This document shows positions 1-64,000 of a DNA stretch of 64,000 bases, one piece after another. Location of the stretch: the NCBI RefSeq assembly GCF_022458895.1, contig NZ_JAINFL010000002.1, positions 992,001 through 1,056,000 of the forward strand. Direction: 5' to 3'. Below the pieces are notes generated by a model, which was not told the DNA's origin, did no database searches, and worked only from the letters and a program-made list of their open reading frames with translations. Within the stretch, counting starts at the first letter, position 1, and the number at the start of each line of letters is the position of its first letter. The DNA comes from Roseihalotalea indica (lineage in GTDB: Bacteria; Bacteroidota; Bacteroidia; Cytophagales; Cyclobacteriaceae). Both the position numbers and the translations under genes were made by a program.

Positions 1-882
1 TATGATGGAGATGTAGCATCTTGGTTAAAGTTTGCCAATGCGCTGAAAATAAAGTTAGCCATGCGGGTAGCCGATGTTCCCAGTTTTAATTCACAAACAT
101 TAGTAGAAGAGGCCTATGCAAATGCCATTTTGACAAATGCTGATAACGCGACTCTAGAATATGTAGGCGGTAGTTATCCTAATCCGGTATATGAAGATAT
201 TGTCATTTCCGGTCGTAGTGATTATGTGCTTAGCAATACCATTGTGGATCAAATGAATATGCTGGAAGATCCACGTAGATCATATTACATGACTACCAAC
301 GATGATGGAGAATACGTAGGGCTTACCTACGGCCTGGAGTCTGGTATTGGTGGCGATTTGGGCCCTTATGCTCAACTGCCTGCCTTGGTGCTGGATGAAA
401 CCTATCAATCAGTATTGCTAGATGCCGCAGAGGTGAACTTCTTCCTGGCAGAAGCTGCTGAACGTGGATGGAATGTTGGTGGTAACACTGAAACCTATTA
501 TAACAATGCTATCACGGCTTCTATTGCTTATTGGGGCACGGCCAGTGAAGCAGATCCTGCAACCATTACAGCAGAGACAGCAGCGTATTTGGCTATGCCA
601 GAGGTAGCATTGGCTACGGCTGAAGGAGGAAATGTGATGAACGCTATTGCCCTTCAGAAATGGATTGCCTTATATAACCAGGGAATGGAAGGATGGATTG
701 AATGGAAACGTTTGGACTATCCTCAGCTAAATGCGCCCGTGAAATTAAGCCAGGAAGATATTCCGGTACGGCTTCGCTATCCAGTGCAGGAGCGAAGTGT
801 AAATAACGCTAATCGCGAAGCTGCTGCCTCTCGAATAGGAGGAGACGATATTGCAACTCAGGTGTTCTGGGATGTGCAGTAA
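1..882 (+). CDS. SusD/RagB-family nutrient-binding lipoprotein, 3' part
   Basis: The reading frame is open from base 1 (first residues YDGDVASWLKFANALKIKLA), so this is the C-terminal 293 residues of a gene that begins upstream of the window. It belongs to the SusD-like group with the LKFANALKIKLAMR helix, the AEVNFFLAEAAERGW TPR-like helix and the QKWIALYNQGMEGWIEWKR helix, ending in the FWDVQ tail typical of the family. SusD proteins are surface lipoproteins that form the lid of the SusC channel and capture substrate. The tail is homologous to that of the SusD at 4757-6340, so the two are paralogues. Its SusC partner should lie just upstream, outside the window. A terminator follows 50 bp downstream. 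The family is certain; the substrate is unknown. Confidence 0.93.
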   Translation, partial: YDGDVASWLKFANALKIKLAMRVADVPSFNSQTLVEEAYANAILTNADNATLEYVGGSYPNPVYEDIVISGRSDYVLSNTIVDQMNMLEDPRRSYYMTTNDDGEYVGLTYGLESGIGGDLGPYAQLPALVLDETYQSVLLDAAEVNFFLAEAAERGWNVGGNTETYYNNAITASIAYWGTASEADPATITAETAAYLAMPEVALATAEGGNVMNAIALQKWIALYNQGMEGWIEWKRLDYPQLNAPVKLSQEDIPVRLRYPVQERSVNNANREAAASRIGGDDIATQVFWDVQ

Positions 883-934
883 TTAAAAGTTACTAAGTTT
901 TGAAAAGGCTGGCATTAAAGTCAGCTTTCAGAAG

Positions 935-961
935 TGCCGGGTTTATCAGCCCGGCATTTTT
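935..961 (+). terminator. Rho-independent terminator after the first susD
   Basis: A perfect 7-bp stem (TGCCGGG / CCCGGCA) with an 8-nt loop is followed by five T residues. It closes the transcription unit that enters the window from the left. Confidence 0.85.
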
Positions 962-1423
962 GTTTATACACCTCTTACTAAGGCTAGTCGGCAATCACCA
1001 GAGGTATATAGTAATAAACCATCACAAAGTCATCTCGCCGCAGGTAGACTTATAATACATGAAAAGTTGACTTATTGTAAGTATTAAAAATCAGAATAAT
1101 ATTCTATTAAAATATATTTTAAAGAAATTTTATTCTAAATAAAAAAGATTTATATAATAAATAGTAATATTTTAAGGCAAATAATAAAACATAATTGTAT
1201 TTGTAGAATTTAAAATTTATTTTAGCTGGCTCAAATTGATTTTTGGCTGCTTAAGTCTTTGTAGGATAGCTCTAAGCAGCTAAGATCCAGCTCTTTGACA
1301 TGTCGGGCACTATCGACCACACGCAGATTAATTCATTGCGATTTTGACCAGCGAATAACTATATACCAGCCCTAACCATGCTGGAAAAGCTTTCTTTAAT
1401 CCATACCTAATCTTTTACATTTT
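962..1423 (+). other. AT-rich leader of the first complete susCD unit
   Basis: No credible ORF is present. The stretch is strongly AT-rich between 1080 and 1220. It carries the octamer GTTGACTT at 1066-1073, which recurs at 6749-6756 and, with one change, at 12542-12549 in front of the next two units. No clear TAnnTTTG box sits at the right distance here, so a promoter is suspected but not placed. Confidence 0.4.
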
Positions 1424-4400
1424 ATGAGAAACTCTACAAACTATTTATTTTTTCTACGCGGAGATTCGCTAAAGCGATACCTTCTGTGTGGGATTGCATT
1501 TACGTTGCTCTCTTTCGGTGCCTGGGCTCAGGAGCGAACCGTATCCGGAACCGTTACCGGTGCTAATGATGGTGAAGCCCTACCAGGAGTAAACGTGATT
1601 TTAAAAGGAACTACTCAGGGAACAGTGACCGACATTCAGGGAGATTTTAGCCTGTCCGTTCCATCCGATGGGGGCACCCTGGTTTTCTCTTTTATTGGCC
1701 TCATGTCTAAAGAAGTAGCTATTGGTAACCAATCTACACTGGATGTGACCATGGAGGAAGATGCTCAACAATTAAACGAAGTTGTTGTAACAGCCCTGGG
1801 CGTTGAGCGTGAAGAACGCTCATTAGGATATGCCGTGCAGGAGGTGAGCGGAGAAGAGCTTACCGAAGCCCGTGAAACCAACGTAGTAAACTCACTGGCC
1901 GGAAAAGTAGCTGGTGTACAGGTCACCGGAGCTTCTGGTAACCTGGGTGGTTCATCCCGCATTATTCTACGGGGTATCAACTCCATTTCTAAGGATAGCA
2001 ATAACCAACCGCTCTTCGTCGTAGACGGTACCCCCCTTGATAACTCAAACTATAATACTGAAAATACCCAATCGGGCGATGGTGGCCGGGATTATGGTAA
2101 TACCATTCAGGATTTGAACCCTGATGATATTGCTTCTATCTCAGTTTTGAAAGGTCCAAGCGCCGCTGCACTTTACGGCTCTCGGGCTTCCAACGGGGTA
2201 ATTCTAATCACTACCAAAAAAGGCTCTAACCGTAAGGGCATTGGTGTTGAAATCAATTCTAACCTGACATTCAATAACGTATACATCCTGCCCGACTATC
2301 AGAATGAATACGGCGGAGGATATGTACAGGAATTTGGAATGCACGAGGGCGAACCAGTGGTGAACTATGCAGCTGACGAAAGCTGGGGGCCCCGCATGAA
2401 CGGCCAACCCGTGCGTCAGTGGTATAGCTGGTATCCTGATGATCCGGATTACGGACAGATGACTCCCTTCTTGCCTCACCCGGATAACGTACGCGACTTC
2501 TACGAAACTGGTAAAAGCTTTACCAACAGTGTAGCGCTTTCAGGTGGCAATGAAACCACCTTATTCCGATTGTCATATACCAATCTTAATCAAAACGGGA
2601 CCATCCCTAACAGTACGCTGGAGCGGAACACCGTTAGCCTGAATGCCAGCACCAAACTGACCGATAAGTTCACTGCATCTACCAGCATGAGCTATGTACG
2701 CAATGAGGTAGATGGAGTACCCGGCACCGGATATGGTAATGATGCCGGTAACGTAGTAACTTCTTTCAACCAGTGGTTTCAGCGTCAGATTGATATGGAC
2801 AAACTGCGCAACTACCAGACTGCCGATGGACGAGATCGTACCTGGAATATTAAAAGCCCGACAAACTTAGATCCGTTGTACTGGGAAAACCCTTATTATG
2901 TACTGTATAACAGTTACGCAACTAGCCAGCGCGAGCGACTTTACGGTAATATTTCCTTGTCATATGAAATAGCTCCATCACTGAAAGTAACTGGTTGGGC
3001 CCGCACTGACTATTACACTGACCGCCGCGACGATCGGATTGCTACCGGCTCTATCCCACAGGATATGTATACTGAAGAAGTGCGCGAAGTGAAAGAGAAC
3101 AACTTCGAGTTATTGGTGCAGTACAATAAGCAACTCAATGACGATTTCTCATTAGGAGCTAATCTGGGAACGAACCGACGAACCAATACTTTTTTCAGCA
3201 ACACCGGGCGTACCCAGGGTGGATTGAACGTGCCTAATTTCTTCAGTCTGGAAGCATCAGTAGACCGTCCGTTAATTCAGGATTTCTATAGTGAGCGGCA
3301 GATCAACAGTGTGTATGGTTCGGCCAACGTAGGTTTCCGTGATATTATCTATCTGGAAGGGACCTTACGTAATGACTGGTCTTCTACCCTGCCAGAAGAT
3401 AACAACTCGTATCTGTATCCTTCAGTCACCAGTAGCTTTGTTTTCTCTGAGTTGTTTCCAAACTCAAATGTATTATCGTTTGCTAAATTACGTGCCGGGT
3501 GGGCTCAGGTAGGTAATGATACCGACCCTTACCGGTTAGCCGGTGTTTACCGCTCAGAAAGTAATTATGGCGCGCAGCCTGCCTTCTCAGTGCCTAACCG
3601 CTTAAACAACAGCGAGCTACGGCCGGAGATTACCAGCTCTTATGAAATAGGGGTAGACTTGCGTTTCTTCCAGAACCGTTTAGGAATAGATGTAACGTAC
3701 TACGACAATGAAACTACCGACCAAATTCTGCCTTTGGACGTTTCTGCCACCAGTGGCTTTAAAGATGCAATCGTAAATGCTGGGTTGGTAACGAACCAGG
3801 GCTGGGAAGTAATGCTGACCGGAACCCCGATAGAACTGGCTAATGGCTTCCGCTGGGATATTACTGCCAACTGGGCGCGTAACCGCAATGAGGTAGTAGA
3901 ATTAGCCGAAGGACAAACCAACTATTTAATTGCCAGTTGGGGACCTTCTATTAACGCCCGGGTAGGTGAGCCCTACGGTACCATCGTAACTGAGGCGTTC
4001 GTTCGCAACGAAAACGGAGATCGTATTGTCGGTGATGATGGTTTCTTCCTTCGGGAAATTGACCAGGTGGTTGGCAACATCCTGCCAGACTTTACTGGTG
4101 GGGTGAGCAACCAGTTCTCATTTAAAGGGGTTAACCTTAGTGCCTTGGTTGACTTCCAGAAAGGTGGTGCGCTCTATTCAACTACCAATCGCTATGGTGA
4201 ATATTCCGGACTGTTAGCAACCACTGCTGGAACCAATAGCCTGGGCAACCCTAAGCGCGATCCGGTACTTATCAATGATGACGGCACGGTTGATCCTAAA
4301 AGTGGGGGTGTTATTGCAGATGGCGTTATAAACGTGGGTACTGAAGAAAATCCGGTATACGAAAAGAACACTATCCCAACCGATGGTAACGAGTACTTCC

Positions 4401-4681
4401 AACGTATTCGCTCTATCCGGGAGAATTATACTTATGATGCCAGCTTTATCAAGCTTCGAGAAGTACGGGTAGGGTATACTTTCCCTAAATCTCTTTACGA
4501 GAATATTCCGGTGCAGTCTATCTCCCTGGCTTTTGTGGGTCGTAACCTGGCATTGCTTCACTCTAATGTTCCAAATATCGATCCCGAATCTGCTTTGGGC
4601 TCTGGCAACATTCAGGGGTTTGAGAACGGACAGCTACCCAGCGTTCGCTCACTTGGCTTTAACTTAAATATCAAATTGTAA
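1424..4681 (+). CDS. SusC/RagA-family TonB-linked outer membrane transporter
   Basis: A 1085-residue TonB-dependent transporter that forms the outer membrane barrel of a SusCD pair and imports substrate using energy from TonB-ExbBD. A signal peptide runs to about residue 35 (FGAWA|QE). It is followed by a CarboxypepD_reg-like beta-sandwich at about 38-118 (VSGTVTG...LPGVNVILKGTTQGTVTD), and then the plug starting at LNEVVVTALG. The SusC signatures LFVVDGTPLDN and ISVLKGPSAAALYGSRASNGVILITTKKG are intact, although the latter is read here only in parts: VLKGPSAAALYGSRA and NGVILITTKKG. The barrel ends in an aromatic/hydrophobic tail (GFNLNIKL). No STN domain is present, so it is unlikely to signal to an anti-sigma factor. 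The SusD partner begins 75 bp downstream. The substrate cannot be inferred. Confidence 0.95.
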   Translation: MRNSTNYLFFLRGDSLKRYLLCGIAFTLLSFGAWAQERTVSGTVTGANDGEALPGVNVILKGTTQGTVTDIQGDFSLSVPSDGGTLVFSFIGLMSKEVAIGNQSTLDVTMEEDAQQLNEVVVTALGVEREERSLGYAVQEVSGEELTEARETNVVNSLAGKVAGVQVTGASGNLGGSSRIILRGINSISKDSNNQPLFVVDGTPLDNSNYNTENTQSGDGGRDYGNTIQDLNPDDIASISVLKGPSAAALYGSRASNGVILITTKKGSNRKGIGVEINSNLTFNNVYILPDYQNEYGGGYVQEFGMHEGEPVVNYAADESWGPRMNGQPVRQWYSWYPDDPDYGQMTPFLPHPDNVRDFYETGKSFTNSVALSGGNETTLFRLSYTNLNQNGTIPNSTLERNTVSLNASTKLTDKFTASTSMSYVRNEVDGVPGTGYGNDAGNVVTSFNQWFQRQIDMDKLRNYQTADGRDRTWNIKSPTNLDPLYWENPYYVLYNSYATSQRERLYGNISLSYEIAPSLKVTGWARTDYYTDRRDDRIATGSIPQDMYTEEVREVKENNFELLVQYNKQLNDDFSLGANLGTNRRTNTFFSNTGRTQGGLNVPNFFSLEASVDRPLIQDFYSERQINSVYGSANVGFRDIIYLEGTLRNDWSSTLPEDNNSYLYPSVTSSFVFSELFPNSNVLSFAKLRAGWAQVGNDTDPYRLAGVYRSESNYGAQPAFSVPNRLNNSELRPEITSSYEIGVDLRFFQNRLGIDVTYYDNETTDQILPLDVSATSGFKDAIVNAGLVTNQGWEVMLTGTPIELANGFRWDITANWARNRNEVVELAEGQTNYLIASWGPSINARVGEPYGTIVTEAFVRNENGDRIVGDDGFFLREIDQVVGNILPDFTGGVSNQFSFKGVNLSALVDFQKGGALYSTTNRYGEYSGLLATTAGTNSLGNPKRDPVLINDDGTVDPKSGGVIADGVINVGTEENPVYEKNTIPTDGNEYFQRIRSIRENYTYDASFIKLREVRVGYTFPKSLYENIPVQSISLAFVGRNLALLHSNVPNIDPESALGSGNIQGFENGQLPSVRSLGFNLNIKL

Positions 4682-4756
4682 GAAATATCAACCACGGAAG
4701 GATGGTCTGACGCCTAAGCGTTGTTACCATCCCTCTGCATAAATATTATTGATTCT

Positions 4757-6340
4757 ATGAAAACATTGAAACTATGGGGAGCGATGATACTGCTCGTACT
4801 TGCAGGCGCTTGTACGGACGGTTTTGAGGAGATTAACCTTGACCCCAACAACCCTACTGAAGTTCCTACTTCATATCTCTTTACCCAGGCTGAGCGTGGT
4901 TTGCAGGAAATCTTGAATACATCTGGGCTGCTATATGCGCAGATGTGGGCTGAAACTCAGTACACCAATACCAGCCGATATGAAACTGAGAACCTGGATT
5001 TCAGCCAGTACTACCGGGGTACCGAGCCTACCGATGGCACCACTGGTATGGGAGGTTTGTATGACCTTCAGGAAATTATCCGGCTTAACTCAGATGAAGA
5101 AACCATGGAGACTGTATCGGTTTCTGGTAGCAATGCCAACCAGATTGCGGTGGCCCGTATCCTGAAAGCCTGGACCTATCATCAACTTACTGATATTTGG
5201 GGCGACATCCCTTATAGTCAGGCGTTGCAGGGGCGTCAGAATTTTTCGCCTGCTTATGATATGCAGTCGGACATTTACCCTGATCTCATTAGTGAACTGG
5301 ATGAAGCTACTGCCCAGATTAACACTGCTGAGCCAGGAATTGTCGGAGATGCTATTTACGGAGGCAATATGGAGAAATGGAAGCTCTTTGCCCAGTCGCT
5401 GAAATTGCGTATTGGTGTGCGGATGTCTGAGGTAGCTCCCGATCAGGCGCAGGCTGCCATTACCAGCGCTCTGACGGCTGGGGTATTTACCAGCAACGAT
5501 GATAATGCAGTATTCCAGAACCTCTCGGATGCAGCCAATGATAATCAGTACTATCAGCACTTCCTGACTCGTACCGACTACGCCATCAGTAATGTGATGG
5601 ATGAATACATGACCAGTCTAAACGACCCCCGCCTGCCGGTGTATGCCAGCCCTACCGGTGCTGATCTGGCTGCGTTTGCTGCTAACCCCAGCACTGAACT
5701 GACCATTAACGGTATGCCTTATGGGGTAAGTTCAGATGTTGCGGGTAGTATTACCAATGCTGCTATCTCATTTCCAGGAGCAACGGTACGTTCCGCAGCT
5801 TCTCCCAGTCTGATGATGATCTACCCCGAGGTGCTGTTTATTCAGGCTGAAGCGGCTGCTCGTGGTTGGATTGGCGGAGATGCCAAGGCGCTTTATGAGC
5901 AGGCTATCATGGCTTCTATGAATTTCTGGAACGGACAGGTTTCGGCTACCAACTTTGATGCTATCTACACAGCAGACATTGGGCAGGCTGTTTCTGGCGT
6001 GAAAGAAGCATTAGAAGCTGAGATTACTGACGCAGAAATGACGGCCTACCTAGCACAGCCCGGGGTGGCTTTTAACCCGGCTACTGCCATGCAGCAGATT
6101 GCAGAGCAGAAATGGTTAGCTCTTTACATGCAAGGGCTACAAGCCTGGTCAGAGTGGCGGCGTACTGGCTATCCTGAACTAACCCCCGCCCCTGATGCGG
6201 TAGAGGGCCGGGATATTCCCCGTCGCCGTGGTTATGATCAGATAGAGTTTGACCTGAATAAAACGAATTATGACGAGGCGGTAAGCCGCTTATCTAATGG
6301 TAATACTATGGCTTCCCGTATGTGGTGGGATGTTGAGTAG
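4757..6340 (+). CDS. SusD/RagB-family nutrient-binding lipoprotein
   Basis: A 527-residue SusD-like lipoprotein partnering the SusC just upstream. The start at 4757 is preferred over an in-frame ATG at 4721 because MKTLKLWGAMILLVLAGAC then forms a proper type II signal peptide with the lipidated Cys at residue 19. The mature N terminus has the family motif INLDPNNPTEVP. A TPR-like helix (AWTYHQLTDIWGDIPYSQAL) and the C-terminal EQKWLALYMQGLQAWSEWRR helix identify the SusD-like group of nutrient-binding lipoproteins. It ends in MWWDVE. It is clearly a paralogue of the truncated SusD at the window start, so the two neighbouring units probably arose by duplication. Confidence 0.94.
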   Translation: MKTLKLWGAMILLVLAGACTDGFEEINLDPNNPTEVPTSYLFTQAERGLQEILNTSGLLYAQMWAETQYTNTSRYETENLDFSQYYRGTEPTDGTTGMGGLYDLQEIIRLNSDEETMETVSVSGSNANQIAVARILKAWTYHQLTDIWGDIPYSQALQGRQNFSPAYDMQSDIYPDLISELDEATAQINTAEPGIVGDAIYGGNMEKWKLFAQSLKLRIGVRMSEVAPDQAQAAITSALTAGVFTSNDDNAVFQNLSDAANDNQYYQHFLTRTDYAISNVMDEYMTSLNDPRLPVYASPTGADLAAFAANPSTELTINGMPYGVSSDVAGSITNAAISFPGATVRSAASPSLMMIYPEVLFIQAEAAARGWIGGDAKALYEQAIMASMNFWNGQVSATNFDAIYTADIGQAVSGVKEALEAEITDAEMTAYLAQPGVAFNPATAMQQIAEQKWLALYMQGLQAWSEWRRTGYPELTPAPDAVEGRDIPRRRGYDQIEFDLNKTNYDEAVSRLSNGNTMASRMWWDVE

Positions 6341-6388
6341 AATAAAAACTACCATAGCCTGGTAAGCCATTGACTTATCAGGCAACAG

Positions 6389-6417
6389 AAAGCACGGGAG
6401 AAATCTCGTGCTTTTTT
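6389..6417 (+). terminator. Rho-independent terminator after susD
   Basis: Arms AAAGCAC / GTGCTTT extend inward through GGAG / CTC with one unpaired base, and a run of T follows. It ends the 1424-6340 transcription unit. Confidence 0.8.
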
Positions 6418-6749
6418 ATGATACTGTCAACCACATAATAGCCTATTGCTTACCTGCATTTACATGATTTTAGTAACCAGGCAGAGAAAGCAAGTTACCA
6501 TGGCGAAAAGTAAAAAAATGCTTTCCAAATCGAGGAAATAACTGTACTTTAATTGAAGATGTCACTAAGAAGAATTTATATAAAAAAGCGATAATTATTC
6601 GCCAATTTTTTCTATTATTATTTATAAACCCTTCTGAGTGGGCTGCTTTTCTATTCTTTCAAATAAGAAAGACAAATGTCTTCCTGAATACATTTATAAA
6701 AAGGTAAATAACAATATTCCATTTTTTTGTAACTTATAAACATAAAAAG

Positions 6750-6780
6750 TTGACTTTTGGGCGAATGCAGATTATGTTTG
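6750..6780 (+). promoter_or_regulatory. Bacteroidota-type promoter for the 6883 susCD unit
   Basis: TTG at 6750-6752 and TATGTTTG at 6773-6780 are separated by exactly 20 nt. This matches the Bacteroidota sigma-A consensus (TTTG/TTG, 19-21 nt, TAnnTTTG). It lies about 100 bp upstream of the susC start in an otherwise empty 542-bp intergenic region, giving a leader of roughly 95 nt. Confidence 0.65.
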
Positions 6781-6882
6781 CCCAACTTATTCTTTTATTC
6801 GGCATGCCTACATTTTTATTAAGTGCCGGCTAATTAACCAGTCTCATTCAATAGCAATTACTTTTCTATTAACCAGTGATTT

Positions 6883-9800
6883 ATGATGTACAGTTCTACA
6901 AATTACAGCGTAGGGCGGTGGATCTTCCAGAGTATAGGCTTTGGTAGGTTCCTGCTCTTTTTTGCGTTTTTGGGTATTGCCACCACATTGCAGGCCCAGC
7001 AGCAAACCGTATCAGGTACGGTAACTTCTTCCGAAACCGGAGAAGAACTACCGGGAGTGAATGTTGTGGTAAAGGGTACTACCGGTGGTACGGTAACCGA
7101 TATTGAAGGGCAGTACCGATTGAGTGTTCCTAGCAGCGAAAGTATTATAGAGTTTTCTTTTATTGGCTTTGCATCACAAGAAATTACTGTGGGCAACCAA
7201 AGCACTATTAATGTAAGCCTGGATGCAGACGTACAGTCTTTGCAGGAAGTAATCATCACAGCCCAGGGTATTGAGCGGGATGAGCGCTCACTAGGATATT
7301 CTGTACAGCAGCTGGAAGGTGAAAAAATACAACAACGATCTGCTCCTGATGTGCTAAATTCATTGCAGGGTAAAATTGCCGGAGTAAATATAACCTCAGG
7401 AAGTGGCGCGCCTGGAGCGTCTACCAACATCAACATCCGGGGATTTACTTCATTTAACGGAAGTAACCAGCCACTCATCGTAGTAGACGAAATTATCTTT
7501 TCTAATAACGTTGATAATGGTATCAATACCCTCTTTGGTAACCAACCTTCTAACCGACTGGCTGACCTCAACCCGGAAGATATCGCTTCCATCAACGTGC
7601 TGAAGGGGCCAGCCGCTGCCGCTCTCTACGGTTCCCGCGCTTCTAGTGGAGCTATTGTTATCACGACTAAGTCAGGAAAAAGACTACAGGGAAAAACAGA
7701 AGTGACGGTCACCCACTCTACTAATTTCCAGAACCCTTCTAATCTGGCCAGTTTGCAAAATCTTTACGGAGAGGGTACTCAGAACCGATTTGTAAATACC
7801 TCTAGCAACTCTTGGGGCCCCCGGTTTGGCTTGGATTCCTACCCCGGAATCACGGGAGTGAATGTGGTTAACGGACAACCTACAGTAGAAACACCTCAGG
7901 GCGAGCAAGTGCCATTCCAGGCGTATCCGGATAACATTCGAGATTTCTACCAAACAGGGCGGTTCATTCAAAATACCGTGAGCATTGCTTCTGGTGATGC
8001 AGATAACAGCTTCGTTATATCTTTAGGAAATACCAGCCAGAAGGGGATTGTCCGAAACAGCTCACTGAATCGGTATAATGTGTCATTGGGCGGAAGCAGT
8101 AAGCTGAACAATGGATTGATGGTGGATGGTAAAGTAAACTATTCGCAAAATACTAATGTAGGCTCGATACAAGGAAACGGCGGAAGTGCCTTTGGGCAAA
8201 TCACTCGTATACCGCGTAGCTTTGATCTGGTAGGGCGGCCTTTTCAAGATCCCAATACCGGACAGAGTATCTACTATTCACCCACCCAGAACCACCCCAT
8301 ATGGAGTTTATATAATGAGACGATTGATTCTCGGGTTGACCGGCTGTTTGGTAACTTCAGCCTCGGATATGACATAGCCCCCTGGTTAAACGTGCGCTAT
8401 CGGGTAACTGCCGATGTGTACACTGATCGTCGTAAATATCAGCAAGCCATTGGAGCATCACGGGCACCGCAGGGACAAGTGACAGAGGAGCTGTTTTTCC
8501 GTTCGGAGTTTAACGGCGACCTGCTCGTCAGCGCCAACAAGTCAGATTTGTTTACCGAGGGTTTAAATTTTGACGTACTACTGGGATGGAACATGAACCA
8601 ACGCGATTACCAGAATCAATATGTGGTAGGCGATGAGTTAACAATCCCTGATTTTTATAATGTAAACAATGCATCAGTTTTTACCGGAAGTGGCGAATCT
8701 ACCGAACGAAGAAGGTTGGTGGGATACTACGGCCAGATTACGGCCAGCTTCAAAGAGTATCTGTTCGCAGAACTAACTGCTAGATACGATCAGTCTTCTA
8801 CGCTACCGGTGGAAGAGAGCGGGTACTTTTATCCTTCAGCCGCTCTAAGTTTCGTTGTGGACGAAGCCTTAGGCATAGAATCTGATTTGCTATCTTATCT
8901 GAAAGTACGAGGAAGTGCTGCCCGGGTAGGTCGGGATGCTAATCCGTATTTACTGAACTCAGTGTTCGTGACCAGCACATACGGTAATAACGTAGCCGAC
9001 ATTCAGTTTCCTCTTTCAGTGGGTGGTACTAGCATTCCCGGTTTTCAGATTGGCGACCGTGTAGGAAATCTCAACTTAACTCCTGAATTTACTACCTCGT
9101 ATGAAGGAGGAGTAAATATTGGATTGTTCAGCAACCGGGTGGGTATAGATGCTACGTACTTCTATACCGTATCTCGTGATCAGATTCTGGACGTAACGAT
9201 TGCGGCCGGTTCCGGATTTAGCACACTAACAACGAACTCCGGGGAAATGGAGAACCGTGGTATAGAACTCCTGCTAAATGCAACCCCGGTTCGGGTAGGC
9301 GATTTCAGATGGGATCTATCATTTAACTATACCCGTATCCGAAACAAAGTTATTGACATTATTGAGGGAGTTGAGATTGAAGACGAGTCATCTACGTTGG
9401 ACGGAAACAGCTTCATCGGAATTGCGCCTTCTATTAAAGTAGGTGAGCCGTACGGAGTAATTATCGGAAGCAGAAATCCTAGAAACGACGACGGAGAATT
9501 GCTTATAAACCCTACCAACGGAGACTTTATGCCTACCGAGTCGGGTGTGGTAGTTGCTGACCCTAATCCAGATTGGACGGCTGGTCTAACCAATACGTTC
9601 CGCTACAAAGGCCTTTCCCTTTCCGTATTGCTGGATACCCAGCAAGGGGGTGAACTATACTCATTTACCATTCCTGATCAGCGCTCAAACGGATCTTTGG
9701 AGATCACTGGCGTGGATCGTGATCAGCCTCGCATTCTTCCTGGTGTGATTGAGAATGAAGACGGAACGTTCCGGCCTAACAATATTCAGTTGAGTGCTCA

Positions 9801-10095
9801 GGAATACTGGCAGTCATTAGGAGGGTTAGGTGACGAAGGGGCTGCTTTTGATGCAACCAGCTATCGTCTGCGAGAACTGAGCTTAAGTTATAGCTTGCCT
9901 CAAAGTATATTGGAAGCCTCTCCCTTTGGCGAAGTTACTATTGGGGTTTCGGGTAGAAACTTGCTGTTGTATGCCCCGGGCTTTCCGGCAGATCCTGAAG
10001 TTAACAAGCAAGGAGCAGGTAACATCCGAGGACTGGACTTGAATGGTCCTCCCAATACCAGAAACTACGGTTTCAATGTTAGACTTACGCTTTAA
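6883..10095 (+). CDS. SusC/RagA-family TonB-linked outer membrane transporter
   Basis: A 1070-residue TonB-dependent transporter. The signal peptide runs to about residue 38 (TTLQA|QQ), the CarboxypepD_reg-like domain covers about 42-122, and the plug starts at LQEVIITAQG. The SusC signatures are present as LIVVDEIIFSN and INVLKGPAAAALYGSRA. The barrel closes with YGFNVRLTL. VVDEIIF departs from the usual VVDGxPF, a small change at the loop facing the SusD ligand cavity. The SusD partner starts 20 bp downstream and an accessory lipoprotein follows, so the three genes form one operon driven by the promoter at 6750-6780. No STN domain is visible. Confidence 0.95.
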   Translation: MMYSSTNYSVGRWIFQSIGFGRFLLFFAFLGIATTLQAQQQTVSGTVTSSETGEELPGVNVVVKGTTGGTVTDIEGQYRLSVPSSESIIEFSFIGFASQEITVGNQSTINVSLDADVQSLQEVIITAQGIERDERSLGYSVQQLEGEKIQQRSAPDVLNSLQGKIAGVNITSGSGAPGASTNINIRGFTSFNGSNQPLIVVDEIIFSNNVDNGINTLFGNQPSNRLADLNPEDIASINVLKGPAAAALYGSRASSGAIVITTKSGKRLQGKTEVTVTHSTNFQNPSNLASLQNLYGEGTQNRFVNTSSNSWGPRFGLDSYPGITGVNVVNGQPTVETPQGEQVPFQAYPDNIRDFYQTGRFIQNTVSIASGDADNSFVISLGNTSQKGIVRNSSLNRYNVSLGGSSKLNNGLMVDGKVNYSQNTNVGSIQGNGGSAFGQITRIPRSFDLVGRPFQDPNTGQSIYYSPTQNHPIWSLYNETIDSRVDRLFGNFSLGYDIAPWLNVRYRVTADVYTDRRKYQQAIGASRAPQGQVTEELFFRSEFNGDLLVSANKSDLFTEGLNFDVLLGWNMNQRDYQNQYVVGDELTIPDFYNVNNASVFTGSGESTERRRLVGYYGQITASFKEYLFAELTARYDQSSTLPVEESGYFYPSAALSFVVDEALGIESDLLSYLKVRGSAARVGRDANPYLLNSVFVTSTYGNNVADIQFPLSVGGTSIPGFQIGDRVGNLNLTPEFTTSYEGGVNIGLFSNRVGIDATYFYTVSRDQILDVTIAAGSGFSTLTTNSGEMENRGIELLLNATPVRVGDFRWDLSFNYTRIRNKVIDIIEGVEIEDESSTLDGNSFIGIAPSIKVGEPYGVIIGSRNPRNDDGELLINPTNGDFMPTESGVVVADPNPDWTAGLTNTFRYKGLSLSVLLDTQQGGELYSFTIPDQRSNGSLEITGVDRDQPRILPGVIENEDGTFRPNNIQLSAQEYWQSLGGLGDEGAAFDATSYRLRELSLSYSLPQSILEASPFGEVTIGVSGRNLLLYAPGFPADPEVNKQGAGNIRGLDLNGPPNTRNYGFNVRLTL

Positions 10096-10115
10096 AAATT
10101 AGAAATAGATTATCT

Positions 10116-11594
10116 ATGAATAAGATTATCACCACAATACTATCGGCAGTTGTGTTACTGTGGACTTCCGGTTGTGAAGACTACTTAGACGTAAACGACA
10201 CCCCCAATAACCCTTTATCTGTTACTCCTGATGTATTATTGCCAACGGTATTAGCGGGCGCCGCTTTTGCCAATGCCAATGAATTAAACCGCTTTACTAC
10301 CGTAACTATGCAGTATAATTATGGTGCTAGCGGAGGTCCTGCATCCTACGATGAATATGATATTAGCGGTAGTGATTTTAACAACCAGTGGGAGTTTGAA
10401 ATATACGGAGGTGCATTAATTAATGCTCGCGAGTGTATTAGTGCTGCTGAAGAAATAAACGGTAATGCCTATGTCGGTATTTCCAAAATTATGCAAGCGT
10501 ACACCTTCGCCCTTACCACTGATTTCTGGGGAGACATTCCGTATTCTGAAGCATTACTGGGAGACAGTGGAGTGATTCAGCCGCAACTAGACCCTCAGGA
10601 GTTGATCTACCTGGGTGGTGAAACAGACGGAAGAAACGTGCAAAGTTTGTTCGATCTGGTGAAAGAAGGTCTGAGTGATTTAACGATGGAGAGTGCGGTG
10701 GCTCCCGGAGCGGATGATATTGTGTATGGCGGCGATTTAGCATTATGGACCCGTGCCGGCAATACGCTATTATTAAAACTGGCGATGCAGCTAAGCGAAG
10801 TGGCACCGGAGCGAGCCCAGCAGGAGATAGAAGCCGTGGTAAGCCAGGGCGATGTTTACATTGATGATAATGCCCAGGATTTAAATGTGAATTTTGGAGG
10901 GAGCATTGGAAGTCAAAGCCCGATTTATTCGTATACGAATGTGAGCTTATTCAGAAGCGATATGATGCTAAGCTCAAGGTTTCAGGAGCGTTTAGAAGAC
11001 TACAACGATCCTCGCTTACCAATATTCTACACTCGGCCTACGGGTGAGTATGTCTCTTTTGAAAATGGAGCTACTGTTACGTTGCCTGCTTCTAATACCT
11101 TCTCTCAATTTAACTCTTATATCACCGGAGCTAACGGCGAAGGACCGGTTCGTCTGCTTACCAACTTTCAAACTAAATTTATTTTAGCTGAAGCTGCCCT
11201 ACGCTTTGGTATTACGGCAGCGGGCACAGCCCAGGAGTTGTATCAAGAGGGGATTCGGGCATCTATGGAGTTAACGGGGTTTACGGCTGAAGAAATTGAT
11301 GCATATTTTCTAGCAAACCCGACAATAGTAACGCTCTCAGGGAGCGCAGATGAGCAGTTAGCCCAAATTATAGAGCAAAAATACATTGCATTTACCGGGT
11401 ACGGTTATGAGCCGTGGAATGATTTTAGAAGAACAGGTTATCCTGATCTGCCGGTAGCTCTAAATGCCTCTGGGATAGATGGTACTATTCCGTTGCGAGT
11501 TGTGTATACTTCGCAGACTATTGCCAACAATGCAAATGTTCCGAATAACCCACCCAGGTCAAATGTGCCGGTTTGGTGGGATGTAAATAACTAA
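10116..11594 (+). CDS. SusD/RagB-family nutrient-binding lipoprotein
   Basis: A 492-residue SusD-like lipoprotein with a type II signal peptide (lipidated Cys at residue 20, LWTSGC) followed by an acidic EDYLDV stretch, which suggests export to the cell surface. The motif VNDTPNNPLSVTPD follows the Cys. The TPR region (FALTTDFWGDIPYSEAL), the LILAEAALRFG-type helix and the IEQKYIAFTGYGYEPWNDFRR helix are in the usual order, ending VWWDVNN. It lies 20 bp behind its SusC and 27 bp ahead of a small lipoprotein gene. It is shorter than its three paralogues in the window. Confidence 0.94.
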   Translation: MNKIITTILSAVVLLWTSGCEDYLDVNDTPNNPLSVTPDVLLPTVLAGAAFANANELNRFTTVTMQYNYGASGGPASYDEYDISGSDFNNQWEFEIYGGALINARECISAAEEINGNAYVGISKIMQAYTFALTTDFWGDIPYSEALLGDSGVIQPQLDPQELIYLGGETDGRNVQSLFDLVKEGLSDLTMESAVAPGADDIVYGGDLALWTRAGNTLLLKLAMQLSEVAPERAQQEIEAVVSQGDVYIDDNAQDLNVNFGGSIGSQSPIYSYTNVSLFRSDMMLSSRFQERLEDYNDPRLPIFYTRPTGEYVSFENGATVTLPASNTFSQFNSYITGANGEGPVRLLTNFQTKFILAEAALRFGITAAGTAQELYQEGIRASMELTGFTAEEIDAYFLANPTIVTLSGSADEQLAQIIEQKYIAFTGYGYEPWNDFRRTGYPDLPVALNASGIDGTIPLRVVYTSQTIANNANVPNNPPRSNVPVWWDVNN

Positions 11595-11621
11595 TGCTAC
11601 TAGCACTTAATTAAGATATTC

Positions 11622-12110
11622 ATGAAAAAGCAAATATTTCAGTTATGTCTGGCTATGTCCGTCGTATGGTTTTCTTCTTGCGAAGATGATTACGGTACTT
11701 TCCTGGAAGATAATCGGCCAGAAGTTCCGGTTACTTTTCCGAATGCAACTACCTATGGGTATGCCCCATTTATTGAGGTGCCTATTAGCAATGGCACCAT
11801 AGAGTTCGTGATGGAAATACCAGAAGAAAGTGGGTTATCCATTACTCAAATAAATCAGGTAGCCGGTGGGCCTAGCGTTAATGTCAATAATTTAGATCCT
11901 ACAGCGGATAATAGTTCTGTCTTCTATCAGAATACACCAATTCCTGGAAATGGAAATCAGGCTACGTTTACCACCACCATTGCAGACGTCAATCTGGCAA
12001 TTGGAGATTCATTGGTAGTAGATGATGAAATCCAGTTTATTTTTGAGATACAACTTTCTAATCAAGAGGTCATTATTCCTACAGAAGTGAGAGCCTTTAT
12101 TACCGAATAA
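11622..12110 (+). CDS. Small accessory lipoprotein of the SusCD unit, function unknown
   Basis: A 162-residue protein with a lipoprotein signal peptide (Cys at residue 20, VWFSSC) followed by EDDYG, an acidic stretch like the lipoprotein export signal of Bacteroidota. The rest looks all-beta, with alternating hydrophobic residues (ATTYGYAPFIEVPISNGTIEFV) and an Ig-like length. I do not recognise a named family. It is the last gene of the susC-susD-lipoprotein operon and ends 26 bp before a terminator. By position it resembles the SusE/SusF-type surface glycan-binding lipoproteins that often follow susD, but no sequence motif supports that assignment. Confidence 0.82.
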   Translation: MKKQIFQLCLAMSVVWFSSCEDDYGTFLEDNRPEVPVTFPNATTYGYAPFIEVPISNGTIEFVMEIPEESGLSITQINQVAGGPSVNVNNLDPTADNSSVFYQNTPIPGNGNQATFTTTIADVNLAIGDSLVVDDEIQFIFEIQLSNQEVIIPTEVRAFITE

Positions 12111-12136
12111 GAAACTGTGTGGTATTGGTTTATACT

Positions 12137-12169
12137 AAAAAGCGTATATCGGAAGGTGTACGCTTTTTA
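12137..12169 (+). terminator. First of two tandem terminators
   Basis: A perfect 10-bp stem, AAAAAGCGTA / TACGCTTTTT, with a 12-nt loop, rich in T on the descending side. It lies 27 bp after the lipoprotein stop codon. Confidence 0.8.
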
Positions 12170-12239
12170 TATTTTAGACTTTAACTTGGAACGCTGAATC
12201 ACTTCTATTCAAAAATAAAATAGGTGGATCTACCAACTT

Positions 12240-12268
12240 AAAAGCTACCCTAGAGAGGTAGCTTTTTT
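12240..12268 (+). terminator. Second of two tandem terminators
   Basis: Stem AAAAGCTACC / GGTAGCTTTT with a 7-nt loop and a T run. It is a second hairpin 70 bp after the first, insulating the next unit from read-through. Confidence 0.8.
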
Positions 12269-12542
12269 CATTAATAACGAGGACACTCTTCAGCAATATA
12301 GAGCACGGAAACAGGGTGAAAACTATGCTTAATAAAGTAAAGTATTTCAGAGCTGATTATCCTTTACTAATAGCTTAAGGAAGTATAGTAGAACAGTTTT
12401 TTTCAGCAGAAATATGAGTATAAAAAGATGGATAATGCGAAAAATTGAATTAAGCCATATATTATTATAATAATTTAAATATTTTACCCCAATCACTTTA
12501 AAAAATGTAATGTAATATTTTGGCTAGGATAGTCATAAATAT

Positions 12543-12572
12543 TTGACTTTTTGAATTAAAAAACTACTTTTA
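12543..12572 (+). promoter_or_regulatory. Candidate promoter for the 12745 susCD unit
   Basis: TTG at 12543-12545 and TACTTTTA at 12565-12572 are 19 nt apart, one mismatch from TAnnTTTG. The surrounding TTTGACTTTT matches the GTTGACTTTT at the better promoter at 6750. The leader to the start codon is about 165 nt; nothing else was seen in the 12270-12744 gap. Confidence 0.5.
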
Positions 12573-12744
12573 CGAACTGCTTCCAGAAAAGTGTTTTAAC
12601 AAAATTGCAGGTTGATTGTGCAAAAAGAAAGATAGATTAGCCACCTATCCGTGAAGTGCACAGCAACTCGTTCAGCTACGCTCGTTTCGAACAAGGCATC
12701 ACTCTTAGTCAGATATGTTCAATGTAAACTAAAACGCCAAATTT

Positions 12745-15700
12745 ATGAGATGCAACTTTACCAGTTTAATTGTATCAGCTAACCCGAAGTTCCCTAAGAG
12801 GGGGCTAGGTAGTCTGATACTTTTTTTGTTTATGAGCACTACACTCTGGGCTCAGGATCGTACCGTTTCAGGTACAGTAACCTCGGAAGAAGACGGTTCC
12901 ACATTACCGGGGGTTAACGTTATTGTAAAAGGAACCACCATTGGTACCGTAACGGATATTGATGGTAACTATCGATTAAGTGTTCCCAGCGATGCTGAAA
13001 CACTTTCATTCACCTTTATAGGTCTGGCCGAAAAAGAAGTGGCAATTGGAAGCCAGTCAGTAATTGATGTGACCATGACCTCTGATACCAAGCAGCTTTC
13101 CGAAGTGGTAGTCACCGCTATTGGTATTGAGCGAGAGAAAAAAGCACTGGGCTATTCGGTGTCAAACATTTCTGGTGAAAATATCGCCCAGCGTTCCGAG
13201 CCTGACCCACTGCGGGCTATTCAGGGTAAAGTGCCGGGGGTCAATATTACCGGGGGTGGTGGTGCACCTGGCCAATCTACCAAAATCAACATTCGGGGTA
13301 TGTCTTCTTTAACCGGAAACACCCAGCCGCTGTTTGTGGTAGATGGTATTCCGTTCGACAACTCAACGAACGCGTTTGACCCGACTAACCCAGATGCCAG
13401 TGCGTCCGTAGACAACTCGGCTTTCTCAAACCGGGCTTTCGACCTTGACCCCAATAATATTGAGTCTATGACGGTATTGAAAGGAGCTGCCGCCGCCGCG
13501 TTGTACGGATCTCGTGCAACCAACGGAGTAGTGGTAATTACTACCAAGTCAGCGAAAAAGAATACGAAAAAAGGACTAGAGGTAACCTACAGCGGTTCGT
13601 ATAATGTAGAGAGGGTTGCCAGCCTTCCTGACTACCAGAATGTGTATTCGCAAGGTTCTAATCAGCTGTACAATGCCGGGTTTATCGGAAACTGGGGCGC
13701 GCCTTTTCCTAACCATGTAGATCGGCTGAATGCCGAATATGGTACTAATTACGATAAAGTTATTTTTGGAGCTATCACCGACGATAACGGAAACGTAATT
13801 GTTCCGGAAACACCTGCCGGGTTCATTCCTCACCCACTGATTATGACCTCTACTGGAGTATCAAACCGTTACGATCTTTTATTCCCAGACTTTGTAAAAG
13901 GATATTATTTTGCTAACGATGGGGTTTTTATTACCGATCGTAACGACCCTCGTTGGGGTGCTGATGGTGGCACCGCGATTGGTATTGATGTACCATTCCA
14001 GCCTTACGATATTGTGGGTGGTTTCTTTGATCAGGGACAACTAATTGAAAATAGCGTCAATGTTACGGCGGGTGGTGAAAATTCAACCCTGACGGGGGGG
14101 ATATCCAGAATGACCAACCAGGGTATTGTCCCTAATGCGGAAGCCTCTCGTACTTCACTCAACTTCGGAGGTAACGGGCAGCTATCGAATGGACTGTTTC
14201 TTTCCGGGAATGTAAACTACGTAAATACCACCCAGGAGACACCACAATCAGGCGGTAGCTTCTTTAGTGACTATACCACAGCTACATCTACTTCTATCTT
14301 TCAGCGTTTGTATTACCTGCCTCGTAACTACAACCTGAACGGTTACCCGTTTGAAAGTCCTATCGATGGTTCTAACATTTTCTATCGTCCGTTAGACAAC
14401 CCGCTGTGGATTGCCAAATATAACCGCTACCGAAGTGATGTAAACCGGGTATTTGGTAACATGACCCTTTCGTATGACATTGGCGATTGGTTAAACCTAA
14501 CAGCCAAAGGCGGAGTAAACACGTATAATGATGCTCGCCGAAACATTGTCCGGTCAGGCGGAGTGGGTATTCCTGATGGCCAGATCTGGACAGAAGACAT
14601 CACCTATACTGAGCAGGATTATAACTTTATTGCCACCATTAGCCAGGATTTTACTGAATCTTTTGCTTTCCGCGGAATTATTGGGGTGAATGCTAACCAG
14701 CGGGAAAATAGCCGGAGAAAAGTAACCGGATCAGGATTGATCTCGGAAGGTTTGTATAATACTGATGCTACCACGCAAACCACGGTGAACTATGATTACC
14801 GGTACCTGCGCCGTTTCTATGCTGCTTATGCCGACCTACAGTTTTCTTATAATGATTACCTTTATTTGAACGTAGTAGGACGTAACGACTGGTCTTCAAC
14901 CCTGCCAGTTGATAATCGCAGCTATTTCTATCCAGGAGTAAGTGCTTCATTCATATTTACTGAAGCACTCGATCTAAGCAATAGTATTATTAACTATGGT
15001 AAAATTCGGGGCGCTATCACTAAGGTAGGAAACGAGCCTAGTCCTTACCAAACGGCCACTTACTATAATATTCTACAGCCCCTTACAGTAAATGGTACCG
15101 ATTATAATCGGGCTACCTTAAGTGACCAACTGGGTAATGTTAACCTGAAACCAGAGTTTACCACGGAAGTTGAAGCCGGAATAGAGTTGCAGATGCTGGA
15201 TAATCGAGTAGGTTTGGATGTTACTTACTTTAAGAGAACGTCTACCGACCAGATTGCCGCTGCAAAATTGCCAGTAACCAGTGGCTTTGATACGGAAATT
15301 GTTAACATTGGTGAGCTAGAAAACCGGGGATGGGAAATTGGTCTGGACCTCACTCCTGTCCGAACACCTGGCGGGTTTAGCTGGAATATCTATTCGGCCT
15401 TCACCCGCATCCGCACCGAAGTAATTGATGCTGGTCCGGCCGGAGAAATTTTTATTGGTGGTCCTTTCTCAACGCTAGGAACTATTCACCGTTCAGGTGA
15501 ACCCTACGGACAGCTTTTAGGCTCAATAAATGCTCGGGATGATGAAGGCAACCTGCTGATTGATAAAACCAACGGGCTCCCCTTCGCGCTGCCTACCGGT
15601 GATATCATCGGAAATCCTAATCCGGACTTTGTACTAGGGGTAACTAATACTTTTACATACAAGGGCTTTACTTTACGAGCATTATTTGACTGGAAACAAG

Positions 15701-16197
15701 GCGGCGACATGTACTCGGCCACGGCTGCTTCTTTACTATTACGCGGTCAGTTAGAGATTTCTGAAGAACGAGAAGGACTGCGCGTAGTACCAGGGGTATA
15801 CGGAGATCCGCAAACCAATGAACCTATTCTGGATGACGAGGGTAACAAAATTGTTAATACTACTCCGGTAACGGCCTTTGACTACCATTTTACCAATGGA
15901 TTCGGTGCTTATGGTCAGGATGAGGTGAATGTATATGATGCCACCGTTATTCGCTTACGGGAATTAAGCTTAGGGTATAACTTGCCCCAGACATTGCTCG
16001 AAAGTACTCCTTTTGGTTCAGTACGACTCATGTTTACCGGCCGTAACCTGTGGTTTAAAGCACCTAACTTCTTAGAAGGGTTGAATTTTGACCCCGAAGT
16101 ACTAGCCGAGCCGGCTGGTTCCAACGTGCAAGGATTTGACTATGGTGCCTATCCTACCACTCGCCGATACGGTGTTAACTTAACAGTTACTTTCTAG
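12745..16197 (+). CDS. SusC/RagA-family TonB-linked outer membrane transporter
   Basis: A 1150-residue TonB-dependent transporter, the longest in the window. The signal peptide runs to about residue 36 (TTLWA|QD), the CarboxypepD_reg-like domain covers about 39-125, and the plug starts at LSEVVVTAIGIEREKKALGY. The SusC signatures LFVVDGIPFDN and MTVLKGAAAAALYGSRA are intact and the tail is YGVNLTVTF. The IGIEREKKALGY stretch and the overall layout are shared with the SusC at 19503, so these two are the closest pair of paralogues here. The SusD partner begins 79 bp downstream. Confidence 0.95.
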   Translation: MRCNFTSLIVSANPKFPKRGLGSLILFLFMSTTLWAQDRTVSGTVTSEEDGSTLPGVNVIVKGTTIGTVTDIDGNYRLSVPSDAETLSFTFIGLAEKEVAIGSQSVIDVTMTSDTKQLSEVVVTAIGIEREKKALGYSVSNISGENIAQRSEPDPLRAIQGKVPGVNITGGGGAPGQSTKINIRGMSSLTGNTQPLFVVDGIPFDNSTNAFDPTNPDASASVDNSAFSNRAFDLDPNNIESMTVLKGAAAAALYGSRATNGVVVITTKSAKKNTKKGLEVTYSGSYNVERVASLPDYQNVYSQGSNQLYNAGFIGNWGAPFPNHVDRLNAEYGTNYDKVIFGAITDDNGNVIVPETPAGFIPHPLIMTSTGVSNRYDLLFPDFVKGYYFANDGVFITDRNDPRWGADGGTAIGIDVPFQPYDIVGGFFDQGQLIENSVNVTAGGENSTLTGGISRMTNQGIVPNAEASRTSLNFGGNGQLSNGLFLSGNVNYVNTTQETPQSGGSFFSDYTTATSTSIFQRLYYLPRNYNLNGYPFESPIDGSNIFYRPLDNPLWIAKYNRYRSDVNRVFGNMTLSYDIGDWLNLTAKGGVNTYNDARRNIVRSGGVGIPDGQIWTEDITYTEQDYNFIATISQDFTESFAFRGIIGVNANQRENSRRKVTGSGLISEGLYNTDATTQTTVNYDYRYLRRFYAAYADLQFSYNDYLYLNVVGRNDWSSTLPVDNRSYFYPGVSASFIFTEALDLSNSIINYGKIRGAITKVGNEPSPYQTATYYNILQPLTVNGTDYNRATLSDQLGNVNLKPEFTTEVEAGIELQMLDNRVGLDVTYFKRTSTDQIAAAKLPVTSGFDTEIVNIGELENRGWEIGLDLTPVRTPGGFSWNIYSAFTRIRTEVIDAGPAGEIFIGGPFSTLGTIHRSGEPYGQLLGSINARDDEGNLLIDKTNGLPFALPTGDIIGNPNPDFVLGVTNTFTYKGFTLRALFDWKQGGDMYSATAASLLLRGQLEISEEREGLRVVPGVYGDPQTNEPILDDEGNKIVNTTPVTAFDYHFTNGFGAYGQDEVNVYDATVIRLRELSLGYNLPQTLLESTPFGSVRLMFTGRNLWFKAPNFLEGLNFDPEVLAEPAGSNVQGFDYGAYPTTRRYGVNLTVTF

Positions 16198-16276
16198 GCA
16201 TAAGAAATCCTAATTAATAACCCAGTCCTTTATGACAGGGCTGGGTATGTTAAACCAAGAACACAAAGATTTTCCT

Positions 16277-18016
16277 ATGAAAATTAAATATATTTCTTTT
16301 ATCCTCACGGTGGCACTGGCTGGCTGGATCAGCGGTTGCGAACTCACCGATCTGGACATCAACGAAGATCCCAACAATCCACGGGAAGCTTCTTTGGATC
16401 TGCTTTTGGCAAATGCTATCTCAACGGCTTCTGGCGTAAACGGATTTGCCGATAATATCAATTCCAACCTGCATAGTTTTGTGGGAATTCTGGCCGAGCA
16501 GGGCACTGATGGATTTGCCCTGACCAACCAGACCTATAATGTAGATTGGCAACAGTTATACTCTGAGCCCCTAAAAGATGTACAAGGTATCATTGACATT
16601 GCTACTGAGCAGGGAAATAACCCTTATTACTTAGGAATAGGCCAACTGCTAAAAGCTTACTATTTCAGCTTAATGGTAGATGTTTGGGGTGATATTCCGT
16701 ATTCAGAAGCGTTACGGGCCGATGCTGAAGAAATCATTAAATACCCGGCTTATGATGACGATGCGGCAATTTACCAGGATTTATTCAGACTGGTTGATGA
16801 AGGTATTGCTAACCTGAGCCAGAACAGTGTGGTAACAGTAGAAGGTGACCCTATCTACAATGGCGATATTGATAAGTGGATTAAGATGGGCAAATCATTA
16901 AAGCTACGGTTACTCCTCAATACGCGGCGCGTACAGGATAACACGGCGGCCATCACCGAGCTAATTAGCGAAGGTGACCTTATTCTTGAGGGGGGAGATG
17001 ACTTTACATTTCAGTACAGCGGCATCAACAATCCTGAAAATGATAACCGTCACCCTTGGTACATAGATGGGTACACTACCAGTGAGTATGGGTTTACCTA
17101 CCTTGGCAACCAGTTTATGGTAGAAATGCTGGATTTTGAAGATCCTCGCCGTCCTTTCTACGTAAAGCGGCAAACATCATCCATACTGGATCAGAACAAC
17201 TCATCTGACCGGCAGAATACACCTTGCTCGCAAATTACCGGGTGTATCTACGGGTACCTGGTTTTAAATAATAATATGATAGATCGCTTGTATACTAGCA
17301 AAGGAAAAGACTTTGATGGTGCGCAAGAATCTTTTCTGGCCGGTATTTTTGGTCGGGATCGTTCTGACCCGTCTGGTATACCGTTAGACGGATCTTTGCG
17401 TTCAGCACTAGGGGTGTATCCGGTAGCTGGTTTGTTTGACGATGGCCCCGAAGGAGCAAATAATAACAAAGCTACCGGTGCAGGTCTTTTCCCGATGATC
17501 ACCAGTGAGATAGTGAAGTTTTACATGATTGAATCTATGCTTACTTTAGGTGTACCCGGCAATCCACGCACCTTGCTGGAAGAGATTATGCGTGATCATA
17601 TCGCCAAAGTGGCCGCTTTTGGTGAGGAGATAGATGGCAGTGCCGTTCCATCTCCTGAGGATTCTATTGATTCATATATAAACTTGACTCTGGATTCAGC
17701 TACAGATGCGTATGTAGAGCGGTTTCTGACTCGTTTTGATAACGCACCCACCAATGAAGCAAAACTGAATGTAGCACTGAAGCAAGCCTGGTTTACCAAC
17801 TTTGGCAATGGGTTTGAGATCTACAATGCATTCCGAAGAACCGGGTATCCCAACGATTTGCAAGAGCCGCTGAACCGTCAGCGTCAGTTTGCCCTTCGTT
17901 TACCATACGCCCAGGACGACCTGAACTTTAACCAGAGCGTAACCGATGCGGTAGAGAATACAGCATTTGATCGTGATCCGGTATTCTGGGATGTGCTAAA
18001 ATATCAGTTTAACTAA
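16277..18016 (+). CDS. SusD/RagB-family nutrient-binding lipoprotein
   Basis: A 579-residue SusD-like lipoprotein. The start at 16277 is chosen over the in-frame ATG at 16232 because MKIKYISFILTVALAGWISG then leads directly to the lipidated Cys at residue 21. The family motif DINEDPNNPREASLD follows. The helical core includes YYFSLMVDVWGDIPYSEAL, and the C-terminal helix LKQAWFTNFGNGFEIYNAFRR replaces the EQKW helix of the shorter paralogues. The end is PVFWDVLKYQFN. It matches the SusD at 22868 in layout, including the GVYPVAGLFDDG segment (GVYPVMGLFDDN there). The accessory lipoprotein gene starts 18 bp downstream. Confidence 0.94.
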   Translation: MKIKYISFILTVALAGWISGCELTDLDINEDPNNPREASLDLLLANAISTASGVNGFADNINSNLHSFVGILAEQGTDGFALTNQTYNVDWQQLYSEPLKDVQGIIDIATEQGNNPYYLGIGQLLKAYYFSLMVDVWGDIPYSEALRADAEEIIKYPAYDDDAAIYQDLFRLVDEGIANLSQNSVVTVEGDPIYNGDIDKWIKMGKSLKLRLLLNTRRVQDNTAAITELISEGDLILEGGDDFTFQYSGINNPENDNRHPWYIDGYTTSEYGFTYLGNQFMVEMLDFEDPRRPFYVKRQTSSILDQNNSSDRQNTPCSQITGCIYGYLVLNNNMIDRLYTSKGKDFDGAQESFLAGIFGRDRSDPSGIPLDGSLRSALGVYPVAGLFDDGPEGANNNKATGAGLFPMITSEIVKFYMIESMLTLGVPGNPRTLLEEIMRDHIAKVAAFGEEIDGSAVPSPEDSIDSYINLTLDSATDAYVERFLTRFDNAPTNEAKLNVALKQAWFTNFGNGFEIYNAFRRTGYPNDLQEPLNRQRQFALRLPYAQDDLNFNQSVTDAVENTAFDRDPVFWDVLKYQFN

Positions 18017-18034
18017 TATCAAGATCTCTGACCT

Positions 18035-19018
18035 ATGAAGAAGACATCAATAGTATCATATATCGCATTACTTACCGGCTTACTGTTAGTGAACACAGCC
18101 TGTGAGGATGAAGAGCTAAGTCCCTACCTTGAGCCATTGCCAGGGGTACACGCTTTTGCTGAAGTCCCCGATGGTGAACCTTCAAGTTTCGTTTATCTTG
18201 AACCCGAAGTGGCTATTCCCTTCGATATCCAATGGATTTCTGTAGATCAGGAGCTTGAAGTAAGCAAAATTGATCTTTATATATTATTCAATGAAAACTA
18301 TACGGATGCAGATGGAAATCCAAGAGTAGCCAGGCACGGAGGGACTGAGGGAGTGTTATTTCAAACAATTGAAGGCGGAGATTTACCCGGCAATCGAACT
18401 GCGGTATCCTTTAGTATTTCTCAAAGCGAGGTTTATCAATTATATCAAGGTGTAACTTACGATTATGACGGTGATGGTGAAGCTACAGATGTATTTAATA
18501 ATCCTGATAATCCCCGCAATGCTCAGAGGTTTCCGTTTGTACCAGGAGATGATTTTGCCGTTCGCTGGGAATTAACAACTACTGATGGATTACTGTATGA
18601 TTCCTGGTCGCCAAGTGTATGTACTGAACTTCCCGGAGCCAATTGCGAGGTGGCTTGGGGTATGAGCTGTACTTCTGATTTAGCCGGTACCTATACCTAC
18701 ACTTCTTCCGGACAAACTGATGGGCGCGGCCCGTTTAACACCTCCGGTACTGAAACATTTGTAGCGTTAGGCGGTGGTAAATACAGCATTACAGATTTAA
18801 GCAGCGGAATGGAGCCTACTGTGTGGGAAAACCCTCCGGTGGCAGCTACTCTTATAGATGCCTGCGGCAGCATTCAGTTAGACGCAGCCAGCTTTGAATA
18901 CATTTATGGATATGAAGTTACCGGCGGATCAGTAAATCCTGATACCGGAGTAATTACGGTTACATGGAAAAATGTATATGAGGAAGGGGGAACAACGGTC
19001 TATACCCCAGCCGAGTAG
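18035..19018 (+). CDS. Accessory lipoprotein of the SusCD unit, two-part, function unknown
   Basis: A 327-residue lipoprotein with the lipidated Cys at residue 23 (VNTAC) followed by EDEEL, an acidic surface-export-like stretch. Residues about 30-190 appear to be a beta-rich domain. Residues about 205-327 form a second beta-rich module starting CEVAWGMSCTSDLAGTYTYTSSG, which contains paired Cys residues and a GGGKYSITDLSSG turn. I do not recognise a named family. It is the third gene of the susC-susD-lipoprotein operon, ends just before a terminator, and is likely a surface substrate-binding accessory by position only. Confidence 0.82.
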   Translation: MKKTSIVSYIALLTGLLLVNTACEDEELSPYLEPLPGVHAFAEVPDGEPSSFVYLEPEVAIPFDIQWISVDQELEVSKIDLYILFNENYTDADGNPRVARHGGTEGVLFQTIEGGDLPGNRTAVSFSISQSEVYQLYQGVTYDYDGDGEATDVFNNPDNPRNAQRFPFVPGDDFAVRWELTTTDGLLYDSWSPSVCTELPGANCEVAWGMSCTSDLAGTYTYTSSGQTDGRGPFNTSGTETFVALGGGKYSITDLSSGMEPTVWENPPVAATLIDACGSIQLDAASFEYIYGYEVTGGSVNPDTGVITVTWKNVYEEGGTTVYTPAE

Positions 19019-19045
19019 CGTTAATTTAATCATTACATAACTGAG

Positions 19046-19074
19046 AAAGCACCTCTTTAAGGGGTGCTTTTTTT
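19046..19074 (+). terminator. Rho-independent terminator
   Basis: Arms AAAGCACC / GGTGCTTT with a short loop (about 8-10 nt) and seven T residues, 27 bp after the stop codon of the accessory lipoprotein. Confidence 0.85.
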
Positions 19075-19124
19075 GTTTCAGGTAAAATCAAACTTCTTAG
19101 TATCAGCAGTTATAATTCATCAAT

Positions 19125-19154
19125 AAAAGTAAAGTTTTATAAAACTTTACTTTT
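19125..19154. repeat. Perfect 30-bp palindrome in the susC leader
   Basis: Each half is AAAAGTAAAGTTTTA and its exact complement, with no central spacer. It lies 50 bp downstream of the terminator and about 350 bp upstream of the next susC. It has no GC-rich stem, so it reads more like a dimeric protein-binding site or a cruciform-prone sequence than a terminator, although a short T run follows. The rest of the 19075-19502 gap is AT-rich without ORFs. Confidence 0.8.
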
Positions 19155-19502
19155 GTTATTTTTAGATATTTTATAATGATAATATGAGATTTTTAAATAT
19201 AAAATATTGAAATTATATATTAATAGAATACTTTATAATGTAATACCCTTCTTATTAAGAATTTATTTCGTATTATTGGCTTCATAATTCAAGTTTTATA
19301 ATATAACACGTTAGTTATTAGAATAATGATAAAATATTGCCTTACATTTTAAAAGTAAAGATGTATTTGAGAGGTTATGTTAAAGGATTCAACATTATCA
19401 ATCAAAGAAATGCTATTAGAATTTATGCCCATTGAGAGCATACTAGGGTGATCAGATATTCTGAGAAGAATGTTCAATTTAATTTAAAATAAACGTGAGA
19501 CT

Positions 19503-22500
19503 ATGAGGTACAACTCTACACAAACCACCTCGTCAGGAAATCCGCTATCGCTTGTAAAGGGGATAGGCTGTTTTCTCTTGGCGATCATTTTATCAACCCC
19601 GGTGTGGGCTCAGGATAGCACCATATCCGGGAAAGTAACCGCCGAAGAAGACGGAACTGCTCTGCCCGGCGTCAATGTCATCGTAAAGGGCACCAGCCAG
19701 GGAACCGTAACAGATATTGAAGGAAATTACCAGATCAGTGTACCGGAAACGGCTGAAATCCTCACCTTCACATTCATTGGTCTAGAAGCTAAAGAGGTAG
19801 AAATTAATGGTCAGTCAGTAATTGATGTGACGCTATCGTCGGATGTAAAGCAACTTTCGGAGGTGGTAGTGACGGCCATCGGTATTGAGCGAGAGAAGAA
19901 AGCACTCGGCTATGCCGTATCCGAAGTGGAAGGTGAAGTATTACAGCAGCGCTCCGAGCCTGACCCTGTTCGGGCACTGAGCGGAAAAGTGCCGGGAGTG
20001 AACATTTCAGGCTCTGGGGGAGGGGTTGGCTCTGCAACCAATATCACCATTCGTGGAAACTCCTCACTGCTGAATAACAACCAGCCGCTATTCGTAGTAG
20101 ACGGTGTCCCTTTTGACAACTCAGTAGACCGGACCGGTAATGACTTCCAGCAGGGAAACCCCATGTCTAACCGGGCGTTTGACCTGGACCCAAACACGAT
20201 TGAATCTATCACCGTACTAAAGGGCGCATCTGCTGCTGCCCTGTATGGTTCAAGGGCTGCCAACGGGGTAATCGTGATCACCACGAAGGCTGGCAAAACC
20301 GGAAGCAAAAAAGGGCTGGAAGTATCTTACAACGGAAGTTTCTCTCTGGAAGAAGTAGCCATGACCCCCGACTATCAGGGAGTGTTTGCTCAGGGGGCTA
20401 CCTACGGAAGCAATAACTTCGTTTACAACGGTGGGTTCTTCGGAACCTGGGGACCACCCTATTACGAAATAAACCGCCAGATTCAGGATGGAGAGATCAC
20501 CGTGCCACACCCTTTGAAGAACAAGTTTGGCGACCCTACTACCTCTAGCTATGCCGGAGACCAGTATCCCGAAATTCTGGAAAATCTGACCGAAGTTGTA
20601 CCCCATACTGATAATTGGAAAAACTTCTGGGATGTTGGCTCGCTGATGGAGCATTCCCTTCAGATCAACAGCGGAGGTGAAAAAGTATCATTGACCGCCG
20701 GGTTATCGCGTACGGATAATAAGGGTATTATTCCATTTTCAGAACTGGACCGAACCAGTATTAACTTTGGTGGTACTACCACATTGGATAATGGTTTGTT
20801 CGTGAACGGAAGTGTCAACTATGTTCGAACCAACCAGCGTACTGCTCAACAAGGCGCTGAACTGATTGCGGGCAACTCTGCGGGTTCTTCCTTGATCGGA
20901 ATGTTATATCTGCTCAGCCCTACCTATGATCTTACCAACTATCCGTATGTGAACCGCCGCACGGGTGGGAGCATTTATTACCGTAATGGATATGACAATC
21001 CGTATTGGGTATCTGAGTTTGCACCGATCACTAGTAGTGTAGACCGCTCGTTCGGAAAAGCCCAGGTCGGGTACGATTTGTTTGACTGGATGACGGTATC
21101 CTATCAGATAGGGTTTAACGCTTACACCGACCGTCGTTCCAGCTTAGTGCCACCGGGTGGTGAGAACGTTCCTCCCGGGCAGTACATTATAGATGATATC
21201 TACCGCCGCGAGTTTGATGGAGTATTCCTGATCTCAATTGACAAAAGCTTAAGTGCTGATTTCAATTTACAGGCCCAGTTCGGTCACAATGCTAATGAGC
21301 GGGTATTTGAGCAAACCACCGTGTTGGGTAATGGTATTATTGATGCCAGTATTACCAACATCGTGAATACCAGCAGTCAGGTAATGCAACGCGATATTGT
21401 TAGCCGCCGCCGCTTCCAGGGAGCGTTTGGCAACGTGTCAATCTCATACCAGGACTACCTGTTCTTAAATGTAGCGGCTCGTAACGACTGGTCGTCTACT
21501 CTGCCCGACGGTGAGAATAGCTATTTCTATCCAAGCGTGAGCTTATCAGGAGTGGTTAGTGAAGCAATTGAACTGCCCGAGGTAGTGAGTTTTGCGAAAA
21601 TACGCGGAGGCATTGCTACCGTGGGGAACGAGGCATCTCCTTACCTGACCCAAACGCCGTTTATCCTGAACGATACGGATGTGACCACCGAGTATGCAGA
21701 TTTGCAGTTTCCGTTCACTAACCCCGACGGAACGTACAACATTGCAAACGCCAAAAGCACTCTGGGCAGCCCCGTACTAAAACCGGAATTTACTACTGAA
21801 TACGAGATCGGTGCGGAACTGGCTTTCCTGAATAGCCGCATTGGTCTGGATGTAACCTACTACAACCGCCAAAGTACAGATCAGATTGCCCAGATTGACG
21901 TGGCTCCTTCTACTGGCTATAGAAGTAAAGTAACCAATATTGGTCGGGTAGATAATTTCGGTTGGGAAATTGGCTTAGACCTGACCCCGGTACAACTACC
22001 CAACGGCCTGACCTGGAATATTTATGCAGCCTTTACCCGAAACCGGAATGTAGTGAAAGAATTAGGCGATCTGGATCAGGTAATCCTGGGTGGCTTCTCC
22101 AACCTGGCCATCGTTCACCGACCGGGGCAGCCTTTCGGGCAGATTCTGGGTACGGATGTATTACGCTGGAGTGCCGAAAATGGATTGGGTGATCCTAACG
22201 GCGAGGTATTAGTGAACGCTGCCAGCGGTAAGCCGCTGACCAACCCTGAGCTACAGGTGATTGGTGATCCGAACCCTGATTACCTGTTAGGGGTAACCAG
22301 CACTCTAGGGTGGAAAGGCATTGAATTCATGTTCCTTATTGACTACCAGCACGGAGGCGATATGTACTCTTACTCGGCTGACCAGATGCAAAGCCGCGGA
22401 GCTTTGGGCAACCAAACCGACCGCACCCCTCGTTTAGGGCCGGGCATCATTGGCACCACCGAAGGTCCAACGCTGGATGAGGACGGTAACACCATTCCTA

Positions 22501-22847
22501 ACAACGTGATGATTCCTGCCAACGACTGGTACTTCTTTGACGGTTGGGCTGCCGGTGGGGCCGACTGGGTTTCAGTATACGATCGTACAACCATCCGCCT
22601 ACGGGAAGTATCGCTGAGCTACCGATTCCCTCAAGGGTTCTTGGAGAAAACACCGTTTGGCACCGCCCGTGTTTCCTTTTCCGGGAGAAACCTGTGGTAC
22701 AAAGCCCCTAACTTCCCGGAAGCGTTAGACTTTGACCCGGAAGTGAGTGGGTTGGGTGGCGGCGCGGCCGGAACAGCGCAAGGCTTTGATTTCATGGGGA
22801 TCCCCACCACCCGACGTTACGGTGTGAACTTATCCTTCACATTCTAA
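19503..22847 (+). CDS. SusC/RagA-family TonB-linked outer membrane transporter
   Basis: A 1114-residue TonB-dependent transporter. The signal peptide ends at about residue 36 (TPVWA|QD), the CarboxypepD_reg-like domain covers about 39-125, and the plug starts at LSEVVVTAIGIEREKKALGY. The SusC signatures LFVVDGVPFDN and ITVLKGASAAALYGSRA are intact and the tail is YGVNLSFTF. Codon choice is slightly more GC-rich than in the neighbouring units. It is the closest paralogue of the SusC at 12745. The SusD partner starts 20 bp downstream; an accessory lipoprotein closes the operon. Confidence 0.95.
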   Translation: MRYNSTQTTSSGNPLSLVKGIGCFLLAIILSTPVWAQDSTISGKVTAEEDGTALPGVNVIVKGTSQGTVTDIEGNYQISVPETAEILTFTFIGLEAKEVEINGQSVIDVTLSSDVKQLSEVVVTAIGIEREKKALGYAVSEVEGEVLQQRSEPDPVRALSGKVPGVNISGSGGGVGSATNITIRGNSSLLNNNQPLFVVDGVPFDNSVDRTGNDFQQGNPMSNRAFDLDPNTIESITVLKGASAAALYGSRAANGVIVITTKAGKTGSKKGLEVSYNGSFSLEEVAMTPDYQGVFAQGATYGSNNFVYNGGFFGTWGPPYYEINRQIQDGEITVPHPLKNKFGDPTTSSYAGDQYPEILENLTEVVPHTDNWKNFWDVGSLMEHSLQINSGGEKVSLTAGLSRTDNKGIIPFSELDRTSINFGGTTTLDNGLFVNGSVNYVRTNQRTAQQGAELIAGNSAGSSLIGMLYLLSPTYDLTNYPYVNRRTGGSIYYRNGYDNPYWVSEFAPITSSVDRSFGKAQVGYDLFDWMTVSYQIGFNAYTDRRSSLVPPGGENVPPGQYIIDDIYRREFDGVFLISIDKSLSADFNLQAQFGHNANERVFEQTTVLGNGIIDASITNIVNTSSQVMQRDIVSRRRFQGAFGNVSISYQDYLFLNVAARNDWSSTLPDGENSYFYPSVSLSGVVSEAIELPEVVSFAKIRGGIATVGNEASPYLTQTPFILNDTDVTTEYADLQFPFTNPDGTYNIANAKSTLGSPVLKPEFTTEYEIGAELAFLNSRIGLDVTYYNRQSTDQIAQIDVAPSTGYRSKVTNIGRVDNFGWEIGLDLTPVQLPNGLTWNIYAAFTRNRNVVKELGDLDQVILGGFSNLAIVHRPGQPFGQILGTDVLRWSAENGLGDPNGEVLVNAASGKPLTNPELQVIGDPNPDYLLGVTSTLGWKGIEFMFLIDYQHGGDMYSYSADQMQSRGALGNQTDRTPRLGPGIIGTTEGPTLDEDGNTIPNNVMIPANDWYFFDGWAAGGADWVSVYDRTTIRLREVSLSYRFPQGFLEKTPFGTARVSFSGRNLWYKAPNFPEALDFDPEVSGLGGGAAGTAQGFDFMGIPTTRRYGVNLSFTF

Positions 22848-22867
22848 TCCTAAAGAAGATAATGATC

Positions 22868-24601
22868 ATGAAAAATATACTTTCTATACTAAGTACGGCG
22901 GTGTTGCTACTCGTAGCTTCATCGTGCGGAGAAGATTGGTTGGATGTAAATACTGACCCCAATAACCCGACTGACCCTGACCTGGATTTATTAGTTCCGG
23001 CGGCCCAGTTAGGTATTACTCAGCCATTGATCCACGAAAACGGGCGTCTGGGTGATGTGCAGGCTTTGGGGCATAATGCCGAAGGTACCATATCGCAGTA
23101 CCAGTTTACCGGCTCGGATTTTAACAATGCCTGGAATGATTTCTTTACCCTCTCGTTAGTCAACCTGAATAAGATTATCGATGATGCTGCTGAACAGGAG
23201 CTGCCAGCCTACGGAGCCATTGCCAAGCTGCACAAAGCCTACGTGTATGTGGTTATTGCCGATATGTGGAGTACAGCTCCCTACGATGAGGCGGTAGTCG
23301 GAGCCGAAGGTCCGGATAATCCGCAGTTTCAGGATGGTGAAACGATCTATAATAGTGTGTTATCTCTGATTGATGAAGCACTGGCTACGCTGGGCGGTCT
23401 GCCTGATGATGCCCTGGTACCGGCTACCGATATTATCTATGATGGTAATGTAGATAGTTGGGTGCGTATGGGTAACACGCTGAAACTAAAAATGTATATC
23501 AACCTGGCCATGCTGGAAGGGCGTCGGGCAGAAGCGGTGGCCGCAATTAATCAACTGGCCCAGAGTGGAAACCTGATCGAAGACTACTCGCAGGATTTTC
23601 AGCTGCAATACGGGGCAGGGCTGGCACCTGAAAACCGCCACCGTTGGCATCAGACGCACTACCAGGGTAATAAGACCTACTATATGAGTAACTTCATGAT
23701 GAACCGCATGAAGAACGAATACGGAATTGTTGACCCGCGTATCCGGTATTACTTCTACCGGCAAATTGGTGAGTTTAGTGATGCACTGGGAACCGGGCGC
23801 GTAGTGCCGGATGATTTTCCCTGCTACGGTTTTGGAGCACGACCGGATCTGGAAGAAACCTGGACAGCCACCTGCCCCATTGGTTATGTAGGTGATGGAT
23901 ATACCGGACGCGACCACGGTGATGGTACTGGCGGACCGAACGACGGAGGCTCTCGGACTACCTATGGAGTATATCCGGTCATGGGATTGTTTGATGACAA
24001 CTCGGGTAAGATTGTAACGCAGAGTGATGGCACCGGAGCGGGTGTCGTTCCGATGCTCACCAGCTATATGACTAAGTTCTACCTGGCCGAAGCAGCATTG
24101 CTATACAATACGGATGGAGACCCCCGAACTCTGCTACAGGAGGGAATAGAGCAGTCTATTAACAAAGTTATGGACTTTGGCCGCAACAATGCTACGAATT
24201 ATGATGCGGCTCTTGAACCAACCGAAACGAACGTAGCGGAGTATATGGCTCGCATACTGGAATTGTACGATGCCGCTCAACCTGATGCTTACCACGCTTC
24301 GGTGGCTGAAGCTCAGCTGGATGTGATCATGGGCCAGTTTCAGTTAGCCAACTTCGGCAACCCGATTGAGTCGTATAACAACCTTCGGCGTACCAAGTAT
24401 CCGTATGTGCCGGTAGGGAAGAATAACATCCAGGCCATGTCTATCATTCCGAATAACAAATTCCCTCGCCGCTTGCCATTGCCGCAGGATGAAGTGAATA
24501 CCAACACCAACGCCCCCCGTCCCAGTGATATAGACTGGCGTCGTGATCCGGTATTCTGGGATACCAAGCCTTACCCGGCTCGTTTTGATGGAAACCTTTA
24601 A
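22868..24601 (+). CDS. SusD/RagB-family nutrient-binding lipoprotein
   Basis: A 577-residue SusD-like lipoprotein. Two in-frame ATGs compete (22862 and 22868); the second gives the cleaner signal peptide MKNILSILSTAVLLLVASSC with the lipidated Cys at residue 20. The family motif VNTDPNNPTDPDLD follows, then the helical core and the C-terminal NFGNPIESYNNLRRTKYP helix, ending near FWDTKPYPARFDGNL. It shares GVYPVMGLFDDN with the SusD at 16277. It lies 20 bp behind its SusC and 26 bp before the accessory lipoprotein. Confidence 0.94.
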   Translation: MKNILSILSTAVLLLVASSCGEDWLDVNTDPNNPTDPDLDLLVPAAQLGITQPLIHENGRLGDVQALGHNAEGTISQYQFTGSDFNNAWNDFFTLSLVNLNKIIDDAAEQELPAYGAIAKLHKAYVYVVIADMWSTAPYDEAVVGAEGPDNPQFQDGETIYNSVLSLIDEALATLGGLPDDALVPATDIIYDGNVDSWVRMGNTLKLKMYINLAMLEGRRAEAVAAINQLAQSGNLIEDYSQDFQLQYGAGLAPENRHRWHQTHYQGNKTYYMSNFMMNRMKNEYGIVDPRIRYYFYRQIGEFSDALGTGRVVPDDFPCYGFGARPDLEETWTATCPIGYVGDGYTGRDHGDGTGGPNDGGSRTTYGVYPVMGLFDDNSGKIVTQSDGTGAGVVPMLTSYMTKFYLAEAALLYNTDGDPRTLLQEGIEQSINKVMDFGRNNATNYDAALEPTETNVAEYMARILELYDAAQPDAYHASVAEAQLDVIMGQFQLANFGNPIESYNNLRRTKYPYVPVGKNNIQAMSIIPNNKFPRRLPLPQDEVNTNTNAPRPSDIDWRRDPVFWDTKPYPARFDGNL

Positions 24602-24627
24602 TTATACTAATCACTAAGCAACACATC

Positions 24628-25227
24628 ATGAAGAATATATATATCATAGGCATGCTGTTAACGCTGGCCGTATTTACGAGCTGCCGAGACGAGGATGTTA
24701 TTCGCCAGCCTGACTGGGTGACACCGGTCATTCCGATGGCCATTGAGCCCGATGGGTCCGGAGCGAAGGTAGCAGTAGACGATCCGTTTATCCTCACGGA
24801 TCTGGATAACTCGGTGTACGATTTTATTCTGGCCCTGGAGGATTTTGATGGTGCCGAAGATGGCCACCGCTTTTTTAAAGGCCGGCAAGGCCCCACCTCT
24901 ACCCTGGTAGATTTTACGCTACTCATCGATTATTCCGGAAACACCGGCGATCCGGTCGTATTTAGCGAATACATGCCGGAAGATTTCCCCGTTACCATTA
25001 ACATTACTCCTCAGGATGCGGTAAGCTATTTTGAGGGATTAACAGTAGAAGACCTGGCTGATGGCGACGTATTTGAATTAACCTATGAGTACCATATTGA
25101 TGCCAACAGTACCGGCGAAATTCGCGCTATTGGTACGCCCTCTTCAGATTACTGTGGTGGATTCTCCGATCAGGGAGAGTTCTGCACCCTGACTATTGAA
25201 GTAGTAGAAACCCTGGAAGAAGGATAG
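24628..25227 (+). CDS. Small accessory lipoprotein of the SusCD unit, function unknown
   Basis: A 199-residue lipoprotein (signal MKNIYIIGMLLTLAVFTSC, lipidated Cys at 19) with RDED after the Cys. The remainder is acidic and beta-rich, with a CGGFSDQGEFC loop near the C terminus that could form a disulfide. It is last in the susC-susD-lipoprotein operon and is followed by a terminator 30 bp on. It shares no clear similarity with the accessory lipoproteins at 11622 and 18035, so the third position in these operons is filled by different proteins. No named family recognised. Confidence 0.82.
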   Translation: MKNIYIIGMLLTLAVFTSCRDEDVIRQPDWVTPVIPMAIEPDGSGAKVAVDDPFILTDLDNSVYDFILALEDFDGAEDGHRFFKGRQGPTSTLVDFTLLIDYSGNTGDPVVFSEYMPEDFPVTINITPQDAVSYFEGLTVEDLADGDVFELTYEYHIDANSTGEIRAIGTPSSDYCGGFSDQGEFCTLTIEVVETLEEG

Positions 25228-25256
25228 GGTAGGAAGTAAAAATACCCCAAACAGAA

Positions 25257-25291
25257 AAGAGGCTGGTTCTTCACGAATCAGCCTTTTTTTT
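25257..25291 (+). terminator. Rho-independent terminator ending the Sus array
   Basis: Stem AGGCTGGTTC / GAATCAGCCT (one G-T pair) with a 5-nt loop and a run of eight T residues. Confidence 0.85.
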
Positions 25292-25479
25292 GTGCTGAAG
25301 CGAAGAGAAACGAGTATTATCGTTTAAGTAGAATAGAAGGATAGATCACCTTATTGTCGCGCGAAGCTATGGTAAGATATAGGTGGTAATATTTGCCAAA
25401 TTGGCTAACTTGAAGGAAGTAGTAATATTATACTGTCTTACCCTTGGTAAATTATTCTCTTGGTAACGACAGTTTCAAT

Positions 25480-25523
25480 TAACAGGAGATAGCCGCATAT
25501 GTGTGCTATCCCTATGTTATGCC
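25480..25523. repeat. Palindromic cassette-boundary-like site (attC-like) 1
   Basis: TAACAGGAGATAGC at 25480-25493 is mirrored by GCTATCCCTATGTTA at 25505-25519, giving an imperfect hairpin with extra unpaired bases in one arm. The right end reads GTTATGCC and the next start codon lies 8 nt later. The 304-bp gap 25228-25531 holds only this and the terminator. Confidence 0.45.
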
Positions 25524-25531
25524 TCATTCGA

Positions 25532-26086
25532 ATGAAAATAAAACTCTCAATATTACTGTCTTTATTTGCGAGTGCATGTTCCACAGAGAACTTATCTTAT
25601 GAGCAGATACTATTCTCTCGAGTTGAATTTACATCCAATGAAAAACAATACAACAAAGGCATTGAAGAGTCAAAAAGATTTGGATTACTGTTGAACCTGG
25701 ATAGCATCAAATCTATGGATTCATTTAAAACACTGATTAATGAAAATTACTGCGACAAAATATTTTTTATTCAACTTTCTGAAATTTCAAAAGTAGCCTA
25801 CTTACCGATAAGCTATTACTGTAATGAAATCATTGATATCAATATTAAAGACGTCACAGTTATCAGGAAGATTGAAGATGTGAAAGGTTCAACAAATAAA
25901 AACAAATCACTTGTAATTGATACTCATGCTTTGAAGGTAATTGATTTGAAGAAGATTGCAAATCAGATTGCCCTGGATTACAAGTCAACTTTGGAAGAAA
26001 AAACTGGCAAACCAATTGAAGATTTGTCAATAACTGAGAGAATAGAAACAGTGAAAAAAGTACCTTTGACAATAATGATAATATAA
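25532..26086 (+). CDS. Lipoprotein of unknown function
   Basis: A 184-residue protein. The start at 25532 is preferred to the in-frame ATG at 25499 because MKIKLSILLSLFASAC is then a proper lipoprotein signal peptide with the Cys at residue 16. The upstream ATG would also lie inside the palindrome before the gene. The mature protein is Lys-rich and lacks recognisable motifs. Its codon usage is clearly more AT-rich than that of the Sus array to the left. Palindromic boundary-like sites flank it on both sides, and there is no terminator of the usual kind behind it. I do not recognise a family; a role cannot be given. Confidence 0.75.
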   Translation: MKIKLSILLSLFASACSTENLSYEQILFSRVEFTSNEKQYNKGIEESKRFGLLLNLDSIKSMDSFKTLINENYCDKIFFIQLSEISKVAYLPISYYCNEIIDINIKDVTVIRKIEDVKGSTNKNKSLVIDTHALKVIDLKKIANQIALDYKSTLEEKTGKPIEDLSITERIETVKKVPLTIMII

Positions 26087-26092
26087 AAACGA

Positions 26093-26223
26093 GGCATAAC
26101 AAAGAGCAAGCGCCACGGCTGGTAAATGAGCAAATGTTGCATCAAAGCCAACAAGCTTGAAAACAGAACTCGGCAGAAAACTGCGCCAAAGCCGCCGCGA
26201 CGCCTGCTCTAGCCGTTACAGCC
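26093..26223. repeat. Palindromic cassette-boundary-like site (attC-like) 2
   Basis: The left arm at 26093-26114 (GGCATAACAAAGAGCAAGCG and two more) is mirrored by the right arm at 26199-26223 (GCCTGCTCTAGCCGTTACAG within it). They pair through TAAC, AGAGCA and GCG with unpaired bases on one side. The site starts 7 bp after a stop codon and ends in GTTACAGCC, 14 nt before the next ATG. Confidence 0.55.
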
Positions 26224-26237
26224 CATAGAACTATAAA

Positions 26238-26654
26238 ATGATAGTTGCAGGATTGATTAAGTTTTTGATTGGATTTATAGGATTGACTACAACAATTATA
26301 TATCTAATTTCCTTTGCGTTTAAAAGGAACTCTAGATCACTGAAGAAAGCTGGAATAGTTTTCGGTTCAACCGTGACTGTTATAATAGTCATCACTTTGA
26401 TGGAACTTTCACTCTACCCTGTTAATCAAAAGAAGGATCAATTAGTACTAACTGCGTTCAGAGAAGCCCCGATTGGAGCTTATTGGCTCGGACTTTATAT
26501 AAAAGGAGATACTATTTTATTAAAAGCTACTTCAGAAAAAGGTTTCTATAATGGTGATACGCTAAATTATTTTCTCATTAAAGGGCAGGATTTAGTAGAG
26601 ATGGAAAATACTGAAATCAGAGGTCTAAAAATTACGATGAACAAATTAAATTAA
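26238..26654 (+). CDS. Small two-TM membrane protein of unknown function
   Basis: A 138-residue protein with two predicted membrane helices (about residues 2-27, beginning MIVAGLIKFLIGFIGLTTTI, and about 38-60, GIVFGSTVTVIIVITLMELS). These are joined by a short basic loop (KRNSRSLKK) that would face the cytoplasm. The C-terminal 80 residues are soluble and would be outside the cytoplasm if both helices cross. No family recognised. It sits alone between two palindromic boundary-like sites with no promoter or terminator of the standard type. Confidence 0.7.
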   Translation: MIVAGLIKFLIGFIGLTTTIIYLISFAFKRNSRSLKKAGIVFGSTVTVIIVITLMELSLYPVNQKKDQLVLTAFREAPIGAYWLGLYIKGDTILLKATSEKGFYNGDTLNYFLIKGQDLVEMENTEIRGLKITMNKLN

Positions 26655-26716
26655 TATGGACTGTAGCATCGCTCAGTCCTCTCCCTAGCAAAATTACTAA
26701 ACGTGAGTTGGTCGCG

Positions 26717-26791
26717 CTAAGCACGAAAATTGATACACGAAAGTAAAAAAGCTAACAAGTCGGGCGACGATTGCCCTAATCGTTGCCAGCC
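26717..26791. repeat. Cassette-boundary-like intergenic site 3
   Basis: The gap carries CTAAGCACGAAAATTGATA (26717-26735), a motif repeated in three other gaps, then a GGGC/GCCC hairpin, and ends in GTTGCCAGCC at 26782-26791, 7 nt before the next ATG. The left arm is not clear; GGACT/AGTCC at about 26660-26680 may be part of it. Confidence 0.4.
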
Positions 26792-26798
26792 ATAAAAA

Positions 26799-27260
26799 AT
26801 GACGAAAGACTCGATAATTGACCTTGATAGGTATCTTGAGAAGAAAGGTTACTATGCAATGAACCCTATAATTAATTTGGATGAGATTAATCAATCCATC
26901 TTAGATCAATGGGATAACCACCTAAAAGACTCGATCGTCAATGACTTAAAACGGAAACTAAAAGAGGTTGAAATAATTAAAACTAGAAGCTTATTCGATT
27001 TGATCTCAGATGAGCAAGGTGCGACACTTTACAAATTGTTTCTGGATCTGAAGGATGAGGACGAAAAAATTGAGGTAATTATCAAACTGATTGTTAGCTA
27101 CGAACTAGCTGTTATCTACTTGGGATCACGACATGCTAATGAGAACAAATATATTGGAAAGAGTAAAATCTTAAAGATGGTATTCAAAGAGCTAAAGAAA
27201 GCAGATGAGAATTTTGGATATTTTCATCCAATTGACTTTTATAAATTTATGATAGGATGA
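26799..27260 (+). CDS. Soluble protein of unknown function
   Basis: A 153-residue predicted cytoplasmic, largely helical, highly charged protein without a signal peptide or membrane segment. It opens MTKDSIIDLDRYLEKKGYYA and has a central helix DLKDEDEKIEVIIKLIVSYELAVIYLGSR. Its size and composition recall immunity-like or regulator-like small proteins of mobile cassettes, but no diagnostic motif is present. The stop codon is immediately followed by the left arm of the next palindrome. Confidence 0.7.
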   Translation: MTKDSIIDLDRYLEKKGYYAMNPIINLDEINQSILDQWDNHLKDSIVNDLKRKLKEVEIIKTRSLFDLISDEQGATLYKLFLDLKDEDEKIEVIIKLIVSYELAVIYLGSRHANENKYIGKSKILKMVFKELKKADENFGYFHPIDFYKFMIG

Positions 27261-27402
27261 GAATACGGCTGACACCAAAATTTAGTAGATGGCTCTGTTG
27301 GAAACACAATTAGGAGTTTAAATCTCTAAACTCGAAAATTAATAAACGAAAGAGAGACACAAATAAAACCGGGTCAGCTATTCGCAAAGGCCGTTGGCAT
27401 TC
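27261..27402. repeat. Palindromic cassette-boundary-like site (attC-like) 4
   Basis: GAATACGGCTGACACC at 27261-27276 is mirrored by GGGTCAGCTATTC at 27371-27383. The pairing is GAATA then GCTGAC, with a CG dinucleotide and an A bulged on the left arm only. Inside lies the shared motif CTCGAAAATTAATAAACGAA (27331-27350). The right end reads GTTGGCATTC. The left arm begins directly after a stop codon. Confidence 0.5.
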
Positions 27403-27415
27403 ATTGAAAACTGAA

Positions 27416-27904
27416 ATGGAAACTGAAAAGACTTTCAAAACGAAAACAGGATTTTGCCACATTCTGCCAGACAAAATTGTTTTAACAAGAGATGGAATTG
27501 TTGGAAACATATCTAAAGTGACTGTGGGAAATAACATCGCAAGAATTTTAATAATTTATGGAACAATAATTATTGGGCTTTTCTATTTTGCATTTGAAGC
27601 ATTTCAAAACGGACAGACCTTACAGTCAATTCTATTTGGATTGATTGGACTTTATCTTATCTATGGAATTATTAGTAGCCTTAATAATTCAGCAACTCCA
27701 ATTATCGACCGACATAAAATTAGAGAAGTAAAGCTTAAAAAAGCTATTAAAGGGATAACACGTTCGAGGTTTGAAGTGCTGTTCGAGGATGAAAACAGAA
27801 AAATTAAAAAGCGCTTAATTATGCTTCCTGGCTCAATGAGTGGCGGACAAAATGAAACAGAGAAAGCAGTTAAAATAATGACAGAAGAACAACTTTTGAG
27901 ATAA
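27416..27904 (+). CDS. Two-TM membrane protein with PH-like soluble parts, function unknown
   Basis: A 162-residue protein. The ATG at 27416 (METEKTFKTKTG) is preferred to an in-frame TTG at 27404. An N-terminal soluble segment (CHILPDKIVLTRDGIVGNIS) is followed by two adjacent membrane helices (about residues 43-63 and 72-92, IARILIIYGTIIIGLFYFAF and SILFGLIGLYLIYGI). A C-terminal soluble segment with a beta-rich pattern (SRFEVLFEDENRKIKKRLIM) follows. A split PH-like fold around a membrane hairpin is a plausible reading but is inference. Related small Bacteroidota proteins exist, and I would not trust enzyme names attached to them. It sits between two palindromic sites. Confidence 0.7.
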   Translation: METEKTFKTKTGFCHILPDKIVLTRDGIVGNISKVTVGNNIARILIIYGTIIIGLFYFAFEAFQNGQTLQSILFGLIGLYLIYGIISSLNNSATPIIDRHKIREVKLKKAIKGITRSRFEVLFEDENRKIKKRLIMLPGSMSGGQNETEKAVKIMTEEQLLR

Positions 27905-27922
27905 ATAAACAACGAAATGCAG

Positions 27923-28026
27923 CAATAGCTAAAAGCCACGCAGGGTTTGGGTAACTTGATATTTTAAGGCTCAATTGCTCAAGTTCAATTCTAAATGCAT
28001 TACGTCATCCGCCCGAACTTTTAGCC
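27923..28026. repeat. Palindromic cassette-boundary-like site 5
   Basis: GCTAAAAG at 27928-27935 is mirrored by CTTTTAGC at 28018-28025, about 80 bp apart. GC-rich stretches lie on the loop side of both arms. It begins about 20 bp after one stop codon and ends 30 nt before the next ATG. It is weaker than sites 2 and 4. Confidence 0.35.
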
Positions 28027-28055
28027 AAAACATTGATGCCCACAAAAATGAATTC

Positions 28056-29144
28056 ATGAAGCCATTTATCCTATTACTAAGTGTATTCCTGTTTTCTTGT
28101 TCGAGTGGACAAACGCAACCGCCCGATAATCTGAGACAAGCGATCCCTGAGCTGCCTTTTGCTTCGTTGGAGGATTCAGGTTTTGACAAAGATTCAATTG
28201 AAAACCTTCTAACGTTTATAAACGAAACCCCGCCCAATGACTTTAGAGGATTGGTTGTTGTCAAAAATAACCACATAGTCATTGAAGAATATTTTAATAC
28301 TTTTTGGAGGAACTCAATTCACGATATCAGGTCAGCAGGAAAGAGCATCACTTCGTTGCTATTAGGAATTGCCCTGAAAGATGGCTTGGTGCAGAATGTA
28401 GAGCAAAATGTTTATTCGTTTTTCCCTAAAGGCAACAACCCACCCTTGAATGAGGATTATAAGCAAATTAAACTCAAACATCTCCTTACTATGTCATCAG
28501 GGCTGGATGCTGACACAGATAACGCTCAATCTATGGGGCATGCTGTAAACTGGGTAGCGAGAGATGATTGGAAAGAGTATATCCTGAACATTCCTCTAAC
28601 CTCTGAGCCCGGAAAAAAGTGGGTCTACGCTGATATCAATCCCTTGTTAATTGCTGCTATCATTGAGGAGACATCCGGGATGAGCCTGAAAGAGTATGCC
28701 CAGCAAAAGCTGTTTGCCCCTTTAGGAATAACACAGTTTTATTGGTATACAAATGCAGCAAACCAGACCGGAGCGGCGGGTAATTTGTATCTGTCAACAC
28801 TGGATTTCGCTAAAATCGGAATGCTCGTTGTAAATGAGGGAAAATGGAAGAGTACCCAAATTATTGACCCGGATTACATTAAGCAATTGTCGCAGGAAAC
28901 CTTCGATCTTACCGATAGTAACCCTTATGCAGACGCTTACGGCATGCTATGGTACACGTCTCACAGAACTTTCGGAAAGAAAAAAGTGGACTACCTGTTT
29001 GCCTCTGGAAATGGGGGAAATCATTTAATAGTCATTCCTGAAGAAGAGATGGTCATAGCATTAACATCCAGCGCATACGGGCAAGGATACGGCCACCGAA
29101 GGTCGTACAACATTATGAGTAAAATACTTTCTTCATTAGACTAA
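28056..29144 (+). CDS. Beta-lactamase-family serine hydrolase, lipoprotein
   Basis: A 362-residue class C beta-lactamase-like (PF00144-type) hydrolase. The ATG at 28056 is chosen because MKPFILLLSVFLFSC gives a lipoprotein signal with the Cys at 15; the longer frame from 27975 would run through the upstream palindrome. The catalytic S93-A-G-K96 tetrad (RSAGKSITSLLLG) is present. The second motif is Y191-A-D rather than the usual YxN, and FASGNGGNHLIVIPEEEMVI supplies the third region. Family members include esterases, DD-peptidases and nylon-oligomer hydrolases; the substrate cannot be told. It faces the periplasm or surface. It has the same orientation as the unrelated genes around it. Confidence 0.88.
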   Translation: MKPFILLLSVFLFSCSSGQTQPPDNLRQAIPELPFASLEDSGFDKDSIENLLTFINETPPNDFRGLVVVKNNHIVIEEYFNTFWRNSIHDIRSAGKSITSLLLGIALKDGLVQNVEQNVYSFFPKGNNPPLNEDYKQIKLKHLLTMSSGLDADTDNAQSMGHAVNWVARDDWKEYILNIPLTSEPGKKWVYADINPLLIAAIIEETSGMSLKEYAQQKLFAPLGITQFYWYTNAANQTGAAGNLYLSTLDFAKIGMLVVNEGKWKSTQIIDPDYIKQLSQETFDLTDSNPYADAYGMLWYTSHRTFGKKKVDYLFASGNGGNHLIVIPEEEMVIALTSSAYGQGYGHRRSYNIMSKILSSLD

Positions 29145-29207
29145 ATGGCTGACCAGAAATTTGTGAAAACAAAAACAGGCGCATAAATCATGGTGTATAG
29201 TTGAGAA

Positions 29208-29747
29208 ATGAACCAAACTGATTTTGAAGTAAAGATACTACGCCAGCATTGGATTAAAGATGACGGCCAAGATGATAAAGAAGATCTTTGCTCTCATGGA
29301 GAGGTTTATATTCGTATCGCAACGGAAGAACTTGCGACAAAAGAATCAGGCTCTTGGACATTAAGTGCAACGGGACTTTATTTATTAAGATCATTAGAGC
29401 AAGATTGTGAGATTGGCCAGTTCTCAAATCAATTAGTCCCGTGTTGCGGGCATTTTATGGTTCCAGATGAAAAAGGTGGGAATGATGTATTAATCATGGG
29501 GTGTCCGAACGGTATTGATTGGAAAATAAGGTATTCCAATGGAGCCGTGATTTTTGAGTCTGAAAAAGGTGCCGAGGGGAGGTTGCTTTTTACTAAATAT
29601 AAAAGCTTGGTTTTCAATTTCATCAGCGAAATTGAAGATTTCTATGGTGATCCAAAAAATAAAATTATTCCTGATGAAGAGTTTGATAGGAGTGGGTTTT
29701 ATCAGTTTTGTGCAGAATGGAACGAGTTGAAAAATAAATGGAAATGA
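29208..29747 (+). CDS. Soluble protein of unknown function
   Basis: A 179-residue acidic cytoplasmic protein with no signal peptide or membrane segment. It contains several Cys/His residues (LVPCCGHFMV, MGCPNG) in the middle, and an acidic C-terminal helix (FISEIEDFYGDP, FYQFCAEWNELKNKWK). The CCGH and CPNG patterns could bind metal but do not match a known finger. The preceding 63-bp gap holds GCATAAATCATGGTGTATAG, which looks like a decayed left arm of the palindromic sites seen elsewhere. Size and context suggest an immunity-like cassette gene; this is inference. Confidence 0.7.
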   Translation: MNQTDFEVKILRQHWIKDDGQDDKEDLCSHGEVYIRIATEELATKESGSWTLSATGLYLLRSLEQDCEIGQFSNQLVPCCGHFMVPDEKGGNDVLIMGCPNGIDWKIRYSNGAVIFESEKGAEGRLLFTKYKSLVFNFISEIEDFYGDPKNKIIPDEEFDRSGFYQFCAEWNELKNKWK

Positions 29748-29795
29748 AGCTGTATAGGATTCGGAGAATATGAAGATATATCGGAAGTTTACCTT

Positions 29796-29875
29796 CCTCA
29801 GAATCACTCGAAGAGGACTCTGAGGAGAGATCGTAATGACTTTTGACTCAATTTACCGACTTAGTAAACCAACCG
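29796..29875. repeat. Dispersed hairpin element, copy A
   Basis: An imperfect palindrome at 29796-29825: arms CCTCAGAATC / GACTCTGAGG around ACTCGAAGAG, itself a CTC-GAA-GAG mini-hairpin. About 55 bp further a second conserved block reads CCGACTTAGTAAACCAACCG (29856-29875). The same two blocks at the same spacing recur at 53911-53988. Confidence 0.75.
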
Positions 29876-29891
29876 TAATAAAGTCTAATGA

Positions 29892-30542
29892 ATGAATGAA
29901 AGAAATATATTTGTAAGTGTTGGAGGTACCGCAACTGAAAAACAGGAGTCTTTTGTGCAAGCAATTGAAGACCGTTTGAGGAGTGAAAATTTGGTTCCAA
30001 CAACTGTAGGCCGAAATACATTCAGCTCAGATTCACCCATTAAGGCTGTGATAGAATGCATGAATGAGAGTTCAGGAGCTATTATAATTGCACTCGAAAG
30101 GACATACTTTCCCCATGGTCTGGAAAAGCGAGGGGGGACAAAGGAAAAAGAACTAAGCGAAAAAAAGTATGCTACACCATGGAATCAAATTGAAGCAGCG
30201 TTGGCATATTCCAATGGATTGCCAATAATGGTGATTGTTGAAGAGGGTGTGCAAGAAGAAGGTCTATTAGAAAAAGGGTATGATTGGTATGTTATGTCTG
30301 TTAAGTCAGACCCATCTACACTTAATTCAAATGAGTTCAATGGAGTATTATCTAGTTGGAAAAGGAAAGTAGAATCTTATCAAACAAAAAAAATAAAGTC
30401 TTTCAACCAAGAAGATTTAGCAAAATTAAGTGTAGGGGAATTTATTCAGATATTAAGGCCATCACAACTATGGGCAATTTTGGTAGCGATAGCAGCTTTA
30501 GTCTCAGGTGCTTTTGCGATCGGCTCCAAGCTTTTTGGTTAG
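29892..30542 (+). CDS. TIR/SLOG-like domain protein with C-terminal membrane helix
   Basis: A 216-residue protein. Residues about 1-150 have a Rossmann-like alternation: an N-terminal strand NIFVSVGGTA, a helix beginning KQESFVQAIEDRL, a strand SGAIIIALERTYF, and PWNQIEAALAYSNGLPIMVIVEEG. In TIR and 2-deoxyribosyltransferase-like folds a conserved Glu (here in QIEAA) sits in this position and cleaves the glycosidic bond. A linker (about 155-185) leads to one C-terminal membrane helix (LWAILVAIAALVSGAFAIG). A nucleotide-sensing or NAD-consuming domain tethered to the membrane is the layout of several antiphage effectors. The fold is inferred from pattern only; a cassette-like context is consistent with a defence gene. 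Confidence 0.6.
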   Translation: MNERNIFVSVGGTATEKQESFVQAIEDRLRSENLVPTTVGRNTFSSDSPIKAVIECMNESSGAIIIALERTYFPHGLEKRGGTKEKELSEKKYATPWNQIEAALAYSNGLPIMVIVEEGVQEEGLLEKGYDWYVMSVKSDPSTLNSNEFNGVLSSWKRKVESYQTKKIKSFNQEDLAKLSVGEFIQILRPSQLWAILVAIAALVSGAFAIGSKLFG

Positions 30543-30559
30543 TTGAACTGAAATAAAAC

Positions 30560-30737
30560 ACTCATAACAATGTATATATCTTATGGTGAATGAAATGCTA
30601 AACTCGAGGTTTTAGGCTCATAACCAAGTCCGTTCTAGGCTAAATTGGATAGTGCTCCTAAAACTGCTACAAGCCATATGAGAGCCCCACATAATCCAAA
30701 TAAAAAATAATCTCCCCTCACCGGGGGCAATCGTTAC
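30560..30737. repeat. Cassette-boundary-like site 6
   Basis: ACTCATAACAATGTATATAT at 30559-30578 has the left-arm character of site 2 and of the 48.3-kb site (TAACAATG). It is mirrored weakly by CAATCGTTAC at 30728-30737, which directly abuts the ATG of the next gene. A CCCC(N4)GGGGG mini-hairpin precedes the right end. Confidence 0.35.
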
Positions 30738-31328
30738 ATGTCTGAACATCGTCACTTCGTTATTCATAAGCCATTGGGGTATTTATCGCAGTTTATTAAC
30801 AATCAAAAGCGGCGAAGGAATAAAAAATTGCTGGGCGAGCTTCATGACTTTCCGGAAGGCACCATGTCTATTGGTCGCTTAGATGAAGACTCGGAAGGTT
30901 TGCTGTTGCTCACCACCGATGGTAAAGTGAGCGCGCAGGTGCGAAGCAAGACGGTTGAAAAGGAATACTATGTTCAGGTGGATGGCGAAATTACAGATGA
31001 AGCCATAGAGCAGCTAAAGGGTGGTGTAGAAATAAGCATAAGAGGTAAGGAGTACAAGACCCTACCCGGTAAGGCTGCTCGTTTAAATCCGGCTCCCACC
31101 TTTGAGTCGCGCGCAAAAAAAATAAGAGATGAAAGGCACGGGCCCACCAGTTGGCTATCCATCACCATTACGGAAGGGAAGTTCAGGCAGGTGCGTAAAA
31201 TGACGGCGGCGGTGGGGTTTCCTACCTTACGTTTAATCCGGGTGCGCATTGGTACGGTCACTCTCAATAAATTGCGCTCGGGCGAAGTGCTTGAGGTCGA
31301 TGACTTTCAGCTTATGACCGAACAGTAA
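30738..31328 (+). CDS. rluE: 23S rRNA pseudouridine synthase, RluE/RluF-like
   Basis: A 196-residue pseudouridine synthase of the RsuA/RluB/E/F branch, which isomerises a specific uridine in ribosomal RNA. The catalytic motif GRLDEDSEGLLLLT is intact with the nucleophilic Asp at residue 49. The KPLG motif at the N terminus and the GKFRQVRKM RNA-binding motif near residue 155 are also present. There is no S4 domain and the length is short, which fits RluE (U2457) best. It is a housekeeping gene standing next to the cassette-like region. Its start abuts the CGTTAC end of the last palindromic site. Confidence 0.92.
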   Translation: MSEHRHFVIHKPLGYLSQFINNQKRRRNKKLLGELHDFPEGTMSIGRLDEDSEGLLLLTTDGKVSAQVRSKTVEKEYYVQVDGEITDEAIEQLKGGVEISIRGKEYKTLPGKAARLNPAPTFESRAKKIRDERHGPTSWLSITITEGKFRQVRKMTAAVGFPTLRLIRVRIGTVTLNKLRSGEVLEVDDFQLMTEQ

Positions 31329-31414
31329 AAAAATCAGCCTACGGTCATGGGTAGTGGGTTGATACTGCTAACTTCGTACGACAATTATACGGGTTGTTGC
31401 ATCCACTACTGAAA

Positions 31415-31990
31415 ATGACCGAATCATTCTATCAACACATCAGAAAGTTCGTAGCAATAGAAAGAGATGATTTTGCTGACGTGCTTTCATACTTTCAGGT
31501 AAAAGCGTTGGACAAGAAAGAGATGGTAATGGAGGCGGGTCCGTTGTGTAACCATAGTTTTTTTGTATTGAAAGGCTGCCTCCATATGTATTACGTCAAC
31601 GACCGGGGGGTAGAAAAAACAATTCAGTTCGCTATTGAAAACTGGTGGTTGTCAGACTATCTGGCGTATCATCACCGGCAAAAAACAGATTTTTACATCC
31701 AGGCAGTTGAGGCATCTCACGTGCTGGACATTGACTATGACCGTCAGAACCAACTGTTGGAAGCCTTTCCCCTGATGGAAACGTACTTCAGAAACATCTA
31801 TCAGGTTGCTTACGGGGCTTCCATAATGCGGGTGAAATACCTACTTGATTACTCCAAAGAAGAAATATTTTTCCAGTTTAGCGAGCAATACCCAGAGTTT
31901 GTACAACGGGTGCCTCAATACCTAATTGCTTCATTCTTAGGGCTTACCCCCGAATATGTGAGTGAGATAAGAAAGAAAAAGCGTTCTTAA
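31415..31990 (+). CDS. Crp/Fnr-family transcriptional regulator
   Basis: A 191-residue regulator. The ATG at 31415 (MTESFYQHIRKF) is preferred to an in-frame TTG at 31394. An N-terminal cyclic-nucleotide-binding-like beta-roll (about 20-115) includes LKGCLHMYYVNDRGVEKTIQ. It is followed by a dimer helix and a short C-terminal winged-helix remnant (VPQYLIASFLGLTPEYVSEIRKK). This is the compact Bacteroidota Crp/Fnr subgroup with IASFLG(I/L)TPEYVS(R/E)IR recognition helix; it usually lacks cAMP-binding residues. The next two genes, an AhpD-like and a DJ-1-like protein, have the same orientation and are the likely targets, suggesting a stress response. Confidence 0.88.
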   Translation: MTESFYQHIRKFVAIERDDFADVLSYFQVKALDKKEMVMEAGPLCNHSFFVLKGCLHMYYVNDRGVEKTIQFAIENWWLSDYLAYHHRQKTDFYIQAVEASHVLDIDYDRQNQLLEAFPLMETYFRNIYQVAYGASIMRVKYLLDYSKEEIFFQFSEQYPEFVQRVPQYLIASFLGLTPEYVSEIRKKKRS

Positions 31991-32055
31991 ACCAGCTTAA
32001 CTTTTTCCCGGATGCTGGCACCTACCTTTGTATCAACATCAAAGTAATCACACTC

Positions 32056-32496
32056 ATGGAAAAGAGAATTCAAATCGATGCTATAGAACCAGCCGCCTTT
32101 AAGGCCATGTATGCTCTGGAAGGTTACCTGCAAACAAGCCAGTTAAGCAGAACCCATAAAGAGCTTATCAAGATCAGAGCTTCGCAACTGAATGGATGCG
32201 CCTTTTGCATTGATATGCATACCAAAGATGCCCTGAAATACGGTGAAACACCGCAACGAATATTTTTACTGGATGCCTGGCGGGAAACCGACCTTTTTAC
32301 CGATGAAGAAAGAGTACTTTTACAGGTAACCGAAGAGGTCACGTTAATTCATCAGGGCGGGCTATCAGCAGATACCTATCAAAAAGCGCTCAATGCGTTT
32401 GGCGAAAATTACCTGTCTCAGATCATCATGGCCATTACTACCATTAATATGTGGAACCGAATTGCCATAAGTACCCATAAGCCAATAGCAGATTAG
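32056..32496 (+). CDS. Carboxymuconolactone decarboxylase / AhpD-like protein
   Basis: A 146-residue protein of the CMD/AhpD alkylhydroperoxidase-like family. The redox pair C48-A-F-C51 with a His at 55 (NGCAFCIDMHTKDAL) is intact and is the disulfide/peroxidase centre. The conserved ELIKIRASQLNGC helix precedes it, and the C-terminal MAITTINMWNRIAI helix is typical. The enzyme probably reduces peroxides or removes reactive species in the cytoplasm. It follows a Crp/Fnr regulator and precedes a DJ-1-like gene by 14 bp, likely one operon. The true electron donor is unknown. Confidence 0.9.
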   Translation: MEKRIQIDAIEPAAFKAMYALEGYLQTSQLSRTHKELIKIRASQLNGCAFCIDMHTKDALKYGETPQRIFLLDAWRETDLFTDEERVLLQVTEEVTLIHQGGLSADTYQKALNAFGENYLSQIIMAITTINMWNRIAISTHKPIAD

Positions 32497-32510
32497 ACCA
32501 GTTAAGATTC

Positions 32511-33239
32511 ATGAAAATCATTTATCCTATTATCATTTCATTAGCCATTGTTTTTTGCAGTTGCCAGACCGAAAACACAGGCAGCACGCAGAATGCACCA
32601 GACTCATCCGTAACGGAAACTCCTAAGCCGCTACAAGACAATTTACCCACAATCGGGCTGCTCATGTACGATGGTGTACTTACTACGGAGGTTACCGCAC
32701 CAATGGATGTTTTCTCAAAGCATTCGGAAGCGGGAGAGCAGCTTTTTAATGTAATCACCATTGCCCAGTCGACCGCTCCTATTGTAAGCGAGGAAGGGCT
32801 AACGCTGGTGCCCGACTATACCTTTGAGAATTCTCCGGAACTGGATATTCTGTTCGTGCCCAGTGCCTACGATATGTACACGCAGGTGCATAATACAGCC
32901 ATTGTAGAATTTATAAGAACCCAAAATGAAAACACGGAGTATACCGTAAGCAACTGCGCCGGTGCCCAGCTGATTGGAGAATCGGGTATTGCTGATGGAA
33001 AGAAAATAGTCACCTGGATAGGCGGAGGAGAAGAACTTCAAAAAAACTATCCAAACCTGATTGTTCAGGATGATTCACGGGTGAGCTACGTAGAAGACGG
33101 TAAATTCCTTTCATCAAACGGAAATCTGGCAAGCTACATCTCCTCTCTGGAGTTACTGGAAAAGCTAGCGGGTAAGGAGCAAAGGAAGTTTGTAGAATCG
33201 TATTTATACCTGGACCGCCTTCAGGATTGGAAAGAGTAA
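32511..33239 (+). CDS. DJ-1/PfpI-family protein, lipoprotein
   Basis: A 242-residue protein with an N-terminal lipoprotein signal peptide (MKIIYPIIISLAIVFCSC; Cys 16 or 18), a Thr/Pro-rich linker and a DJ-1/PfpI glutamine-amidotransferase-like domain from about 46. The nucleophile elbow is at C149 (TVSNCAGAQLIG) and GLLMYDGVLTTEVTAP is the family's first strand. Extracytoplasmic DJ-1-like proteins are less common than the cytoplasmic ones. It starts 14 bp after the AhpD-like gene. Activity (hydratase, glyoxalase-like or chaperone) cannot be decided. Confidence 0.88.
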   Translation: MKIIYPIIISLAIVFCSCQTENTGSTQNAPDSSVTETPKPLQDNLPTIGLLMYDGVLTTEVTAPMDVFSKHSEAGEQLFNVITIAQSTAPIVSEEGLTLVPDYTFENSPELDILFVPSAYDMYTQVHNTAIVEFIRTQNENTEYTVSNCAGAQLIGESGIADGKKIVTWIGGGEELQKNYPNLIVQDDSRVSYVEDGKFLSSNGNLASYISSLELLEKLAGKEQRKFVESYLYLDRLQDWKE

Positions 33240-33262
33240 ATACGGTTTGCAACAATCAGCGG

Positions 33263-33486
33263 ATGAAGACCAGGTACATCTGTCTGACTGCATTTTATTT
33301 CCTGATTAATGCGCAAGGAATCGCTCAGAAAAGCTTCGCTTCTTTGGATAGCCTATTCAATGTGTATGATAGGCAAGATGATTTCAATGGCGTGGTTCTG
33401 ATTGCACAACAGGGCGAGGTCGTATTTAGCAGGAGTATTGGGTATGCAATTTTGATAAGCAAATGAAGCTGGAGACCAACACCTAA
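33263..33486 (+). pseudogene. Decayed beta-lactamase-family serine hydrolase, 5' fragment
   Basis: An ATG at 33263 opens a signal peptide (FYFLINAQGIAQ) and the N-terminal strand-turn of a PF00144-type hydrolase (FNGVVLIAQQGEVVFSRSIGYA). After GYA at 33448 the frame runs into ILISK and stops. A one-base shift to frame 1 restores NFDKQMKLETNT, the expected continuation of this family, until a stop at 33484. The SxxK catalytic region and the remaining 300 or so residues are absent. It is therefore a frameshifted and 3'-truncated remnant, not a functional gene. Confidence 0.75.
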
Positions 33487-33585
33487 TAGAAAGTAGTATT
33501 CCAACGGATTTCGGGTAAAAATAGTCTTGTAAAGTAATGTACTTAGTTTTTCAATAGCCGTTTAAGTACTAAAATCAATACTACT

Positions 33586-34248
33586 ATGAAAACACCCGTT
33601 CTGTACTCATTTTTATGTATATGGCTAGTATTAACCATTAGCGCGTGCAATTCAGATGATCAGGCAAATCCTCAGCTTCGACTGGAGGCGGTAGGTTTTT
33701 CAGGAACACTGCCGGATGGAAGGACTTTTGGTGAGAAAGGAGTGCTATCCGATAATAACCTTGTCAGCAGCGCAAGTTCCGCAGAAGGCTCCTACATTAG
33801 TCATGTATTGTCGGTTTTAGATTCAACCGCTGGCGTCAGTATTGAAGTAGAGTTGCCTTACATTAAATTTAGTGACAACTACAATACACCGAATGACTCT
33901 ATTGTAGATCGTGCGGCGAAAGACTATTACCCTTACCCGGTTGTTAAGGAAAAACTTTCAGTGGGCGATAAATTTATTCTATCATCGCAGGCACCTGAAC
34001 CTGTCAATAACTTTAGGGTGATGGTGGTTGATCAAAAAGATTACGTAGCATTCACATCTGAAGGCACCGATCAGGATAATAGCTACTTAAAGGTTATTGA
34101 ATTGATTGAAGGAACGGCAACAGACCCTGACCGGGGAAGTGTGAAAACTATGGAGGTTGTCTTTGATCTGGATGTAAAACTCTACGAGCAGTCATCTGGT
34201 CAGTCGGGAAAGCTCACCGGGCTTTTACGAATGAAGTATTGGGAATGA
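33586..34248 (+). CDS. Lipoprotein of unknown function
   Basis: A 220-residue lipoprotein (MKTPVLYSFLCIWLVLTISAC, lipidated Cys at 21, then NSDDQ). The mature part is beta-rich and has no recognised domain; it includes FSGTLPDGRTFGEKGVLSDN and a C-terminal strand pair ending LLRMKYWE. It stands alone between a pseudogene and a convergent gene. Function unknown. Confidence 0.78.
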   Translation: MKTPVLYSFLCIWLVLTISACNSDDQANPQLRLEAVGFSGTLPDGRTFGEKGVLSDNNLVSSASSAEGSYISHVLSVLDSTAGVSIEVELPYIKFSDNYNTPNDSIVDRAAKDYYPYPVVKEKLSVGDKFILSSQAPEPVNNFRVMVVDQKDYVAFTSEGTDQDNSYLKVIELIEGTATDPDRGSVKTMEVVFDLDVKLYEQSSGQSGKLTGLLRMKYWE

Positions 34249-34395
34249 TAAGCGGGTGACCAAAGGATCTGCTAAAATGCCGAAGTATTTACTAACCAGA
34301 CTGCATAGATCCTTCTCGGGCAAGAACTTAGTTATGTTTTACTTTTGATGGTTTTTATAGCCCAAAGCGGTCAAAACCTTGCGTATTGACAAAGT

Positions 34396-35451
34396 CTACT
34401 GCCCATTATTAATACTTTGGGTGACAAACTCACCATCCTCTTTCAGAAGCAACCTATGTCCAGTCTCCGGGCTGATAACCCAAAGATTCCAGCCAGACAA
34501 ATGTTTCTCAAAGCGGACTGGGATTGTCTGTCCATCTATCTGTAGTGGATCAGGAGTGATGAAGTCGGGTTGGGTCGCCTGGCCTCTTACTTTTCGGTAC
34601 ACCTCGTAGAGCTGCCATTTTAAGGACTCATCCGTCGGAAGCTGGAAGGCTTCGTCTGGCCCGGAGGTTTTTTCGGAGAAATACACGTAGCCCCAGCGCT
34701 CCGGCTCATGCATATTGATGACTTCCTGCGGAGACCATACCCAATTATATTCCGGTAAATACTTTCCCTTGTCATCCTTTTTGCGACTATACTTTCCATC
34801 TTCCAGTTCAAAATTCCAGTTGACGCGGGAGAAGTTGATGCGCCAGAAGGCGTTTTTAGGGGCACGAGGCGAACTGCCTGCTTCGGCCAGCGTAGCCCAG
34901 GGCATAGCAATCTCCACCGACCAGCCCTGATCGGTATCATTCGGCTGGTTTAGCGTGCCGTTTATCTGTACCGCCGTTTTCAGACCCTGAATATCCCAGG
35001 CATCAATTACTTTCGGGCCGTTTCGGTAGGGTTTGGTAAGCCACAGGTCCCATACGGTATTGAGGGCATTCATCTCAAACTCCAGATAGTTATGGGTGTC
35101 ACCGTCGGGGTCGATGAAGATTTCAAAATCGTTGTTATAGAAGATCACGGCATCGCGCTCTTTTATATCGCCCCATATATGGGGCTCTTCCAGTTCGGCA
35201 TAAAAGTAAAGGTAGGCCGAGTCCCACAGCATTTTCATGCGGGTTTGGTAGGTCGGTATTTTGTCCCCTTCAATATCAATAAACTCATCCGACCAGGGGG
35301 CGGCATCCCAGGCAGCATCGGCTTTTCCGTCAATCACAATCGGTGCTCTGGCTTGATAAGCTACATATTGCTTAGGTTTATTCGTTTGAGCCTGAACAAG
35401 ACGGCTACTAAAAAGTGAGATTAGCAAAAATAATGGTAGCGTAAATTTCAT
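34396..35451 (-). CDS. CBM9-like (DOMON-type) secreted carbohydrate-binding protein
   Basis: A 351-residue secreted protein. The start at 35451 is chosen over 35469 because MKFTLPLFLLISLFSSRLVQA is a clean signal peptide. The mature protein begins with PIVIDGKADAAWDAAPWSDEF, the typical opening of the family 9 carbohydrate-binding-like domain. It continues with MLWDSAYLYFYAELEEPHIW and NDFEIFIDPDGDTHNYLEFE, an acidic metal- or sugar-binding edge, and GWSVEIAMPWATL. This matches the carbohydrate-binding family 9-like proteins of Bacteroidota. It is divergent from the large dehydrogenase/cytochrome gene at 35722. The last 90 residues lack a clear domain. Confidence 0.88.
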   Translation of the reverse strand: MKFTLPLFLLISLFSSRLVQAQTNKPKQYVAYQARAPIVIDGKADAAWDAAPWSDEFIDIEGDKIPTYQTRMKMLWDSAYLYFYAELEEPHIWGDIKERDAVIFYNNDFEIFIDPDGDTHNYLEFEMNALNTVWDLWLTKPYRNGPKVIDAWDIQGLKTAVQINGTLNQPNDTDQGWSVEIAMPWATLAEAGSSPRAPKNAFWRINFSRVNWNFELEDGKYSRKKDDKGKYLPEYNWVWSPQEVINMHEPERWGYVYFSEKTSGPDEAFQLPTDESLKWQLYEVYRKVRGQATQPDFITPDPLQIDGQTIPVRFEKHLSGWNLWVISPETGHRLLLKEDGEFVTQSINNGQ

Positions 35452-35721
35452 GCGGCAAAGATAGAACACCTTTCCACAAGTAGTGCCTGTTTCTTGAGTT
35501 GGTTGATGAGAGTTTTCGCGAATCGTTACCTGAAGACAGCCGAAAGTGGTTGAACCTACGCAATACAGGGGCGAAAATTTCCTCAGAAGAGAAAATTTCT
35601 GGTTCAGGAAAGTATCGTTTTATGATTTCTTTCCTTTTATTTATAGACAACGAATGCTGAAAATTTGCTTACCTGTCATTAATCCTGAAAAACACAGGTT
35701 TTACTCAATCCTACTACGATA

Positions 35722-38076
35722 ATGTATTCTACAACAACCAGAAAAATTCTTAGCGCCAGCCTGATTATCACTGCTTCCTCGTTCATATTTGGGTGCAGCA
35801 GTGTTCAGGAAAATAACCAGAAAGCGGTATTCAATACTCCAGCCTTTAATCCAAACCCCACTTCGGAGTATCTGTCGCCGGAAGAGAGCCTGGAAACCAT
35901 TTACATGCCGGAGGGCTACCATGTAGAGCTGGTGGCCAGCGAGCCGATGATTAAAGAGCCCGTTGCCATTGCCTGGGATGGAAATGCCCGAATGTACGTT
36001 GCTGAAATGCGCACCTACATGCAGGATGCCGATGCAAGCGGTGAACAGCTACCCATCAGCAGAATTTCGCTGCTGGAAGATACCGACAACGATGGAAAAA
36101 TGGACAAAAGCACGGTGTTTATTGACAGTCTGCTGTTGCCCCGGATGATACAGAGCGTAGGCGATGAATTACTGGTGAACGAGACAAATACCATCAATTT
36201 GTACAGCTATAAAGATACCAACGGTGATGGGAAAGCCGACGAAAAGAAACTGCTGTATAGGAATGATGCCTATAATGTGAATGACGCCAACATGGAGCAC
36301 CAACGAAGCGGCCTGGACTGGAACCTTGATAACTGGATGTACCTCACCTACGACCCGGTTCGCTTCCGCTACACCAATGGAACCATAGAAGCCGATACGC
36401 TGGTCAGTGGTTCAAACGGACAGTGGGGCGTCACGCACGATAACTATGGTCGCATCTTTTATTCCCGCGCCGGGGGCGAGATACCTGCAATCGGTTTTCA
36501 GATCAACCCGGTGTATGGTACGCTTGAATTTGGCGATCAGTACAGTGCTTCTTTTTCAGAAGTATGGCCGCTGATGGCTACTCCCGATGTACAGGGCGGC
36601 CCTCTACGATTACGACCCGACCGAACCCTGAACCATTTTACGGCACCCTGCGGCCAATCTATCTACCGGGGAGATAATCTGCCGCAGGATTTGGTAGGTG
36701 ATTACATTGTGTGCGAACCCGTAGCCCGAGCCATCCGGCGAGCCAAGCTAGTGAATGAACAAGGCAAAACACTATTAAAAAATGTCTATGAGCAGCACGA
36801 ATTCATTGCCTCTACCGACATGAATTTCCGTCCGGTAAATACGGCCACGGGGCCCGACGGTAATCTTTACATTGTGGATATGCACCGGGGCATCATCCAG
36901 CAGGGCAACTGGACCCAACCCGGTTCTTTTTTGCGTGATAAGATAGACAGCATGGGTTTAGCCGAAAATGTGGGACACGGGCGAATTTACCGCGTAATAC
37001 ACGATGGTTTCAAACCCGGGCCTAAGCCAAACATGCTAAATGAATCTACCGAAGACTTAGTAGCCTACCTTGACCACCCCAACGGATGGTGGCGAGATAA
37101 TGCCCAAAAAGAAATTATTATCCGCAGAGATCAGTCGGTAGTACCTGCCCTGAGCGACATGGCGATGGGTGATCATGGCCTTTTCTCAAAAGGTCCCAGC
37201 ACCTTAGGCAGAATACATGCTTTGTGGACGCTGGAAGGACTAGGTACACTGGATAACGAGGTCTTAATCAGTGCAATGGATGATGAAGACGCCCAGGTAC
37301 GAAGAACGGCAATCTGGGTTAGCGAGCCTTTATTAGAAGCCAATAACGCCGCCCTTATAGAAAAAGCCGCCCAGCTAAAAGATGACCCCAGTGATGATGT
37401 ACGGGTTCAATTACTGCTTTCCCTGTATTCCAGTTCATCTGATCAGGCACAGGCGACCATTCAGGAACTATTGGATCAGCACCCCGATCATGAAATGCTT
37501 GTAGCCACGAAAGATGCACTGGATAAAAACGAAGGGGTGCGAGAATTTGGCAATAAGCTGGGTAACCTGGCTAAGGCCGATCGTGAGCTTATCTTGCAGG
37601 GCTCCAATATCTTCAAGTCGCTCTGTGCCAGCTGTCATGGTGCGGATGGTAAGGGTTTAGCCATTGGTGGTGCCACAACGGCTGCTCCCCCGTTAGAAGG
37701 TTCGCCTCGTCTGGCCTTTCTGGAGAAAGACAACACAATCCGGATTCTGTTACATGGGTTAGAAGGACCCATCGACGGAAAGCAATATTCCAGCGTGATG
37801 CCCGCGATGCATGATAACAGCGATGAGTGGATCGCTTCGGTAGTAAGTTACATCCGGTACGAATTTGGTGGCCGCCCCCCGCGCAACCCCAAATACATTC
37901 CCGGTATGGCGCTACCCGCTGAGAACCGGAATGCTGGTTTTACGGTCAGAAAAACTATTTCTCCGGTAGTGACCCCGGAAGAGGTGAAACAACTAAGAGA
38001 AGAAACCGCTGCAAGAACCACCGCCTGGACGCTGGAAGAATTGCCCTCTACCTATACTGATGAGGCAGGGCAGTAA
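35722..38076 (+). CDS. PVC-type dehydrogenase/HEAT/cytochrome c lipoprotein
   Basis: A 784-residue lipoprotein (Cys at 25, FIFGC). Residues about 50-420 form a beta-propeller of the membrane-bound dehydrogenase / sorbosone dehydrogenase-like type (MPEGYHVELVASEPMIKEPV, DTDNDGKMDKSTVF, DTNGDGKADEKKLL, TGPDGNLYIVDMHRG). About 440-600 is HEAT-like (DDEDAQVRRTAIWVSEPLL). About 620-740 is cytochrome c with the heme motif C634-A-S-C-H638 and a likely axial Met in MPAMHD near 692. The acidic DxDxDGxxD loops suggest calcium. These proteins are common in Planctomycetes and Cytophagales and are thought to oxidise sugars or alcohols on the outer surface, passing electrons to the cytochrome. Confidence 0.9.
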   Translation: MYSTTTRKILSASLIITASSFIFGCSSVQENNQKAVFNTPAFNPNPTSEYLSPEESLETIYMPEGYHVELVASEPMIKEPVAIAWDGNARMYVAEMRTYMQDADASGEQLPISRISLLEDTDNDGKMDKSTVFIDSLLLPRMIQSVGDELLVNETNTINLYSYKDTNGDGKADEKKLLYRNDAYNVNDANMEHQRSGLDWNLDNWMYLTYDPVRFRYTNGTIEADTLVSGSNGQWGVTHDNYGRIFYSRAGGEIPAIGFQINPVYGTLEFGDQYSASFSEVWPLMATPDVQGGPLRLRPDRTLNHFTAPCGQSIYRGDNLPQDLVGDYIVCEPVARAIRRAKLVNEQGKTLLKNVYEQHEFIASTDMNFRPVNTATGPDGNLYIVDMHRGIIQQGNWTQPGSFLRDKIDSMGLAENVGHGRIYRVIHDGFKPGPKPNMLNESTEDLVAYLDHPNGWWRDNAQKEIIIRRDQSVVPALSDMAMGDHGLFSKGPSTLGRIHALWTLEGLGTLDNEVLISAMDDEDAQVRRTAIWVSEPLLEANNAALIEKAAQLKDDPSDDVRVQLLLSLYSSSSDQAQATIQELLDQHPDHEMLVATKDALDKNEGVREFGNKLGNLAKADRELILQGSNIFKSLCASCHGADGKGLAIGGATTAAPPLEGSPRLAFLEKDNTIRILLHGLEGPIDGKQYSSVMPAMHDNSDEWIASVVSYIRYEFGGRPPRNPKYIPGMALPAENRNAGFTVRKTISPVVTPEEVKQLREETAARTTAWTLEELPSTYTDEAGQ

Positions 38077-38159
38077 CGAACTTTTCCGATGGGTACACCT
38101 TGCTTAGTTATACAACCAAAGCTTGGTACTCATAGCCTGTAGCATGGTGAGAAATATAT

Positions 38160-38197
38160 ATAGCCGGGAGGGTACATAGCATCTCCCGGCTATTTTA
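38160..38197 (+). terminator. Terminator-like hairpin after the dehydrogenase
   Basis: A perfect 11-bp stem ATAGCCGGGAG / CTCCCGGCTAT with a 12-nt loop, followed by TTTTA. It lies 83 bp after the stop codon. The remaining 360 bp of the gap to 38558 show no ORF or repeat. Confidence 0.7.
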
Positions 38198-38557
38198 TTA
38201 ACAGGCCGGGATAGAGAGGTTCTTGCCTTTATTTAAAGCCAAAATGGCATACAGAAGCCAGTTGCTTAGGAAGCAGAGCTTGTAAAATAGAAATTTTTAC
38301 ACTCGGTGCTCTGGCTCTGTATAGCTAGACAATACACTCCACGCCTCATAAAGCATGCGTGAAAGGCCGATTGTCATGCTCAATTTAACAGATGTAAGGT
38401 ATTAGTGGCTGGGCATAAATACCGCCTTTAGGGTAGTTAATACACCATAGATAGGGTATTTCTCTGCGGGCGGTGAATGAAGACCTTTGTGCTGTTCATA
38501 ACCAATTCAGTGGGCTGTCAACCTACCCACTGATATTCACCACAAACCACTTAACCC

Positions 38558-39094
38558 ATGAAACGAGTATTTCTTTCTTTAATGATCTCTGGTATCACAG
38601 CATTCTCATCTTGTATAAAAGATGATCCTGAACCGGAAGCGCCTCGCACCAATGTACCTACCGAGATGGTAGGCAAATGGATGTACGGTTCATTTAACAT
38701 GATTGAGTTCTGGAACTACGACGGCAGCTACGATGGCCCTGGCTTTCAACTGGCCGTGGTGTTTGACTTCAAGCAGGGGGGCGACTATGAGTACTATTTT
38801 ATGGCTGAGGCCAACAGTTACGGCTGCAAAACCGATGCCTTCACTTACCACAAAGGCACGGTAGAGTTTAATAGCAACAACTCATTTACCATTCATCCGG
38901 CCGATGGCAACTTCCGCGGCTTCTACAACTGTGCGCCTAGCAGTAACTTCAACCGTAAGCCCAATCCGGGTGAGCTGAAAGAGCAAACGTTCTATTACGG
39001 TTTTGAAAAAGATGATTATGGTAAAGAGTACATGGTCATCCGTATTGATTCTGAAAATGCCGAACCTAGTTATTTCAGCCCTACGGAGTGGTAA
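38558..39094 (+). CDS. Small lipoprotein, lipocalin-like pattern, function unknown
   Basis: A 178-residue lipoprotein with Cys at 19 (TAFSSC). The mature part starts at VPTEMVGKWMYGSF, where VGxW is the usual opening of lipocalin-like beta-barrels. It continues through alternating strands (QLAVVFDFKQGGDYEYYFMA, GTVEFNSNNSFTI) with two further Cys (YGCK, YNCA) that may pair. No named family can be given with confidence. The next two genes are also short lipocalin-like lipoproteins. Confidence 0.8.
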   Translation: MKRVFLSLMISGITAFSSCIKDDPEPEAPRTNVPTEMVGKWMYGSFNMIEFWNYDGSYDGPGFQLAVVFDFKQGGDYEYYFMAEANSYGCKTDAFTYHKGTVEFNSNNSFTIHPADGNFRGFYNCAPSSNFNRKPNPGELKEQTFYYGFEKDDYGKEYMVIRIDSENAEPSYFSPTEW

Positions 39095-39315
39095 GCCTAC
39101 TCCAAAACCCTTGCTAAAGTGCTACTGGAAATACCGTGAATACGGTAGTCAAAACACCCACCTTCTGGTATTTTCCCGCCCTTGGTTTATGATGACCTTT
39201 GTATCGTTCCATCAAGAACATCTGACACTAACAAGAAACGTCAGATACAAAACCCAAAAGTTTTATCAGTAAAAAATCAACATTAACAACAAAACAATTT
39301 AACCCAAAAATCACC

Positions 39316-39801
39316 ATGAAAAAGTTATCATTCATTTTCGCCCTAGCTGTAATGGCAATCACCTGGACATCTTGCGACAAAGACAAGGATGATGTAAAAC
39401 CCAACACAAAAAAAGATTTACTAACCGCCCACCCCTGGAAACTAACCAGCGCTCGTATTGATCCGCCAATTACTGTGGAAACACCTGACACTACGGTTAT
39501 CATATCAGACTTGTATGATTGGGATGAATGCTTACAAAAGTTTGCGATTACATTTTCTTCCGCGAACACTTACACCTCGGATGGTGGCGACTGTTCAGAA
39601 GATGAGCTTATTATCACCAATGGAACTTGGCAATTCAACGAAAGCGAAACCAGTATCACTATAGATCCGTCAGACGATGTTGCCGAAACAGCCAAAATAG
39701 AAAAACTAACTGATAGTAATTTTGAAATCAGTCAGGATTGGGATATAGAAGAAGATGATTTTGAGTGGTCCGGTAAGATAATCCTTTCATTCAAAAAGTA
39801 A
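39316..39801 (+). CDS. Lipocalin-like lipoprotein, paralogue 1
   Basis: A 161-residue lipoprotein, Cys at 20 (ITWTSC) followed by an acidic/basic linker. The motif KKDLLTAHPWKLTSARIDPP begins the beta-barrel-like part, and TNGTWQFNESETSITI is the usual mid-barrel GxWxF strand. The same signal peptide pattern (FTWTSC/ITWTSC) and LLTAHxWKLT motif occur in the next gene, so the two are tandem paralogues. Proteins of this type are abundant in Bacteroidota as lipocalin-like domain proteins without known ligands. Confidence 0.8.
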   Translation: MKKLSFIFALAVMAITWTSCDKDKDDVKPNTKKDLLTAHPWKLTSARIDPPITVETPDTTVIISDLYDWDECLQKFAITFSSANTYTSDGGDCSEDELIITNGTWQFNESETSITIDPSDDVAETAKIEKLTDSNFEISQDWDIEEDDFEWSGKIILSFKK

Positions 39802-39940
39802 GCATATAACAGTAAAGCGATCCCCTAGCTTTATTCATCGGTTAGCACGCATAACACCATTTAAGTTGGTGATATGGTGCTAACCGCAAAATTCACTTCA
39901 CAAGTATACTTAACCCAATCATTATCAACATTAAACTAAA

Positions 39941-40405
39941 ATGAAAAAGATTTTATGTGTCATCGCTTTAGCCGCGGTGGCTTTTACCTGGACATCCTGC
40001 ACCGAAGACGACGAGCAGCCAACGGGCGATAAAACCAAAACTGAATTACTTACTGCCCATGCCTGGAAACTCACCGCCTTAACTATAAGCCCGGCTATTG
40101 ATGGAAGTACCGATGTTTTTTCCCTTGAGCCTTGTTATAAAGATAATTCGCAAAGTTTTTCTAGCAACGGAGCATTTATTCAGAATGAAGGCAGCAGCAT
40201 TTGCTCTCCTTACGGAGCTACCGAGAATGGCAACTGGTCGTTCAGCAGTTCAGAAAGTATTTTGAACACCACTTATGATAAAAACAGTGGTTGGGACTCA
40301 AGCTACAACATCCTGACACTAACGGAGACCACGTTGAAGTACAGTGGGGTTTATGATATTAGCGGAACCGAACACACCCTTACCTATACATTCTCTGCCC
40401 CTTAA
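39941..40405 (+). CDS. Lipocalin-like lipoprotein, paralogue 2
   Basis: A 154-residue lipoprotein, Cys at 20 (FTWTSC) with TEDDEQ after it. It carries the LLTAHAWKLTALTISPAIDG opening and GNWSFSSSESILN, parallel to the paralogue at 39316. Two Cys residues (LEPCYK and SSICSP) may form a disulfide in place of the paralogue's CLQK/GDCSE pair. The gap between the paralogues is 139 bp and a terminator follows this gene. Ligand unknown. Confidence 0.8.
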   Translation: MKKILCVIALAAVAFTWTSCTEDDEQPTGDKTKTELLTAHAWKLTALTISPAIDGSTDVFSLEPCYKDNSQSFSSNGAFIQNEGSSICSPYGATENGNWSFSSSESILNTTYDKNSGWDSSYNILTLTETTLKYSGVYDISGTEHTLTYTFSAP

Positions 40406-40431
40406 TCAAGCTGAACTAAATCAAACCAGAC

Positions 40432-40465
40432 TAGCCGGGGTACGCAGTATTCCGGTTATTTTTTT
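40432..40465 (+). terminator. Rho-independent terminator
   Basis: Stem TAGCCGG / CCGGTTA (one G-T pair) with a 13-nt loop followed by a run of seven T residues, 27 bp after the lipoprotein stop codon. Confidence 0.7.
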
Positions 40466-40540
40466 GCGCTGGTATTTTTGCCAGATTCAAATAGCTAACT
40501 GAACTCCATTTTCCAGTTTCCAGCCTTTATATTTACAACC

Positions 40541-41287
40541 ATGACCAAGCCAATACTAATTACCGGAGGCAGTCGGGGCATTGGAGCTGCAACGGCATTG
40601 CTGGCTGCCGAGAGGGGGTATCACGTTTGTATAAATTATCTGAAAAATCAGGCAGCAGCATTGCGGGTGGTTGAGGCCATCCGGCAGCAAGGTGGGAAAG
40701 CTACCGCCTATCAGGCTGATGTCTCTTCCGAAAAGGAGGTAATCGCCCTTTTTGAGGCAGTGGATAAAGAGGCTGGGAGACTGACGGCCCTGGTTAATAA
40801 TGCGGGTATTCTGGAGACCCAGGCCAGAGTAGATCAGATGGATGCTGCACGGCTTCAGCGGGTTTTTAATGCTAACATTGTAAGCTGTTTTCTGTGTGCT
40901 AAAGAAGCTGTAAAACGCATGTCTACCCGCTACGGTGGCTCGGGAGGCGCTATTGTGAATGTATCTTCTATTGCCGCACGCACCGGTGCGCCTAACGAGT
41001 ACGTAGACTATGCGGCATCCAAAGGAGCCATAGATGCTTTAACGTTGGGTTTGGCAAAAGAGGTAGCGGCGGAAGGTATCCGGGTGAATGGTGTCCGACC
41101 GGCTTTTATTTATACCGATATTCACGCCAGCGGTGGTGAACCAGGCCGGGTAGACCGCATCAAAGAACAGATCCCAATGAAGCGGGGCGGCCAGCCGGAA
41201 GAAGTTGCCCAGGCCATTCTGTGGCTATTATCCGACGAAGCCTCTTACTCCACCGGAACCTTCATTGACATTACCGGCGGACGGTAA
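40541..41287 (+). CDS. SDR-family NAD(P)-dependent oxidoreductase
   Basis: A 248-residue classical short-chain dehydrogenase. The cofactor motif T8GGSRGIG15 has an Arg after the Ser, favouring NADP(H). The NNAG motif is at 86-89, the catalytic Ser near 142-143 (VSSIAARTG) and Y157/K161 in DYAASKGA. The C terminus STGTFIDITGGR is the standard FabG-like end. Substrate is unknown; family members reduce 3-ketoacyl groups, sugars or aldehydes. It is convergent with the copper monooxygenase gene, with only 7 bp between the stop codons. Confidence 0.92.
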   Translation: MTKPILITGGSRGIGAATALLAAERGYHVCINYLKNQAAALRVVEAIRQQGGKATAYQADVSSEKEVIALFEAVDKEAGRLTALVNNAGILETQARVDQMDAARLQRVFNANIVSCFLCAKEAVKRMSTRYGGSGGAIVNVSSIAARTGAPNEYVDYAASKGAIDALTLGLAKEVAAEGIRVNGVRPAFIYTDIHASGGEPGRVDRIKEQIPMKRGGQPEEVAQAILWLLSDEASYSTGTFIDITGGR

Positions 41288-41294
41288 TAAAGCG

Positions 41295-42578
41295 TTAGTA
41301 ACCCGACCCGGCTCTCACTGGGCCTACCGGCATCTGGTCCATGTAGTACATGATCAGGTTCATCATCTCGTCGGTCGTATTCCAGCCGTAGGTTACATCT
41401 TTGGGTGGCACGTTGGGGTTGCCGGGGTTGTTCGCGGTATTGTCATAAACTCCTTCCGCATAAATCACCGAGTTTACCGGTAGCGTAAGCGGTTCCCGAA
41501 ATACGTACGTCGACTGCCAGTTAAAATCCCAGTCGTTAACCCGTACCAGCGGGACTACCTCACCAGCGGGGGTAATGGCGTAAGCCTTGAAGTATTTGCC
41601 CAGCGTGTGCATATGTGGCAGTACCGAGATCAGTTGGATTTCCTGGCTGAGCGGTGCCGAACGCATATAAAAGGTCTTCAACTCATTGGCCGGAATCACA
41701 AAGGGTTGGTTTACAATATCGTTTTCCCGAAGGGCAAAGGTTTTTACTTCCCGGTGTACCGGTTTTTTGGTGAAATACAGTTTTACGGTTGACTGATCAG
41801 TAGCTTGCACCCCAGACGGAGCGTAATGGACGTTGAAAATCAGGTCGCTATTTTTCTTCAGAGGTTTGCCGGTGCCATCAGGAAACACGATGGGCAAATT
41901 GCCTGGCACCCAGCCGTACATAAACTCGTCGGCCAGCGGTGTTTGCTGAAAGTCTTTGATCTTCGGGTCATATTCTGACAAGCCGTCAATACCGCGGATC
42001 AGGTTGGTGGTATCTACCATCACTCGGCTGTGGTGTACGTACTGGCGGTTGCCCGGCTCAAACTCAATAGCTTTCAGGTACACATCTTCTTTCAGGTTGG
42101 TGGGCACGCTGAAAAAGCGAAAATCCTCAATGCCGGTATCGCTGATTTCGTAGGGTTTATCCATCGTCAGGACCAAATCCGGTTCCATCGCCAGGTGCGG
42201 GTTATTGGCAAATTGCGGGGGAGCAGGAGCTTTCTTTGAGTCGCCCTGGGGGGCTCCATTTTCTACCCATACTTTGATCAGATTAATCTCGTGGGGCTTA
42301 AGCAGTCGTTCATTTTTATAACGTTGGAAGGTCGGGTCGGCTTTCCAGGGAGGCATGTAGCGGGTTTCGGTAACGTGCTGGATGAATTTGGAGCGCTTGG
42401 CCACATCCTGATAGGTGATCAGCGGAAACGGACCAATGCCTCCTTCATGATGGCAGGGAGCGCAATTCTGGTGGATGATATGCACAATATGATCATTGAA
42501 CGTAATCTGGTTTTGCGCATAGCTGTTGCTAACCCATCCGAAAATACCCAGAAGGAAGCAGATATGAGTGCCCTTCAT
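41295..42578 (-). CDS. Cytochrome c / PHM-like copper type II monooxygenase fusion
   Basis: A 427-residue secreted protein (signal peptide to SYA21|QN). Residues about 25-115 are a cytochrome c-like domain with the heme motif C39-A-P-C-H43 and MPPW near 75 as possible axial Met. Residues about 150-420 match peptidylglycine alpha-hydroxylating monooxygenase: H182-H183 and H251 (NVHYAPSG) for the CuH site, H322-M-H324 and M405 (DEMMNLIMYYM) for the CuM site. All six copper ligands are present. PHM-type enzymes hydroxylate carbon with O2 and two electrons, here perhaps supplied by the heme domain. The closest Bacteroidota relatives often carry a redoxin domain in front; that domain is encoded separately at 43222. 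Confidence 0.86.
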   Translation of the reverse strand: MKGTHICFLLGIFGWVSNSYAQNQITFNDHIVHIIHQNCAPCHHEGGIGPFPLITYQDVAKRSKFIQHVTETRYMPPWKADPTFQRYKNERLLKPHEINLIKVWVENGAPQGDSKKAPAPPQFANNPHLAMEPDLVLTMDKPYEISDTGIEDFRFFSVPTNLKEDVYLKAIEFEPGNRQYVHHSRVMVDTTNLIRGIDGLSEYDPKIKDFQQTPLADEFMYGWVPGNLPIVFPDGTGKPLKKNSDLIFNVHYAPSGVQATDQSTVKLYFTKKPVHREVKTFALRENDIVNQPFVIPANELKTFYMRSAPLSQEIQLISVLPHMHTLGKYFKAYAITPAGEVVPLVRVNDWDFNWQSTYVFREPLTLPVNSVIYAEGVYDNTANNPGNPNVPPKDVTYGWNTTDEMMNLIMYYMDQMPVGPVRAGSGY

Positions 42579-42675
42579 TATTCAATTTTTTCTATTTATT
42601 CTTTGTGTTAATAACTTCAAAGAGCAAATCAACGAAGTAGTACAACTTAGCTAAATGGATGTGCGATTTACAGTT

Positions 42676-43143
42676 TTATTTTTTTGTTAGCTTAAAGCCA
42701 TTGTGATAATCTCCCACTAATGCTTCAATAAATTCTTCCGCTAATTTTGTGATTTCTTCCGCCTCTTGCTGGTTCATGAAATTTCCTGAATGAACAATCA
42801 GATTTCTGTGAGTATTAATTTTTGCTGCTTTTTTCTTAAGTGAATTGAATATTTTTCTTCGCTCTTGGTTTGTATGTAATGGACAAAGAAGCTTATCCAA
42901 TTTTCCATAAAGACCATTTGCCCATTTTAACAAATGATCAACAAATTGGGGTTCTAACTGTCTTTGTTTTTGTAATTCATGACGTACTGCGAAATTTGCT
43001 GCGATTTCTGCTGCCGTAGCTGCTCTAGTTATTGCTGCCGACCATTCTTTTCGCTTCATAAGCCCATTGATTTTCGTCCAACTAGATTGTAAACGCTCCA
43101 GATCTGTTCTTTCACTATAGGGTTTTCGAGGACTTGTCGCCAT
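42676..43143 (-). CDS. HEPN-like domain protein
   Basis: A 155-residue all-helical cytoplasmic protein. The end of the third long helix reads INTHRNLIVHSGNF, containing R113-N-L-I-V-H118, the Rx4H motif that forms the RNase active site in HEPN domains. The first helix pair has AAITRAATAAEIAANFAVR, as in HEPN proteins of toxin and abortive-infection type. The gene stands alone, without the MNT antitoxin usually paired with HEPN toxins. It lies between the copper monooxygenase and the divergent redoxin gene. Its AT-richer codon usage differs from both. It could be a regulator of unknown type rather than a toxin. Confidence 0.65.
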   Translation of the reverse strand: MATSPRKPYSERTDLERLQSSWTKINGLMKRKEWSAAITRAATAAEIAANFAVRHELQKQRQLEPQFVDHLLKWANGLYGKLDKLLCPLHTNQERRKIFNSLKKKAAKINTHRNLIVHSGNFMNQQEAEEITKLAEEFIEALVGDYHNGFKLTKK

Positions 43144-43221
43144 ATTTTATGAAACCTAACATTTTTTTTACCTTGCATCCTGCGGTTCAATCCGAAAAAT
43201 ACAAAATTCTCCTTAATCCTT

Positions 43222-43830
43222 ATGCACTACGCGCTGGCTATCATGATTGGTTTCTTAGGATTAACGCAAGGGTTACCGTTGCAGGCCCAGGAATTGCACT
43301 GGCCCGCCGATACTTTTCAAACTTATACCCACCAGCCATTCACGCTCCAGCAAATCCGCGAACACCCGGCTACGGTAGTGCTGTTTCTGGACCCCGATTG
43401 CCCGGTCACGCAAAAGTACGGAGCTACCCTGCGCCAGCTTTACCAAAAGTGGCAGAAGGAAGATGTTGATGTGGTGGCCGTCTACCCTGTAGTGGGTATT
43501 GACAGTACCGCAGTGGCTGAATTTGCTACGGCTTATCACTACGATTTCACCCATGTGCTTGACCCCAAGCTGCGCCTGGCCCGACACCTACAGGCCCGCA
43601 TCACGCCCGAAGCCTACGTACTCGATTCCCTCGGGCAGGTACGCTACCGGGGTGCTATCGACAACTGGTTCTACGAACTGGGCCGCTACCGCCGCGTCAT
43701 CACCGAACATTATGTAGAAGATGTTTTGGCAGCTTACCTGACAGGAGAACCCATTCCGGTTGCCGAAACCGAAGCCATTGGCTGCTTTATCGGTACGGGC
43801 GTGGTAGAAGAGCACCATCACAAGCCGTAG
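43222..43830 (+). CDS. Secreted redoxin (AhpC/TSA-Thioredoxin-like) protein
   Basis: A 202-residue thioredoxin-fold protein with an N-terminal signal peptide (MHYALAIMIGFLGLTQGLPL, cleaved near QAQ|EL). The redox motif is VLFLDPDC60PVTQKYGATL, a redoxin-type single-Cys motif (CPVTxKY) lacking the second Cys of CxxC. C60 may act as a peroxidatic Cys; a further Cys near 189 (EAIGCFIGTG) could be the resolving partner or a copper-binding residue. This domain is commonly fused in front of cytochrome c/PHM-like proteins like the one at 41295. The overlapping frame at 43134-43469 has no coding character. Confidence 0.88.
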   Translation: MHYALAIMIGFLGLTQGLPLQAQELHWPADTFQTYTHQPFTLQQIREHPATVVLFLDPDCPVTQKYGATLRQLYQKWQKEDVDVVAVYPVVGIDSTAVAEFATAYHYDFTHVLDPKLRLARHLQARITPEAYVLDSLGQVRYRGAIDNWFYELGRYRRVITEHYVEDVLAAYLTGEPIPVAETEAIGCFIGTGVVEEHHHKP

Positions 43831-43889
43831 GCGATAAGCTGTGATTTATATTATCTTACCAAAGACTTACAAACTACTTTAATGCTTTG

Positions 43890-43917
43890 TCAACTTAGGG
43901 TTTAAACCCTAAGTTGA
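43890..43917. repeat. Perfect 28-bp palindrome
   Basis: Each half is TCAACTTAGGGTTT and its exact complement, with no spacer. It lies 60 bp after the redoxin stop codon. No T run follows on either strand, so it is not a standard terminator. It may be a site for a dimeric protein. Nothing else was recognised at 43831-43970. Confidence 0.75.
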
Positions 43918-43970
43918 TGAAATTCATAAAAAATAGCCCTTGCCTGGCGGCTTATGATTTACATACATAA

Positions 43971-44261
43971 TTATTTTTATGTAATGGAGGATATCATCTA
44001 CAAAGCTGGGGCAAGCAAAAAGAGCGTTATAGATTGTCTAAATATGAAATCATAAACCCGCCAGCCGATGGCAGTGGCGCTATTTTATTCTCTCAGGAAT
44101 ATGGTAAAATGTCGGAGATAAGTTACGATTGGTATTTGAGAGATATCCTTACGAAATGGGATGGAAAAGAAGTAGACAAAGATATAATCTCAATATTTCT
44201 TTCAGATAGTACGCATGGCAAACGGAATAAAAAGCCAACAACTCGAAGCGGTCATTTATGA
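43971..44261 (+). pseudogene. Open frame without ATG, possible 5'-truncated gene remnant
   Basis: The frame is open from 43971 to a TGA at 44261. It reads NGGYHLQSWGKQKERYRLSK and continues through EIINPPADGSGAILFSQEYG and KMSEISYDWYLRDILTKWDG with natural amino-acid composition. No ATG occurs in the expected region; a TTG at 44034 is the only candidate start. It may be the 3' end of a disrupted small gene. It ends 16 bp before the next real start codon. I do not recognise a family. Confidence 0.35.
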
Positions 44262-44277
44262 CAAAAACGGCTCTCTC

Positions 44278-45330
44278 ATGAGAAGATTGTTGATCCTCTT
44301 CGTCAGTATCGCGATGACCTCCTGCGAGAGCCGACGACCTCAGGAGCCTGAGGAACCATATCCCTATGAGTCTAATGAGGTAACCTTCACCGCTTTGGAT
44401 GGCATTAATGAATTAGTCGGTACATTGACAAGGCCTGCCAACGACAGCTTAAAAATGGGCGTGATTCTGATAAACGGCTCGGGTCCGCATGGACGGGATT
44501 ATGAAAATCAGTTTGGGCACCGACCTTTTTTAGTGTTGGCCGATTACCTCACCAGGCAGGGAATTACCGTTTTGCGGTATGATGAACGAGGTGTAGGGAA
44601 ATCTAAGGGTAATTATAAGGACGCGACTTACGAAAATTTGGTATCAGATGCGGCGGGCGGAGCACGGTATCTGGCTGAAAATGGGTGTAAAAAGGTCGGC
44701 ATCATCGGGCACAGCGAGGGAGGCGGAATGGCACTGGCGGTTGCCTTACTAACAAAAACAGATTTCCTGGTACTATTGGCCCCCGACAATTCAACTGCGG
44801 ATGAGAGCCTGCTGTATCAGACAAGTGCCAGGTTGAAACGCATGGGAGCTACTCAAGAGATAAGCAAGAAGATGCTGGCAACGCTGGACAGCCTCCTTAA
44901 AATCGTAAAAGCCGAGCCAGACCATGATGTTGCGCGGTTTAAAATGAATAACCTGATTGCCCAGGTAGACCGACAGGCAAGCCCGGAGTATAAAGGCATA
45001 GCAAGGAGAATGGGAGATCCGGATAGGCTTATTCAGGGGTTTTTAGACCCAAAGTTTATGTACCGGCTGAACAACGACCCTAAACAGACACTGGCTAAAA
45101 TCAGAATTCCTGTGTTGGTGATGTATGGCGATCAGGATACCTCCGTTGACGTACCGACTAACCTACCCCTTATAGAAAAGGCGCTTGATTCGACCAAACA
45201 TGAAATTAAGGTCTTTCCCGACTTAGGTCACTTGTTTATGAATGCAAAAGGGGCAGATCTAGCAGAAGTGGAAGAAACCATTGCCCCAGAAGTTTTAGAC
45301 ACTATCAAAGAATGGATCTTATCCAACTGA
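44278..45330 (+). CDS. Alpha/beta hydrolase, lipoprotein
   Basis: A 350-residue protein. The ATG at 44278 gives a lipoprotein signal peptide (MRRLLILFVSIAMTSC, Cys at 16); the longer frame from 44215 would lose it. Residues about 40-345 are an alpha/beta hydrolase of the prolyl-oligopeptidase/acyl-esterase-like type. The oxyanion region is VILINGSGPHGRD, the elbow G144-H145-S146-E147-G148 places the nucleophile at S146, and an acid (VMYGDQDTSVDV) and His (FPDLGHLFM) complete the triad. It is probably an extracytoplasmic esterase or peptidase. It stands alone. Confidence 0.9.
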   Translation: MRRLLILFVSIAMTSCESRRPQEPEEPYPYESNEVTFTALDGINELVGTLTRPANDSLKMGVILINGSGPHGRDYENQFGHRPFLVLADYLTRQGITVLRYDERGVGKSKGNYKDATYENLVSDAAGGARYLAENGCKKVGIIGHSEGGGMALAVALLTKTDFLVLLAPDNSTADESLLYQTSARLKRMGATQEISKKMLATLDSLLKIVKAEPDHDVARFKMNNLIAQVDRQASPEYKGIARRMGDPDRLIQGFLDPKFMYRLNNDPKQTLAKIRIPVLVMYGDQDTSVDVPTNLPLIEKALDSTKHEIKVFPDLGHLFMNAKGADLAEVEETIAPEVLDTIKEWILSN

Positions 45331-45409
45331 AGAATGCTTTATCTACCGAAGCCTTCGTGCGTCATAAACGGATTTATTCCAGTATCTAATATGCGTATGG
45401 TCTTCAGCT

Positions 45410-46309
45410 TTAGTTAAGAAAATCAATGATGGCCTGGGCGGTTTCTTCAGGTTTTTCTTCATGAAGAAAATGGCCGGTGCTCTCTATTTTCTGTAGTTCA
45501 AGATTAGTAATATACGGTGGTAAGCTATACTGAAACATTTCATAACCGGTTTTACTGCCAAGCCCTAGGGCCGGGACCTCAATTTTATGATACTCTTTCA
45601 TATCCTGAATGTCTTGGGTAAAAGCCTGATACCAAGCGTTAGCTGCTCTAATGCCATCTTTATGATCATAAGCATGTCTGTAAACCGCTCGGTCAAATGC
45701 ATCAACGGCCTGCTTATTCATCAGTAAATTATCAAAAATCCAATCCTGCATGATATGATACCGGCCCTCCAGTAGCTGCTCTGGCAATTCTTTTACCTGA
45801 TTAAAAGCTACCCACCAGGGAAAGATTGGGCCTCCCACCGGGAGCATCGGTAGTTTATACATGTTCTCGTCAGGATGAGGGGTATCCAGCATGATAAGCT
45901 TACTTGTTCTTTCAGGGTAATTGGCTGCGAAGCTAAACGCTACATTAGCACCAATATCATGCCCGGCAATGGATACTTTCTCGAGCCCTAATTGGTTAAT
46001 CAGCGCCCAAATATCTTTCGCCATATTTTTCTTTGTATACCCTTCCTGAGGTTTTGCAGAACCTCCCATTCCTCTCAGGTCAACTCCTATTACCTGATAC
46101 TTTTCGGCCAGCCGGGGCATTATTTTATGAAAACTCCACCAGGTTTCGGGCCAGCCGGGCAGTAGAATTAAGGGCTCTCCTTTTCCTCCAATGACATAAT
46201 GCAGGTTTATCTCATTGGCTATCTCATGCCTGGAAGAAAAACCCGGCAGTTGTTTTACCAGGGCTTCGTCTGTAATGGTGTCTTTGCTAAACGCTCTATG
46301 CGCTTCCAT
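45410..46309 (-). CDS. Alpha/beta hydrolase, epoxide hydrolase / haloalkane dehalogenase-like
   Basis: A 299-residue hydrolase without a signal peptide. The oxyanion motif PGWPETWWSFHKIMP is typical of soluble epoxide hydrolases. The nucleophile elbow is G116-H117-D118-I-G120, an Asp rather than Ser, which marks the epoxide hydrolase/dehalogenase branch; the base is the His in STGHFLHEEKPEE near residue 278. The lid region PIFPWWVAFNQVKELPEQLL lies between. The TetR gene in front (upstream in the transcript) ends 1 bp from this start, so the two are one operon. Substrate unknown; epoxides or halogenated xenobiotics are plausible. Confidence 0.88.
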   Translation of the reverse strand: MEAHRAFSKDTITDEALVKQLPGFSSRHEIANEINLHYVIGGKGEPLILLPGWPETWWSFHKIMPRLAEKYQVIGVDLRGMGGSAKPQEGYTKKNMAKDIWALINQLGLEKVSIAGHDIGANVAFSFAANYPERTSKLIMLDTPHPDENMYKLPMLPVGGPIFPWWVAFNQVKELPEQLLEGRYHIMQDWIFDNLLMNKQAVDAFDRAVYRHAYDHKDGIRAANAWYQAFTQDIQDMKEYHKIEVPALGLGSKTGYEMFQYSLPPYITNLELQKIESTGHFLHEEKPEETAQAIIDFLN

Positions 46310-46310
46310 A

Positions 46311-46874
46311 CTAATTTTCGTTTTTAATACCTATACTTCCTTTAAAGGAAAACCAGGAGAACTTCTTGATATCGTTAGGAGCCACATCACCGGATTCTAA
46401 AGCAGTAATGGTCGCATCGATGATGCCTCCGAATAAATTAAAGATCCAGGGAATAGTGAGATGATGGCTGATAATACCTTCGGCTTGTAGTTGGGCTACC
46501 AATCTAAACCATCTTGATTTTACATCGTCGTACTCAAAAGCCTTTTCAGTATCCAGTTCAGCGTAATTACTGCGCTGGTACAGCTTCTTCAGGAAAGAAT
46601 ACTTACTTCCACTATCTACTGCCGCATACAGCATTTGCTCTAGTTTAACCAGCGGTTTATCACTGCTGTGGTAGGCGTTCAGCATGGCAGTATTGCAAGT
46701 CAGAAGCATTTCCTCTTTACAGCACTCAATCAGCTCCTGTCTATCGTTAAAATAACGGTGCAACGTCCGGCGCGACACCCCGGCGCTGGCCGCAATAATC
46801 TCTAAAGTGACTGATTCATCTCGGTTAAAACAGGGAATCGCTGCGTCAATGATCAACTGCTTTGTATCTTTCAT
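46311..46874 (-). CDS. TetR/AcrR-family transcriptional regulator
   Basis: A 187-residue repressor. The N-terminal HTH (about 8-55) reads IIDAAIPCFNRDESVTLEII followed by AASAGVSRRTLHRYFNDRQEL, the standard TetR signature. The C-terminal ligand domain is all-helical and contains two Trp residues near the pocket. The gene is the first of a two-gene operon with the epoxide hydrolase-like enzyme, so it most likely senses that enzyme's substrate and represses its own operon. A palindromic operator candidate lies 20 bp upstream of the start. Confidence 0.9.
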   Translation of the reverse strand: MKDTKQLIIDAAIPCFNRDESVTLEIIAASAGVSRRTLHRYFNDRQELIECCKEEMLLTCNTAMLNAYHSSDKPLVKLEQMLYAAVDSGSKYSFLKKLYQRSNYAELDTEKAFEYDDVKSRWFRLVAQLQAEGIISHHLTIPWIFNLFGGIIDATITALESGDVAPNDIKKFSWFSFKGSIGIKNEN

Positions 46875-46893
46875 GTCGCAATTATACGAAAAA

Positions 46894-46911
46894 TGTCACA
46901 ATAATATGACA
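46894..46911. promoter_or_regulatory. Candidate TetR operator
   Basis: TGTCA at 46894-46898 and TGACA at 46907-46911 are inverted about an 8-bp centre; the 9-bp half sites agree in seven of nine positions. It lies 20 bp upstream of the tetR start, where bound repressor would block transcription. The rest of the gap to 47240 shows no ORF. Confidence 0.55.
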
Positions 46912-47240
46912 AATCGGATTGTTAAAATTTATTTTGACCTCCCAAAATCACCAAATGGCCATTGTTGCTCAAGAAAAACAGGTGATTGTAGAAGGTAGAA
47001 TTTTTTGTGAGCAGTAAAAGAGGCTATTGCGTTTCTGTTACGGCCCAAAAAAGGCATTTCATGCAATTCTTTAATTTCATATATGCCCTGAGTAAAAGCA
47101 CTACTGCGCGAACACCTTCTCTATGCTTAGCCTGAGCAATACGTAATTTTTAGTAGATTTGAAGTTTTCAGATTAGTAAGAAACCCTCTAATGGGAGATG
47201 GTTACCTATTAAGTCAGGTATCATAAATAACAAAAGGAAA

Positions 47241-48101
47241 ATGAGATCAAAACTACTACTAAGCCTCGTATTTATTCTACTTTATTGCCAAGCCTATAGC
47301 CAGTCCGATAAGACGAAAATATTGTTGCTGGGCTCTGATCATTTATTCCAGGTGTATCAGGAAGGTAATCCGGAAACCGATGTGCTTACCCACGAGAATC
47401 AGGTCGAGATACAGGCGTTTACTTCATCAGTTGAGCAGTATCACCCCGATATGATCATGATTGAAAGCCTGCCCGAAGCTCAGGCCGAGGTAGATAGCTT
47501 ATATGCTCTGTACCGTCAGGATAAGCTCGATGTGAGTAGCCTGGAATATGGCCGCAGCGAGGTATACCAACTGGCCTTCAGAATAGGAAAAAGCCAGGGG
47601 CTGGATGAAATTGTCTGCGTGAATTCTAAAGGTGGCACTTCCCAAAACATACTGGATAATGGGGACAATATTGAGCTCTACCAGAACGAAACCACCGAGT
47701 TTAGGAAAGTAGTAGGAGCCAAGTACGCTGCTTTACGCGAAGGCACGCTACCGTTCAACGAATACCTCACCTTCCTGAATCAGCCCGAGGCCTACAATAT
47801 GATCTACCACCTGCGCTACCTGACCCCGGCCCGGGTCACCAACGGCACCTTTACCAATCCGGACGAGATGGTAGATACGGCTTTTATTGATCCCCACTAC
47901 ATTGGAGCTGAACTCATCTCCGTATTCAAAAACCGAGACTATAAGATCTATTCTAACATTGTTACTAACCAGCTACGTAAAAAACCGGAACGCATGCTGC
48001 TCATCATTGGGGTAGGGCATATCGGCTCCCTAAAAAGCATCTTCCGCGACGACCCCGCCTACGAACTGGTAGACGCCAACGAATACCTGATGAAGAACTA
48101 A
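47241..48101 (+). CDS. DUF5694-like / TraB-fold secreted protein
   Basis: A 286-residue secreted protein (signal MRSKLLLSLVFILLYCQAYS, cleaved near YS|QS). The first strand and helix KTKILLLGSDHLFQVYQEGN and DMIMIESLPEAQAEVDSLYA, together with MLLIIGVGHIGSLKSIFRDD near the C terminus, show the two-repeat EREX/TraB-like layout. Here GSDH in the first motif and GVGHIG in the second are the conserved positions, as in DUF5694 proteins. TraB/TIKI relatives include metalloproteases, but the catalytic residues here cannot be confirmed. It is the first + strand gene after the tetR operon. Confidence 0.72.
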   Translation: MRSKLLLSLVFILLYCQAYSQSDKTKILLLGSDHLFQVYQEGNPETDVLTHENQVEIQAFTSSVEQYHPDMIMIESLPEAQAEVDSLYALYRQDKLDVSSLEYGRSEVYQLAFRIGKSQGLDEIVCVNSKGGTSQNILDNGDNIELYQNETTEFRKVVGAKYAALREGTLPFNEYLTFLNQPEAYNMIYHLRYLTPARVTNGTFTNPDEMVDTAFIDPHYIGAELISVFKNRDYKIYSNIVTNQLRKKPERMLLIIGVGHIGSLKSIFRDDPAYELVDANEYLMKN

Positions 48102-48260
48102 GGCGCTGCTATGTGCTAAACCAGAGCAGAAAATAAAAACCATTAGCCTAGGAATATTACTTGCCGTAAGATGACAAAACTACGCTATGGTAAAAATACA
48201 TCACCAGCCAACCCCACTTGAAAGGCCTTTAAACCCTGAGTATATTGCGTGTATACACTA

Positions 48261-48301
48261 GTTGGCAGCCATTTATGAAGGGAGAGTGAACGGCTGCCAA
48301 C
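48261..48301. repeat. Perfect 10-bp inverted repeat around a 21-nt interval
   Basis: GTTGGCAGCC at 48261-48270 and GGCTGCCAAC at 48292-48301 are exact inverse copies. The first has the GTTRSC right-end form and follows GTGTATACACTA, the complement-like partner of the ATGTGTATG after the second. It therefore looks like the right end of one site placed next to the left end of another. Confidence 0.6.
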
Positions 48302-48377
48302 AATGTGTATGGGCAATTTAAATTTGATTAATAATTTTAAAGGTAAATTTAAACTGCACATAATTAGTGTTGCCTGC
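48292..48377. repeat. Palindromic cassette-boundary-like site (attC-like) 7
   Basis: This is the clearest example in the window, 86 bp long. The left arm GGCTGCCAACAATGTGTATG (48292-48311) continues into CAATTTAAATTT (48314-48325). The right arm is AAATTTAAACTG (48345-48356), then CACATAATTAG and TGTTGCCTGC (48368-48377). The inner stems pair in 11 of 12 positions, the ends pair as CAACA/TGTTG, and the ATGTG/CACAT stem lies between unpaired bulges. The right end GTTGCCTGC is 16 nt before the next ATG. Confidence 0.6.
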
Positions 48378-48393
48378 AAGCTAAATTAGAAAA

Positions 48394-48723
48394 ATGACTT
48401 CAGAAGAATTTGTACTCGGATTCTATAGAGAACGTGAAAATCTGATGAATTTATACTTTCATCCTAAATCGGAAACTGACATAGGGCAGTTGATACAATC
48501 TCTGCAATTAGATAAAGAAAAAGCAAAGGCGCTAAAATTGATTGTGAACGGTGTGATCAGAGATGTAATGTATAGCATTTTGTTAGGGATTGATGGAGAA
48601 GCTGCCATTGGTGATAGACAAGAAACTTACAAACTGTTAGATGAGGACAATAACGAGTTGACAGGCGGAGAGATCGAGGGTTACGCATGGGAATACTTTC
48701 AAAATAGAGAAGAGAGACAATAA
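48394..48723 (+). CDS. Small soluble protein of unknown function
   Basis: A 109-residue acidic cytoplasmic protein. It has a long amphipathic helix region (IGQLIQSLQLDKEKAKALKL) followed by VNGVIRDVMYSILLGIDGEA and an acidic C terminus (EIEGYAWEYFQNREERQ). Similar small helical proteins occur as immunity-like or cassette genes in Bacteroidota, but I do not recognise a family. The gene is flanked by perfect inverse 10-mers TGTTGCCTGC (48368) and GCAGGCAACA (48764), as expected if it were one mobile unit. Confidence 0.68.
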   Translation: MTSEEFVLGFYRERENLMNLYFHPKSETDIGQLIQSLQLDKEKAKALKLIVNGVIRDVMYSILLGIDGEAAIGDRQETYKLLDEDNNELTGGEIEGYAWEYFQNREERQ

Positions 48724-48763
48724 TATTTTGACCACTCGAACCGATTAAAAGATAGAAAAGCCA

Positions 48764-48887
48764 GCAGGCAACATCGGGCAATTCTTAGCTTGGCGAAAGT
48801 TAAGCCAGAACATTAGCTGTGCCAAGTACGAAAATTAATAATTTAAAAGACAAGCGCCTATAAACCTGGCCGTTGGCTCGCGCTGGC
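48764..48887. repeat. Palindromic cassette-boundary-like site (attC-like) 8
   Basis: GCCAGCAGGCAAC (48760-48772) is mirrored by GTTGGCTCGCGCTGGC (48872-48887): GCCAGC pairs with GCTGGC and the CAAC ends with GTTG, with 3 extra nt in the right arm. Inside lies the shared motif CCAAGTACGAAAATTAATAA (48822-48841). No gene starts directly behind it; the next ATG is 190 bp away. Confidence 0.45.
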
Positions 48888-48970
48888 AGCGACAGACTCC
48901 AGACAATCCGGTCATCTAATCGGTGTGACGCTTTACTAACAAACATTCCCGTCAGGATAAATGAGCTGCT

Positions 48971-49010
48971 TTTGAACAACTTTGAACAATCTTGAACAAC
49001 TTTGAAACGG
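48971..49010 (+). repeat. 10-bp tandem repeat, four copies
   Basis: TTTGAACAAC, TTTGAACAAT, CTTGAACAAC and TTTGAAACGG follow one another without spacing. They lie in the 353-bp gap before the gene at 49077. Their role is unknown; slippage product is likely. Confidence 0.8.
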
Positions 49011-49076
49011 TAAAATGTAGGACAGAGGTAAAATAACGCTGATTGTTGTAGGATCACCTAAAGAATCAGTTGACAT

Positions 49077-49751
49077 ATGAAAACTCTAAACGCCACTGTC
49101 CTATTGTTGTTATTCACCTCGCTTGTGTTTGGCCAGAAAGTAAAACTTTCAAAGGCCAATGTAACGCCAAATAATACTGAGATATCTGAAGTGAAATTTA
49201 AAGGTAAAAACGCCTTGAAAGTGAAGGCAATAGTGGGCAGTGAGTTAGCGATTGTAAAACTACCCAACTCCAACTTTGAAGATGGTATCATTGAGTTTGA
49301 AATGGCTTCTAACAGAGCTATCGATGCACATCCGGAAAACAGGGGTTTTGCCGGAATGGCCTTTCATGTGTCAGAGGATAATTCCGCATTGGATTGCATT
49401 TACCTAAGAGCTACCAACGGCCGGGCTGAAGACCAGGTACGGCGAAACCATACGGTACAATACTTCGCTTTACCTGATTTCCATTTTCCAGTTCTACGAG
49501 AGAAGTTCCCTGAAAAGTATGAAACCTATGTAGATGTAGTGCCCAATGCGTGGATAAAACTAAAAATCGTAGTGGAAGGTCGAACAGCTAAACTCTACGT
49601 GGCTAATCAAAGTCAACCCACCCTCATTGTGAGTGAAATGCTTAATAAGAATACCTCAGGCGATATTGCTTTGTGGGTAGGTGGGGGCACTATTGCTTAT
49701 TTTGCCAATGTGAAAATCACAAAAGGCAGAAGTGAAAAAAACGGGAAATGA
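49077..49751 (+). CDS. Secreted concanavalin-like (LamG/DUF1080-type) domain protein
   Basis: A 224-residue secreted protein (signal MKTLNATVLLLLFTSLVFG, cleaved at FG|QK). It forms one jelly-roll domain: KFKGKNALKVKAIVGSELAI, NFEDGIIEFEMASNRAIDAH, GFAGMAFHVSEDNSALDCIY and AWIKLKIVVEGRTAKLYVAN are the typical strand pairs of DUF1080/LamG sugar-binding or hydrolase-like domains. The pattern GxxAFHVSEDNS followed by YLRATNGRAED is common in Bacteroidota family members annotated as hypothetical. Catalytic residues cannot be placed. Confidence 0.78.
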   Translation: MKTLNATVLLLLFTSLVFGQKVKLSKANVTPNNTEISEVKFKGKNALKVKAIVGSELAIVKLPNSNFEDGIIEFEMASNRAIDAHPENRGFAGMAFHVSEDNSALDCIYLRATNGRAEDQVRRNHTVQYFALPDFHFPVLREKFPEKYETYVDVVPNAWIKLKIVVEGRTAKLYVANQSQPTLIVSEMLNKNTSGDIALWVGGGTIAYFANVKITKGRSEKNGK

Positions 49752-49770
49752 GAAGAACGGCGTTACTACT

Positions 49771-49938
49771 GCCAACCGTGTGTATGTAACATAGCGCTGG
49801 CCCAGTGTTGCATTGTAGTTTCAGTTTCTTAATTTCGTTCGGTGTTGTGAGACAAAACGCAGCCGTTCGCTAAAGCCATTCATTTGTCATTAGGCTTTAG
49901 CTCTTAAATCGCTACGTTTTATATACCAGCGTTGTGGC
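49771..49938. repeat. Palindromic cassette-boundary-like site (attC-like) 9
   Basis: GCCAACCGTGTGTATGTAA (49771-49789) is mirrored by TATATACCAGCGTTGTGGC (49920-49938), with small bulges. Inside, GCTAAAGCC at 49869-49877 and GGCTTTAGC at 49893-49901 form a perfect 9-bp hairpin. The right end GTTGTGGC lies 19 nt before the ATG of the next gene. Confidence 0.5.
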
Positions 49939-49957
49939 TAATTCTGAAACAACAAAT

Positions 49958-50878
49958 ATGAAAGCAGTTGCCTACAAAAAATATGGCCCCCCCAATGTCT
50001 TAAAGTTGGTAGATATCGAAAAGCCGCAAGTAAAGGACGATGAGATTCTTGTTAAAATATATGCAACAACCGTCACGTCAGGAGATGCTAGATTACGTGC
50101 TTCAGATTTTCCACCTCTGGCCTGGCTTCCGGTCAGGTTGGTGTTTGGTCTGTTCAAGCCAAAAAAAGAAATATTAGGGCATGAATTATCGGGTGTTGTG
50201 GAAGTCGCCGGAAAAGACGTTACCCAGTATAAAGTTGGCGATGAAGTTTTTGGCACCCCTACCATGCTTAAAACCGGCTCGTACACCGAATATATATGCA
50301 TACCACAAGAAAGAAAAAAAGGAGTACTCGGGTTAAAACCAAAAAACCTTAACTTCAAAGAAGCGGCAGCCCTGCCCGTGGGTGGGATGACCGCCTTATT
50401 TCTGTTAAACAAAGCTAATCTCAGCCAGGAGCAGGATGTATTAATTTATGGCGCTTCAGGAAGTGTAGGAAGCTACGCTATTCAAATTGCTAAGGCTCAA
50501 GGTGCCACCGTGGTGGCGGTCTGTAGTAGTTCTAACTTCGACATGGTAAAATCACTTGGGGCGGTCAGCACGATTGACTACCGGAAAGAGGATTACGCGC
50601 TGCTCACAAAAAAGTTTGATATCGTGTTTGACGCCGTGGGAAAAACATCAAAATCGAAAGCCAAGAAAGTATTGAAGCAAGGAGGTAGGTTTGTTTCGGT
50701 AACGTCACTCACCAGCCCGAAACAGGAGCATCTAAATAAACTACGTGAACTTGCTGAACAGGGAAAAATTAGACCATATATAGATCAATGTTTTCCCCTT
50801 TCTGAAATGGTGGCCGCACACGAGTATGTTGATAAGGGACAAAAAAAAGGGAACGTAGTCATTGAAGTAGCCAATTAA
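49958..50878 (+). CDS. MDR-family NAD(P)H quinone/alcohol oxidoreductase
   Basis: A 306-residue zinc-independent medium-chain dehydrogenase. The ATG at 49958 (MKAVAYKKYGPPNVLKLVDI) is preferred over a GTG at 49934. The substrate domain is followed by the NADP-binding VLIYGASGSVGSYAIQIAKA motif and the GGRFVSVTS strand. The missing structural zinc Cys cluster marks the quinone-oxidoreductase/enoyl-reductase-like branch. It is followed 22 bp later by a serine hydrolase in the same direction, likely one transcript. Substrate unknown. Confidence 0.9.
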   Translation: MKAVAYKKYGPPNVLKLVDIEKPQVKDDEILVKIYATTVTSGDARLRASDFPPLAWLPVRLVFGLFKPKKEILGHELSGVVEVAGKDVTQYKVGDEVFGTPTMLKTGSYTEYICIPQERKKGVLGLKPKNLNFKEAAALPVGGMTALFLLNKANLSQEQDVLIYGASGSVGSYAIQIAKAQGATVVAVCSSSNFDMVKSLGAVSTIDYRKEDYALLTKKFDIVFDAVGKTSKSKAKKVLKQGGRFVSVTSLTSPKQEHLNKLRELAEQGKIRPYIDQCFPLSEMVAAHEYVDKGQKKGNVVIEVAN

Positions 50879-50900
50879 CAGGTTTCCGCCTCGAGACACT

Positions 50901-51938
50901 ATGACCAAGAAGCAGACCAAAGGAATTATAAGAATAGCTTTGTTTATCGGAACAGCCATCTCATTGTTCTATGTGCCCTGGCCTATTGTGAAAGCATGGA
51001 TAGCACCATTACCCAAAACAGTACAGGAACAAGTAGATAAAGCAGCTGATTATGGGTTTGACGGCATTGTTGTTTATGTAGATAAACCGGGCCAGAAGCC
51101 AGCATTCTATACTTCAGGTTACAAAAATAGAGAGCGTAAAATTCCTGCCGACCCTCACGCATTGTTCAAAATTGCCAGTGTTAGCAAGCTGTATACTGCC
51201 GTTGCTATCACCAAATTGGTCAGCGATGGCCGCTTATCTTTGAATAACACGTTGGCTGATTATTTTCCTGAGCTGGTAGGGCGGATAGAAAATGCCAATG
51301 AGATTACCGTGAGGATGATGGTGCAACATCGCAGCGGAATTCCCAATTATACCGACACTAAAAGCTACTGGGCACACCCGAAACAAAGCGATCCAGAACG
51401 ACTAGCGTTGATACTTGATTTACCAGCCAACTTTCAACCCGATACAGAATATGAGTATAGTAATACGAATTACTTATTGCTTTCCCAGCTCATAGAAAGA
51501 GTAACCAACGAACGCAAATTTCAATACATTGAGGAAGAAATTTTAGAACCGCTAAACCTTAAAAACACCTACGGCTCTATTCACGATGTCAATCTGGAGG
51601 ATGTAATGAGTGGCTATTATGTTGGCTACGAACACGATTTAAAGACCAATGATAATGGTGTAATGCTGGCTAGCGCCGAAGATTTGGGCAAATTTGTTAG
51701 AGCGTTGAATGATGGCTCTGTCTTTAAAGATAAAAAAGAACAGGAGATCTATTCCTCCATTTACGAGTATGAACATACCGGTTTGATTCCGGGCTATCAA
51801 ACAATTGCCAAATACCACCCGGACATCGATGCGGTAGTCATTCAATTCACCAATACTGTCGACTTCGCAGGCTACAACTGGAATTTATCAGAAGTAATGT
51901 ATGGCAGAATTTTAAAAATAGTTAGAAATAAAAACTAG
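50901..51938 (+). CDS. Beta-lactamase-family serine hydrolase, membrane-anchored
   Basis: A 345-residue class C-like serine hydrolase. An uncleaved N-terminal signal anchor (IIRIALFIGTAISLFYVPW) puts the enzyme outside the cytoplasmic membrane. The catalytic S93-V-S-K96 motif (IASVSKLYTAVA), Y186-S-N188 (EYEYSNTNYLLL) and the third element HTGLIPGYQ are all intact. Unlike the paralogue at 28056, the YxN motif is canonical. Function may be DD-peptidase or esterase. It follows the MDR oxidoreductase by 22 bp. Confidence 0.9.
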   Translation: MTKKQTKGIIRIALFIGTAISLFYVPWPIVKAWIAPLPKTVQEQVDKAADYGFDGIVVYVDKPGQKPAFYTSGYKNRERKIPADPHALFKIASVSKLYTAVAITKLVSDGRLSLNNTLADYFPELVGRIENANEITVRMMVQHRSGIPNYTDTKSYWAHPKQSDPERLALILDLPANFQPDTEYEYSNTNYLLLSQLIERVTNERKFQYIEEEILEPLNLKNTYGSIHDVNLEDVMSGYYVGYEHDLKTNDNGVMLASAEDLGKFVRALNDGSVFKDKKEQEIYSSIYEYEHTGLIPGYQTIAKYHPDIDAVVIQFTNTVDFAGYNWNLSEVMYGRILKIVRNKN

Positions 51939-52297
51939 CCACAATCATAGGCATAAAACGTAGGGTTAGCCTCTGGATTTTCTTGTTGTTTTACGTATTG
52001 ATTGATCTGTTTGCAAATAAACGATATTGGCTCAAAGTTTATGGAATTCCGGAATTCCGGAATAGGTTTACATACGGTGGTCGATAAAGCGCCTCGTGGC
52101 TAAGCCAGCGCATGGAAAGTCCGATCACGAATCCCCTAAGTACGAAAGTTATTACTCGGAAGAAAACGTCAACAACTGGCCCAGCTACTCGCTTAGGCGT
52201 GTAGGATAGGCTTGCGACACGGACAATCCCGATTTAGAGCCCTCTCACTGTAGTTGAACAGGGCTCTCACAACGTAGGCTGATTTTCACAGGGGCTA
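51939..52297. other. Gene-free stretch with cassette-type motif
   Basis: No credible ORF. It contains two and a half copies of GGAATTCC at 52043-52064. At 52136-52162 it holds CCTAAGTACGAAAGTTATTA, the motif found in the cassette-like gaps at 26717, 27326 and 48823. A GCGCCTCGTGGCTAAGCC / GCTTAGGCG pairing surrounds that motif (about 52089 and 52190), suggesting a decayed boundary-like site. Confidence 0.4.
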
Positions 52298-52502
52298 CCT
52301 TATTTCCTAACACCGTTGGTGAGTTTGCTGAACTGCTAGATAGCTTGTCAACACCGTGGGCAAGCTTTCAGAGTTACTTGATAGCTTCCCAACTGCGTGG
52401 GCAGACCTGCAGGGTTACTCGATAGCTTCCCAACAGCGTAGGCAAGCTTGCCAGACTAAAAGAAAGCTTCTCCCCACCGTAAGCGGGTTTCCGATCACTG
52501 AC
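52298..52502. repeat. 41-bp tandem repeat, five copies
   Basis: Units start at 52298, 52339, 52380, 52421 and 52462, exactly 41 bp apart. The consensus opens GATAGCTTCCCAACACCGTG and continues GGCAAGCTTTCAGAGTTACT. Within a unit AGCTT...CCCA and TGGGCAAGCT are inverted, so each copy can fold into a hairpin. The copies are diverged (about 65-85% by eye), and a weaker copy may precede at 52257. No ORF spans the array in a convincing way. Confidence 0.85.
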
Positions 52503-52838
52503 TATAAACGCTCTCAACAAATTATTCTGCTCTGAGGATAAAGTAGCTTCAGGTATCCCAGTTTTTAGACCAAACTATTAGCAGTAGACCACATTAAACA
52601 TGCGTATTCGCTAAAGGAGCTTCTGTTTTGCGGAGCAGTTTTGAGCTTCACGGGTAAAGTTGACCGTTCGGGCTTCAGCAGCTTTATGGTTGCCAAAAGT
52701 ATAACATCTTAAGCCTGATAATCCTTCTTGGCCCCTCTTGAAGTTTGCTATCTGCCTCTTTGCTACTTGAATACCCTCGCTTACCGCTAGTTCCATAAAA
52801 TACCCCCGACATAAAGGCCTGACAACCTAAAACCTGCT

Positions 52839-53720
52839 CTATTTCTTTACCGATTTCCACAGCTTTTTGCCCAGCATGACCAGTAGCAACACGACTGCAC
52901 CAATAATAAGCCCGGCCAGCAACTCGAATATGATGCTCGGGATATGGATGCTTTCTTCAAGGTGATGCATAAAAGGCAAATTATGCACAAAAATACCCCC
53001 GGAAACCAGCAGCAGGGCAATGGTTCCTATCACCGACAGACTCTTGATGATTTTGGGTAAAGCCCATACCAGAAACCTGCCTACCTTATCAGAGAAGGTG
53101 TTATCTTCTTCATTAAGGTTGATAAGTTTGGCGCCAAATTCGTCCATGCGCACAATCAGTGCCACCAGACCATATACGCCAATAGTAGCTACCAGAGCAA
53201 TAAGTGACACAACCGGGATCTGTATTTTCAGCGGTTCATCAGCTACTGAGCCCAGGGCAATAATCACAATCTCGATAGAGAGAATAAAATCAGTGAGGAT
53301 GGCCGATTTTACTCGTTCTTTTTCCAGAGCCAGTATTTCACTTTCTGAAAGTTCTTTTTTCGCGGGCGACTCAGAATGGTGAGCATGCGGTACCAAAAAC
53401 TCGTATATCTTTTCGGCCCCTTCGTAGGCCAGGTACAGCCCGCCAACTACCAGAATAATGGTAATGACCGACGGAAAAAATGCGCTGAGCAAAAAAGCAA
53501 TGGGCAGAATAATCACTTTATTGAGTAGCGAGCCTTTGCTAATTGACCATAGTACCGGCAACTCCCTGGAAGACATAAAGCCGGAAGCTTTTTCGGCGTT
53601 TACTGCCAGGTCATCACCTAAAATACCCGCGGTTTTCTTTCCCGCAATTTTGCCCATGGTGGCCACATCATCCATCAGCGAAGCGATATCATCTAAGAGT
53701 GCAAAAAATCCTGAAGCCAT
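52839..53720 (-). CDS. yedI: DUF808 inner membrane protein (YedI-like)
   Basis: A 293-residue integral membrane protein of the DUF808 family, close in length to E. coli YedI (about 305). It opens MASGFFALLDDIASLMDDVA and TMGKIAGKKTAGILGDDLAV, the family signature. At least four strongly hydrophobic helices follow (about 65-100, 145-165, 170-190, 230-290). The function of the family is unknown; a transporter role has been suggested. The 500 bp upstream hold a dispersed hairpin but no other gene. Confidence 0.92.
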   Translation of the reverse strand: MASGFFALLDDIASLMDDVATMGKIAGKKTAGILGDDLAVNAEKASGFMSSRELPVLWSISKGSLLNKVIILPIAFLLSAFFPSVITIILVVGGLYLAYEGAEKIYEFLVPHAHHSESPAKKELSESEILALEKERVKSAILTDFILSIEIVIIALGSVADEPLKIQIPVVSLIALVATIGVYGLVALIVRMDEFGAKLINLNEEDNTFSDKVGRFLVWALPKIIKSLSVIGTIALLLVSGGIFVHNLPFMHHLEESIHIPSIIFELLAGLIIGAVVLLLVMLGKKLWKSVKK

Positions 53721-53910
53721 AGGTAAATGTTAGAGTTTGTAGGGGCAAAGTAAGTGATTTTAAAGGTTAAGGACTACACTCATGTTAATTTGAGAGAAGT
53801 TATGTGGCTCGCCCCATGGTTTGAGCATAAGCGTATGCTGGTAAATAGCTGATTACCAAATGACTATTTGCTGACGTTCTACACTATATAAAGCAGAAGA
53901 ATTGCTACCT

Positions 53911-53988
53911 CCTCAGAGTCACTCGAAGAGGACTGTGAGGAATAAATTGTGAATTTTAGCTTTATTTATTGGCTTACTAAACTAATCG
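53911..53988. repeat. Dispersed hairpin element, copy B
   Basis: Arms CCTCAGAGTC / GACTGTGAGG surround ACTCGAAGAG (53911-53940). The second block GGCTTACTAAACTAATCG (53971-53988) lies at the same distance as in copy A at 29796-29875. Directly behind it CACGCGGTGGGC is repeated twice (about 53992-54017). Nothing else was recognised in 53721-54221. Confidence 0.75.
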
Positions 53989-54221
53989 CGTCACGCGGTG
54001 GGCGCCACGCGGTGGGCATCACGAAGGCCTATGGCTGCATAACGTGGTACTGTCTTTACATTATTCTGATTCTCTTTTATAGACATGACAGGAATCAACT
54101 GGCAGGAGGTTGTACAGAGGGATAGCCTCCTGATAATCGCCTCCAGCAACATTTACCTACCAGGATAGAGTAGACTTTCAAAAGAAAACGACTTTCTACA
54201 TAGTGATTAGAATAGACGCTG

Positions 54222-56816
54222 TTACTCACTTTTTAGTTTTTGTACCGGATTGGCTACAGCGGCCTGGTAGGATTTCAGACCAACCGTAAGCATACCGATG
54301 GCAAAGGTGAGCAGACCGGCGGCTATAAATACTATGGCTTGCAGATTGATGCTGAAGACGAAGTTATCCAGCCACTGCTGTAGGAAGAAATAGGCGATGG
54401 GGGCGGCCATCACGAAAGCCAATGCCATCAGCAGGGCATACTGCTGCCCCAGCATCATGATCAACTGGCCGGTTCGGGCACCGTGTACCTTGCGAATGCT
54501 GATCTCTTTAGACCGCTGATCGGCGGAATAGGAGGATAAACCCAGCAGCCCGAGGCAGGCTACAAAGATGGATACGATAGCAAAAATCGTTACGAGTCGT
54601 CCTAAGGTCATCTCACTACGGTACGAGTCGGCATAGGTCTGATCCAAGAAATTATACTGGAAAGGAAACTCCGGGTTGAGCCGTTGCGCCACCTGCTCTA
54701 TGCCCTGTAATGCGGCTTGCACATCATCTTGCGTGCGCACAAAGGCAAACAATGTGCGGGCGGGGTCATAACGAATCACGAGCGGCTCAATAGGTTCGTA
54801 CATACTGCTCATATGAAAATTGCGCACTACGCCAATGATTTTGCCCGGCATATCCCAAACGGAAAAGTCCTGTCCTACCGGGTCTTCAAAGCCTAAGATG
54901 TCAGCGGTTACTTCGTTGATAATGTAGTTGGCCGTATCGGTAGAGAACTCGTGAGAAAAGGCACGACCTTGAATGATCTCCACCCCCATGGTCTCAAAAA
55001 ACTCAGGATCGGTATTGATTACATTCATCTCTACCTCGTAGTTTGGGTCTTTGCCCTCCCACTCGGCACTGCCGGTAGAGTTACGAACCTGTAATGGGTT
55101 GCTACTGGTAAGCGTCACACTCTTTATTTCGGGAATATTTAGAAGCTGGGTTTTGTAGGCTTCACCCCGTCCCTGAAGGCTGCTGGACAAATCCATATAC
55201 ACCAGGTTTTCCTTGTCCATACCCAGATTCTTATTCATAATATAATTGATCTGCTGAGAGATAACCAGTGTGCCGATAATCAGCAGCATAGAAAGGGCAA
55301 ACTGGAAGGTTACCAGACCACTGCGGAAAAAGCGGCTGGTAGGGGAGTGCTTGATAATACCCTTTAATGAATTGACCAGCGGAAGAGACGGTAACAGCAG
55401 CGCCGGATAACTTCCCGATAGAAAGCCAGTGATACACGTAATACCTACAATCCCCAGCCACAATTGCAGACTGGTAAAATCTAGCCCCAGCGACTTGCCG
55501 GTAAGATCATTAAAGAAAGGAATCAGTAGACGAACCATCAGCAGGGCCACCAGCACCGAAACGAAGGCCAGCAGGAAAGACTCGGCAAAAAACTGCAAGC
55601 CCAGGGAGCCTTTAGGTGAGCCTAACACCTTCCGCAGGCCAATTTCTTTAGCGCGCCGACTGGAGCGGGCAGTCGCCAGATTCATGAAATTCACGCAGGC
55701 AATGATCAAAATAAAGATGGCAGCGATGGACAGGATTTTTACATACTGAATACGCCCACCCGCCGGTAAGCCATTCTCAAAGGTAGAATACAGATAATGC
55801 TCTGCGTACTTTTGCAGATAAATGCGCTCGTCGGCCGCATGGTCGGTATGGTTATTAATTTCCGGCTCGGCCCGTTCGCGCACGGCAGCCAGATCAGCCC
55901 CTTCCCGAAGTGTAAAGTATATTTCAAAGCCACCGTTAAACCAGCTTTGCATCCACTCGCTTTGCTGCACAAACGGATCAGCCGGCATCAGCCAGTCGAA
56001 CTGTAAAGATGAGTTGGTGCCCGGGTTTTTAAAGACTCCCGTAACCACTACTTCGTACTGTCCGTCAATGGTAAAGGTTTGGTCCAACGCCTCACTTTGC
56101 CAGTCATCCCCGAAGTATTTTTGAGCCAGGGTTTCCGAGATAATCACTCCGTCTACATTTTCCAGAGCGGTTTTCGGGTCACCTACTACCAAAGGATACG
56201 AGAAGATGCTCAGAAACTCAGGCGAGGCAAAGTGCCCCGATTCCATGGTTGACGCTTCCCCGTGCCGAAACAACAAAGGCATGTTCCAACTGAATAAGGT
56301 AACTTCTTCTATTTCGGGGTACTCGTTTTCCAGCACGAACTCCAGTGGCTGAGGAATGGAGGAGGTCGTCATCACCTGCCCACTGCCCTGGTACATATTG
56401 CGCCACACTTGGTAGATTCGCTCTGATTTGGCATGGAAGCGGTCCATGCTTACCTCATCTTTCACCCATAGGGCAATGATGATACTGGCGGTGAGCCCGA
56501 TGATGAGGCCCAGCAGGTTAAGTGCCGTATAGCCTTTGTAGCGTAAGGCATGGCGAAAAGCAGTTTTGAAGTGGTGGCGTAGCATAGCAGGAGTGTTTGA
56601 TGGGTTAAGGGTTATGTTTCTAATAATGCCAGGGCGGAAAAGCAAGAGCACATCCCGGTAATAAAGTAGTCGGGCCTGAGCCGGTTGTTCGGTAAGCCGC
56701 TCCTCATACAATTCCTGCAGGTCGCCTTCTACGTCTTCCAGCAAATCAGGATCGCAGAACCAGCGCAGGAACTTTCGTGGGAGTGTGGGAGGCGATATGG
56801 GATGAGGGTTTTTCAA
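54222..56816 (-). CDS. MacB/FtsX-type ABC transporter permease with N-terminal prefix domain
   Basis: An 864-residue permease. Residues about 1-75 are the prefix domain found in Bacteroidota permeases (FLRWFCDPDLLEDVEGDLQE). One membrane helix follows (NLLGLIIGLTASIIIALWV), then a MacB periplasmic core (about 115-345) and three helices around 360-470 (FILIIACVNFMNLATARSSR is the usual FtsX signature). A second such half follows to about residue 864, ending in SYQAAVANPVQKLKSE. This is the duplicated MacB-PCD/FtsX layout of antimicrobial-peptide or signal exporters. No ATPase gene is adjacent. A PadR regulator gene lies upstream in the same direction. Confidence 0.92.
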   Translation of the reverse strand: MKNPHPISPPTLPRKFLRWFCDPDLLEDVEGDLQELYEERLTEQPAQARLLYYRDVLLLFRPGIIRNITLNPSNTPAMLRHHFKTAFRHALRYKGYTALNLLGLIIGLTASIIIALWVKDEVSMDRFHAKSERIYQVWRNMYQGSGQVMTTSSIPQPLEFVLENEYPEIEEVTLFSWNMPLLFRHGEASTMESGHFASPEFLSIFSYPLVVGDPKTALENVDGVIISETLAQKYFGDDWQSEALDQTFTIDGQYEVVVTGVFKNPGTNSSLQFDWLMPADPFVQQSEWMQSWFNGGFEIYFTLREGADLAAVRERAEPEINNHTDHAADERIYLQKYAEHYLYSTFENGLPAGGRIQYVKILSIAAIFILIIACVNFMNLATARSSRRAKEIGLRKVLGSPKGSLGLQFFAESFLLAFVSVLVALLMVRLLIPFFNDLTGKSLGLDFTSLQLWLGIVGITCITGFLSGSYPALLLPSLPLVNSLKGIIKHSPTSRFFRSGLVTFQFALSMLLIIGTLVISQQINYIMNKNLGMDKENLVYMDLSSSLQGRGEAYKTQLLNIPEIKSVTLTSSNPLQVRNSTGSAEWEGKDPNYEVEMNVINTDPEFFETMGVEIIQGRAFSHEFSTDTANYIINEVTADILGFEDPVGQDFSVWDMPGKIIGVVRNFHMSSMYEPIEPLVIRYDPARTLFAFVRTQDDVQAALQGIEQVAQRLNPEFPFQYNFLDQTYADSYRSEMTLGRLVTIFAIVSIFVACLGLLGLSSYSADQRSKEISIRKVHGARTGQLIMMLGQQYALLMALAFVMAAPIAYFFLQQWLDNFVFSINLQAIVFIAAGLLTFAIGMLTVGLKSYQAAVANPVQKLKSE

Positions 56817-57007
56817 TAGCAGGTAAAAGGGTTGAAGGAGTGAATTATTGAAGGGGTGAATGAGTGAGTAAATATTTGATGGTTACTGATTTATATGATG
56901 AGTTCTTCTTGAAGTAATTTTGTCGGGTTAAGTAGTTGGGCAGTTTGAGGTTGCAGGTTCTTAGCCATTTGGCCATCAAGCAATTAAGCCATTTGAAGAT
57001 GTCGTAT

Positions 57008-57340
57008 TTAATTAAACTCGAAAGCGATAGAAGGAATAGCGGCCCAAAGCTGTTTGCGGGTATCCATGACATGCTCCAGGGCTCGTTTGCCGTAGGGCGT
57101 GACTTTAAAGTAGCGTTTGCGCTTGCCGCCCCGCACGGCGGTTGCCTCCCTAAACTCTGAGGTCAGAAAGCCTTTCTTTTCCAGCCGTTTCAGTGCCGTT
57201 CGCATAGCTCCTACGCTTACATTCCGGTTCAGCCGGTTTTCTATCTCCTCCTTAATAGAAATTCCATAGGCGTTGTCGTACAGCACGGCAACCGTCAGCA
57301 GTACAATCTCTTCAAACTCTCCCATTGAGTAGTTTTCCAT
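57008..57340 (-). CDS. PadR-family transcriptional regulator
   Basis: A 110-residue winged-helix protein: MGEFEEIVLLTVAVLYDNAY, then GISIKEEIENRLNRNVSVGA with recognition helix and wing MRTALKRLEKKGFLTSEF and GKRKRYFKVTPYGKRAL. This is the short PadR form without the C-terminal dimer extension. It precedes the prefix-domain permease by 191 bp, an association widespread in Bacteroidota, so it very likely regulates the permease. Confidence 0.92.
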   Translation of the reverse strand: MENYSMGEFEEIVLLTVAVLYDNAYGISIKEEIENRLNRNVSVGAMRTALKRLEKKGFLTSEFREATAVRGGKRKRYFKVTPYGKRALEHVMDTRKQLWAAIPSIAFEFN

Positions 57341-57554
57341 AGCACTTGGTTATTTAAGTCCTAAATGTAATCTAAATATATTAATCCTAAAAGTAGTCTT
57401 TATAAATAATGAGCTTACTCATGCTTTTTTTCAAAGCTCTGGCAGGCAAACCATGCCGGGCCAGAAGGATAATTCCTCATATCAGGTTTACCTGCGGTAT
57501 CGCTCCAGTATAAAAGTGCGATAAAGTGTATCAACTGCTAAACCGTAGTGTATC

Positions 57555-58097
57555 ATGACAAAGAAATTACTAATTACTATTACCCTTTTTGCGTATTACT
57601 TTACTTCGTATGCTCAGGGAGATGTGTCAGATTCGGTGCATGTAGGGTTGAAGAAAAATGTCGTTCATATCTCGGCTGGCTTCGTGCCGCTTCGGGGCGC
57701 ATATAATCTGAATTATGAAAGGATGATTGCAGAACTGTCCAAAAGTTTCATCAATAGTATCTTGCTCAGAGTAGGCGGGGGAGAATGGGGCGCCTGGGCA
57801 GTAGGTGGTTCCCATCTAGTAGGGGGAGTTAGTATACTGACGGGATCGCGAAAAGGGCATGTAGAGTTCAATGCCGGACTAACCCGCTTGTATGACCGGC
57901 TGGGATATGAGGGTCATATAGAGTCCAATCTGCTATTTAACAATAATGAACCCCCGCCGCCAAAATCACAGTTCGTATACTACTATCCGGCGGGTGCGCT
58001 GGGATACAGGTACCAGAAGCCCGGTGGTCATTTCGTATTTAGAACAGGTATAGGTTATCCGGAGACTATCTATATTGGTTTTGGCGCTGCTTTCTAG
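57555..58097 (+). CDS. Secreted/outer membrane beta-rich protein of unknown function
   Basis: A 180-residue protein with a signal peptide (MTKKLLITITLFAYYFTSYA|QG) and no lipobox. The mature part alternates hydrophobic and polar residues and is Gly-rich (SILLRVGGGEWGAWAVGGSH, GALGYRYQKPGGHFVFRTGI), ending in YIGFGAAF with a terminal Phe. That pattern suits a small outer membrane beta-barrel. The gene starts 18 bp before the AlkD-like gene and could share its transcript. No family recognised. Confidence 0.75.
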   Translation: MTKKLLITITLFAYYFTSYAQGDVSDSVHVGLKKNVVHISAGFVPLRGAYNLNYERMIAELSKSFINSILLRVGGGEWGAWAVGGSHLVGGVSILTGSRKGHVEFNAGLTRLYDRLGYEGHIESNLLFNNNEPPPPKSQFVYYYPAGALGYRYQKPGGHFVFRTGIGYPETIYIGFGAAF

Positions 58098-58115
58098 TAT
58101 TAAAACACATAGTGA

Positions 58116-58802
58116 ATGGAGATAGAAGAGTTGCTCACCCAATTACACCATTTGGCCGACCCGGCTTATTTGCCCAAGATGCAACGTTTTGGTATTCCGA
58201 CCGAGCAGGCACTGGGCATTCGGATGCCTTTGCTTCGGCAACTGGCTAAACCCTATCGTAAGCAGCATCAGCTTGCTTTGGATTTGTGGGAGCAGCCTAT
58301 TCACGAAGCCCGCCTACTGGCTACGCTGGTGGATGACCCAAAGCAGGTAACCGATGGTCAGATGGAAGCCTGGGTGACTGACATCCGGTCCTGGGATTTA
58401 TGCGATCAGGCCTGCGGTAACCTATTCTGGAATACTCCTTATGCGTATGATAAGGCTATTACATGGTGCCAGCGTCCCGAAGAGTTTGTGAAACGGGCTG
58501 GTTTTGTGCTGATGGTAGAGTTGGTCATTCACGACAAGAAAGCCACTGATGAGCAAATCCTGGCGTTTTTTCCATACCTGGAAGCTGAAGCCCACGACGA
58601 GCGTAACTTCGTGAAGAAAGCCATTAGCTGGATGATCCGCCAAACCGGAAAGCGCAACCTAACCCTCCACCAGGAAGCCCTGGCTCTGGCCAATCGCCTA
58701 TCCACCCAAGACAACCGACCTGCCCAATGGATATACCGAGACGTGATGAAAGAACTCCGTAGTGAAAGCGTGCTGAAGAGACTACAAAAGAATAATGAGT
58801 GA
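58116..58802 (+). CDS. DNA alkylation repair protein, AlkD-like
   Basis: A 228-residue all-helical protein of the AlkD/AlkC-like HEAT-repeat DNA glycosylase family, which removes N3- and N7-alkylated purines. Recognisable segments are YLPKMQRFGIPTEQALGIRM and PLLRQLAKPYRK near the N terminus, SWDLCDQACGNLFW with the conserved Trp-Asp, ERNFVKKAISWMIRQTGKRN, and the final WIYRDVMKELRSESVLKRL. The stop codon lies inside a 7-bp repeat array shared with the facing gene end. Confidence 0.92.
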   Translation: MEIEELLTQLHHLADPAYLPKMQRFGIPTEQALGIRMPLLRQLAKPYRKQHQLALDLWEQPIHEARLLATLVDDPKQVTDGQMEAWVTDIRSWDLCDQACGNLFWNTPYAYDKAITWCQRPEEFVKRAGFVLMVELVIHDKKATDEQILAFFPYLEAEAHDERNFVKKAISWMIRQTGKRNLTLHQEALALANRLSTQDNRPAQWIYRDVMKELRSESVLKRLQKNNE

Positions 58803-58932
58803 TGATTAGTGAGTAATGATGAATGATTGGTAAGAAATAATTAATTTTCATCACTCATCACTCATCACTCATCACTCATCACTCATCACTCATCACTCAT
58901 CACTCATCACTCATCACTCATCACTCATCACT
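58794..58932. repeat. Heptanucleotide array between convergent gene ends
   Basis: CATCACT is repeated twelve times without interruption at 58849-58932, ending directly at the stop codon of the facing gene. A second, diverged 7-bp series (AATGAGT, GATGATT, AGTGAGT, AATGATG, AATGATT) at 58794-58828 includes the stop codon of the AlkD-like gene. The left series is partly complementary to the right, so a long imperfect hairpin covering the convergent region can form. Confidence 0.9.
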
Positions 58933-60831
58933 TCAATTGCTTGCCAGTAAATTGCAGGACTCTACAAGCCGGATGAACTCCTGGCGGTAGCCTTCTTCAT
59001 CTTTTCCTTGAGCTTCGCGGGCCAGTTGGGCAACGGTGTCGTAGGTTAAGTCGCCTTTGTACTGAGAATCGCGTAATAGCATGCCGAAGCCAGCAACGGA
59101 GGCAGCGAAGCGGAAATTCCCGGAGGTTTGCTCGAGGGGCAATACTTCATTGGTCAGGGGTTGCTCGATGAGCTGGCTGGTGTTGCTGTTGGGAGCTTTG
59201 TAGCGCAGTTTCAGAGTAAGCCACTCATCGGAGCGGTTGGCGGTACGCTCGGTTTTCTGCTGTTGATATTTCAGATTGTCTACTGATTTTAATAAATCAC
59301 CGGCATCTACTCCGGCCGGAATAATTTCGTACAGGGCCGTGACGGTGTGGCCTGAGCCTAGTTCGCCCGCGTCTTTTTTATCATCGTTAAAGTCCTCACT
59401 TTTCAGTGCCCGGTTTTCGTAACCAATCAGTCGGTAGCCCTGCACTTTGGCGGGGTTAAACTCAATCTGGAATTTTACATCTTTGGCAATGGTAAACATG
59501 GTGCCGCCAAACTCACTAACCAGCACTTTTTTGGCTTCCTGAATATTGTCGATATACGCGTAATTGCCATTTCCTTTATCGGCCAGTAGTTCCATTTTAG
59601 AATCTTTGTAATTGCCCATACCAAAGCCCAGTACGGTCAGGAAGATGCCATCCTCTCGTTTTTTCTCAATCATACGTTCCATAGCCGAGTTGCTGGACTC
59701 GCCAATGTTAAAATCACCGTCGGTAGCTAGAATCACTCGATTGTTACCGTCTTCGCGGAAGTGTTTTTTGGCAATATCGTAGGCTAGCTGTATTCCGGCC
59801 CCACCGGCAGTAGAACCACCCGCTTCAAGGCGATCAATTGCGGCTTTGATAGCGGCTTTGTCGCTACCCGGAGTAGACTCCAGCACAACCCCAGCGGCCC
59901 CGGCATACACTACAATAGCCACCCGGTCATCATCACGCAACTGATCAGTCAGCATGCGGAATCCTTTTTTGAGCAGCGGTAGCTTGCTGGCATCCTGCAT
60001 AGAACCGGATACATCAATCAGAAAAACCAGGTTAGAAGCAGGAAGTGATTCTGTTGGAATTTCTTTTCCCTGCAAGCCTACCTGCAACAGATGGTGTTTC
60101 GGATTCCAGGGGCATACCGCCAGTTCGGTACCCATAGAAAAAGGAACGTCGTTGGTAGGCTGAGGATAATCGTAGGTGAAGTAGTTGACCATTTCCTCAA
60201 TGCGTACCGCATCGGTAGGGGGCATCTCGCCCTGGTTAATAAACCGGCGGATGTTACCGTAGGATGCCGCATCTACATCAATAGAAAAGGTTGACAGCGG
60301 ATTGCGGGTAGCCGCCAGAAACGGATTTTCCCGAATGGTGGCATATTCTTCGGTATTAAATTCTTCAGGCATCTCACCATCGTAAGGCGGGTAGTACACT
60401 TCCTCTTCATCCGCCATCTCGTACATCATAGGTGCCGAAGCTACGGACTGTGTTCCTCGAATGCGGACTACCGCAGCAGTTTTAGCCGATCTTTTCTGTA
60501 TTCCGTAACCGGTCACCACTACTTCAGACAACTGCTGTATATCTGCTTCCATTTGCACATCAATTACCGATTGCTGCTTTACCTTAATCTCTTGTGAAAT
60601 ATAGCCAATGGTACTAAAGACGAGCACATCCTTCTCAGAAACATCTTCCAGGCGATACTTTCCTTTACTATCAGTGACGGTGCCCACTTTAGTACCTTTA
60701 ATAATAATATTCACTCCCGGTATAGCTGCGCCATCCTGAGCATCGGTAATCGTTCCGGTAATGGTTTGGGTAGCAGGTTGCAGACTGAAGCCTGTGAGCA
60801 ATCCGGCTAGTATTAACATCATAGTTTTCAT
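58933..60831 (-). CDS. YfbK-like VWA-domain protein with CarboxypepD_reg domain
   Basis: A 632-residue protein; the start at 60831 (MKTMMLILAGLLTGFSL) gives a signal peptide and lies behind the divergent sigma promoter region. Residues about 20-105 are a CarboxypepD_reg-like domain (TITGTITDAQDGAAIPGVNI) ending in LSEVVVTGYG, the start of a SusC plug, but no plug or barrel follows. About 160-230 is the vWF_A N-terminal segment (TFSIDVDAASYGNIRRFINQ), then a VWA domain with the MIDAS motif D273-x-S-G-S and a C-terminal YfbK/DUF3520-like region. It likely binds a partner in the envelope through a metal-bound ligand. It faces an ECF sigma gene with 132 bp between starts. Confidence 0.92.
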   Translation of the reverse strand: MKTMMLILAGLLTGFSLQPATQTITGTITDAQDGAAIPGVNIIIKGTKVGTVTDSKGKYRLEDVSEKDVLVFSTIGYISQEIKVKQQSVIDVQMEADIQQLSEVVVTGYGIQKRSAKTAAVVRIRGTQSVASAPMMYEMADEEEVYYPPYDGEMPEEFNTEEYATIRENPFLAATRNPLSTFSIDVDAASYGNIRRFINQGEMPPTDAVRIEEMVNYFTYDYPQPTNDVPFSMGTELAVCPWNPKHHLLQVGLQGKEIPTESLPASNLVFLIDVSGSMQDASKLPLLKKGFRMLTDQLRDDDRVAIVVYAGAAGVVLESTPGSDKAAIKAAIDRLEAGGSTAGGAGIQLAYDIAKKHFREDGNNRVILATDGDFNIGESSNSAMERMIEKKREDGIFLTVLGFGMGNYKDSKMELLADKGNGNYAYIDNIQEAKKVLVSEFGGTMFTIAKDVKFQIEFNPAKVQGYRLIGYENRALKSEDFNDDKKDAGELGSGHTVTALYEIIPAGVDAGDLLKSVDNLKYQQQKTERTANRSDEWLTLKLRYKAPNSNTSQLIEQPLTNEVLPLEQTSGNFRFAASVAGFGMLLRDSQYKGDLTYDTVAQLAREAQGKDEEGYRQEFIRLVESCNLLASN

Positions 60832-60963
60832 AAGAGTATCGTTTCGTTTCCTAGGAGATGCAGTGTAATGAGAGATTCCACACGGCATGGTGAAAAAAAA
60901 TTTTTTATCTTCTTGTGTGGAATTGGACAAGCGTTTGCATCCTAGTAGTGTAGTTGCAACAAT

Positions 60964-61521
60964 ATGCTCTTTAAACGACGTAGTAATAAAGCTTTGGATG
61001 ACGCCCAGCTGTTACAGAAGTATCAGCTTACGGGTGAGCTCCCGGTATTGGGTGAGCTCTACGATCGCTATATGGCGTTGGTTTACGGGGTGAGCCTGAA
61101 ATACTTTAAAAACAAAGAAGACAGTCAGGATGCCGTGATGCAGATTTTTGAGCTGCTGGTTGAGCGTTTGCGCACCGAGGAGGTACGGCAGTTTAAGCCC
61201 TGGCTGTATGTGGTAACCCGCAACTACTGCCTGATGCAGCTACGAAAAGTTAAGGTACATCATATTCCGTTAAATGGGCACACGGAACATCTGGAAGAAA
61301 CAGATGACGAAAATTTATCGGAAGATCAGTGGCAGTTGTTAGAAGAAGGCATGGGTAGCTTGCCACAAGAGCAGCAGCAATGTTTACAACTGTTTTACTG
61401 GCAACAACAATCGTATCAGGATATTGCGGCGCGAACGGGCTACGAGCTAAAACAGGTAAAAAGCCATATTCAGAACGGCCGACGAAATTTGAAAATCTTT
61501 GTGGAGAGAAATCATGAATAA
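60964..61521 (+). CDS. ECF-type RNA polymerase sigma factor
   Basis: A 185-residue sigma-70 family protein with region 2 (ELYDRYMALVYGVSLKYFKN and AVMQIFELLVERL) and region 4 (SLPQEQQQCLQLFYWQQQSY and DIAARTGYELKQVKSHIQNG with RRNLKIF). The Bacteroidota form with a Q-rich linker fits. The next gene starts 8 bp before its stop codon, so the pair is translationally coupled. It is divergent from the VWA gene, a likely target. Confidence 0.92.
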   Translation: MLFKRRSNKALDDAQLLQKYQLTGELPVLGELYDRYMALVYGVSLKYFKNKEDSQDAVMQIFELLVERLRTEEVRQFKPWLYVVTRNYCLMQLRKVKVHHIPLNGHTEHLEETDDENLSEDQWQLLEEGMGSLPQEQQQCLQLFYWQQQSYQDIAARTGYELKQVKSHIQNGRRNLKIFVERNHE

Positions 61522-62758
61522 GCAACGCTACAATATAGACGAAGCCTTGGTGCAACGCTACCGCGAAGGAACGCTCTCAGAAGAGGAGCAGGCGTGGCTA
61601 CAGGAGCACCCGTTTGAAGCCGAAGCTTTGGAGGGGTTGGCCGAAACTCCGCAATGGTCGGAGGATGTAGCCGAGTTACAGCAACGTTTAGGGGAACGTA
61701 CTGCCAGGCAACGCAGTATGTGGGGAGTGTATAGTCGTTATGCCGCTGCTTTGGCCTTGCTGATTACGGTGGGCTGGTTTACCTATCGTTTTGCTTTTCA
61801 GGATGATTTTTCCGTACCAATCGCTCCTTACCAGCAGCCTGAGGCACCCGCGATGAGCGAAAGTTTCATGTCGGTACCGGACTCTCTTGAGAAAGTGCCC
61901 GGCGAGGGAATTTCTACCTTGGCTGATCAATCTTATATCGCTCAGGTTCAGCAGTCGGTAAAACCAGTGCCAGTTCCTAAGCGCGAAGTACCTTCTCTGC
62001 CTTCGGCGGCATCTTCTCCCGAATCAGTTGAAAATCTGGCCCTGGCTGATCAGGTAGAAGTAGAAGAAGAGAACGATCAGGAAGGTGAATATGTGTTGGA
62101 GGCACCGGTTTTATCTAGAAAAATGAGTGTTTCTCAGAAGCGAGCCCGTATAGCTCCGCCAGCTGACCCGTTTGGCCATCGGGTGGGTGGACTGGTATAT
62201 TCTGCGGATGATCGTGCGCCTCTGCCCGGAGTGAATGTGACAGTAAAAGGAACGCTGGTAGCAACAGTCACCAATGTAGACGGTCATTTCTCTGTACCGG
62301 TTCCAGATAGCACAAAAACCACGCTTCTATTCCACTCGGTTGGGTTTCTCTCCGAAGAAATAGCTATTGACCAGCAAGACTCGCTAGCCATCGCTATGGA
62401 ACCCGACGTACAAGCTTTGAGTGAAGTAGTTATCGTTGGATATGGCAGCAGTGATCACGCTTTATCTCAGGCAGCCTATCCTATTCCTTCTAGAAAGGCA
62501 TTCCGTGAGTATTTAGAAGCGCAACTTCGTTATCCAACGGAAGCTCAACAAAACGGTGTTGAAGGAACAGTGAAGGTACAGTTCACAGTAGAGCAAGATG
62601 GCGAATTAACTAACTTTCAGATCAAAAAAAGCCTGGGGGCTGGCTGCGATAAAGAAGCTATCCGCCTGATCCAGGAAGGTCCTGCCTGGCAACCCGCCTT
62701 CCGAGACGGGCAACCTCAGCCCCAGCAAGTTACCGTGAAAGTACGCTTTAAACAGTGA
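61514..62758 (+). CDS. Membrane protein with CarboxypepD_reg and TonB C-terminal domains, candidate anti-sigma
   Basis: A 414-residue protein; the ATG at 61514 overlaps the sigma stop codon. Residues 1-70 are cytoplasmic and acidic/helical (EALVQRYREGTLSEEEQAWL, as in anti-sigma N termini), with one membrane helix about 75-94 (SRYAAALALLITVGWFTYRF). About 100-215 is a low-complexity periplasmic linker. About 218-312 is a CarboxypepD_reg-like domain ending in LSEVVIVGYG. About 330-413 is a TonB C-terminal domain (GVEGTVKVQFTVEQDGELTN). It lacks the usual FecR domain. It probably holds the sigma factor and contacts an envelope partner. Confidence 0.88.
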   Translation: MNKQRYNIDEALVQRYREGTLSEEEQAWLQEHPFEAEALEGLAETPQWSEDVAELQQRLGERTARQRSMWGVYSRYAAALALLITVGWFTYRFAFQDDFSVPIAPYQQPEAPAMSESFMSVPDSLEKVPGEGISTLADQSYIAQVQQSVKPVPVPKREVPSLPSAASSPESVENLALADQVEVEEENDQEGEYVLEAPVLSRKMSVSQKRARIAPPADPFGHRVGGLVYSADDRAPLPGVNVTVKGTLVATVTNVDGHFSVPVPDSTKTTLLFHSVGFLSEEIAIDQQDSLAIAMEPDVQALSEVVIVGYGSSDHALSQAAYPIPSRKAFREYLEAQLRYPTEAQQNGVEGTVKVQFTVEQDGELTNFQIKKSLGAGCDKEAIRLIQEGPAWQPAFRDGQPQPQQVTVKVRFKQ

Positions 62759-62870
62759 ACAGTGAACAGTGAGCAATTAGCAATGAGCAATTTGGATGTA
62801 TGCTATAATAGTTAACAACCATGATTTTTAAATTTGCACCCTGCACCCTGCACCCTGCACCCTGCACCCT
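62753..62870. repeat. Heptanucleotide series between convergent gene ends
   Basis: CAGTGAA, CAGTGAA, CAGTGAG, CAATTAG, CAATGAG and CAATTTG run in 7-bp steps from 62753 to 62794, with the TGA stop codon inside the first unit. GCACCCT is then repeated five times at 62836-62870, ending 2 bp before the stop codon of the facing gene. Confidence 0.85.
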
Positions 62871-62872
62871 GT

Positions 62873-63553
62873 CTACTTCAGCAGTTCTAAGTCGCGAATG
62901 AGGATTTTGCGGCGGTCGAAGTTGATGATATTTTTCTCTTTCAGTTCGTTGAGAATAGTAGTAACTGTTTGGCGCGAGGTTCCGGTTAGGCTGGCAATAT
63001 CCTGGTGCTTGAAATGATTAGGAATAAGCGTTTCAAAGCCAACCTTACGTCCTTTTTCCCGGGCCATATCCCGCAGAAACTCTATCACCCGGGTGCGCGC
63101 ATCTTTAGAGATTAACAGCTCTATGCGCCGTTCCAGCTTCTGAATGCGTTTGCCAACCATTTTAAAAATGTTCATGCTCAGATCCTGATTGTCAGCCATG
63201 CGGTTTCGCATATCGTCTAGTGTCATAGCGCACACGCGGGTTTCGCTATCCAACGCCATGGCAAAATCCCGATGGTTTTCTTCACCGGTAAGCGCCATTT
63301 CTCCGAACACCTCGCCCGGACCAAGAATAGTCTTAACAATCTCTTTTCCTTCATCCGAATACATGCCGATCTTCACTCGGCCTTGCTGGATGATATACAC
63401 ATACTCCGATGGTTCTCCAATAGTATAGATATGATCTCCTTTATGATAAGTCCCTTGCTCAACCGGGTGGTCAAGCTCTACGATCTTCTGAGGGCAGAAA
63501 ATATTGACAAAATTGTTTTCTTCAAAGAACCAAAGGTTTGTTTCAGCTTTCAT
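62873..63553 (-). CDS. Crp/Fnr-family transcriptional regulator
   Basis: A 226-residue regulator. The cyclic-nucleotide-binding fold covers about 25-125 (YHKGDHIYTIGEPSEYVYII and GEVFGEMALTGEENHRDFAM, the latter close to the GEMAL phosphate-binding cassette). It is followed by the dimer helix and a full winged helix (HFKHQDIASLTGTSRQTVTT with ILNELKEKNIINFDRRKILI). The GE(M)AL motif keeps the Glu but replaces the Arg of cAMP binders, so ligand binding is uncertain. There is no Fnr-type Cys cluster. It is the last gene recognised in the window. Confidence 0.92.
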   Translation of the reverse strand: MKAETNLWFFEENNFVNIFCPQKIVELDHPVEQGTYHKGDHIYTIGEPSEYVYIIQQGRVKIGMYSDEGKEIVKTILGPGEVFGEMALTGEENHRDFAMALDSETRVCAMTLDDMRNRMADNQDLSMNIFKMVGKRIQKLERRIELLISKDARTRVIEFLRDMAREKGRKVGFETLIPNHFKHQDIASLTGTSRQTVTTILNELKEKNIINFDRRKILIRDLELLK

Positions 63554-64000
63554 GGTGTGAGTGGTCTATTCCTGATAAAATTTTAGTACTTTTCCGTTCG
63601 CAACCAGCTGTTTATAACGTGCTGTTTTGTCGGCTGCTATACAAAATACCAATGTTAGCCTCGGAAGGTTGCTTATCAGATCGATGTTAGAAAAATGTAA
63701 ACAGTTTGTGAGAATTTTGTGAAGATTTAGTATCCATTCTGAGCCATGAAATAGTTATTGGAACGTTACGCTGAAGCGTTATGATGCGAGAATCGCATCA
63801 TATGAAGATCAGAGAGTGATTGTTCTTTATCTTTCTGACGTGGGTGAGAGTTGCTCCAGTCAGAGAATATTCTTCCATTTACTGCATTTTTAAACTCATG
63901 AAATCCTAGTATTTTCTTTATTACTACGCTTTTAAAAGAATGGCAAGCTCTAATAAATGTCTCCCGTATAAAAAAGCATATTATTCTTCTGTAAAGTATC
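63554..64000. other. Gene-free right end with small hairpins
   Basis: No ORF or partial gene was recognised. At 63781-63801 ATGATGCGA and TCGCATCAT form a perfect 9-bp stem around GAA, and a smaller ACGCT/AGCGT hairpin sits just before it (about 63768-63779). No T run follows, so these are not standard terminators. Confidence 0.6.

What the first reader, a model, noticed from the sequence alone, without database searches (positions are those of the whole stretch)
25480..30737. Cassette-like array: lone small genes separated by attC-like palindromes
Seven + strand genes of unrelated type, more AT-rich than their neighbours, follow one another. At least five gaps hold imperfect inverted repeats with extra unpaired bases in one arm. 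Their right ends read GTTATGCC, GTTACAGCC, GTTGCCAGCC, GTTGGCATTC and GTTAC, close to the integron R' form GTTRRRY, and the next start codon lies 0-20 nt later in every case. Left arms begin a few bases after a stop codon and contain TAAC or GCTGAC. Integron cassettes have this order: gene, palindromic site, next gene, same direction, no own promoter. A cluster of attC sites lacking an integrase (CALIN) or a Bacteroidota-specific analogue fits. No integrase gene is in the window.
Basis: partly seen in the sequence, partly recalled or inferred. Interest (0 to 1): 0.82.

Follow-up and report, generated by a model that had tools for sequence, protein, structure and literature searches.

The report
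Decayed cassettes of a Bacteroidota integron
The window holds a weathered row of small mobile gene units from a gene-swapping system that looks like an integron, seems common among the Bacteroidota, and is run by an enzyme lacking a hallmark part of recognised integron enzymes, so usual searches may pass it by.

Summary
Unit 1 (25516-26214) is an intact cassette: its first bases (GTTATGCCTC) are the exact reverse complement of its own end (GAGGCATAAC), followed by a hairpin site. Units 2-4 are decayed; some relatives of each elsewhere are intact cassettes bounded at GTT (5 of 17 examined). Units 5-7 are unproven. A covariance model built from other genomes finds four sites in the window (E 1.7e-6 to 8e-4), all on the + strand, two of them outside the finding.

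Elsewhere such cassettes lie downstream of, and co-oriented with, a tyrosine recombinase: 61 units downstream and 0 upstream of 27 integrases with room to judge. Two Chryseobacterium plasmids share the integrase platform up to ...CAAG^TT, 105 nt past its stop, and differ beyond. The integrase is sister to IntI (97/86) but lacks the IntI additional domain in 46 of 46 measured. The family is in 191 of 395 Bacteroidia genomes. I found no description in the held library. A truncated copy sits beside tet(X3), which looks like a first-position cassette. No recombination was tested.

The parts
25479..25523 (+). short attC-like or acceptor hairpin before unit 1 (TTAAC, 7-bp stem, GTTATGCC)
   Evidence: sequence; bottom-strand fold; not found by model R1
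25516..26214 (+). unit 1: intact cassette; gene 25535-26086 (or from 25499), no Pfam match
   Evidence: own start GTTATGCCTC = reverse complement of own end GAGGCATAAC (26091-26100), 10 of 10, P 2e-4; Pfam
26089..26226 (+). attC-like site of unit 1
   Evidence: model R1 37.2 bits, E 1.7e-6; folds
26215..26781 (+). unit 2: decayed cassette; gene 26238-26654, no Pfam match
   Evidence: own end 8 of 10, P 0.017; relatives L104 (0 mismatches) and L099 (1 mismatch) are cassettes, five other relatives show no such ends
26658..26793 (+). decayed site of unit 2 (R'' GGACTGTAGC to R' GTTGCCAGCC)
   Evidence: spacing 114 nt; DNA homology to the L200/L104 stretch up to 26742; no R1 hit
26782..27392 (+). 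unit 3: decayed cassette; gene 26799-27260, no Pfam match
   Evidence: own end ACGGCTGACACC 8 of 10, P 0.018; relative L101 is a cassette, L098 and L100 show no such ends
27265..27404 (+). decayed site of unit 3
   Evidence: spacing 116 nt; no R1 hit
27393..28031 (+). unit 4: decayed cassette; gene 27416-27904, no Pfam match
   Evidence: 81% protein and 82% DNA identity to a cassette in G039 (L091), homology 27392-27920; L092 also a cassette, L093 not; own-end test in the window fails (P 0.45)
27912..28043 (+). decayed site of unit 4
   Evidence: model R1 12.5 bits, E 0.34
28057..29144 (+). gene of PF00144 family (beta-lactamase-fold serine hydrolase); unit status unproven
   Evidence: Pfam; own-end test P 0.52
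29208..29747 (+). gene without Pfam match; unit status unproven
   Evidence: four relatives L094-L097 found, none with complementary ends
29892..30542 (+). gene without Pfam match, followed by a site; own start not found
30557..30695 (+). attC-like site after the last gene of the finding
   Evidence: model R1 34.6 bits, E 6e-6; 67% DNA identity to a stretch of the G039 array (L199)
48261..48368 (+). second cluster: ORF-less mini-cassette with its site (R1 match 48290-48380)
   Evidence: own start GTTGGCAGCC and own end GGCTGCCAAC complementary; R1 24.8 bits, E 7.8e-4
48369..48782 (+). second cluster: cassette with gene 48394-48723 (109 aa)
   Evidence: own start GTTGCCTGC and own end GCAGGCAAC complementary; ORF; R1 only 10.9 bits at 48761-48782, E 0.72
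49765..49942 (+). single attC-like site between genes 49077-49751 and 49934-50878
   Evidence: model R1 31.7 bits, E 2.6e-5; complementary partner ends not found

Best explanation
The stretch is an integrase-less, partly decayed row of gene cassettes of a Bacteroidota integron-type system. A complete system elsewhere consists of a tyrosine recombinase related to IntI but without the IntI additional domain and with an extra N-terminal part (HARP-like in one subfamily); an attI-like site soon after its stop codon; and a co-oriented array of cassettes. Each cassette begins with TTRNNNNN.. just after the G and ends with its own reverse complement (..NNNNNYAAC), followed by an L-box hairpin and the G of the next GTT. 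Proposed mechanism (inferred): the excised circular cassette carries a long R-arm because its own start and end pair; one strand folds into the attC-like hairpin; the recombinase joins it at G^TT to the attI-like site, or now and then to secondary chromosomal sites. Cassettes in the window would have entered this way and then lost their sites by mutation. Shown by comparison: units, boundaries, orientation, association with the integrase, covariation of the stem. Inferred: single-strand recombination, which strand, and that this integrase does the work.
For: 5 of 17 relatives of window units are cassettes bounded at GTT with complementary start and end, 4 of them without mismatch. Finder over 42 integrase loci: the 27 with at least 3 kb downstream hold 61 start-end pairs downstream (a few nested), 0 upstream, 1.1 in shuffles; 20 of 27 have one or more, 16 of 27 two or more. 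Model R1 over 40 of these loci: 68 hits, 66 downstream on the integrase strand (23 loci), 2 upstream in one locus, 0 on the other strand; R1 was built partly from these loci, and in loci not used to build it the count is 14 downstream, 2 upstream. 10 of 10 stem pairs show double changes over 48 sites. 92 of 95 sites have the longer spacer on the R' side. Own start and own end agree, beyond the nine positions fixed by the search rule, at 0.72, 0.03, 0.87, 0.84, 0.75 of 95 units, while the next cassette's start pairs well only in GTTR. Homology of two Chryseobacterium plasmids ends exactly at CAAG^TT after the integrase. Near-identical cassettes in new neighbourhoods of G039. Tree: family sister to IntI, 97/86. 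R1 hits in the window.
Against: No recombination was seen; all is comparative. 12 of 17 relatives of window units show no complementary ends. 7 of 27 integrases with room downstream show no unit by the finder, though R1 finds sites in three of these (L223, L252, L254). One locus, L234, has one finder unit and two R1 sites upstream. Units 5-7 of the finding have no own-end support, and units 2-4 are decayed. The window's genome is not held, so whether its integrase exists elsewhere is unknown; its nearest held relative, G001, has 17 R1 sites but no integrase match at 1e-80 with 4 of 30 candidates scored. XerC/D could in principle serve these sites. The finder has a background: 24 units in 1.4 Mb of other Bacteroidota loci, both strands.
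Confidence: 0.85

Rival explanations
1. Classical integron cassettes (CALIN) served by a classical IntI with the additional domain.
For: Same unit logic: gene, hairpin site, G^TT boundaries, one orientation; the recombinase is sister to IntI; NCBI's broad XerA/integron-integrase model NF040815 is passed by two of nine family members.
Against: 0 of 291 genomes of the order have a match over the TIGR02249 cut-off (at most 7 candidates per genome scored, matches split in two); 46 of 46 measured family members lack the about 43-residue insert (67-74 against 110 residues between two motifs in 12 of 12 IntI); R' follows GTTRRRY in only 13 of 118; the integrase lies co-oriented upstream.
Confidence: 0.07
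2. Cassettes are moved by the housekeeping XerC/XerD pair, and the neighbouring integrase-like gene is a passenger.
For: Other tyrosine recombinases, among them XerC/D-like ones, are present in the eight hosts searched.
Against: In 16 of 22 loci with units the first unit starts 50-144 nt after the end of the match to this recombinase, and both Chryseobacterium plasmids keep the recombinase while cassettes change; hairpin covariation and extended own-arm pairing have no counterpart in dif sites (recalled).
Confidence: 0.05
3. The palindromes are transcription terminators, REP-like repeats or MITEs between ordinary genes, and the GTT ends are chance.
For: Gaps 5 and 6 show nothing; repeats of about 356 bp occur inside the G039 array; 12 of 17 relatives lack complementary ends.
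Against: Own-start and own-end complementarity, model R1 E-values to 1.7e-6, breakpoints, strong strand and side bias beside integrases.
Confidence: 0.03

Closest known systems
Integrons with classical IntI (mobile classes and sedentary chromosomal integrons)
   Same: Tyrosine recombinase, attI-like site, tandem one-gene cassettes in one orientation, folded attC-like sites, boundary between G and TT, cassette start complementary to its own R'' (last two recalled for the classical kind); recombinase core sister to IntI, first Foldseek match IntI4 2a3v
   Different: No additional domain; extra N-terminal part, HARP-like in one subfamily; integrase co-oriented and upstream; R' is GTTRNNNNNNA, not GTTRRRY; own-arm complement extends to about 14 nt with a near-constant mismatch at position 11
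Reverse integrons of Spirochaetota
   Same: Integrase in reverse orientation relative to the usual kind (stated for Spirochaetota in PMC9668308, passage seen)
   Different: Those are IntI proteins (additional domain recalled); different phylum; no HARP modules known to me
CALIN (clusters of attC sites lacking an integrase)
   Same: Two or more sites in one orientation, no integrase relative among the ORFs of the 64-kb window
   Different: Sites belong to the variant family here and most are decayed; the term is defined on the classical attC model, which I could not run
xerD-tet(X) context of tigecycline resistance
   Same: The recombinase gene before tet(X3) in the one record read is a truncated member of this integrase family; that it is the xerD of the papers is my reading
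   Different: Published passages treat it as XerD; PMC7473080 reports no integron near tet(X14); the word integron does not occur in PMC7494873 (passages and term counts seen)

Membership tests
Classical integron (IntI) | Integrase is a tyrosine recombinase | tested here: met
   PF00589 in 7 of 7, 2 of 2 and 74 of 74; R, K, HxxR, Y region invariant
Classical integron (IntI) | IntI additional domain around patch III | tested here: not met
   46 of 46 lack it: 67-74 residues against 110 in 12 of 12 IntI, those with names being Vibrio; IntI4 residues 189-242 unmatched; TIGR02249 0 of 291 over cut-off in the order, at most 7 candidates per genome scored
Classical integron (IntI) | attI site next to the integrase where cassettes enter | tested here: met
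   Breakpoint at CAAG^TT 105 nt past the stop in two plasmids; first unit 50-144 nt after the integrase match in 16 of 22 loci with units
Classical integron (IntI) | attC sites conserved in folded structure, not sequence | tested here: met
   10 of 10 pairs with compensatory changes in 48 sites
Classical integron (IntI) | R' of the form GTTRRRY | tested here: not met
   13 of 118 distinct R'
Classical integron (IntI) | Cassettes gained and lost as units at G^TT | tested here: met
   7 of 8 duplicated pairs in G039 start within 3 nt of GTT, 1 starts 25 nt before; pairs of two repeated ORF-less elements left out; Chryseobacterium plasmids
Classical integron (IntI) | Recombination of a single-stranded folded site by the integrase | not testable with these tools
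   needs an excision or insertion assay
CALIN | At least two attC sites, no integrase nearby | tested here: inconclusive
   four sites by R1 at E below 1e-3 in the window, no integrase relative among its ORFs of 60 aa or more; but the classical attC model was not available
XerC/XerD | Recombinase groups with XerC/XerD | tested here: not met
   19 of 19 family members outside ten XerC/D rows, with IntI 97/86; TIGR02224/02225 far under cut-off in nine
HARP domain (PF07443) | Match to the Pfam HARP model | tested here: inconclusive
   57 of 74 in alignment A3, chosen mainly from relatives of the L206 integrase, at E up to 0.01, best 9.9e-9; but only 1 of 9 integrases scanned singly (L206: 22 bits, gathering score 25) matches; fold of this part not tested alone

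The most novel reading that the evidence does not exclude
Bacteroidota carry a second integron lineage, phylum-wide, whose recombinase split from the IntI line without the additional domain held necessary for IntI activity, and which moves cassettes by folded single strands, using HARP-like N-terminal modules to grip the hairpin. It is the long-missed cassette system of the phylum, cassettes also land at many chromosomal sites, and genes such as tet(X) left the phylum as its cassettes.
Probability: 0.5. Interest if true: 0.93.

Novelty: new variant of a known kind. Interest (0 to 1): 0.88.

Why it matters
One genomic survey chose integron integrases by the additional domain (PMC2426708, passage seen) and IntegronFinder uses an IntI-specific profile (PMC9024848, passages seen), so a lineage without that domain may be left out; [quoted passage not shown] Here 191 of 395 Bacteroidia genomes hold the family. 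If it works as proposed it makes testable how the single-strand reaction evolved, with or without the extra domain; gives a mechanism for the shuffling of accessory genes in a major phylum; and bears on a question left open in PMC7473080 (passage seen): whether the 'XerD' beside tet(X) genes takes part in their mobilisation.

Tried and rejected
Rfam gathering search of the window: no family; no tRNA found. Classical IntI: no genome over cut-off. A motif search for one L-box type gave 41 of 291 genomes with few hits each, many not site-like to the eye; too narrow, so a unit finder and then model R1 were used. The finder with one mismatch allowed gave many false units (94 against 43.5 in shuffles over 21 sequences); the counts use no mismatch. 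Structure prediction from one sequence was useless (mean pLDDT 39); with 74 sequences 83. The VIA-align rows nearly all cover the recombinase part (259-518), so they say nothing on the N-terminal modules. The first tree held two rows with very long branches, probably wrongly cut frames (Xer_L170, Xer_L191); one search left these out, and also Xer_L167, L187-L189 and BI_L226, L233, L243, L247, and added two XerA. IntI rows with a name are Vibrio. Tyrosine-recombinase loci as a control: 11 units in 30 loci (7 loci positive), but L173 and L175 are array integrases themselves and the rest were not sorted, so it is no clean control. Contigs end within 1500 bp downstream of the integrase in 13 of 42, which fits repeat-broken assembly, but the loci were chosen with room upstream, so no test is claimed. 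An empty site in the nearest relative could not be read: by blastn L001 shares with the window only 30735-31252.
Full report
What is in the window. The seven + strand genes at 25.5-30.5 kb are AT-richer than the two flanking genes; six of seven have no Pfam match and the fifth is a PF00144 family hydrolase. The telling feature is not the palindrome alone but the relation between the two ends of one unit. Unit 1 begins GTTATGCCTC (25516) and ends GAGGCATAAC (26100), its exact reverse complement; a random 10-mer of the region does as well in 0.0002 of draws. After this end come an L-box hairpin and the next GTT at 26215. Units 2 and 3 keep 8 of 10 (P 0.017, 0.018, uncorrected); unit 4 and a supposed unit 5 do not (P 0.45, 0.52). 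The distances from unit end to next GTT in gaps 1-4 are 114, 114, 116 and 108 nt.

Relatives. The six proteins other than the hydrolase, searched in 291 genomes of the order of the nearest relative, give matches in 18. I looked at the surroundings of 17 matches and tested them: 5 have a GTT-type start before the gene and its reverse complement after it with at most 1 mismatch of 9 (L104 and L099 for unit 2, L101 for unit 3, L091 and L092 for unit 4; none of 300 shuffles as good for four of them, P 0.03 for L099). The other 12 do not, including all four relatives of unit 6. DNA homology of unit 4 to genome G039 runs from 27392 to 27920 at 82%, from one base before the GTT to inside the R''.

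Complete systems. Genome G039 holds two long arrays. Tyrosine recombinase genes lie just before arrays or cassettes, on the same strand, in G039 (twice), G133, G249 (with a stop), G074 (split), G178 and G146. A model of seven such recombinases (A1) matches 191 of 395 Bacteroidia genomes at E up to 1e-80. I fetched 40 of the listed places and added two (42 loci). Of 27 with 3 kb or more downstream, 20 have at least one unit and 16 at least two; 61 start-end pairs downstream (a few nested), none upstream, 1.1 expected from shuffles; 7 of 27 have none. Outside these 27, locus L234 has one unit upstream. Of the 22 loci with units downstream, 16 have the first one 50-144 nt after the end of the integrase match. 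The finder's background is 24 units in 1.4 Mb of other Bacteroidota loci, both strands.

The site. 95 sites were collected, most in two size classes, about 115-121 and 43-54 nt between R'' and R'. 48 long ones align with AACA and CGTT invariant and ten stem pairs, each with compensatory double changes, for example A-U 28, U-A 19, one broken. The spacer on the R' side is longer in 92 of 95, a constant asymmetry of the kind that sets strand choice in integrons (PMC8946536, passages on unpaired features seen). Own start and own end of a unit agree, beyond the nine positions fixed by the search, at 0.72, 0.03, 0.87, 0.84 and 0.75, with a near-constant mismatch at position 11, where 114 of 118 distinct R' carry A. 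The next cassette's start does not pair so with the preceding end. This is what excision and insertion at G^TT would leave.

Second method. Covariance model R1, built from those 48 sites, over the 40 loci gives 68 hits: 66 downstream on the integrase strand, 2 upstream in one locus (L234), none on the other strand, although more upstream than downstream DNA was searched (367,648 against 224,287 bases). Part of the 66 are the model's own sites; in loci not used to build it the count is 14 against 2. In the window, which was not used, it finds 26089-26226, 30557-30695, 49765-49942 and 48290-48380 (E 1.7e-6, 6e-6, 2.6e-5, 8e-4), all on the + strand, and weakly 27912-28043. At 48.26-48.78 kb two further units stand, one without an ORF and one with a 109-aa gene. 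In whole genomes R1 gives 79 (G039), 22 (G178), 17 (G001) and 3 (G002) sites at E up to 0.001 (150 candidates per genome scored, of thousands), in G001 scattered over many contigs.

Movement. Eight pairs of like gene cassettes in the G039 arrays lie between different neighbours (pairs of two repeated ORF-less elements were left out). The shared stretch begins 0 to 3 nt before the G of GTT in seven pairs and 25 nt before in one, and ends 3-7 nt into the next GTT. Two plasmids, of Chryseobacterium sp. SNU WT5 (NZ_CP041688.1) and C. oryzae (NZ_CP094530.1), share backbone and integrase at 89.7% until ...TAAACAAGTT, whose G lies 105 nt past the integrase stop, and differ from the next base on. Pontibacter kalidii plasmid pls1 (NZ_CP111080.1) carries an integrase and six units on the integrase strand, of which three pass the strict rule and three have one mismatch.

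The integrase. It scores 193-233 bits on the integron-integrase model TIGR02249 in the nine full-length proteins scanned, always in two stretches and under the cut-off of 265; two of the nine pass NF040815, a broad model that NCBI names 'site-specific tyrosine recombinase/integron integrase', so the relation is half-visible in current annotation. The part that IntI has between the two stretches is missing: 67-74 residues against 110 in 12 of 12 IntI. The tree puts 19 family members beside 12 IntI with 97/86, apart from two XerA and ten XerC/D; the IntI sample is narrow. The predicted structure of the L206 protein (74 sequences, mean pLDDT 83) shows three beta-beta-alpha repeats before the recombinase. 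Pfam HARP matches 57 of 74 proteins of that alignment, but only 1 of 9 integrases scanned singly, so HARP is a feature of one subfamily as far as sequence models reach. HARP is known to me from SMARCAL1-type annealing helicases that bind forked DNA (recalled), which would suit a hairpin substrate; that is inference. Solved matches: IntI4 2a3v first by Foldseek (E 4.7e-18); by Z an archaeal Xer and XerA are level or ahead (23.4, 20.9, IntI4 20.3).

Against the literature. Searches in the held library listed no description of such a system that I recognised; subscription journals and preprints are missing there. Passages seen: PMC9024848 (Bacteroidetes: earlier only In0, then Salinibacter ruber), PMC9668308 (IntI defined by the additional domain; Spirochaetota in reverse orientation), PMC2426708 (integrases chosen by that domain), PMC8618304 (Bacteroidota in a list of phyla with integrons), PMC8946536. 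PMC8352920 was seen as a listing only.

A link to resistance. 50 Acinetobacter records among 102 plasmid records carry a relative of the integrase; in the one read, A. baylyi pJAT2044, it is a 221-aa fragment directly before tet(X3), with a GTT-type start between them and a truncated site after the gene (R1 19.7 bits, E 7e-4). So tet(X3) there looks like a first-position cassette. The papers seen call such a gene xerD; PMC7473080 leaves its role open (PMC7494873, PMC7473080, PMC11194056, passages). Only described here.

Verdict. A new variant of the integron kind. The window's piece is an integrase-less, decaying satellite of it. The comparative case is strong; the reaction itself is untested.

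Noticed in passing
L261 (NZ_CP104735.1) 2543-4693: Truncated Bacteroidota-type integrase directly before tet(X3), with a GTT-type start and a truncated attC-like end: tet(X3) looks like a cassette of this system. 50 Acinetobacter records in the plasmid search carry the relative; one was read.
   Followed up: partly
window 48261-48782 and 49765-49942: Further cassette units and a single site outside the finding, all on the + strand.
   Followed up: yes
L113, L196-L199 (genome G039): Many copies of a roughly 356-bp unit (GTTAGGCACAAT) and of an element with ends GTTGGGAGTGAA/TTCACTCCCAAC inside the arrays, apparently ORF-less or transposon-like cassettes.
   Followed up: no
L256 13287-17069 (NZ_CP041688.1): An IS110 transposase and a group II intron reverse transcriptase lie inside the cassette array, antisense, recalling introns and IS elements that target integron attC sites (recalled).
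   Followed up: no
L206 7278-7646 (genome G178): A single-strand binding protein gene (PF00436) stands directly before the integrase gene.
   Followed up: partly
loci: Contigs often end just downstream of the integrase (13 of 42 within 1500 bp), as expected if repeated sites break assemblies.
   Followed up: partly
L258 (Persicobacter sp. JZB09 plasmid 1) 11040-17619: Two units with the same ends (GTTGAACTACACCC) but different following sites.
   Followed up: no
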